DNA of 64,000 nucleotides from Eleginops maclovinus (lineage: Eukaryota; Chordata; Actinopteri; Perciformes; Eleginopidae), in assembly GCF_036324505.1 (NCBI RefSeq), contig NC_086364.1:18545648-18609647 (forward strand), written 5' to 3'. Both the position numbers and the translations under genes were made by a program. The notes under the pieces are model-generated. The model ran no database searches, was not told the origin of the DNA, and saw only the letters and a list, made by a program, of their open reading frames with translations. The first letter of the stretch is position 1, and each line of letters starts with the position of its first letter. Of this stretch, positions 1 to 64,000 are shown one piece after another.

Positions 1-180
1 TTAAAAAAAAAAACATATTATTATTTTCGTTTCTTTTGGAAATGTACATAACGAAAAAAAATATGATTGCTGTAAAATAGGCAAACATGAATAGCCCTAA
101 ACTAATAAATAGGCCTAATTTGAAACAGACAGTGCAGATTAACAGACCAACGAGGTAGACTTGCATAAAAAACCTGAAGC

Positions 181-1047
181 TCACAGTGATTTGTCCTCGG
201 CTCTGAGTTTTCTCAAATTGTGAGAAAGGAAGACCAATTTGTCCACATTGTCAGGGAGAAGTGAACTCCGCGTCTTGCTAACAATGAAGCCGGCCTTAGA
301 GAAGATGCGCTCCGATGGTGTGGACGTGGATGGGATGGAGTGAATACGCATGGCTGCTCTGGCCAGCTTCGGGTAACGCTCCTCGTTTTTTTGCCACCAT
401 GCTAGCGGTCCCGACTCAACTTTTGTTTTATCCTCCAAGTACCATTTCATTTCATTGTTCTGTTCTTCTGTCTGCAGCTCCTCATCTGTACCCATCAGCA
501 TGGATATTTCGTCCTGCTTTTCATTCTTTTTTGTTTTCTTCTGTGGTACAGGCCCGGGTTCGTTGTCGTCCCCACTGGCGTGCTGTGTCTGGGCAGGCTC
601 TTCTGCTGGAGATAGACTCTCAGCTAAATCCAACACCGTAGTGTATGCCTGGTTGCGTTTCTCTTCCTCCATAAACGATAAGCTTTTAAAGCGTGGGTCC
701 AAGACAGCAGCTTTGATGTAAATGCTGGACTGCAGCTCCTTGTTTAGCTCCCACCTCTTGTCAATTTCCTCACCAAGTGTTTTCTTCAGTGCTGTCACGG
801 CCGCGCTGTCATCCTCGCGCAGCAACAGGTGACGTCTTTTCATGTTTATGAGCATGGGCAGCGTGGCAGAGAGAGATGCATTAAGATCTTGTGAAAGCAA
901 CTCTGTAAGTGTGACCATCGGCTTCAACACCGACACTATGTCTTCTGTTATCCTCCATTGGACCGTGGTGAGATCCAAATCGCGGTCAGATCTGTGTGTG
1001 GTAACGGGGTCGGAAAGTACAGCGGTGACCGGCCACCTCTGTTCCAG
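181..1047 (-). CDS. hAT transposase exon 2, downstream half with C-terminal dimerisation domain
   Basis: This is the continuation of the frame broken at 6917: 288 codons plus a TGA stop at 181-183. The first residues (Leu-Glu-Gln-Arg-Trp-Pro-Val-Thr-Ala-Val) are exactly what follows Met-Leu-Glu-Arg-Leu in ZBED-type hAT transposases. The end carries the hATC signature: Leu-Ala-Trp-Trp, then Tyr-Pro-Lys-Leu-Ala, then Ser-Thr-Ser-Thr-Pro-Ser-Glu-Arg with Phe-Ser and Ala-Gly. A charged low-complexity stretch (Gln/Lys/Glu-rich) lies between. The frame is open throughout. On its own it has no ATG at the break, so it is a separated 3' half, not a gene. Confidence 0.88.
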   Translation of the reverse strand: MEQRWPVTAVLSDPVTTHRSDRDLDLTTVQWRITEDIVSVLKPMVTLTELLSQDLNASLSATLPMLINMKRRHLLLREDDSAAVTALKKTLGEEIDKRWELNKELQSSIYIKAAVLDPRFKSLSFMEEEKRNQAYTTVLDLAESLSPAEEPAQTQHASGDDNEPGPVPQKKTKKNEKQDEISMLMGTDEELQTEEQNNEMKWYLEDKTKVESGPLAWWQKNEERYPKLARAAMRIHSIPSTSTPSERIFSKAGFIVSKTRSSLLPDNVDKLVFLSHNLRKLRAEDKSL

Positions 1048-1049
1048 AA

Positions 1050-1340
1050 CCCACACAGCAGAGGACTCCGATACGGATCCGCTTTCAAGTCATCACATCC
1101 GCGTTACTGTCACATTCGTTTTGGTTCCGCTTGGCGGATCAGCGTCGCCACCGCGCGCCGCCGCACATTCTACTGTCAAAACGCGGATCATGACCGGATC
1201 CAAATCTGATTCACAAACACGGACGCGCCTCTACCAAAGTCCTTCTGCCTCTACTGTCAAAATGCGGCTCCGCGACACACCCGTATCGGATACGCAGACG
1301 CGGACGCGCCATCATTCCAACGGACGCACGGCCAGCACAG
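1050..1340. repeat. Left TIR and CpG-rich subterminal repeat region of the inner element
   Basis: After the terminal CCCACACAGCA this stretch is densely filled with short GC motifs such as CGGATCC, GCGGATCA, ACGCGGA and CGGACGCG in both orientations. The surroundings are AT-rich. The same vocabulary recurs at 6570-6900. Subterminal motif arrays are transposase binding platforms in several DNA transposons; that role here is inference. Confidence 0.6.
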
Positions 1341-1360
1341 CATAATTTTGAGCTCGCAAA

Positions 1361-1980
1361 GTAAGTATTGATTTTTACATTTATTATATTGTTACATAAA
1401 AGTAGATCGTCCCTATATAATTTTCATTATATGGATATTGTCAAACTTGCTTATGACTTGGAATACAATTATAGGAAAACGGTGTAAGTTATGTAAAACA
1501 GATTTCCAGATTTCCCTGAATGGGTAGAACAGAACTGTTCGCAATGGTGCGGGTGAATTGCCACTATCATATGGCTAGATAGACTAGTCTGTATTACACA
1601 GATGGCCGATAAGTTATAGGGGCTAGATAGTTGTTACACAAATAATTCAAAGCTAGTGTTATAATACCGTTATACATCGGTGCTATACAAGAAGTGACCA
1701 CCGTCTATCTTGTAGCCGCCTGTGTTTAGCAAGAATGCTAGCTAGCCATGAGCTAGCTAAACCCGCGAACCACTTTGAGTGATGAAATGCTATTACACAT
1801 ATCAGTTAGTAATACATTCTATGTTATCATACTTCATATCCTGTATCCTGATATCTTATAACATAAAATCCGTGAACAATCATGTGATTGACCGTGACTG
1901 CTAAGACTTGCTTGTTGTCATGACCTGAGCTCCATGCTATTACTTTTTGGTGATTATTTTTTCTTTCTGCCTATATGTAG
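1361..1980 (+). other. Probable 5' UTR intron of the cargo gene
   Basis: A strong donor (CGCAAA then GTAAGTATT, at 1361) lies just after the subterminal region. A polypyrimidine-rich acceptor ends in TAG at 1978-1980, two bases before the ATG. This suggests a short noncoding first exon ending at 1360, so that transcription starts inside the left subterminal region of the element. No core promoter motif is convincing. Confidence 0.45.
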
Positions 1981-1981
1981 T

Positions 1982-4900
1982 ATGCCTTTCAACCTCATCT
2001 CCTTCACCGCCACGAACGACATCGCTGTGGTGCCAGACAGCTGGTGTGACGATGGGGAGGTGTCCTGGCCAAGTTTCAAAAGCTCTGACCGAATTAAAAG
2101 AGCTGTGGCTAACTGTGAGGAGCCAGAGCCAAACTGGCTCCAATACGATATGCGGGTCATCAAAAGCTGTGGTAAAATCCATGTTCCTAAAAGATTTCAT
2201 GTGATTTCTGAAACATTTTATACTGCTGTTATTGACGTTCACAATAATGAATTGCAGTATGTAAGTTTCAGGTCAATGGAGGGCTGTTTAATGCTCTTAG
2301 GATTACACTCAAGTGTTCTACTATGCATCTCTGTAGGAAAATACATTTTTTTACAATGAGCTTTTCCTGACATTTCAGAGGGGTGCTCTGTTGCATATTA
2401 CTGTATATCAATCCTCTGTACAGCTGTATAATGTAAATATTTCCTTCTAGCCCACTATAAGGATGCTGAGGCGATGCTCGGGTCCTATGGGGAAGGCTGC
2501 AACACTTCCGAGCTGCAGACGGATGCAGAGCTGGAGACATGTCTGCCATCTAAGCGTCCTAGGAGGGCAGTGTAAGTGAGATTTGCCTTGTTCAAAAGTT
2601 CAAGGTTTCCTGCACAGCTTCTATGTGCAGGTAACAGCAGGAATAATATTGTCAAGAGACCAGGTATACTAATATAACAGTAATTATATGCTTACTTAAC
2701 AGCCATCGTTTTGGAGATGACACCTCCAGCGATGAGGACATGGGGGCACCTGAAGGTAATGTAAACTCTCCAGGTGAAGACTGATGTCTGGCATAATATT
2801 GAACAATTATCCAAAGCGACAAACTTTTTTATACAAAGCAACTTACAGTACACAATCAGCAACATATAAAATGTGTGAAAACATATAGAGGTAATATTAC
2901 AATGTTAGTGCTGATGAATATAGTTTTGTTATGAAGGAGGATATATCCTGGTCAATCTATACTAAATGAACAGAATACACCTGCGTTATGCAAGATTTCA
3001 TGCAATTACATTTTCAAATATTAACATGTCAAATTTCTCTCCATTGCCATGGTGCAGGTGTGTCCCAGCTTCAAAGCTCCCCTATCATCCGAGGAACTGC
3101 TTCGAAGCAGAGGATGACTCATGGTAAGAACTGATTTCTGAATTATTAAATATGGAAGCACATTTGTTTTATCAGCCACGGTTAGCACAAGAAACACCAT
3201 TTTAATGGCACTGTATTCTCTTCTTTTACACTGCCATTTTCACCAACGCTCAGGAACAGCACCAGCACCCGCACTCTCACCACCTCCTGAAGCGCCAAGA
3301 TCCAGCGTAGCAAGGCATGGAGGAATAAACCATGATGCCCCCTGCTCTGGTGAGCAATACCTGATACATTAAAGGGTTACTAGGTCACTCAGGAATTGCA
3401 AACTGCAGGCCTATGAGCCAAATCTGGCCCAAGGTGTGTTTCAAATGTGTATTACAGTTGGTCCACATAGTAAGCAGTTTTACTGCATTACGTGGCCTCT
3501 TAGTGTAGATGGGCCTGCCAGTGGGCCTGTTCACACTTTGCTGGAAATGCTCAACTACATCATAACAACATTACTATGACATTGCAGGGTGCCTTAAGTA
3601 ATAGAGTAAGACTTGGTCAATACAATTTTGTGGACAGTCAGGTTTTAGCACCCTACGCGAAGGGGTTAAACAGTATGGGTATTCCATTATTTTAATGGTA
3701 TGAGTATAGTAAATTCTCATTTCCTTTAGAATATATAACGCAAGAAAACGTCAGGCATTGGTCTTTATGGTGCAGGGGACATGTCCATAGCTTTTTTAAT
3801 TTTCTTAAATAGGATCACTAATCACTAAACCATTTCCAAATATTAACATGTCAAATTTCTCTCCATTGCCATGGTGCAGGTGTGTCCCAGCTTCAAAGCT
3901 CCCCTATCATCCGAGGAACTGCTTCGAAGCAGAGGATGACTCATGGTAGGAACTGATTTCTGAATTATTAAATATGGAAGCACATTTGTTTTATCAGCCA
4001 CGGTTAGCACAAGAACACCATTTTAATGGCACTGTATTCTCTTCTTTTACACTGCCATTTTCACCAACGCTCAGGAACAGCACCAGCACCCGCACTCTCA
4101 CCACCTCCTGAAGCGCCAAGATCCAGCGTAGCAAGGCATGGAGGAATGAACCATGATGCCCCCTGCTCTGGTGAGCAATACCTGATACATTAAAGGGTTA
4201 CTAGGTCACTCAGAAATTGCAAACTCAGGCCTATGAGCCAAATCTGGCCCATGGTGTGTTTTTTGGCTTGCAAGATTGATTTAATTATGTACTGCAGTTG
4301 GCCCACATACACAATGAATGCAATAATAATAGTAATGACTTAAACAGTAAAACATGATATGGTATTATATACACTGCATTGAAATTACACCAATATTCCA
4401 TTCAGTGTTTCGAAGAAGAGAATACAGTGCCATAACAGAAATGTTACATGTTTTTCAATAGCGTTTGAGGTCCAGAAATTGACGCTGCTCCAGAAAATCG
4501 TTCACCAGAACGAGCAGATTCTGGCTAAATTGGATTTCCTGGCAAGCCGCCAAAATTGCCCCACGCCAGAGATGACAGGACCTGAGATTTCCAACGTTCA
4601 ATTTCCCCTGGAGGACCTACAGGCAGTAGATGCCTTTGAAGATCTACTTAAAGACCAGGCCAATGCCTCCACTCGACAGCAAATTGTGAGTTTTTTTTTT
4701 TTTTGCATGGAGCCAATAAGTTCCTATAGATCGTCCATAAGAAAATGTGAATCGTAAGTGTCTACTCTATGCCTTTTAGATATCTTCTTTATCGATAATC
4801 GGAGGCCAGGACCTGAAGAGGATAACCTGGAACATCCTTGGTCGAATATTCGGGGTTGCTGTGGCCCACCAGATAAACTGGAAGGGGGTGAATTCAAAGA

Positions 4901-6370
4901 GGGCTTTCAGCCGGATGGCCATTAGGCCTCTTCTTTTCTGTAAGTAGTTGTTCAAACACAGCCACAAAGTACCTATCCACAATTCACAGCTTTTCTAATT
5001 AGTTTGTTTTCCATGCATTTATATCAGGGTTCCCACCCGTCCTGGAATATCAGTAGAGGTCCTGGAAATTCAATAGAGGTTTTTCCAGTCATGGAAAGTC
5101 ATGGAATTTGAGCATTTTGCATGTGCAGTCAGGGTATATCATTGAATTTGAGCAGTATTGTGCTTTTGTTTTGTCTAGAATGCTGCCCACAACATTATAG
5201 AATACTGTAGCGCTGAGCGGTAGCCACTTCAAAAGGATGAAGGAGGCAGCAGACAAAATGAATCGTCTTCGTTTATTTCCTGCCATCTCACAGTCTGAAA
5301 TGTGGGGGAAAAGGAGGTGTCCCCCAAGAAAATAATAAACACTGCTAATCACTAAACTAAATAAAGTTACACTCTAAAATTCAGCACGGCTTTCCCCTAT
5401 TCAATCTGCTCAGCTCTGACTAAAAATAAATAACGTCTTGGAACCCTTATCGATAACCCCACCCTTTATCAATAACCGTCCTATCTAGTGGTGGATAGTC
5501 TGGCTTCAGAAGTATCAATCCAGCACCTGGCCTACTAGGCACCTGGCTTGTTCCAGCCATTTACTGGACACTGAACACTGTCCTCTACTGACCAAGATAT
5601 TTAAAAATGTAAACATAGGCCTACTTTTTTCAAGGTCAAAGTTGGAGATTTCAAATTAATTTTCCATTGGGAGACATAGGAGATAGGTGAATAGGATAAC
5701 ATTTTAAACTGTGATCAACTATTCTATTTCTATTCTAACTGTGATTCTTTAACCTTGAAAAAAAACACAGGCCCTACTTTATATCAATCGGAATATTTGT
5801 AATATATCATGCATAGGTATTTAATAGTCAGTATGAACCTTTACTATTAGGCCTACATTTTTCTCTGTTTAGCCGTTTTTGCATTAGATTGATTGGACTA
5901 TTTTCCCCTTGCGAACACGCATAAAAAGCGCTCGTTCTATATGAAGAGAACGTGTTCTATCGCAACAAGGTTTATTTATATTGACTATCCGGTTAAAATG
6001 ACTGCTTGTTAACTAGGATAGTACTCATAGTTCTACTATCGAGTGGTCTCTGCATATTACTCTACACTGCTCGGAGACTTTCTAGGCTTGGATATATTTG
6101 TTATAGCCTATTGTTGTCGAACCCCACCTAGTCAGCCGTAAATATTTTGTTTGCTTGGGTTTTCCAGTGTCGCATCGTCATATAGGCCAATGTGCGATTG
6201 AAATGTTCCGTCACAAACATGAATTCTGTCTGATTACAGGTGCCGTGAGGAAAAACCCAATTGCCTGCAAGTCTGCAATGGACGAAGACATCAGCAAGCA
6301 CGCCATACGTTGGTTTAATTTAGCTGGGGATCGGGCCACCAGGAAGGCGAAAGAGATCAACAATCATTAA
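1982..6370 (+). CDS. DUF4806-domain protein gene, multi-exon, carried inside a transposon
   Basis: Coding exons are 1982-2171, 2451-2571, 2703-2755, 3058-3123, 3254-3349, 3880-3945, 4075-4170, 4462-4685, 4780-4939 and 6240-6370 (TAA at 6368-6370). All junctions are GT-AG and every phase agrees, giving 1,203 bp or 400 residues. Residues 1-90 form the N-terminal module usual in this family (Val-Val-Pro-Asp-Ser-Trp, Ser-Trp-Pro, Trp-Leu-Gln-Tyr). Acidic and Pro/Ser-rich linkers follow. A short heptad-like segment lies near 236-256. Residues 276-393 are the DUF4806-like domain (Ile-Gly-Gly-Gln-Asp-Leu-Lys, Ile-Asn-Trp-Lys-Gly, Ala-Val-Arg-Lys-Asn, Trp-Phe-Asn-Leu-Ala-Gly). Molecular function is unknown. 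The family is multi-copy in fish. The location inside TIRs suggests a transposon-encoded or captured gene, possibly an end-binding protein. Domain call is from memory of the family. Confidence 0.8.
3008..3475 (+). repeat. Tandem segmental duplication, copy 1 (carries exons 4 and 5)
   Basis: This segment contains the 66-bp and 96-bp exons (3058-3123, 3254-3349) with their introns. It recurs about 821 bp downstream with only scattered differences. Copy 1 lacks about 30 bases present in copy 2 near its right end. Both exons have matching phase 1 on each side, so the pair is frame-neutral. Confidence 0.88.
3830..4310 (+). repeat. Tandem segmental duplication, copy 2 (carries exons 4' and 5')
   Basis: Second copy of the exon pair (3880-3945, 4075-4170). 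Acceptor and donor sites are kept; the first donor changed from GTAAGA to GTAGGA. One coding difference is seen in the second exon (ATA to ATG, Ile to Met). The 54 repeated residues are Ser/Pro/Ala-rich linker between the N-terminal module and the DUF4806-like domain. Confidence 0.88.
4940..6239 (+). other. Last intron of the cargo gene
   Basis: Donor TGTAAGT at 4940 and acceptor TTACAGG ending 6239 bound a 1.3 kb intron. At about 5030-5170 it holds a degenerate internally repetitive stretch (CCTGGAA, TCATGGAA, GAATTTGAGCA repeated) typical of dispersed fish repeats. No coding sequence is seen on either strand. Confidence 0.6.
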
Positions 6371-6916
6371 ATACAATACATTAAATACAACAGTTATCAT
6401 TTGTCGGGTTATTTTTTTGTAGGCTATTAGCCTAAAATGTGGCTTTTGCAGTTCAAGACAAGTGTGTTTTCTGCCAAATTAGAATGTAATACAAAGCCTG
6501 TTTGAAACAAATGCTTAACTGGTTTAGTTTATTAGGATTACCCTTAATAAGAAAGTAAGTTCATTAACACGGATCCAAAACGGTCCCGGCCCGGAACATT
6601 TATGAGTCCGGAATGGGTCCGTAGCTGATACAAAATAGTGGGTCCGTGACGGATGCAGTACGCGGACACGAAATGAGTCCGTCTCGGATGTCGCGGGTCC
6701 GAACCGTGCCCGTTACGGAGGTGAGCTTTTGAGCGCGGATCCGTTACGGGTGATATACGGGTCCTTTTTGGGTCCGCGCAACGCCTCCGCGGCGGATGAT
6801 ACGCGGCGTGCAAGTGGACGCCGATACGGATCAGTTTGGCGGATCCGTTCCGGAGGACGACCTCCGGAGGATGAACTCCGGGGCGGATCCACCGCGGAGT
6901 ATTTTTGCTGTGTGGG
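6371..6916. repeat. 3' UTR, right subterminal array and right TIR of the inner element
   Basis: ATTAAA-type polyadenylation signals lie immediately after the stop (about 6366-6384). From 6570 to 6900 the sequence becomes CpG-rich with many GGTCCG, CGGATCC, ACGGATG and TCCGGAGG motifs, some palindromic, mirroring the left end. The right TIR ends GCTGTGTGGG at 6907-6916. Confidence 0.6.
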
Positions 6917-7768
6917 AAGGCGCTCCAACATGCAGTGAGTGGAGTTCCATCTCGTGGAGACATCCTGGATGAGTTTGTGTTCAACCACGTTCTGTTGTGT
7001 TTGTTTTTCAGTGAGAGCCGCTGTAGCCTTGGCACTTTTCTTAAAATGTCCAACAAGACGTCTGGCAGCTGCTATGACACGGCAAATGGGATCTTTTTTA
7101 AGAGCCGCATTGATGCACAGCTGCAAAGTGTGCCCTGCGCAACGAACTCCTTGGACGTTACCCCAGGACGGGTTACGCGCTAACTGATGGGCGCACAGCA
7201 CCATGTTCGCGGCATTGTCATGTACAAGAGCGACCCTTTTTTCCGCGGGGATTTTAAAGTCTGCCATGACTTCGCTGAGTCGCTCTGCTATGTTGACAGC
7301 TGTGTGGCTCACTCCCAACTCTTTCGTTTCCAGCACGAATGAATGCAGTTGCCAGTTATCCGAAATAAAATGCGCTGTGACCGTCATGTAACTTTCCATC
7401 TGGTTAGATGTCCATGCATCTGTTGTGAAGCTGAGTGCTTTGCAGTTATCGATCTTGCCCTGGAGTGTTTGTTTTATTGTGCTGTATTTGTTTGTAATCG
7501 CGTGCATCACTGTTTCACGTTTTGGCAGGCTGTATCCGGGCTCGAGGCAATTAATTAGATCTTTAAATCCCTCACCACTGACGATATTCACAGGTCGCAT
7601 GTCCAGCGCTATGAAGTCAGCTATTTTGTCAGTTATGTCTCTCTTCCTTTTTTCAGACAGAGGGGCTTTCATTGTGAGCTTCTGCTGCGTTAATGATGAG
7701 GAGGATGAGGAGGATGATGAGGATGACGTGGAGGTGGAGGGGGCTAGATTGCAATAAAGTGGATGCGC
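6917..7768 (-). CDS. hAT transposase exon 2, upstream half (RNase H-like core), cut at 6917 by an insertion
   Basis: The exon follows the acceptor TCTCTACAG and runs 284 codons in phase with exon 1. It opens with a Ser-rich linker, then the hAT DNA-binding/insertion region. The transposase core includes Thr-Thr-Asp-Ala-Trp (first catalytic Asp region), Val-His-Asp-Asn-Ala-Ala-Asn (second Asp), the Cys-Ala-Gly-His-Thr-Leu-Gln-Leu segment and Ser-Thr-Arg-Trp-Asn-Ser-Thr just before the break. No stop or frameshift is present. The frame runs into the inner transposon right after Met-Leu-Glu-Arg-Leu, where the protein becomes nonsense. It resumes at 1047 in the same frame. As it stands the gene cannot make the normal protein unless the insert is removed. 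Confidence 0.88.
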
Positions 7769-7965
7769 CTGTAGAGATTTAAATAATAAGTTAACCAGTG
7801 AGCTGGATAATTTAGCCTTACCAATACTAGCGACAAAACTAAATGTACTTAATTCATTATTTATTAATTCAATGTATTATTTATAATTTATATATATTTA
7901 TAATAGGCCTAATTGCATTAACTTCATCACATAGGATAGCTAGGCTAGTAGGCTAAGCTACTTAC

Positions 7966-8103
7966 ATTCTTGAGGTGGTAAATCATGTTCGTCGTGGACG
8001 AATGATAGGCAAATGTTTTTCTGCAAATTTGGCATATAACCCTCTTTGGGTCATCTCTATCCTTTTCGAAATGCTCCCATATCTTAGAGCTCCTTCCAGA
8101 CAT
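7966..8103 (-). CDS. hAT transposase exon 1: BED zinc finger
   Basis: The exon starts at ATG 8101-8103 and encodes 46 residues beginning MSGRSSKIWEHF. It shows the BED-finger pattern: W-x-H-F near residues 9-12, C-x-x-C at residues 24 and 27, then a Ser-Thr-Thr and the final His of Met-Ile-Tyr-His-Leu. It ends in a good donor (AAGAAT then GTAAGT on the minus strand) in phase 0, matching the phase of the acceptor at 7769-7770. BED fingers are the DNA-binding domains of hAT transposases and recognise the element ends. An ATG 14 codons further upstream in the same frame would give a longer N-terminus, but MSGR followed by the conserved Trp fits the family better. Confidence 0.8.
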
Positions 8104-8310
8104 GATAGCCAAATAAGTCGATGCTGTCCTTGTCAAACAAATCAAAACCGTTTAACGTCTTTCTTGTCACGCCCTTCAAATTAAAAGTCCCGGAAGCCCT
8201 TTGACGAGACGCGGCTTTTTTCCCCTGCGACCAATCGACCAATGGAATTTGGTCGACAAGTATTTTTTTTGGTCGACCAACGATTAATCGATTATTTGAG
8301 GTCAGCCCTA

Positions 8311-11300
8311 GCTAAGTCATTATCAAATATTTCCCTTGTTGATTTAGCCATTAAAAAAACTGACATTTAAGAAAAGTTGTGTAATGGGGGCGGGTTATTT
8401 TCTGCACTGTTTCTTTGCAAAGAGAAGTAATTTCCTTTTTTAAAATTAGGTTTCCAGGAACCGAGAACAGGTTATTGGAGGATTAAACAAACAAGATATA
8501 GCCTGGCATGTTATAAAAGTAATAAGCTTCAAAGGTTTCTTGTTGTGTTACCTTTGACCAGGCTGTGTTGACCATACAGATGTGAGACTAGAAATGATGT
8601 AACTCTCGGCCAGAACCCAAAAAAAAAAGATATTGCCCAAAACTATTCTGGTTCACTTTACATTTCGAGCAATACTCTGTTATTTATCTCTTTATTAAAA
8701 CCAACACCACTATATATATTTAGAAATATAAACATTTTTAATTATCTAATGTTATATACCGTAGCACAATGTATACATTTTATTTGCTTAACTTTTAATG
8801 TTAATATAAGTTTTTCTTTATTTTAACCACCGTGGGATGCGTTGGAAGACATTACGTCACCGTCAGCGCACTTCATAAAGCTTTCTGCCATCCAAAGGTT
8901 GTGGTTCATCAGAGTGTACTGATGAGTCTGATGGGTCAAAGGTTAAAGGTCAATCTGAGAGAAGTTGGTGGCTGCGGATGTTCAGAGGGTTAATCTGTTA
9001 AGGGTTAGTATCTCGAGTTCTTGAACATCCCCCTGCTGTTTGTATACAGTAAAACAGGTCATTTCTGCCCTTGGGTTGTATTGGTGTTTAACTATGCCTA
9101 CTAAATATAGACATCTTCTATTATCTAACCTACTCTGTCATTTCTTTAGCTAGCTTTTGTATTATTTCATGTTTTGAATAGAGTTATGTGATGTCATTTC
9201 AGTGCCATTATTTCTGTTAAGTCCATACTTTTGTTTTGAAGGCAGCTTGAGGCACTGGGTGATTCGGCTATTTATTGGAGGAGTGATTGGGCCCAGGAAA
9301 GGCATATGTTTTTTACCAGGTCAAGAGAGGATGTAAAAGCTGTAGTTCTTTGCACTGTTCGATTGTTAAAGGAGAAAAATGACAACATTCTTGCAAGGAC
9401 AATGGATCCCTGGGGGATTCACAACCTGGTGCCTCGGCAGGAGTTTGAGTTTGTTTTGTGCTTTGTTTGCTTTTGCCACTAGTGTAAAGTCTAATTCCCT
9501 ACACACTGCATGTGTCCACACTGTCGGCCTGTGGAGAGCTGCAGACAGACATGTGCCACCTCTGTGACACACGCTGCCACCAGACGTTTTCTTTTCACCT
9601 GCCAGTGTCCTGATACTATCAGACACTCCATTAATAGCTTCTCAGCCTTTTCACTGTACACTTTTGTCCAGCATTTGATTCTGATGTGTACTATCAGACT
9701 AACACAGTGAAGGCAGATGGGAATTGATTTATAGTATAGAGAAGAGGATAAACACAGTGTCTGCCCAGTCTGTGTCTCTCTGTCAGAGAGCTGTCAATCA
9801 CGCTCCCTGTAGTGACAATGCTTCGCTGATTGGCACTCCTTTACTGTGGGAGGGCTTTTTGGCAGTTGTTGCCGTGGCTACGCATCATGTTGATGATGGT
9901 GTAGAAGTGTATGCTGTGTTTTCACCATCCAAAATCTGTCCTGTTTCTCTCATTATGGAAATTCATACTGAAAGAAAGTCAATTTCTTTGACATGAGACA
10001 GGAAACAAGTGTGTGTGTGTGAGTGAGTGAGGGTAGCAGGTGGTGGGTGAGCTGACACGGGGCAAACATTTTGGAGAGGAGAAGGAGAGACAAAGATGGA
10101 TGGATGACACTGAAGAAATGGTGGAAAAGAGGAAACAAGTGAAGTTATGGATAGAAAACAGACAGGTGAGGTTTATGAGAGAGGAAAGGGGGAATTATAG
10201 CAGGATGTTGGAAAAATGGGAGCTTAAAGTCGGGACAAGACAAAAAGGGAAAAAGATGAAAGAGATTAATAAGAGAACCAGGACCGAGAGAGGAGATGAT
10301 GAAAGAGCCGAGCGGCAACAGAACAGACCGAGAACTGAAAAGGACAGAAATTGATCATTTGAATCCAATCTGTTCTGCGAGCCGTGTGTACTTTACCACG
10401 GTGCTCCGGTCCGACCGTTGAACAAAGTGTTCAGCCAATCTCATGTGCGAGTGATGAGCATACACCTCTGTGCTCCGACTCTTTATTGTCTTTGTAGTTG
10501 ACGGTTGCTGCAGTGAAGATGCAGCGGCTTCCTCGTCCTCAAAACATAGCTACTCTCTCCCCCCACCCTCCCCTTCCCGCTCTCCAAAAAAACTGCTGCT
10601 GAATAATGTGTGCTCTTTTCTTTGTTTCTCTTTCTCCTCCTTTGTCTCGTCCTGCTGCTTCAAACGTGCACAAGTCCTGAGTGCAAATGCACCAAGCACT
10701 TTTTTTCACTTTACTGCAGTATGAAATATGCATTTGCACTCACTCGCACTAAAGGGGTCTTTTTATTTGATTGTGAGACCACTTGTGGAAATAAATTGTC
10801 GGGGTGTTTCTCTTTCTCTCATCATTACTGTCAGTGTCTCAGCATTATGCATTGGCCAACCCCCAGGCTGTATTGATTTACGGGGCACGACTGTGTGTGT
10901 GTTTGTACGTGATGTTCTGCCGGTCAAAGGTTAGATCTGAAGGGGAGTAGAGATCAGTGGATTTACTCAGGTGATAAATGAGGGACGGAGGGACAGATAT
11001 TCATCAGGGGTAATTGGAAAATAAGCAGCCACAGCTTCATAGCGATGATAGACCTCAAACACACACACACACTTACACCTTTTAGGATCTTCAAGGCGTG
11101 ACAAATATCCCCCAAAACGGCGATAATGTATTTCTTTTTATAGTGGCTTAGCTGGGAGGGTGAAGTCGAACGGGGGTTCCTCAGGGAGCGTGCATCGGCC
11201 CCCGTCAGATTATCATCGGACCCTCGTTTCTTCCTTTATGTAACATCTTTACGATTGCTTAGTATTCAGATATGGTTTTAGGTCACTTAGCCCTGTTGCA

Positions 11301-11982
11301 TTAGCTGTTTAGTAGCTGCACTGCCGTTACTAATGAGCTTTTTTTGTTGTTGTTTGAGTGTGTGTTTGCTCTGCATGTGTGTCTTTGTGTTTCCGCTGTT
11401 CTCCCACAGTAGAGCTCCACATGAATAACACAGCAGCCCTCGTCTTGCCACTGATCACATTACTGTCTGATAGATGGTTGGAATGACAGGAAGTCACACA
11501 CACTAATAAAAAGAGAGAAAGAAAGCTAGACCATTTGTAATGGCCTACTTTGTATGGGCAGCTTTTTATCACACAGCAATATTCCGGAGGCAACACGAAA
11601 TTGCTCTCCCCATTCTGCATAAACACAGATGCACATTATTTCCCACAGCCGCACACGTACAGATACAGATGGTGATCAAACCAGCTAGTTATTGAGGGTT
11701 TACCTATGTTTGGAAGTGGTTTGGAGTGTATGCATGGATCCGCTCATGTATGAGGATGCACATCTGTGTGTGTGTGTGTGCAGTAGTATGAAAGAGTAAT
11801 GCAGAGATGGGATGAATAAATAAAAGATCCGGGAAACCCATCAGCATCCAGCACTACGTTGTCATGGCAATGCGGACAGCACTGCACATTGTGAGTGAGA
11901 AAGAGAGATCGAGATCACATCAATGTTTCAGCATGCATTTGTAACTTTGTTTCAGCACAGACCTCCTTTAATACTAACAATG
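8311..11982. other. No gene seen; noncoding DNA
   Basis: Host sequence flanking the hAT element. It contains AT-rich stretches, a purine-rich segment (about 10060-10360) and short TG/CA runs. No exon with plausible splice sites, RNA gene or recognisable repeat is supported. Confidence 0.5.
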
Positions 11983-12112
11983 AACGGCCATTTTTTGGAG
12001 GAGAGAACTTTTGGATTTTAGCTTTTGCAGACCGTTTACATGCAAACACAGTTATTTAACACACTACAGGAAAGAGAAAACCCCCCAAAAAGTATAATAG
12101 GGCCCCTTTTAA
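11983..12112 (-). repeat. TTAA MITE-like family, partial copy, reverse orientation
   Basis: Ends in GGGCCCCTTTTAA with TTAA at 12109-12112. Internal words (TTTTGCAGACC, TTTACATGCA, ACACACTACAGGAAA, CCCCCCAAAAAG) match the reverse complement of the left half of the copy at 32229 and the fragment at 33637. Confidence 0.65.
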
Positions 12113-12453
12113 GTGGAGTGATTTGGGTGCATTTCGATGGGGTCATTTGTACACTAATTCATTTTTGTAACACTATACAATTATGTTATGCTTTTAATAT
12201 TAAATACATGACACAACGTGCAGTTCTAAGGCTGCATCTTGTGCCAAATGTGTGGCTCCGCACTGTTTTTGTGTGTGTGTGAGGTGCTTTTACAGCAGTA
12301 GTGTACAATGGATATAGCGTGATACTGCATCTCCGTGGAGACTTAAAATCTGCAACCTCTCCTCTCTGTTTCTCTTTCTCTCTCTACTCTGTAGCACGTG
12401 TCTCTGCTTTGTCTACAAAGTGGGCCTGTATGCACTACTGTAAGTGTGTGTGT

Positions 12454-12491
<38 letters not shown>

Positions 12492-14135
12492 CAGCGTGCA
12501 TTGGTGTGTGGAAGTGAAGTGTGGAGAAAAAGAATTCACAGCAGCCTAGTTTTACGATGATTGGAGGTTGTTGGTGAAGGAAAGTGCCGGTTAAATTTAA
12601 AGTGGATGTTCGGAGTATATTGAAAGCAGCCTCATATTTATGGTAACATTTGAGTGTGTGTGTGTGTGTGTGTCTGTGTTAGAGAGTAGGCAAAGGTAGA
12701 GGCAGAAGTCTAGGACAGTGGGATTCTCTCGTCGAAAGAGCCTTACTAGAAACTCTACCTGGTTACTAGGCAACAGAATAGCACCGCTGCACATTAGAGA
12801 ATTGGGGAGGGGGTTGGCTTAGATGTGTGTGAGTGTCCATGTGCTGAGTCAATAACTCTTATTATTTATGAGTATCATATATAGAGAGCACGTGTGCGTA
12901 GGGGAAGCAAGGGGTAAATTAGAGTGTGTTTCAGTGTGAGTGTGTGTACCATAGAGACTGCAGGTGCGTGTGTTTTAAATGTCATACACGGAAGGTAACG
13001 TGTAAAAGGGTTTAGCAGCTAAAAAGGCAATAAGATGTTTATTGCATCACAGAGCAGTGGCTTTCTAATCGGGTCGTTTTGAAAGGCTGCGGCTGAACTG
13101 AAGAGGGAGGGCTAAGTTTGTGTAGCGGCGATGCTCTGTCCTGGACTGCTGCTCGCATCGGATTTTTTTTGGTGACTTCCTATGCGTCTGAGTGCGTAAC
13201 TCACACCGAATTTAAACTGACAGAAGATGTCACATCTGCTTGTTTGGACGCTCGACTAAATCTTAGCAAAGACATGTCAAGTTGTCAATTTCTTTTACTC
13301 TGGTCTTATAAAACATGTCACACTGCAGGGACACTGTGCTGCTTTAGAGCTGCAGTTTAAACAGAGTCGCACAGGGAGAGAGTTCATGAGGGTACAATAT
13401 TAAAATGTAAAAAGTTATAATCCCTCTTTCAGTCGCCGCTTCAGTTAGGCCATTATAGCTGACTGGCTTCAGTGTCAAAGCTCTACACACTGACCCGGAT
13501 ATTAGTAAAACTGTCAAAATGGGGAATCATACTGCTGATGTAAGAGAGCGGGCCTTAAAAAATATTCAGGAGGGAACTGGTGTGAAGGCAAGGCATTTCT
13601 AAAGGATTTTCTCTTAATTGATTTTTGACTTCATCATCATTTTGTGTCAACACTGACATTTTTCTATCTGTAAAATATGGATCATTGCATTGTGGGATTG
13701 TTGGCATTTATTAAATAGACTTTACTGGTGTCCATTCCGTTGTTTCATTTAATTGTTTAGTCCCTTAATGCATATACGTTGACACAAAGCGAGCAGGAAG
13801 AGATTCCAGACACAGCCCTTGTCTCGTACTTTAAGTGTAACTGAGTGCAGGGTTTTCTCGGTTAAAATGTTTAACTTCCTATTAAAACAATAAAATAGCT
13901 GCATGTGAATGATTTTAAGTACACATCTGCTCCAAGACTAATCCTTGCTGTGATGCTTTCAGTGAAGCACTGACGGTAAAGAGCTACAGTTAATTCAAAG
14001 GCAAATGTGGAATCTGTTTTAAACCAGGAAGTAGATGGTGAGATTAAACCAAATAAATGACGTGCTCTCCCTGTGAAAGATTTATTGTTTTCTTGATTGA
14101 ACTTTGCATTGTTTATCTATCTCATAAAGGTTATG
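12113..14135. other. No gene seen; noncoding with a (GA)n run
   Basis: Contains a (AG)n run at 12455-12487 and a short (TG)n at about 12655-12673. Otherwise unique-looking noncoding sequence with no supported exon. Confidence 0.45.
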
Positions 14136-14143
14136 CACACACA

Positions 14144-14189
<46 letters not shown>

Positions 14190-14293
14190 CAATAGGTTAC
14201 TGAAGACGGATTAATCTTCCTCAGACAGCGCAAATGATCATTAATTATCTCTTAGAGGCGGCAGCCTTATCAAAAACTGTTATTGTTTGCTGC

Positions 14294-14329
<36 letters not shown>

Positions 14330-14455
14330 TGTGTGTACGACACTGCTGTTTAATGTCCATTAGTCTGTAATGAAGGAACGCTGCTCTCGCTGGTCCTCTG
14401 TCTGCCTTCTAATGGACCTCTATTATCACAGTTCAAAACATAAATGGAAACAACA

Positions 14456-14526
<71 letters not shown>
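14136..14526. repeat. Cluster of opposed CA, TG and CA microsatellites
   Basis: Three dinucleotide arrays: CA at 14136-14187 (one interruption), TG at 14295-14336, CA at 14457-14526. Neighbouring arrays are complementary in orientation and separated by about 110-120 bp. Predicted proteins of this region are pure His-Thr or Cys-Val runs and are artefacts. Confidence 0.9.
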
Positions 14527-18189
<3,663 letters not shown>

Positions 18190-18267
18190 TAGAGAATGTG
18201 TGTGTATATGCTTACAAGCTTTCAATGTTTTTTCTGAATGATTACTATCAGGTGAAGTAGCTCCTAA

Positions 18268-18293
<26 letters not shown>

Positions 18294-18298
<5 letters not shown>

Positions 18299-19229
18299 CT
18301 CTCTCTCACTTATCAGAGTGTTACTGTTAAGAATCCACCCAACTTCCTGTGTTATACCAGAGAGAGAAAGAGGGAGGTGAAGCGACAAGAAAGCATAAAG
18401 CATTTGAGAGTGGGAGAAAAATCCGGCCATAAAGATATCAGCAGGGAGAAGAGGGGAGGGAAAAAAATGCACAATATGAATGTTGCTTTAAACAAAGCCG
18501 TGTGCAGTGAGCGGTGATATAACTTCAGCATGCTGGGGATTTTGTGCTAGTAGAAAATGACCTCCACCTCAAAATGTTTTGTTCAAGCGCGTGATACTAA
18601 CCCATTGAGATGGATAAAACAATGTTAGCTGTGGGAGGAGGGATGTGGCATTAACAGCCCAGCGTGGATAGCTGCTAATTTTACACTCATCCTAGCCCAC
18701 CTAGCTTCGTGTCTGTACTTATTTGAAGTATACACTTATCTGAAGAGGACGCTGTCATCCAGGGCTCGGATTGGAAATAGGAATGGTTGGATTGAGACAA
18801 ATGCATACTGGGACAGAAAGTACTTTGACAGAGAGACTACCGTGAAAATGTGGTTAGTGACTATGGAAACATGGTCCTTTTATAGCATTATATCATTTCC
18901 ACTGATCCATTGCTCATAGGCAACTTAAATAGCTTAGTATGCACTTGACATACCATACTCATACGTCAAAGATAGAGTAGTTGCTTTGGGTTAAAATATA
19001 GATCATACTTAACAATATCAACGCTGCTGAGTTAAAGGTTCATGTATCTTTATCATCCTCATTTCAAGTCAAACTCAATTCAATTATAGACAATGGGCTT
19101 TTTTTGTGAACTAAGCACTATATTTGCATTTGAGAACATTGTGGTTCTTTCATAAACATAATCAGGAAACTGGACTATTGTTCTTTAAACTCCCTCTCTA
19201 TTGAGTGCCGTACCGTATTTAGGTCCCTT
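18294..19229. other. No gene seen; noncoding
   Basis: Includes a purine-rich segment (about 18360-18470). No exon or recognised repeat. Confidence 0.45.
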
Positions 19230-19850
19230 CACTTTAGTTCAGATTGAAATATCTCAACAACCATTGAATAGAGTGTTGTGAAACTTTAAACATCATTTAT
19301 AATAAATCATAAACTACCCTATCTTGGAAGTGGTGTGTGTGACTATATTTGACCAAAACTGATCTCTGAATTTATAAGATGTTGCGGTAGAGTGGGAAGT
19401 TTTTTGTTTTGAATTACATTTGTTACACACATTCATGTCCTCCACAAAAGGATTGTAATGATTGTGTCCGCAGCCCTTTGACCTTCATCTAAAAGTATCC
19501 TAACACTTCAATCCTATATCAGGTCAAAATTGTAATTCTCCAATACTTAACTTACAAGTATGACTTATTACCGGCAAAACTAATTACAACCAAACGAGCT
19601 AACCATCAATTGTTAGCATGCTAACACTCCACACTTGGTTGTGAAGCTGTTAAACATTATACTTGATAAATATCAGCATATTTGATAAGTCAGTGGGGTT
19701 ATTTTAGCATGCTTACATTATAATTTAGCTCTAACACACGACTCTATTTCAACATTATCACTGAAAAATGTCAGCATATGCACTTTGTCATTGTCTGTAT
19801 GTTAGCATGCTAATATTAGCATCAGCACACACAGCCTCAGCTGGTAGACG
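19230..19850 (+). repeat. Dispersed teleost repeat with GTTAGCATGCTAAC palindromes
   Basis: The order of words fits a very common, unnamed-to-me fish interspersed repeat: CTCAACAACCATTGAATAGA, then CATTCATGTCC, TTTGACCTTCATCTA, CAGGTCAAAATTGTAATT, TTAGCATGCTAACAC, TAAACATTATACTTG, ATCAGCATATTT and TGTTAGCATGCTAATATTAG. It is clearly degenerate. Recognition is from memory of the pattern, not from a search. Confidence 0.55.
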
Positions 19851-21909
19851 GTTTTGTGTTGTTCTCTCATCATCCATCCTGAAGCCAAAGAGCCATCAAA
19901 TGTGTCTTTGAAATATTAATTAGAGTATCTTCAACAAATCTTCACTGGGAAGACTTTTAAAAAGACCCCCAGTGGCAAAGTGCGCTTGTAAATGATGCAA
20001 TAGTAGAACAGAGTCATGTGCCCTCTTAAAGAAACCTCCATGACTTCACTTCAAGTAAAAATAGGACGTTAAAGACATTTTTGTTTTAATCTAGATGTTT
20101 GAGTGATACATTCTTGTGGGCACTAATTCTGGTTCTAAATGGAATAACATGCTCCTTTTAATAAACACAGCTAGTAAGAGGAGATGATGCACCGTTGATA
20201 AGTATGGTTTAGGAAACAAGAAAGGAAAGAGGAAGAAGAGGAAAACACTTTACAGGACTTCAGAGTAAACAGCATATTCTCGTAGAAAGACGAAGATGGG
20301 AGAATAAAGAAATAAGTGCCAAACAGAGAATAGAAGGGAATCGGTTTTAACAAAAAAGAGTCGAGAAAAAGAAAGAATAATGAGTGAGAGATTGGTTTCC
20401 TGCAGGAGATATTGACTGCAGTAAAACACAAAGCCAATAGATGTTTCACTTGGAGGCTTTAACAGCATACAGCTATAAGATTTTCTATATTATAACAGTT
20501 TCTTTTGTGTGTGTGTGTCTCAGCTGTGAACGTTAAACGAATTTCTTGCATCAGCTGCGTTAACTCCTGGGGGGATCTGGATGCCTTTTTCTTTTCTTTT
20601 CTATAGGTGTAGAAAATTATTTAATGTTAGGTGTGTGTGTGGTGTGTGTGTGTGTGTGTGTGTGTGGTTGCTAAGGTGATTTACAAAGCCGCTAGAAATG
20701 TGCAGCTCCTTTCCCTTGGTTTGATCAGCTGGCTGTCATTTGAATTGGAGAAAATAATGACAGGGTCACAGACAGTTACTCCTAGATTGCTCATTGTTTA
20801 CATTTGTTACAGAAACATAAAAATGCCTGCAGCTAACCTAATACAGTCACAGAAAACACACAGAGGTGAACGTGAAGTCCGGGGACAGGCCACGCTGGGA
20901 CTAAAACAAAAACGAGGAGGATGCGAGGAACAGTAAAAATCTCCAGATGGCTTAAACCTAAAAGCTCTTCCGGATGAAGAATTTTAATGAGTAGCAGAAT
21001 ATAAAAACAACTCGGACCCCAGAGTGGGTCACACAGGAGAAGATTAAGTTAAAGTCAAATAAAGTCCCAGATTTTTAGGCCTTTGTTTCTAGAAGACTGC
21101 ATTCCAGGAATCAAGCCATTTCTTATAACACCATCTGTTTTTGTATCTTTAGAAATGTTTATGATTACACAAAAACTTCAGTAGCAACAGATGCTCAGCA
21201 GGGCGAGACATTAGTGCCTGCATTATCATTCTGTCATTTTTGCCAATTGACGACCATCACTGTTTCTGATTTCATCCATTTGCTTGTTTGTGGTTAGCGT
21301 TCAGTTGCATCCACCTGTGGGTTATACAATAAGATGGTGCTGGAATGATTCATGCATGTCACATAGAAATTGACATGTCATGTGATTGCATTGCATTCTG
21401 GTCTCTTGAGGCTACTGTCAGTTCCTATCTGCTTCTTTTGAAGTGGCTTTCTGTATGTTGAGTCACCGGGTGGCATCAAAGCTACGAAAGCCAAGAAAGA
21501 AACTTCAGCAACTGGATCAGCCTCAGATTATTCAAACCCAGAGGAAGTTATTTTAAATTCTAGTAAGGAGCAATGTTTCTAAAAACAACCAGTAACACAC
21601 ACAAATATATTTCAGAAATAGCGCACATTTAGTATGGTGCAATATTTCAGTTTGAAGGAGTGATGCAGCAGTCAAAATTAGTGTGTGTGTGTGTGTGTGT
21701 CATCAATCACACATGGCCGCCCTGCAGGTCTGTATTTCTGTAAATGCATCCGAGCACCAATCCTGTGGTTTGTATGTGCGTGCGCGTGTGTGTTGTGTGT
21801 GTGTGTGTGTTACAGAGAGGGAGCGTTGCTGATGAGGTTAATGGAATGGCATGCTTCTTGCAGCTCCTCTCATTAGGAGTAATGGAGGGCAACTGTTAAG
21901 TGACTTCTG

Positions 21910-21942
<33 letters not shown>

Positions 21943-22808
21943 ACAGGAGAGAGGAAGTTGGCAGGGTTTGCATTGGATGACATTTGATTCGAGGAAGATA
22001 AAATATATTTTGGTTATGAATACTGGGGAGAATATGTGATAGACAAGAACGGTTTAGACCAAGCCAATATTTCTCGCCTTTAAATCTGTCAGTTTGAGCT
22101 GGAATTCTCTCAATACAGGTCGTATATCTGGCACTCTTTTCTGCTATCCCTGCACAACTACTGCTATATTATCTTGGCTGACAACTGGGCTTTTAATAAG
22201 AATTGAATTCTGTCCAGTCAATAGCATCCGTCTTTGCAATAATGGCCATGATATACTCTGTGTGACTGCATATTCTGAAACCAATTCCTGCAATTGTTTC
22301 TCTTTAACAAGGACTGATAGTGCACTTCTTTAATTTGAGTCGACAGAAAGGCTTTCGGTCTGTAGACTCTGAGGTTTGGCCAAGAGTTTCAGTATCTTTG
22401 AGGTTGTTATGGCTTTTTCACTGATTTTACGAAGGGGGAATCGAATAAAAATCCAAACTGGATTCTTTTGGCAGCTTAAATCTTTCCTTTTCTTTATGAG
22501 GTTCAGCCTTAGAATCCCTCAAAAAGTAGAGTATGTAGCATAAAATGACTGTTATAGTGTTGCAATGTCATCCAATTTACAGTACTCTATATCACAGTTA
22601 ATGTGATGTTTTAATGGAGCGCAGTCTTCATACTGGATTGTATTACCATATAACAATTACATAGAGTGTTAACAATAAGTGCGGAAAGATGTGTTTACTG
22701 ATACATATCATAAAGTTGTATTTTCATAGTTATTATATTGCAAATTGAAACAGTTTTCAATTGAATGACAGCCATTTACATACAGTAATTGCAATGAATT
22801 TCTCAATA
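19851..22808. other. No gene seen; noncoding with short TG/CA arrays
   Basis: Small dinucleotide arrays at 20631-20667 (TG), 21681-21700 (TG), about 21784-21810 (TG) and 21911-21938 (CA). No exon supported. Confidence 0.45.
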
Positions 22809-22935
22809 GTTCAGAGCAGACTGGACTGTGGTTTCAGACAGAGGGTGAAAAGAGGTGCAGCACAAGGAGACATGTCACAGAAGAGGCACAAAATACTAAT
22901 CACCTGACAATGAGCATAATATGTCCTCTTTAAGT
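22809..22935 (+). repeat. TTAA MITE-like family, right-half fragment
   Basis: Shares CAGAGCAGACTGG, GGTTTCAGACAGAGGGTGA, AGGAGACATGTCACAGAAGA and the terminal ATGTCCTCTTTAA with the copies at 32229 and 38065. TTAA ends it. Confidence 0.65.
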
Positions 22936-28296
<5,361 letters not shown>

Positions 28297-28560
28297 TTGG
28301 TTGTATATAGGGTGCGAGGGAGTGATGTCATCTTTGAACCAGAAGGTTGTGGGTTCGATCCCAGCCCGTGCAGTCACCATGTCGATGCATCCTTGGGCAA
28401 GATACTTAACCCCGATGGACCAACGGTGTGTGAATGTTAACTTCCCTAGATCAAGTGGTACTGCTCTGCGTGAATGAGGTGTGAACGGGTGAATGACTTC
28501 TAGTATGTAAAGCGCTTCGAGGGGTCGTAAAGACCTGATATAAGTACAGTCCATTTACAA
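28297..28560 (+). repeat. tRNA-derived SINE
   Basis: A tRNA-like head carries a near-perfect pol III B box (GGTTCGATCCC, 28352-28362). The body includes GGGCAAGATACTTAACCCC. The 3' tail GTAAAGCGCTTCGAGGGGTC, then TATAAGTACAGTCCATTTACA, is the standard teleost SINE tail shared with a LINE partner. An overlapping minus-strand frame (about 99 codons) is not a gene. Confidence 0.85.
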
Positions 28561-31228
<2,668 letters not shown>

Positions 31229-31230
<2 letters not shown>

Positions 31231-32228
31231 CATGAGAAACACATGCAGTGTGAGGCCTTCTTAAATACACATTGAGCAACACTCAGAGATCCTAATCTGC
31301 TTTTTAGGCTTTTCCTCTGTAGTGTGTTATTCAGGTATTTGCTTTCCTATTTTCTTGGTGACTGACTGTAAATATAACTTGCATTTATGTTCATTTGAAT
31401 CTGAAATATATTTCTCCTTCATGTTCATTGTTTCTATCCATGTGAGCTCTGTTTCCATGGCAATTGTCACTAGGCTTACAGTTTGTCAATATTTTTGTGA
31501 TATGATGATAATATGAACTCTATCAGAGGTTACTGAATAACACACGAGCGCTTTTTGTAAATGCTGCCCGTGCATCGTATTTACACTGGTTAATATTAAC
31601 CCCTGTGCCTCCTGTGAGCGTCCCTTGTTGCCATGGCTACAGTAAATACAGTTTTAGTGTTGTTTACTCACCACAGTGGGCGAGTGAGCAATAAGCGATG
31701 GCTAGATATGAAGTAATTTCTTTTCCCTGACCATGGGAAATGTTGCGTCATTGTCTATAGGCATATTTTTAGAGTAGCTGATCCCCCTTTTGATTGCAGT
31801 CAGGCTTTTACTGCTTGGTAAAAAGTAAATATCTCCAACAGCAACCGTCACTTACCGCTCAAGCATCCAAATTAAGTTCCTGCGAATGCAATCAAAACGA
31901 TAAGGGTGATTATGTCAGATATTGTGCTCTTGAAGGTTTAGCCACATTAAGACGGCAACTTTAGGATTAAATGGAAATCAGATGTGTCTAAATGTTGTAG
32001 TGGCCTTTAAGGGGCTTTAATTAAAGAGCAATATATAAAAGAAGTCCTGCTAAATTTAGAGTGTTTTTTTATATAAAGCTTTGGCAGTAGAAATAAGCTT
32101 GATTATGCCATATTGTTTTGGGCTTTTTCAAAAGCCCATTCAATTGCATGAAAATGAAATGTAGCTGCATTGTTTTATTGTCACCCTTTATAAGAGGATC
32201 ACTGCAGCAAGCCTTTGTTTTGTGAAAC
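31229..32228. other. No gene seen; noncoding
   Basis: No exon, RNA gene or repeat supported. Confidence 0.45.
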
Positions 32229-32595
32229 TTAAAGGGGCCCTATTATGCATTTTGGGGGTTCTTCTTCCCTCTACTGTGTTATATATCGGGGGTTTTTCTG
32301 CATGTAAACAGTCTGTAAAGGCTAAAAGTTTCCTCCTGAAACGCTTTCATTGTGACATCACTTCCTTCTATCGGCTAGCGCTCCAACACATTGTACCTCA
32401 TAGGTAAGTGATGGGACATCCCCAAGCCGTTGACCAATCACAATAGAGCGGGTAATCTAACCAATCAGAGCAGACCGGGCTCTGGTTTCAGACGGGGTGA
32501 ATGCTTTTGGGATATTAAAGCATGTAAACATTTCACAGTATAGACACACAATACAAGTATGAAACCTGACAATTAGCATAGTATATTCTCTTTAA
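32229..32595 (+). repeat. TTAA-flanked MITE-like element, complete copy
   Basis: Flanked by TTAA at 32229-32232 and 32592-32595. Starts TTAAAGGGGCCCTATTATG and ends ATATTCTCTTTAA, giving degenerate inverted ends. The internal segment ACCAATCACAATAGAGC, CCAATCAGAGC and GGTTTCAGAC is shared with other copies here. TTAA duplication is typical of piggyBac and Kolobok derivatives. No coding capacity. Confidence 0.7.
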
Positions 32596-33636
32596 GCTGT
32601 AGTAAAATACATGTGTTCGAGCAGAGACAAAGCGATTAAGACATTATCTTCTATGTTCACTTTTGCTGTTGTGTTCATGCTCCGAGGAGAGTTTATGTGC
32701 GTGCATGAAGCTCCACCTTTTGTTCCGTGAAATCCCACAACAGCTAGTCTCCCGTGTGTCCCGCTGTCTCAGCTAATAATAAAACACAGTGAGTTATGTT
32801 GCCTGCTCTCCTGTGGCAGCACTGGAAAAAGGTGGAGACCTTTGACCAGGTGTGTGTTCAGCCATGGGGGGCTCTGCATCTGCTTCCCTGTTAAACACGG
32901 TTTAATGTTAGAGGGCACACAGACGGGTTACAGGAGGGCACAGCCAGTGCACACACACTCACTATCAATAAAACATTACATTTATAAGGATAATCCAACT
33001 TGTATCAACTTTTCCATTTTCTTTTCTGGAAAGTGCAGGGAATATATGAATAGATTAAATGCGTTCACTTTCAAAATGCTGATTTGTGTTAATTTTCTGT
33101 ATTTCAGTAGGTATTAAATCATTTACATTTAAAATACTCTCTTTTGAAATGCACACTATGAAAAGTAGAAACCTTCATATTTTTCTGGTGAGCTCTTTCA
33201 AGTGGACAACTTTACTTTCCGTTTTCTCTTCTTGCAATGACAATGAGTCACACCACTGCCCACGTGGACATAGCTGCTCTCATTTGCAGGGCTGCTCTTT
33301 CTTTTGCTGAAAGGATGATTAGATTTGCATTTGAGGCATGCGAAGAAATGGTGACAGATACCAGCAAATAACCTTCCTCTTTTCCATTTGTTCAATTATT
33401 TACTTTTAATTGCTTCGATTTTTTTAGTCTCATTTCATTTCATTCGCCCTCTGTCTGAAACTAGAGCCCAGTCTGCTCTGATTGGCCAGCTGGAGGGCTC
33501 TGTTGTGATTTGTCAGCCTCTTGGGGATGTCCTGCCCCTTAGCCTATCCGGTAACAATGTGTTGGAGTGCTAGACAATATCATTTTGAATATTACATAGT
33601 GATGTCATTGTGTTGAAGTAAACAAAGAAGTCCAAT
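32596..33636. other. No gene seen; noncoding
   Basis: No supported feature. Confidence 0.4.
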
Positions 33637-33782
33637 TGAGGCATTTCAGGGAGAGAGAAACTCTCTTTGGAGGGAACTTTGAGATTTTAGCCTTTGCAGC
33701 CCATTTGCATGCACACAAACCTATATTACACACAAAAGGAAAGGGAAACCCCCCAACAAGCATAGAAGGGCCTCTGGTAACT
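33637..33782 (-). repeat. TTAA MITE-like family, fragment, reverse orientation
   Basis: Shares TTTGGAGGGAACTTTGAGATT, TTTGCAGCCCATTTGCATGCA, ACACACAAAAGGAAAGGGAAA and CATAGAAGGGCC with the reverse complement of the family's left half (compare 11983-12112). Confidence 0.55.
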
Positions 33783-34885
33783 CATAGGAATGAAGGCCCA
33801 TGTCTTGCACGTGCTCCTGTAGACGGGGGCTTTTTAGACAATGGGTTGTTGTAGATAAAAATCAGCTAGTAGTGGAACCCAGTGGGGGAAACTGGAGCAC
33901 ACTCATCCTTTAATTACTTTAATTATCCCTAATAAATTACAATTACAGGAGAAGCCATGTGCTCCTGTTTCCTCCTCCACTACCCGCTGACTGTGATCAA
34001 CATTTGCCTGTATTGTAACACCCCTTAGATTGGAGACGTAAAACCTAGACCTCTGCAGATAAAACAAAGGAAGTGGGGAGGATGTGCTACACATAAACTG
34101 GTTCCTATGGTAACGCGACCTGAAAATATGACAACAGATGAAATTACTCTTTCTCTCTGTGTTTTTTGTGTTGTTGCCCTTTGCTGCTTCTGATCTCCAT
34201 GTTGTGTCTCTCGTTGCTGTCAGTTGCTCTCTGTCTGGCACTCGGTAATAGAGGTGATTTGAACTCTTTTAGGTCACAATCACAATATGGCAGATTTAGG
34301 CCTTTTAAATGAACGAAAACGAGGAAACAGCACATCCACCATTCTGTCAGATGTCAGATTTTGGCGGTGTGTGTGTGTGTGTTTGTTTGTTTATGTTTGG
34401 CTTTACTGGGGATGAGTGCAGTGAGGAGGAGTTATTTTACAGCTCTGAGGCAATAAGGAGAGCATTTTGTAGAAATGATGGTCAGTGTGTGTGTGTGTGT
34501 GTGTATGTGTGTGTGTTTGTGAGATGAGACATTACAGTGTTGAAATAGTATACGTATAGATGTCTTTCTTTTCTTTTTACACTCTCCTATCCGTTTTTAT
34601 CTCCCTGTAGTCTCTCCTGTTTTGCTTCCAGTCTGTTGTATTATCCCACAATTTATTCTCTGCCTTTCTTTTTGCTGCTCACCACACTTGGATCCCCCAG
34701 CTGTACTCCTTCAGATGAAAAACGAGTGGCCCGACAGAGAGTTTTATGGAGAGAAGACAAATGTCATCTTTTAGTGGCCCCCAATTTTTTCTTCTGCTGG
34801 CATAATCCCTTCAATGTGGTTCTGATATAAGCGAACTGATTAAGCCCTTTGCTTTTCAAATTAAAATAGAGGTGGAGGTGTTGGT

Positions 34886-34886
<1 letters not shown>
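33783..34886. other. No gene seen; noncoding with short TG runs
   Basis: TG runs at about 34366-34382 and 34488-34516. No supported exon. Confidence 0.4.

Positions 34887-34933
<47 letters not shown>
34887..34933. repeat. (CA)n microsatellite
   Basis: 47-bp CA array. Confidence 0.95.
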
Positions 34934-34935
<2 letters not shown>

Positions 34936-37900
34936 CACGATCGGTGGCAGCATATTGTTTCAATGTTCTGATTCACAGTTGTGTCAAACTGAGCGTGAGG
35001 TATTTTTCAATTATGACGCAGCTGCTCTACACAGATCAAAAGAGGATGACTCTCTGAACTAAATATATACTGGTCGTGACCTCCATCAAACGTCTAATGG
35101 CTGGGGCAGAGACGTGCTTAGCGTCATAGTTGTTAATTAATGAATGAATAACAGCTTTTTTTTTTAGAACTCAAGATGACTATAAAGGGATGGCTAGAAG
35201 CAGCACTGCATCCTCAGATTCCGGCACTTTACTTTTGTATTCAGTTCCTTTAACTACATTTGTGTCGCTAATCCAATTTCAGCCAAATGTTTTGGAATTG
35301 GATTTGTGTTTTTACACCATCAGCTTATTGAAAATCAATCAATTTGTTTATGTTTGTGCAGTATTCAGCGGGGGATGCTTAATTCGCTGATTGAACTGTT
35401 TTTAATTGCATCAGTCAGTTAGATAAAGGTGGATTCTGCGGTTTGGGAGAAACATTCAGATGTTTGAACTCAACAGCCAGATGATTAACCCCCCTCCCGT
35501 CAGTGCTCCATCAGAGAACTGCTGTGGAAATCCATCAGGAAATATCAACAGTCGTTGAAAAGCTGGTGACATGCAATTTGAGAGGCATTAAAACCCGTGC
35601 TTTAATTTGGATTAAGATGGTGCTAGAAATTGAAACAATTAGCCTAGCATGTACATGCCACGAGGGGTGTTTAGGTCGAACTGTAAGGGCTTCCTCAACA
35701 CAGCAAATGGGATTTTTCTGTAGATTTCTCTAATTTTGCAGAGGGATTTTGATGCTTACATGCTAATCTTAACATATTAACACCCGTTTTAAGTGTGGTT
35801 GAAGCGTAAATGCGGTGGCCAGAAGTAATAAGCTAGCGTTAGGCTATAAACAAACTACATCACGGTAACATGACTTCACCTCAGCACCACTAAGCTAAAG
35901 GCGGACTGCAGTCTGACATGATGACGATTAGTAGTGAGGGTATTTACTGATGTATTTTTTCGCAGGACAACGCATCTGTCTTACTTTCAGTTATCTGAAA
36001 TGGCAATGATGTTTTATGTTATGCAGCAGTGTTTTGACTGAAGTCCAACATACACAGCTGCATTTGTGCCTCCTTTCATGCCTTATTTGAGAAGTGACTT
36101 CATCAGGAGTATCTACATTCATTAGAAAGTGCTACTAAAGGTAAAAAAATATTCCCCTGGACAACTGAGAACTAGTGAAAGTAGATAAAGAGAAGAAGTG
36201 CTATTCCCATAGTGCTTTTTGGACTACTCTGATTTCCCCTCATTACTCGTCAGACATTTGTTAACCAGATATTTAATTAACTGAACATAATCCAATAATC
36301 TTTTAACAGTGTGGTATTTTGATATTTAACAAGAGAAATTATAATAATAATGACTGAAGACTTGAGCCTTGCACTGGACTTCCTGCTATCTATTTCTTTT
36401 TGTATAATGATCTAATATAGCTAAACACAAAAGCATTGGCTAACAGCCAAACATGTAGCTAATACTAATTTGCTGTATAATGTACCACAGTGATGATCTT
36501 CAGCGCTAATGCAGCAGATAAAGAAACCTGAGGGGGAGAGGCTTATATAACGGTTACCCGTGAAGGTAATGTGCCCGGCCATTAGAGGCTGTAGCCTGCT
36601 AGTGAATAAGCTCTCATAGAGAGCACTGCCAAGATCTACCGCTCACACATGGCTACACACTCATACGCATCGCCACCCACACACACTTGCAGACACACGC
36701 AGGTTCATGTGGAGGGCTCACGTAGATATACACAGGGTGTGCACACAATGAGAGGCACACACATCCTTGAACATAGGCACGTTTTCACACCAATTGTCAG
36801 ACTTGTGTGGCTTGGATACCTTGGATATTTGTTTGTATACACTAATGGTTCCATAAATTGTGCGTTTCAGACTAAGTACAAATGAGGAAATTGTTGCCTT
36901 TACATGCATGTTTTTTTTAACAAACATGCATGTAAAGTAAGCATATCTTTCTGTGTGTGGGCAAGTGTGTGGGTATGTGTGTGTGCAGCTCATGCCTTGG
37001 TATGTGGCCAGGTGTCCATATGCTGCCAGGCAGGACAGGGCATATGGCCATCTGGTGGAAGATGGAAATACAACCAATAGGCTTTGACCTTTGGATTTGG
37101 TTTCTGTCACAGGGCCTGCATGTATAATGTTCATCTGACATCATCACTTTTAGTTATCTGCATGTTGCTGTCGAAGATCGGCCAGAAACAAATAGATGAG
37201 GATGTGTGATTTTGCAAAGGACTAGATAGATCAATCAGAATCAGGATACTTGACAAGTCCCAGGGGGATGTTATGAGTGTCATGTTTTCAGTAAAAAAAA
37301 ATCTATTGTCATTCAGGACAGATGCATGATGGGAGATGTGTGTTATCCAGTGATGTATGGTAGTGTAAACTTCTAGGCAGAGATGCATAATATAAGTCAG
37401 GAAGCATTTCTGGCATCACTCTTTCATGTCATTCTCCTAAAGCCAGTCTGACAGTTCAATATATATCATAGCGTATGCACCGAATATCTTGCAGAAATAT
37501 AGAAAACCCAGCTCCCAAGTTATTGCATTTAGCCAAGCAATCGCGGACATTGATTTTTGTATGAATAGAAGTTCATTTGTTGGCATTTATTAAAAAAGAT
37601 ACTTCTGCTTCCCTGGGTAAAATTGACAAGAAAGGCAATTTTCCACATCTGCTTTTCAGTCACTATCTTCTCTTTCTAGTTTTGGATAGCATAACTCATT
37701 CTATTGTTTCTCTTTCTTGTAATACAACCTCAAAATAAAAGTCATATTATGGTACAGAATAGATAATATTTTTTCAAGTTTCTTCACATTTCTAAAGCTC
37801 CTCATGCAGAAACTCTTTGACTGGTTTAAAAAAGGTATCAACTACTAATAATTCTTATTAAACTCCATAATTCCAATTGTAAACTAACTATACTTATTGT

Positions 37901-38064
37901 ACTATTTTCTCCTGAATTTGCTTTATGTAGAAGAGCTATAAAATGTTTTAAAATTGGGCTGCAAAGGTGTTGTTTGAAGTTGTGTAAAGCTATACATTCC
38001 CACGCTTCCTATACTCCTCGGTTGAATCCTTTTGTAACATAATTACATCACTATGTATCACTCG
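34934..38064. other. No gene seen; noncoding with one perfect hairpin
   Basis: Only notable structure is the 16-bp hairpin at 36898-36937 (listed separately). No exon or recognised repeat. Confidence 0.45.
36898..36937. repeat. Perfect 16-bp inverted repeat with 8-base loop
   Basis: CTTTACATGCATGTTT (36898-36913) is exactly complementary to AAACATGCATGTAAAG (36922-36937), with TTTTTAAC between the arms. The arms themselves contain the palindrome ACATGCATGT. Confidence 0.9.
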
Positions 38065-38313
38065 CTCTTCTATTTGGAACACATTGTACGTGTGAGGCTA
38101 AGGGGCGGCACATCTCTAAGTGGTTGACCAATCACAACAGAGCCAATCAGAGCTGACTGGGCTCTGGTTTCAGACAGAGGGTGAAAAGAGGTGCTGCAGC
38201 ACAGGCAGTATGAGAAAAATAAAGAGCTTTTTGAACAGTAGAGCATGGAGACATGTCACAGGAGAGGCATACAAATATGAAACTATAATTACCATAATAG
38301 GCCTTTTAATATC
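38065..38313 (+). repeat. TTAA MITE-like family, right two thirds
   Basis: Shares CTAAGGGGCGG, GACCAATCACAACAGAGCC, GGTTTCAGACAGAGGGTGA, AAAGAGCTTTTTGAACA and GGAGACATGTCACAGGAGAGG with the copies at 22809 and 49115. Ends near ATAGGCCTTTTAA. Confidence 0.7.
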
Positions 38314-40254
38314 TCATATTAAATAACATCTGCCGGTACAGCCATGCTATTCCCTTTCCTTCCTTCCCAGCCAGTTGCTTCTGTCTCTACGTCACATGTG
38401 TAACCGGGCAGACCGTGAAGCAGCAGGACTGATCTATACAACACACCAAAGCTGTAAATAATACTGTGAGGTCAGCGCTACGATCCTCTGAGGAGACCTA
38501 AAGCTCCAAAACAAACACTTGGCCTGAGCACTGCAACACTACCTCACATAAACTAGACCCTTCATGAGCTCCTTTTTAATACATAAAGAACTGACGGGCC
38601 TTTGTGGAAATTGGAATAAGATACATGGGAAGTTTAACCTTACAGTTTAACAGGATTAATGGATGAATAAATCTGGAGCGAGGCTTAAAATGTTTTCCTG
38701 CGTGTACGTGAGGAGATTGCTCATATATGTAATGGATTATACTTGGATTATATGGCATGTATTTGGCATGCAGAGGCGGGTAGAAGAGGAAAAAGAGATG
38801 GGAAAAGAGAGGGAGGTGATCTTTTTTATCCCCCTCTTTCCCTTGACAATATAAAGCGTGAGACGGGTTGAGAGAGAGGAAGAGGAGGAGAGTGGGAGGG
38901 AGGAAATACAGCAAAAGAAACCAGAGGAAACAATCAAAGAAAAATGTAAACACGGTGGCCAAAATGCAGACAAAAGACACAAAACACTCCACCTTCCTGT
39001 CCTTAACCCTCCTCTCTTTCTCTCCGTGGACACTTCTCTGGAATCCTCAGACTGCTGTCGGTTACTTAGCAACCAGAATCATGTCGAAACTGTGTCAGAG
39101 ATACAGAGAGAGAGAGTATGGTGCACGGTAGACGAGGCCCTGCTAATCGCTGTCATCTGTCAGGATGTTTATGTCTGACGCGTGTTATCAGCATTAATTT
39201 CAACATGTGATGTACACAGGCCCGCGAGAACCCATTTGTGTTTGTGTGACAGAGTCATTATGAGGCGGCCGTTATGCTACAGATTTGATGTTGTCAGTAG
39301 TTCAAAGAAAAGACCGAAAGCAGCTATGCATTAGCCTGTCTCTGTAATTTCTGACTCTTTTATCTTGTCTTCAGCGATCGGTTCCGACTTATTTTTTCTT
39401 ACTAACGACCTCCAGGTCTGAAAATGAAAGCAAAGTGACTAAAAAACTTGTTATTCTGACTAATATCCATTTGTATAGAAGTCTATGAAAAAAAATCACA
39501 CTATTTCCCACTTTATTTACCACCACAGTGAACATTTCACTCGTGAGTTTAGGTTCGTAATCAGTAGTTTCAAGGCTTCTTCACTACAGCTTGTGTTGTC
39601 CGTGTTTTTATCCTTAACTCTTTCACTTGAAAACATTTTAATATTTTGAATGTAATGTTTAGTATTTGGTTCTTCCCTGTTTGGCCACTTCCTGTACCAA
39701 AACAACCTCCAAAAACTAGAAGGTAGGACAGCCATGATACCAAACTTGCTTGAATCGTTAGTTTACTAAATAAAGGCCATTGCAACGTCAACTTTTTGTT
39801 GTACAATATATGCTGAAGAAGTCAATCTAAACTCATAATGATGCCCATACCCGATTTTGGGCTTGACAGTTTGGCAAATTATTTACAAGGTGGTGTAACG
39901 AAGGCGCAAAGATGTTGGCCTTCACCATGAAGAGAGTCTCTTTTATTGAGATACCATTGAGTTGCACAATGGGAAATGTAGGATCATGTGTTTGTGGTGC
40001 TTGGGCACACTATATAGACCAACGTCATCCCCAGTTCCCATGTTGATTCACATAAAGTACATGTCGCCCAGTGCAGTGTAATTATGAAAAACCATCAGAG
40101 CTATCCTTTAAGTAAGAGGTGATAGAAAAATTGCTAATGTTGTTTGTGTGTGAGTGTCTGTCTGATCTACATGTAGAGTAGTCAGAACCTCAAGGTCGAG
40201 CTGATTGGTTAAACCATTTTAGGGAATGTTAGATAGCGCCCCCCTGGTGTGTGT

Positions 40255-40257
<3 letters not shown>
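38314..40257. other. No gene seen; noncoding
   Basis: Purine-rich around 38780-38940. No exon supported. Confidence 0.4.
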
Positions 40258-40320
<63 letters not shown>

Positions 40321-40415
40321 ACAGGTTTAAGGCCGAGCCCCAGCAGATTCAGCTACTCTATTTAGGGCACTTTGTACCCCTCTCTTTCTCCCTTTTTCTG
40401 TTTTTTACACATCGT

Positions 40416-40486
<71 letters not shown>
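40258..40486. repeat. Opposed TG and CA microsatellites
   Basis: TG at 40258-40320 (one interruption) and CA at 40417-40486, separated by about 96 bp. Confidence 0.95.
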
Positions 40487-49114
<8,628 letters not shown>

Positions 49115-49607
49115 TTAAAAAGGCCCATATTATACTTTCTGGCTTTTCCATTTCCTGTAGTATGTTATATAGGTTTTAATGCATGTTAATGGTCTGCAAA
49201 CGCTAGGGTTAGGGTTAGGTTTAGGTAAGAGCGTCCTTTTATTTCAACATTTAAAAAAGAGTTCCATGGAGATGTCCTCATTTGTGGTGGTTTATAGAGA
49301 GTCTTCGGTGTGCACACCAGGTTAGGGTTAGGGTTAGGGTTAGGGTTAGGGCCCCCCCCCCCCTTGCCTGGAACACTATGTTGCACTCACGCTTCTATTT
49401 GGTAGCACTCCACCATGTTACACGTGAAAGGTTAAGGGGCGGGACATCTCTAAGCAGTGGACTTATGATAACAGAGCTGGCCAATCAGAGCTGCTCCCTC
49501 ACAGGCAGTTTGAGATAAGTAAAGAGCTTTTTGAACATTAAAGCATGGAGACATGTCACAGGAGAGGCTCAAAATACAAATATGAACCTGAAAATGAGCC
49601 CCTTTAA
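49115..49607 (+). repeat. TTAA-flanked MITE-like element containing telomere-like repeats
   Basis: TTAA lies at 49115-49118 and 49604-49607. Left end TTAAAAAGGCCCATATTAT and right end ATGAGCCCCTTTAA are degenerate inverted termini. The right part matches the copy at 38065. Inside are a TTAGGG-like run at about 49204-49226 and a (TTAGGG)n run at 49321-49350 followed by a poly-C run to about 49363. Confidence 0.75.
49320..49363 (+). repeat. Interstitial telomere-like (TTAGGG)n plus poly-C
   Basis: Five perfect TTAGGG units (49321-49350) run directly into about 13 C residues. This is the vertebrate telomere unit but the array is too short to be a telomere. Confidence 0.85.
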
Positions 49608-50949
49608 GATAGTTTGCTCTGCTCTGCTTGCTTAGTAAAATCTAAACAAAGTAATCAGACTGGAAAACCTGCCTTTAGGATAAATTGAAAGGCCATAACC
49701 GTGGCTATAAGAGACCTATAGAGAGCAATTACCTCTCACTCTAACACGCAGTCTTTATTGCTGATACAAACTTCTGCCCTGGCCCCTGATCCCAGCAGTG
49801 AGTCCCCATTGTCCTTTTGTTTGCGCCACATACATTTAATTTGCTTGCAAAGTATGTAGGCCTGCATTTATGTGTGTGTGTTTGCGGGTCTGTTTGTACG
49901 TCCGATTATGAGTAATGTTGAAGACAGTGGTCACCATTTGTTTTCTGCTTCAACTCCCTTCTTAATTAGAACAGTACTTCCCCCTGGGAATACTTCTACA
50001 CTGCAACCCGGGACACACACTAGCAATGTTGTGTGTGTGTTTGTGTGTCTCTAGGACAAAAGCCAAACTTAAGTGGAAAAACAGCAGCTTTCTAGCTTAG
50101 TAGACATGATTTGAAGCTTTTTCCTGCTCTCGTTCTCCTTGTCATTTTCCCTTTTCAAACGGCTCCGTCTCTCACTCCACTCTCTTTGCACTCTTTCGAT
50201 AACTGTGTTTTATTTTTTGATAAAGGGTAATTTACCAAATTTCTAGCTGCAGATAAACTGTGAAATGCTAACTTGTGTTATCTTGGTTATGATTTATGGC
50301 ATTGCACCATGCTGCTACAGCGTTTCCACTATGGATCTATGTATTTGTGGATGGTGCAAATGTATGTTTTTCTAAAGTAAGTACAAACCAGGCTGTACTG
50401 GGCCTCTTTACCAAATGCTTTATCATTTTTTAAATAAATTGAGGCTACATCTTTTCTTTTAAGTCAAAAGAAAACAAGGATGCAATTTCAGTTTCCACCC
50501 ATGTTCTCAAATCACATCAAAGGAATTCCAGATGGATTAAAACTCTCCATCACGTCTGTCTTTGCACCGAATCATTCATGCGGCAACATCCTTAAGGCTT
50601 TATTACTTATAAAAGCTATTGTAATGTGAACAGAACATAGACCCAAAGAAAGGGAAGAAAACCCCGCTGACCTAGCCCTCTGTAGCATACTGCTTTGTCC
50701 TAAATAGATCATCTCACTGAGAGTCCCAAAAGGATAAAGAAAGGATAACGCAAGCAACAGAAAGTCAAGAAATGATTACTTACAAGTGCTACTTCATTCA
50801 GGTCAGAAGTAACAGCTGACATTTTTATACCTTTGATATTGTGCTTAGCCTTTGTGACAATAAAATAGCACTCTAGAGGATTTAAACAAGCAAATGTTGA
50901 GATACTTGCATGAATACTTTCTCTCAGGTGAGATTCAGTCTCAGTCAGA
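49608..50949. other. No gene seen; noncoding
   Basis: No supported feature. Confidence 0.4.
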
Positions 50950-51073
50950 CTTCTTCTTCTTCTTCTCCTTCTCCTTCTCCTTCTCCTTCTCCTTCTCCTT
51001 TTCCTTTTCCTTTTCCTTTTCTTTTTCCTTCTTCTCCTTCTTCTCCTCCTCCTCTTCCTTCTCCTCCTCCTCC
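50950..51073 (+). repeat. Polypyrimidine (CTTCTC/CCTTTT)n tract, 124 bp
   Basis: Uninterrupted C/T run on the plus strand made of CTT, CTCCTT and CCTTTT units. Overlapping frames are Arg-rich or Ser/Phe-rich translations of it. It lies about 1.1 kb upstream of the first calcium channel exon. Confidence 0.95.
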
Positions 51074-52160
51074 GAGATTCAGTCATGAATTGCTTCACAT
51101 TGATAGGATTATAATCCCTGTTGGTAATTGTGAGACCTTCTGTCATCGATCAATATTAGCGAATGATTCAACAGGACGTACAATAGACATGGGCCCATTA
51201 AAATGTTGATTTGTGGAATGGTGAAAAGGCCTGTAAACAGATTAACAGCCAGTCCTTTAGGTCATAATGAGAGCCATTATGTGCATTAGGCTTGCAAACC
51301 AAACTTCCTATTGGCATCCGTTTCCAGTGTGTTGGCGGGGTGTTTGTTTACTCGCATGCTCTTGTGCTGGATGGGATTTTGCTTCTTCCTATGAAGAGGC
51401 TAATGCTTTTCCTCCGAGTATGCTTCGAGATATCTAGATTACACCATTGTCTCTAATGGATTATGGCTCTCACCATCATTGCTTGTTTTGGACCGTGTTG
51501 CTCCTGTGTGTGGTTTGATTGTCTTGTTATGTTGTCTGATCAGGGGTACCATGGATTTGTTTGTCGTCGAGCCCAAAGGAAGTGTGCCAGGCTAAATGGT
51601 GGGGATACAATTTCTGATGCCATTGGGCCCAGAAAGTATTTTTCCAATTTTCTTTAAAGGTACATTAACTACCCAGTAAAACTACTTGAATAGCCCTTAT
51701 TTAAATCAGTAGTTCCTGAAAGCCTATCTGGAAAATGTATATCTGTTTTCCCTCTCCATTCATGTTACTGAGCAGATTGGAGGCGGAGCATAAGGAAAAC
51801 CCTGGTACGTACGCTGGGCTCCATGTTTGCGGAAGATTTCTGATAAATCCACAGAACATCTTGGTATTTTGGTTTTCAAGACTCAGGACGTTTTGGCCTC
51901 ATGTGCCGCTGAGCAACTTAGATTGCAATGAGTGGTTCCCCGCTTCCAACGCTGCATCCAGTTCTCTTAATGCTTCCATGTCTGTGGTCGGCATTGGAGG
52001 CGGTGTTACAGAAAAGGCTTTCCCCATTGTAGATTGTCCACCATTTAACGCAGACTATAAACAGTTTGTTTGCTGGTTCAACTGCATATGACTATTTTAA
52101 TTGTTGCTTTTCATTGCATCTGCTCTGAATTTAAAAGTGCTATGTATACATCCAATGTGT
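51074..52160. other. No gene seen; probable intron
   Basis: A 118-codon frame at 51735-52091 shows no channel-like sequence and no matching splice sites. Confidence 0.4.
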
Positions 52161-52165
52161 TTTGG

Positions 52166-52184
52166 CCTTAACTGCTTCCTGTAC
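52166..52184 (+). promoter_or_regulatory. U12-type (AT-AC) branch site and acceptor
   Basis: The exon that must start at Trp-Phe-Glu has no AG in front of it; the intron ends in AC (52183-52184). CCTTAACT at 52166-52173 matches the U12 branch-site consensus core, and the branch A is about 12-14 bases from the splice junction, the distance expected for minor-spliceosome introns. AT-AC introns are known in voltage-gated sodium and calcium channel genes. The matching ATATCCTT donor is not found upstream in this window. Confidence 0.75.
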
Positions 52185-52296
52185 GTGGTTCGAGCACTTT
52201 TCCATGCTGGTGATTCTGCTCAATTGTGTGACCCTGGGGATGTTCCAGCCCTGTGAAGACGTCGAATGCAAATCTGACTGGTGCCGCATCCTACAG
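52185..52296 (+). CDS. cacna1h: T-type calcium channel exon: domain I S1 and S1-S2 loop
   Basis: 112 bp encoding 37 full residues from Trp-Phe-Glu-His, with one leading base that completes the previous codon (expected Pro of Asn-Pro). It covers helix IS1 ([15 protein letters not shown]). The extracellular loop follows, with the T-type cysteine pattern Cys-Glu-Asp-Val-Glu-Cys and Cys-Arg-Ile-Leu-Gln. It ends at CTACAG before donor GTCAGT in phase 0. The loop Cys-Glu-Asp-Val-Glu-Cys agrees with Cav3.2 better than Cav3.1 (Ile-Ala) or Cav3.3 (Met-Asp). Confidence 0.93.
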
Positions 52297-53286
52297 GTCA
52301 GTGTAACGCCTTCCCTCTTAGTTCTGTGTGCTTTCTCTTCATGGAAACACATGACATACCACTTACTCTATTTACCTCAGTGCTGCTTATATGAGGCTGT
52401 GCTGATGTGGGCATTAATAAATAAGTATTTAATGGGAATAAGTGTTGCTTAGCTTGGTAACATATTTGAGCTTCTTCCCTTTAAGTTACTTTACACAAGT
52501 CATGTGCTATGCTTTGGATTTAAACCCTTCAATGAACATCAAATATACATTCAAGGGTCATTCGAATGTTCTCAATGACTGTAATGTGTTGTTTAGTGTT
52601 AAGTACCCCCTTCTTTCTTGTCTAAATGTTGTCCTTTTTGATGTTGTAAATGGAGCTACTTAAAAATCTGACTCGAACTGACAAAGTATTATCCTATCTC
52701 ATCGTATCGCATTTAACCTGCCAATTTAGAGCTTTAGTGAGTGATGAAGGAAGTTCAAAAGCAATGTAATTCATAGTCCCAAAAGTAAAGGACGCATCAG
52801 ACTGTTGTATGGCAAATTAAATGTTTCTATTTCACAAGGGATCACTTCCACATTCTGCTTTAAGCTGCTGAGAAGTGACAGGAAGAGCAATAACGATAAT
52901 AACTTCAATTTGTGAACAAATGGTAATGAAAACTTCCATTCGTTTTCTTGTCTCATTTGTTTCAACATGCTGTTCAAGCAATGTTGTTTCTTGGCGCGCT
53001 GAGATGTGCTCATTATATTCAAATGCAGACGCTCTTTTTTTGCTGTGGTGGATTTCTATTTAATTGAGACGCAGCCATTACCATGCTAAGCCAAAGCTAT
53101 TCCCCGCTGGGATGAGACTAAGTAATGGAGACGAGAATTTATTTTCAGCCAACCTCCACTGGCACCTTCACAGCTTGTTTCGAAATGTGACTCCCTATTG
53201 ATGAGGATACTTAATGAGAACCGGACTTTTTGTCTGCTGACAAATATTTGATTTCCACTTTCCTGTTTCTCTACTATTTTCCCCAG
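52297..53286 (+). other. cacna1h intron (S1 to S2 exons)
   Basis: GTCAGT donor to TTTTCCCCAG acceptor, 990 bp. No other feature seen. Confidence 0.85.
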
Positions 53287-53420
53287 GTGTTGGACGACTG
53301 TATTTTTGCTTTCTTCGCTGTGGAAATGGTCATCAAGATGGTGGCACTGGGAATATTTGGACCCAATTGTTACCTTGGCGACAAGTGGAACCAGCTTGAC
53401 TTTGTCATCGTTATGGCGGG
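53287..53420 (+). CDS. cacna1h: T-type calcium channel exon: domain I S2 to S3
   Basis: 134 bp in phase 0, joining Ile-Leu-Gln to Val-Leu-Asp-Asp-Cys. It encodes IS2 ([16 protein letters not shown]) with the conserved Glu and Lys of the charge-transfer region. The conserved Cys-Tyr-Leu-Gly-Asp and Trp-Asn-x-Leu-Asp-Phe lead into IS3, which carries the countercharge Asp. Donor GTTAGT follows ATGGCGGG, leaving phase 2. Lys-Trp-Asn-Gln and Phe-Val-Ile differ from the usual Thr-Trp-Asn-Arg and Phe-Phe-Ile, and an extra Cys precedes IS2. These look like divergence, not decay. Confidence 0.95.
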
Positions 53421-55073
53421 GTTAGTATCCCACAATGCTTTTTGCTCTTACTCACAAATTGTTCGATTTTCTCCGTCATCTGCAGCTAGACAATAGCAGT
53501 GGATTTAGAATAAAATAACACTTTGCTGAACACAAAATAAAACATCTGATGAATGCAATCTCACACAAAGCAGCACGCAGAGTTCTTCTCACACAAGTGT
53601 AAACATGGCCACCTGCAGCTCACACAAAATAGAGGTGCTTGGGTTCATGCCTGTGGGTGTGTTTTGGTTTCTGTCTGCACAATTTTCTATAATCAAAAAA
53701 AAAGTATCACTCAAATACACTACATGTGTTGTGTTGTAATTCCTACATGCAGAAATAAATTCCCAATTTGGTATCAATAAAGTACATCTTATCTTATCTA
53801 TGCAGGTGTTAGGCTATGACCATCTGCCCATCCTATACTCACCTCAATATGTCATGATCACTAAATGGGTATTTCTTTAGATTTGGCTCACGGGTGAAAT
53901 GAATCGATTTTGCTGGTCAAATTTCAAGGTCACGGAGGAAGCTACCCATCGTCATGTTTGGGATGTCTCATAAATCAGTTTCCATTGGGGAGGCAGACGG
54001 TGTCCCCACTTTAAACATTAGGCTAAAGACCTTGCTATTGAATAAAGCTTTAACTTAGGGCTGGTTTCATGCTTTCCTAGAACATCCTCCTGGTTCCTAT
54101 ATGTTATGGTATTTTATTTTTTACTCCCATCTGGTAATATTATTATATTCTTGTATTTTTATTATATATTTTTTATTCGTCATTCATGTTTGTTAGTGTG
54201 TTAAGCCCCCTGTTTTGTGATATTGGCCTAAATGAATGACAGTTTATTTTTATTTGATAAAATCCGGAGCAGACATCTATCTATCTCCCACTGACATCCA
54301 GTGGCTCTCATGGAGGAACGGATTAGAAACCAAGGTCAAATGTTAAGGTCTTTCTGACCCAGAAATCATTTTTATGCTTATTAAAATAATAACAAATCTA
54401 TGATGTCTTATGATGACATTAGATCTGAACTGTATCTGGGTGGTGAAGGCTTGAAATGGCAAGGCGATAATTCTAGTCCGTCTCTGTTTTAAAAATGTTT
54501 TCACCCCATTTTGATCATTTTGAAAAAATCAATCATTCAATGTACATATCCATGTCAGTCTTACCATTCAATGTAAATTCATTTAAACCATACAATCAAG
54601 GTGGAAACAACAAACTATACTTTAAAGATAAGAGTAATATATCAATCAGAGAAACCTCAGTAACCAGGAGTTGGACCAATCGGCTTGATGAGTACATGCT
54701 GCACTCCCAGACAGACGAGAGCAGGACCCAATCAGCAGCAGACATTCCTTTAAATACTCCCACGCTCCGAGGCCCGAGCCTGACCACACACACTAAAGAA
54801 ACGAACACAATTAAGACCATAACTGGCTCTCTGCCCACCTGTCACATTCCTGGTGTTTGGGTGCTGTGATGTAGACTAAACAGAGGGAAAAGAGCTTTGG
54901 ACTGTATAATTAAATGTCAAATGTACAGTAATTATGTGGGTAGCTGCCAATATAAGTGTTATTATTTTCATGGTTTCAGTGTTGTTGCTTTGTGTCACTA
55001 TATCCGTGTGTAGGTAGGGAGTACAGAACCTGAAGTAAAACTCTCTTTCCTGCTTTTCTCACTTTGTCTGCAG
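53421..55073 (+). other. cacna1h intron (S3 to S4 exons)
   Basis: 1.65 kb. GGTATCAATAAAGTACATC then a short (TCTTA)-like tail at 53768-53802 resembles the 3' end of a teleost LINE/SINE copy. A further AT-rich dispersed repeat-like segment (about 53980-54260) contains TTAGGCTAAAGACC and AATAAAGCTTTAACTTAG. At 54728-54757 a CCAAT motif precedes TTTAAATA. Confidence 0.6.
53768..53802 (+). repeat. LINE/SINE 3' tail fragment
   Basis: The ATCAATAAAGTA sequence followed by a short (ATCTT)n tail is the usual 3' end of fish L2/Rex-like retroposons. Only the tail is recognisable. Confidence 0.45.
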
Positions 55074-55171
55074 GGTGATGGAGTATTCTCTGGACGGCCA
55101 TAACGCCAGTCTGTCAGCCATCCGTACTGTCCGAGTGCTCAGGCCACTGCGGGCCATCAACAGAGTACCAA
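55074..55171 (+). CDS. cacna1h: T-type calcium channel exon: domain I S3-S4 loop and S4 voltage sensor
   Basis: 98 bp. It begins after CTGCAG and completes the Gly codon (Ala-Gly-Val-Met-Glu-Tyr-Ser-Leu). The loop Asp-Gly-His-Asn-Ala-Ser carries the Cav3.2-specific Asp-Gly-His. The His (H191 in mammals) is part of the site giving high sensitivity to nickel, zinc and redox agents, and Asn-Ala-Ser is an N-glycosylation sequon. S4 follows as [17 protein letters not shown], with Arg at every third position as gating charge. Donor GTAAGT; phase 1 after Pro, the Ser codon being split. Confidence 0.95.
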
Positions 55172-58100
55172 GTAAGTCCATGCACATTTGCAAAGAAGCA
55201 TTTTTTTGGGGTGAAAACTCAAATGGTTTACTTCCCTTGGTTTACTTTTCCGATCAGCTTAATTCGTCCCCCTCTGGTTATTTTTTACTTGTGCTTAACG
55301 CTAACAGTTTAGCACACCGTGATCAACTGATTCAATGAAGCTGGGAGGACATGAATAAAGTCTGTGACGGGGTTTGAAAAAGTAGGATGTAAGCATTTGA
55401 TATATATTATTTATATATCATATAGTAAACATATGCAAATGCGTTTGAGGTTTGTTTTTTCATATATTGGTGTTGTGAGCAACTCTGCATAATAATCTAC
55501 TGCAAAGTGCTTCCTTTCCCAAACTGACAATATGTTATTGGTTTATTTTCCCAGCACAGGCAGTTACATTAATGCAAATGTTACATCTTATTACATTCAT
55601 TTTGTTCCACTACCCTACACAAAATGCCTGGAGGTATGTATAAATTCCCCCTTGTTTTATATATTTATTTTAACTTTTTCATTTATGTGGATAATACAAA
55701 TAGTTACAAAACACTTAAGTAATAATTGCACATAAATAATAAGGAAATAAAGAGAAAGGCAGGTGAAAGTGTCAATAAGAGGAGAGACGAACAGGTTTTG
55801 GGCTAATTTAGTATTTTTAGTTGTTGTTTTGTTGTTGAGAGGGTGTGGCCTGGCTGGTGTAAAGAGGAATCAGCTCTGAGAGGAGTCCAGGTATTTTTGA
55901 ATGCATTTCCCCTTCATGATCTATGTGCTGCTCTGCTGTTTAATGTAAGACCCCTGCACTAGGTGCAATGAAAGAAAAACCCACACCGGAAAAAACATTT
56001 ATAGTTTACTCACTCTACTTAACGGGAAATCGGCCGATGATCCATGACTTATTGTTTGCTTTCACTTCCAGAGCTTGTACTGTGCCAGTGGCGGGTGAGA
56101 ACTTGCACATAGTTTGTCATTTCCCTAAAAGCCCTGTGACAGAAGTGACCATGAATCTACAGCGAAAGAGGATCACTAGACAATGGTGTCATAACAATGA
56201 ACCCGATTATTAACCAGCATGCATTGGGCAAGCGGCCAAGCTGTTTGTCAGGTTCAGGCTGCCAGGTACAGACATTTGGTTACATGAAACAGGAGTATAT
56301 ACTGTGTTTAACCTTACACAGATTGTATTGTTGATTTAAAAACAATGTATTAAAAATGAAAGTATTATTTAAATATACCAGATATTGTTTTAAAACCTCC
56401 TACAATTAAGCCTTATTATATATTCTGAAATACATATTATATATTGAAGTACAATTTGCGCATTTTTACTTTTACTTCTCATGTTAATATAAATATTTTT
56501 CATTGTATTTAAATGTATTGTGTCACTCATTTAACTTTAATTTCTTATGGTTATGTAAATATATTTCTTTTATTTTATTTGTAATTTTATATTTTTATTT
56601 CACATTCTTATTTCTTGTGTTTATATACCATTTTTAAAAGCCAATTTTCCCAATGATATCAAGTATTCTGTATGTTGCAGAGTTATACATTCTGCAAATT
56701 AAAATGCTTTTCATGACCCCGCTTCCCCAGAATAAGCCATTTGTTAGCAGGTGACACATTATGACACCAGGTTCTCCCACGTATATGATGATGTTAGGTG
56801 TGTGTGTGTGTTTCGGTTTGTGTGTGCTTGCTTTGCACCCTGCAGCAGGATGCAACACAATCATAAAGCATGGCAGGTTGTCCGTTTCTCTCAAGCTATC
56901 AGTGCAGCCTCACACAGGGACATAAACACACTCACTGTGGTGTTCTACCTTTGTGGGAAATGAAAATGAAACCTTATCGCTAAGCTAACAGTAGCCCAGA
57001 GGAACGTCCTGAGAGCCATGGACAAGGGGAATCGAAACTCGTATTATTTATTGTAACAAGTCTTCAGTTGCTCCCTGCAGACCCAGGGAAGGAGAACAGA
57101 AAGAGGGAGAGATTTACAATGAGAGGTGTTATTAAAGGCTGGAAACTCAAGGTCAGCGTAGATACAGAAAGATACATAGCACTCGGACTCATACACTCAC
57201 CCCGAGGATGTTTAAAACAGTGGCTTACTTACCTCATTTTTCCTCTCACTTTTGGGCTCCATCTAATCTTTTGTTTTCCTTTTCATCTGAGTTGTGATCA
57301 CTGATGGAGTGTTTCTGGGTGCGAGCCAGCCGGGCTAACAGCCAGTCTAAAGTTTTTCTCTCCCTACTTACCGTCTCTGTTTGTCTCGAACCGTTCTGCA
57401 ATCACTCCGTCTCTCTGTTTGCCTTTCTGCCTAAGTGGATGGGAAGTGTTCATTGTTGGACAGATGTTAAATATGTTTTTGCTCCGTAGCCTGGATACAA
57501 TGAGCAGTACACGCTGAGCTCAACAACAATTACTTTGTGAGCACAGAGGAGCAAGCTCCAACTAGCTCTCTCAACAATGCTCTGTTGTTTCTTCTGATTT
57601 CTAGTGTAAACCTCTGTTTAAAAAAGTGTATCTTTCCCTGTCCTGCTAACATTTCTGAGCTAAGCACCACCCTTTCTCATGTACTCGCATCTTCTGTCGA
57701 GCAGGACTTTCTGTCATTGAACATCCAGCTAACCGTTGGCATTTGTTCCAAACTAGCATTGGAGAGGGCTAGTGATAGTGAAGTGTACTGTCTTTGTTTG
57801 ACAGTGTTGTCAAAGTTTGGTGGTACATTCTGGATAAATGTTTTAATAAATGTTAAATAATTATAGTATTTAATTCATATCAAATTAAGCTGTATTTAGC
57901 TTTTGCAATAAGGATGTTCTACCACTTCTCCATTTTGACCATGGGTTCATGTTTTGTGTACAGGATAATATAACTAAGTTTAAATGTAACATTTAATAAC
58001 AATTAAACTGCAGATATTTTTCAGATACCAGATTAAAAATATGAATTTATTTCATAATATTGAGGTGTATTATTAATGTTATTATGAGATTTTTCTTCAA

Positions 58101-60432
58101 AGATACTTCCACATTTTGCACATGTTCTACTATAACTGAATGATATCACTGGACAGTGTTTTTAAAAAGAAGAAAATGAGATTAAAAGAAGACATTCATC
58201 ATTGTCATTTGCCTGCCAAGAGGACAGAGATTATATTATTTCACATTAACATATTTCTCCTAAGATCTAATCTAAGAAGCAATTTGGTGACTTTATTAAA
58301 ATATCGTTTCATAGATAATGACCTAAAGCTGAAATCCTGCTCGCTACGAAACATAATGTGGACATAAATTATTATTTTTTAAAAAGTATTTCAAATGTTT
58401 TCCTTTTCTTTTCACAATGACATTGATTGATTATACCAGCTAATAAAATATGGATATTCGCCCTTTGTTTTGTTTAATGCTCTCATCGAGTCCAGACTAT
58501 TACATTCCATTAGTTTAATTAAACCTACCAGGGTGCATTTCAACTCTGGAGTGAACGCGGTGTCAGTCTTGTTTTAAATCTCTTTGTAATTTCTAACCTT
58601 GTCTGTACTGTCTTTAGCTATGAAATTCAGTGTATTGCTGAATCACATCTCCATACACAAAATGATGTATGGACAACCCATTATTAATTTGCTTAGGGGA
58701 TGTCAATGCTATGAGATGTTTGTGTTTGAGCAGATTTCACCCAGCTGCCTCTATAGTAAAAGGCATCTGTGTACTGTTTACTCAGTTTGTGTACATTTCC
58801 ATGTGTCGCAAGAGTATTGCTTCCTACCTCAAGCATGCCCAAAGACATATTCTTTTTCAGTTTTATGATGAGCAATATTTATCACAATGTTCTCATTTCG
58901 CCCGCCTGTTTTGTGAGGAATGGGAATGAGAGAGTAGTCAGTTGACAGATATAACGGGCATATATGTTAAAAGTAGGAGATATAAGTCAGACAACAAGAT
59001 AAATGAGACAGATGGGTGATGAGACAATGATTTAAGCTGGGCATTAAATCGATTTTCTGGATTCCACTCCACCCCAAAGCCATGACCACATCTCATTAGA
59101 TCTCTGGTATGACAGATTGAACCACACCTGCATGACTGTCACATATCTCACAAAAAAAAACACATTATCTCACACGCTACTCTAAATCTGCCTCTGGTTT
59201 GCGGTCAGTAAATCTTTAAGGAAGGCAGATGGCCATCGGGGCCAATGATGGATATTTTAAGAGTGTATGTTTCTCGCTTATATTCGTAATCCAATTTTGT
59301 GAAGACTGAAGCGAAAAACACATTATCAAACTCCATGTTGTTGTACTATAAAGTTTGTGCTGTTGCTAATGAGCGTACACAGCAGCACAGGCCCATAAAC
59401 ATAAAACAGACGACACACATCGAACGCTGATGAGTCATTCCCTCTGAGCTGGGAGAGCTTATACGTCACTCAATAACAACCTTGGAAAATCCACTGTTGG
59501 GACACTTTCTATACTTGGAAACAAGAGGGGGTGTTCAGATCTTATTCTTTTTATTTTAGTATTGATGTTGTAAGAGTCAATGATTATATTATTTATTTTG
59601 TTCATCATTTTCCTTTTCCTTGATGTATTTGTTGTTGTCATACAGACACTTTAAAAGAGCGCTCCCTGGGGAGTGCGCATGTCTGCACAGATAGAGTGGA
59701 GGTCGGGTGGAAGCGTGTGAGTAGCTGTGGAGTCACACGGTTTCTTTGGAATAGAAATGTTTTGGGCCGTTGTAGTGCGTTTACACTTGTCGGCCACCAT
59801 ATGATAGCCTGATAGTAGATCAGCACAACAGTCAGGAAATATGCTGTTTTGACAAGTAGATATCAGTCTGATAAGGTTTTCAGGGTGTTGGGTAACATGA
59901 GGGCTAGTAGAAGGCTAAAGGGCTGCTGTGTCACATAGAAAAACTTTGTTAAAAAGGATAATTTCTAGTGACATCTATACTTTTAATCAAAATGACCAGT
60001 GACACTATAGTATCGCCTTATTTTAAACGTGGTCATTGTGACAAGTCTGCGGTTTATGTGTGAAAGGGGATAGAACACATCGTGAGCGACCTCAGGGACT
60101 AGATCCCCGACTCTGCTGATGCTAAACGCTTCTGACAGCTGGAGATAGATGCTGAACACGTGTGGTTAGATAATGCTAGCCACGGGGAGGCTGCTGAATT
60201 CAAATCCCAGAGGAGGAAATAATGTCAAACTGTCACTTTCAGTACCGTCATCACTTGTAATTATATTGGCTGCGGGGGCGTAGTTGTGTCACTTCCAAGA
60301 TCACAAGATCAATAGAGGTTGTCAGGGTGTCGGGTAACCAGAGGGCGAGTGGAAGGCTAAAAGGCTGCTGCAACACGTGGGACGGAGGTTGTGAATATGA
60401 TCATATCTGATAGCATTTTTCCTTTTTTTCAG
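55172..60432 (+). other. cacna1h intron (S4 to S5 exons)
   Basis: 5.3 kb, AT-rich, from GTAAGT to CTTTTTTTCAG. Short TG run near 56795-56812. No exon, RNA gene or repeat is supported. Confidence 0.75.
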
Positions 60433-60592
60433 GTATGAGGATCTTGGTGACGCTGCTGTTGGACACCCTGCCCATGTTGGGAAATGTCCTTCTCCTCTGC
60501 TTCTTCGTCTTTTTCATCTTTGGCATTGTGGGAGTCCAGCTGTGGGCGGGGCTACTGCGCAATCGCTGCTTCATGGGAGAGGACATCAGAAC
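60433..60592 (+). CDS. cacna1h: T-type calcium channel exon: domain I S4-S5 linker and S5
   Basis: 160 bp completing the split Ser codon, then [14 protein letters not shown] (S4-S5 linker). S5 follows ([20 protein letters not shown]). The start of the pore turret is Leu-Leu-Arg-Asn-Arg-Cys-Phe. It is nearly invariant across vertebrate T-type channels, so it shows the gene is under constraint. The turret then diverges (Met-Gly-Glu-Asp-Ile-Arg). Ends before donor GTAAGG in phase 1 (AGA AC). The next exon (turret and selectivity filter) is not found before the window ends. Confidence 0.96.
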
Positions 60593-63500
60593 GTAAGGAA
60601 CTCAGAATACAGTACTTTCTTCTTTACTTCTAGGTTGGAAGTAGCACACATGCTCCTGGGACATTGCCTCCTCCAGACGATGTTCAACTTTAGATATGTA
60701 TTGAAGGAAGAAGCACTTTGATGCGAATAGGATTGGTTTTAAGATCTTTTTCCTAGAGTATAGACAAAGTAGAGACGAGTGAAAAATACAAAAATCCTTC
60801 AGTACACTTAGAAGTTGCCATCAATGTTTTATTTCCCCCCAACAGAAAGAGTACATATACCCTGCAAGTGCTGCTCTCCACATCCATACGGTGACCAGCA
60901 GTGCCTCCAGCATGCACACATGGACTCTTCCAACATGCTCACATCCCTTAACTCAAACATGATCGTCCTTTTTCTTTCGTTCTGCACTTTTCCTCTCTCC
61001 TTCTGTTCGCGTCTTTCTTATTTTTCCTCATCATGTTTCTCTCTTTTGCTCTCTCTTGTTAGGATTATGTCGAGGTGTCATATGGTGTATCAGTCAGTTG
61101 TTGCCTGTAGCACAAATAAATACAGAAATTGTAACTTGTCAGAGTACACAAAGTGCGTAGTGCCCTCAGGATGCAAACCACCGTATGACCTAACATAAGG
61201 CACAAAAGGACAAAAGAACTGTGAAAGAAATGTAGATGGGAAATTAGATAAGGCTATAGTCTCAGGCCCATGATATCAATGTGCGTAGAAGGAACGTGCC
61301 GATACATAAAGCCATCAAATGCACCAGCTCTAAACCCTGAAGAAAAAACTCCTCTATGCAGATGATGTTGCTCTCTTACTTTAAGAAAATTACAAAAGCT
61401 TGAATCAGTATAAGAAAAATGCTGTCAGACTTCGGATTTTGGGATGTGACTCTAAACAACCCTAAATTATATAATATATTCAAGATTAGGCCCATGTCCT
61501 GAGAAAAATGTGCTGGATAATAAGACAAACCAAACCCTTAGAGGTAGAATCTACATACCAGAACATTACTAAACAAGAAAAGAATACTTTCAAACTCCGG
61601 GATGAAGTCATAAACATCCCAAATATGTGTTTTACATAATTGAAAAAAAAAATCGAATTAAATTACAGAGAAAAAATAGGACAAGGTGCGGACTTGGGAA
61701 AGCATCATTTTTCTACACGGCGCACTTTATGACAATATTACATACCTCAGTGTGTGCACATGCATCTTGTCTTTAGATCAATAAGGCACGGATACATCTT
61801 ATGGGAGAAGACAAACAGCCTCTATCTCCCACAGGCACACATGCACATACACAGACAGATGAAAAAGATCAGAGTCACCCATTTAGCCGTGGGCATTAAA
61901 ATTATGCAAAGGAGAAAAAGGAAAACCGCCTCACTGTACCACAAACTCAGGAGGCCAAAAATGTCACTTACGTATCCTTGAACTAATTCTGCTTTGACGT
62001 AATGGCACAAATTGTACCACGGTTGATGTTACTCGATCCTTGCTGTGTGTAAGAGAGACAGACAGAAAGAGGACAGAGGCTTAATATTTCATGGCCGAGG
62101 CAGCTGTGTTTTCTCTCACAGAACAAATGCTCGCCTGGCCCTACAGTACGATATGAACAGTACATTAAGTCCTTTACTGTTCTCAAGCACCACTCTCCTT
62201 GTATTTAATGAAGCATCTCCATTTTATGTTACATTTACTCCATTATAGTACATTTCGGGAGGACATATTGTACTTTATTTAGAGATTGAGATAAATAATA
62301 CAAAATATATTGAATTATTAAATGATGCTGTTTCATTATAGGTTAAGATAACACCCGATCTCTAGAAGGAGGCTAACCAGCAGTAAAGAGTCATTCAAAT
62401 TAGCTCCACTTTAACAAACTACATCATTAAAGTAATGTGCACGTTAATGCTTCAAGTACTTACTATCCAACGGGGACTTACATTAACAGTACAGCAGATA
62501 AACGTTGTACAGGGGGACATAATTGAAGTCCATCAATAGACAGAAATATCACTTCTCACTCCCTAGTAGTAATTCAAAAGTGACTTTTACGTCCTAAAAG
62601 GGCTCTCGACAACAAAGGGAAGTCTATATAAGAAGTTCTGTTAAAGGCAATCACCTTTTTCATCCCTAGTTGGAAACAGCTCTCTCCATTATAGATGAAT
62701 TGCTAACAGTCCTTTAAGTTATAACGCACTTTAAATGGGAAAAAACGTCTTAATAATGAGCTTGTTTTTACTAAATAGGTAGCATTTTATCTTCGTAATT
62801 AAAGAGTGCAAACTATGTACACCACCACATTAAATAAAGGACAAGGTGTTATTGTAGTTCTTACATATTCAGTCGTATTTGTCTAAACTCAACGAGAGAT
62901 TTTCAACCGAATCACCAGAGACATTTTCTTTTTCTCCATTTTTGGCAGGAGCCTCAACACCATTGCAGAATCATTGTTGGAGGGTTTGTTAGTCAAACCC
63001 CACATCCTCCTCTAGGATAGCTTTAATTTGACTGACTGTTTATTAAATGAAAAAAGATTAGAGGTTAGATATTTTTTTCCAGGGATTATAAACAGCGAAA
63101 TGTACTCTGTTTAAAATCTCCGCTCCAATGATTGCAGTCTTAATTTCATTGTTGAGCTTCTGAGAAATTCTACAACACAAGGTTCCTCGTCACGATTTCT
63201 CAAAGGATTTATGACAAGAGTGTAAACCTCCGATTAAGATTCTGAGGAGGGACGGGAACTCACAGTTTAAGTGTATACAGTGTGAAAACGGAGTGGGAGT
63301 TGTAGTAGGTCATTGTCGCTGGAGGTGTTTTGTTCAAAGATAAGATCTGTGATTGGATGTGTGCCCGTTTAAGAAGACCAATGATATACTGTATCATCTC
63401 TCACAGAGGGATGACACTGCTTTCAAACAGCTAATCCAGGTCCTTATATAGGGGCTCAATGTAAAGGGATTATTGGTGAATGGCACAGTAGAAGCAATAA

Positions 63501-64000
63501 AGAAAAAGTAGGTCTTTGCAAATTCTAGTAAAACAATACGCAAAATGCATACTCAGCTCTTTCTAGTCAGAAAATATAATTTCTTAGTAAAATAGTGTCA
63601 ATATCAGTACACTGGCACTGCAATGGATGGATATCTTTTTTTGTGAACCTGCTGGCAGTCACTGAGGAGAAGGATTGCCAAAAAAAGAAGGTGTTGTGAG
63701 TGTAGAAGTGCATTAAATTGTTTTGTAATTTTCTCAATCGGTAAAATGATTAATATCTGACGTTGTAAATGTCCTGGGGAGGATTAGCTTATTTCTCTTT
63801 TCAATGCAAACACTTTTAAACCTTAAGACAATGACAAATCCTTTGCTGAATAATAAAAAATATTCAAAAAGGGACCCTATACCAAATGTATAGGTTTATA
63901 TTTGTGTTTTGTGCCTCTACTGTGACATGTGTACATGCTTTAATGTTCAACGGTTCATTCCTAACGATAACCATTAGTATGTTCCCAGTATCTGCAGTAC
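60593..64000 (+). other. cacna1h intron, continues past window
   Basis: At least 3.4 kb after donor GTAAGG. No Pro-Phe-Ile-Cys-type turret exon is seen. A decayed LINE fragment (61340-61384) is the only recognisable content. Confidence 0.7.
61340..61384 (+). repeat. Decayed LINE reverse transcriptase fragment
   Basis: A short frame encodes Lys-Lys-Lys-Leu-Leu-Tyr-Ala-Asp-Asp-Val-Ala-Leu-Leu-Leu then stops. Tyr-Ala-Asp-Asp (61355-61366) in this context is the catalytic core of non-LTR reverse transcriptases. Flanking frames are broken by stops. The true extent is unknown, perhaps 61250-61800. Confidence 0.5.

Follow-up and report, generated by a model that had tools for sequence, protein, structure and literature searches.

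A DUF4806 gene in an internally deleted copy of a CMCT-clade transposon, probably of a two-gene type, in the genome of Eleginops maclovinus

Maize En/Spm transposons encode two proteins, TnpA and TnpD, carry subterminal motif arrays and a GC/CpG-rich control region, and give rise to dSpm deletion derivatives. V(D)J recombination arose from the RAG1/Transib fold clade, where Transib, RAG1 and ProtoRAG are associated with 5-bp target-site duplications and the partner protein of ProtoRAG is RAG2-like. Individual passages of published work describe a 2-bp duplication for the animal CACTA element ENS1_Cis (PMC6004678), an ORF2 protein that supports excision (PMC4158355) and two-protein transposons of the PIF/Harbinger type (PMC2836001, PMC12730594). 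DUF4806, a domain of unknown function reported as expanded or species-enriched, appears in similar passages: a table for Hydra gives it next to transposase domains (PMC7642931), a beetle study proposes it for later functional work (PMC13270666), and elsewhere it is called a BEN subtype and considered among possible chromatin genes of the zebrafish sex chromosome (PMC11075544), and named once for a mosquito (PMC11445403). In the titles, abstract openings and passages searched, a body of text outside Repbase and subscription papers, no link between DUF4806 or BEN domains and a transposon, or between a BAH domain and a transposase, was found.

The DNA analyzed here is a 64-kb stretch (64,000 nucleotides, hereafter the window) that forms part of contig C16 of the genome (606 Mb, 27 contigs) of Eleginops maclovinus, a notothenioid fish. 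Positions 1050-6916 are occupied by a 5,867-bp element, inside a hAT (ZBED-like) transposase gene of the minus strand (Table 1). Its ends carry CCCACACAGCA at 1050 and TGCTGTGTGGG at 6906, each occurring once in the window. The terminal inverted repeats are perfect over 11 bp, and over the first 33/34 bases 26 aligned positions are identical, with 7 mismatches and 1 gap; the aligned 311- and 356-bp ends scored 73, whereas none of 200 simple base shuffles exceeded 61. When the element and one AA were removed, the rejoined hAT halves aligned without a gap over at least 8 residues on both sides in 97 of the 120 relatives listed, so that the reading frame can serve as a protein-level empty site. 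Both ends are rich in CGGA/TCCG motifs, and 0 of 500 shuffles reached the observed counts on either side. An earlier note, made from the window alone, had proposed an insertion into a hAT frame with 33-bp imperfect inverted repeats and a 2-bp AA duplication, and each of these points was borne out.

Table 1. Features of the window element and its surroundings (window coordinates), followed by the two-ended copies in the genome (lengths derived from coordinates; duplications in element orientation)
Feature	Position	Strand	Remarks
Internally deleted, non-autonomous two-gene transposon	1050..6916	+	5,867 bp, 3 loci, 99.9% identical
Left TIR	1050..1082	+	11 bp perfect, 26/33 with one gap
Right TIR	6883..6916	-	
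Target-site duplication AA, left copy	1048..1049	.	
Target-site duplication AA, right copy	6917..6918	.	
Interrupted hAT transposase, N-terminal part	6917..7876	-	
Interrupted hAT transposase, C-terminal part with dimerisation domain	184..1047	-	
BED zinc finger frame, probably exon of the same hAT element	7948..8151	-	
Left subterminal CpG-rich CGGA/TCCG array, also putative non-coding first exon	1050..1360	+	13 motifs vs 3.4 expected; donor GTAAGT at 1361
Right subterminal CpG-rich CGGA/TCCG array	6561..6916	-	27 motifs vs 7.1 expected
12-bp filler at deletion junction	1883..1894	+	long copies: 3,312 bp with transposase gene here
DUF4806 gene coding exon 1	1982..2171	+	N-terminal Tudor-like fold (predicted), continuing into exon 2
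DUF4806 gene exon 2	2451..2571	+	
DUF4806 gene exon 3	2703..2755	+	
DUF4806 gene exon 4	3058..3123	+	
DUF4806 gene exon 5	3254..3349	+	
DUF4806 gene exon 6	3880..3945	+	duplicate of exon 4
DUF4806 gene exon 7	4075..4170	+	duplicate of exon 5
DUF4806 gene exon 8	4462..4685	+	long helix, start of DUF4806/BEN-like region (predicted)
DUF4806 gene exon 9	4780..4939	+	
DUF4806 gene exon 10 with stop	6240..6370	+	
Copy C16 (window)			5,867 bp; duplication AA
Copy C1			5,867 bp; duplication AC
Copy C2 at 19.0 Mb			5,867 bp; duplication TT
Copy C14			4,813 bp; duplication GG, in run of G
Copy C7 at 19.57 Mb			6,314 bp; duplication TA
Copy C11			7,993 bp; duplication AT
Copy C6			9,167 bp; duplication CT
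Copy C20			10,750 bp; duplication GA
Copy C5			12,353 bp; duplication AA
Copy C2 at 15.66 Mb			13,677 bp; duplication TT

To survey further copies, the left 311 bp and the right 356 bp were compared with the whole genome. The left end gave 14 matches of at least 96% and two of 72-75%; the right end gave nine of at least 99%, one full-length match of 85% and four short weak ones. Ten two-ended copies were identified on nine contigs, window included, all with matching 2-bp flanks and all starting and finishing with CCCACACAGC/GCTGTGTGGG adjoining the duplication. No right end was found for four left ends (C24, C7 at 18.05 Mb and two on C22). Identity of the compared stretches was mostly at least 99%, from which a recent spread of the family follows; lower values were seen for C2 at 15.66 Mb (98.4%, first 384 bp), C14 (98.6%, 904 bp), C22 at 1.70 Mb (96.5%) and C20 (93.6-96.1%). 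The C20 copy is unusual, with a left end identical to that of the window, a right end of 85% and a DUF4806 part of 53-55% as protein. A 3-bp flank match is absent from nine of the ten copies, the window among them, C14 being the exception; a 3-bp duplication with asymmetric ends, in the form of a TTC reading that the earlier note had thought less tidy, was rejected on this ground.

The 5,867-bp element recurs, 99.9% identical and between different flanks, at two loci besides the window, which rules out an assembly artefact at a single place. The earlier note had listed such an artefact among the outcomes that would speak against it, together with different boundaries in other copies and DUF4806 genes never accompanying these ends. 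The boundaries are the same in the other copies, and of the 16 left-end matches, all except C22 at 1.70 Mb (15, counted by reading both lists) have a DUF4806 cluster downstream in the same orientation. Common ends, 2-bp duplications and dispersed copies all agree with the DNA transposon originally proposed. The bare CCCACACAGCA pattern occurs 165 times forward and 208 times reverse in the genome, versus 86/87 for a control, and the single-motif loci fetched, among the matches listed, were mostly without an element match and read as unrelated sequence.

The absence of a transposase-like frame from the window element, pointed out in the earlier note, was seen again: none was present among the ORFs listed inside it, and a genome search with the family transposase gave no match at this locus among the best 65 of 128 candidates scored. 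Comparison with the 9,167-bp copy on C6 revealed that 3,312 bp are missing from the window copy behind element position 833, where a 12-bp filler stands instead. The stretch in question holds a single-exon frame for a 685-aa transposase, present at 100% and without stops at four loci (C5, C6, C7 at 18.05 Mb and C11) and interrupted at C2 (15.66 Mb) and C24. The longer, transposase-bearing relatives that had been suggested for a search thus exist and have the same ends. As judged by this alignment, the window copy is an internal-deletion derivative: its transposase was lost with the deleted stretch, whereas the element as such has one. Exactly the same 3.3-kb deletion is found in the window, C1 and C2 (19.0 Mb) copies, whose duplications differ, so the deleted form itself would have been mobilised in trans, one of the two options the earlier note had allowed. 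Other internal deletions occur in the copies on C14 and C22 (18.2 Mb). The C7 locus at 18.05 Mb, with its uninterrupted transposase frame, is one of those for which no right end was found; at C11 the copy falls 1.2 kb short of the length on C6, and its match to DUF4806 exon 9 is absent.

Next, the 685-aa transposase was assigned to a class. Its catalytic motifs (D209, D286, CDKC at 305-308, H501/H505 and E525) are all invariant in alignment A3 and form a DDE triad with C(2)C and H(3-4)H between the second D and E, a combination that a passage of PMC12730594 gives as a feature of the CMCT clade. The predicted structure has a RAG1/Transib-like core, as in CMCT-type folds, and a C-terminus with a BAH-like fold, which would give this vertebrate transposase a BAH-like domain. 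A 2-bp duplication in ten of ten copies fits the 2 or 3 bp of EnSpm/CACTA elements, and the subterminal repeat arrays are likewise a property of that group; the 5'-CAC...GTG-3' ends of EnSpm/CACTA sensu stricto are absent, the ends here beginning CCC. Pfam tnp2 (PF02992) matched 3 of 53 transposase relatives (best E 2e-6) and gave no match in the element's own transposase, while a DUF4218-type region was detected in 52 of the 53 relatives at E up to 0.1, the element's own protein falling below the Pfam cut-off. Since the longer copies share these ends and encode a transposase of the EnSpm/CMC clade, the superfamily can be given, as predicted from motifs and fold, as the EnSpm/CACTA-Mirage-Chapaev-Transib (CMCT) clade with a RAG1/Transib-like fold, and the earlier description as an unassigned superfamily was dropped. 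Neither the transposase nor the range of 2-bp duplications observed (AA, TT, AC, CT, AT, TA, GG, GA) agrees with Tc1/mariner-type or hAT-type ends, which were ruled out. Plavaka was also rejected, as the ends are not the TGT..ACA or CATCA..TGATG given for that group in a passage of PMC12730594. The nearest transposases among the matches listed come from Coilia (68%, full length) and Leuciscus (69%, 60% covered).

The second protein is encoded by ten exons with GT-AG introns. Its 400-aa product is letter-for-letter identical to P0001, a predicted Eleginops maclovinus protein (LOC134882355), and matches DUF4806 (PF16064) with E = 1.2e-9 and 38.8 bits, against a Pfam gathering cut-off of 25, in keeping with the intact spliced DUF4806-like gene first described. 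In the predicted structure, a Tudor-like domain at the N-terminus is followed by a disordered linker and a long helix, and the C-terminus folds into a BEN-like domain. The BEN-like match of the DUF4806 region, with Z below 8 (a range that may reflect a common arrangement) and a Foldseek E of 0.67, is suggestive, not decisive. Sequence and profile searches of the PDB returned no BEN, RAG1 or BAH chain, so all three links derive from predicted folds. Alignment scans of viral contigs found no viral relatives of DUF4806 or of the transposase.

Compared with the described systems, the element resembles animal EnSpm/CACTA transposons such as ENS1_Cis in its CMC-type DDE transposase with C(2)C and H(3-4)H, its 2-bp duplication, the DUF4218-type region of its relatives, motif-rich ends and defective, internally deleted copies. 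It differs from them in ends that read CCCACACAGC rather than CAC, in a DUF4806/BEN-like second protein, and in a transposase below the DUF4218 cut-off and without a tnp2 match. Maize En/Spm offers a parallel in two proteins per element, subterminal motif arrays, a GC/CpG-rich end control region and dSpm-like deletion derivatives, whereas its duplication is 3 bp and its ends are CACTA; DUF4806 is likened to TnpA by its proposed role. Transib, RAG1 and ProtoRAG (BbRAGL) have the predicted core fold of the transposase in common with this element, but differ in the length of the duplication and in the partner protein. PIF/Harbinger elements also pair a transposase with a separate DNA-binding protein (here DUF4806, as predicted), although their transposase belongs to another superfamily and the binding domain is Myb/SANT instead of BEN-like. 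BEN-domain DNA-binding proteins (insv, BANP, NACC1, Bsg25A) may be similar to the DUF4806 region in its predicted fold, yet show no sequence-level match, and DUF4806 is joined to a Tudor-like domain and transposon-borne.

To relate the two genes across the genome, P0001 was used as the one query protein for DUF4806; at least 116 exon matches were obtained, corresponding to at least 29 clusters. The best 65 of 128 transposase and 104 of 142 DUF4806 candidates were scored, and cluster counts are therefore lower bounds. All 74 transposase rows and 53 of the 116 DUF4806 rows entered the clustering, the omitted rows being further exons of family copies already represented. A same-strand transposase lay within 15 kb, always upstream, in 15 of the at least 29 DUF4806 clusters, with about 0.001 expected per cluster. 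Eight of these 15 are copies of the window element's family, that at C20 1.07 Mb being old or chimeric. The other seven are divergent (C5 24.69 Mb, C12 4.19, C17 0.23, C20 1.38, C20 31.2, C23 22.8 and C23 24.6), with transposase-DUF4806 gaps of about 450-850 bp in six and 1.7 kb in one. The remaining 14 clusters comprise five family copies with the transposase part deleted, one with a related left end upstream (C1 5.75 Mb), one with a related right end downstream (C22 1.75 Mb) and seven in which no transposon hallmark was found, one of them (C4) adjoining an opposite-strand transposase.

Seen from the transposase side, no DUF4806 was found nearby with the P0001 query for 26 of at least 41 clusters, so that either some transposases do without this partner or diverged partners escape detection. 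Association was commoner at 50% identity or above (12 of 18 transposase clusters) than below (3 of 23), a split based on one identity value per cluster in which C20 1.07 Mb, at 43%, falls into the wrong class owing to frameshifts (it is about 94% identical as DNA). This pattern suggests one transposase clade with a DUF4806 partner, or limited query sensitivity.

Relatives beyond Eleginops maclovinus were compared at the protein level. Three of the 48 DUF4806 proteins listed are transposase-headed models: P0004 (Esox; 87% over the first 82 residues), P0005 (Entelurus; 78% over 47) and P0014 (Paramormyrops), whose first 12 residues also occur, by eye, near the start of the Xenopus transposase P0182. 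DUF4806-protein parts were in turn present in two of the 120 transposases listed, P0244 (Cirrhinus) and P0283 (Brachyhypopomus). When 120 hAT proteins were used as a control, the one match (P0048) was to a protein with a listed reverse-transcriptase domain. Such joined gene models are few and are predictions, yet they require the two genes to be neighbours. Judging from gene order, DUF4806 appears to be the second gene of this element type, encoding the element's own protein and not that of a host gene. The earlier note had left it as either cargo or an element protein; the latter was strengthened by the 15 of 29 clusters with an upstream transposase, and the order transposase then DUF4806, seen also in divergent families, made cargo less likely.

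We consider it likely that the window element is a deleted copy of a two-gene transposon of the CMCT clade, with its transposase supplied in trans and the DUF4806 protein as an end-binding partner. Complete copies would encode the 685-aa RAG1/Transib-fold DDE transposase with its BAH-like C-terminus as well as the DUF4806 protein, and transposase made from them would excise and insert long and deleted copies alike. The DUF4806/BEN-like protein may bind the CpG-rich TCCG/CGGA arrays of both ends and, once bound, take part in the assembly or regulation of the transposition complex, in the manner of TnpA in maize En/Spm. A common non-coding first exon at the left end is the probable start of both mRNAs. 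By analogy and predicted fold, a TnpA-like end-binding partner of the transposase is the most likely role of the DUF4806 protein; support for its own part in transposition is indirect, coming from the predicted BEN-like fold, the end arrays and the repeated linkage.

A regulatory or anti-silencing function, by which the protein would keep CpG-island ends active or repress over-activity instead of being a structural partner, is possible, if somewhat doubtful: the CpG-rich ends overlap the putative first exon, and both the BEN-like and the Tudor-like predicted folds would suit it, but no result separates regulation from end binding, and one protein could do both. It is rather unlikely that DUF4806 is passenger cargo, that is, a captured host gene without a part in transposition. 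The window copy, with DUF4806 only, still moved, as any non-autonomous copy would, and many transposase clusters have no DUF4806 nearby; against this, the transposase-then-DUF4806 order recurs in seven divergent families here and in gene models of five other fish, and the predicted BEN-like fold together with the motif arrays suits an end-binding protein. A host gene, domesticated or by chance inside the transposon, is very improbable and was rejected by copy structure, for although the gene is intact, spliced and annotated, near-identical dispersed copies lie in elements with the same ends, and DUF4806 proteins of other species reach at most 59% over the aligned part among the matches listed.

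Returning to the two-gene transposon with an end-binding DUF4806 partner, this reading gives DUF4806 a testable identity. It also means that the fold clade from which V(D)J recombination arose has a further vertebrate member with two proteins and near-identical copies. More tentatively, and with somewhat less than even confidence, we propose that the DUF4806 class consists of accessory end-binding proteins of a widespread animal RAG1-fold transposon lineage. Chromatin-reader-like folds on both proteins (BAH-like, Tudor-like) might couple excision and insertion to histone marks and to methylation of the CpG-island ends, and the expanded DUF4806 genes of fish, Hydra and beetle would be transposon genes. 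If so, DUF4806 expansions would represent transposon bursts, not adaptation. Considering that the listed relatives elsewhere are distant and the family is near-uniform here, the sequences fit a recent arrival of the family in this genome, possibly by horizontal transfer.

An exon pair of the transposon-borne DUF4806 gene (exons 4 and 5, repeated as exons 6 and 7) was found to be doubled by a 0.82-kb tandem duplication, with segments that are 97–99% identical. The lengths of the duplicated exons are multiples of three; therefore, either one or both pairs could be spliced in. Both tandem units were detected in the family copies fetched from contigs C1, C2, C5, and C6, indicating that the duplication predates the recent spread of the family.

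Both ends of the element form CpG islands, with an observed/expected ratio of about 1.5, and the remainder of the element and of the window is CpG-poor. The presence of such islands within CpG-poor surroundings suggests either that the insertion is recent or that methylation is kept off the ends.

In the copy on contig C20, the left end matches that of the window element with 100% identity across its 311 bp. Over longer stretches, identity to the window element is 93–96% with many indels; the right end reaches 85% and the DUF4806 part 53–55%. This copy is either an old one with one end preserved or a chimera. Contig C2 additionally contains a divergent TCCG-rich end, starting CCCACACAGCAAAAGGACACC and preceded by AA, which probably represents one end of a related family. 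A low-complexity stretch rich in CCCACACAGCA lies close to the start of contig C5 and inflates the genome-wide count when the TIR is searched for as a simple pattern.

In the transposase encoded by the longer C6 copy, the C-terminus (residues 561–681) has a predicted BAH-like fold, with ZMET2 and the DNMT1 BAH domain as top matches; Pfam reported no BAH domain for these residues. Judging from the modeled fold, this region may be a chromatin reader on an EnSpm-related transposase.

Intron 9, the last of the DUF4806 gene, contains 'tcatggaa/cctggaa'-type repeats, possibly a nested older repeat. Long dinucleotide repeats are also listed below.

Coordinates of the features described
Feature	Sequence	Position	Strand
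Tandem duplication units, DUF4806 gene	window	3009-3441, 3831-4261	
CpG islands	window	1050-1360, 6561-6916	
Intron 9 repeats	window	5030-5130	
Long dinucleotide repeats (GT/TG/AC)	window	16466-16567, 18025-18189, 27332-27555, 30804-31059, 31150-31228, 42711-42882	
Copy with identical left end	C20	1070318-1076160	
Divergent TCCG-rich end	C2	542100-543600	minus
Low-complexity stretch	C5	7000-16999
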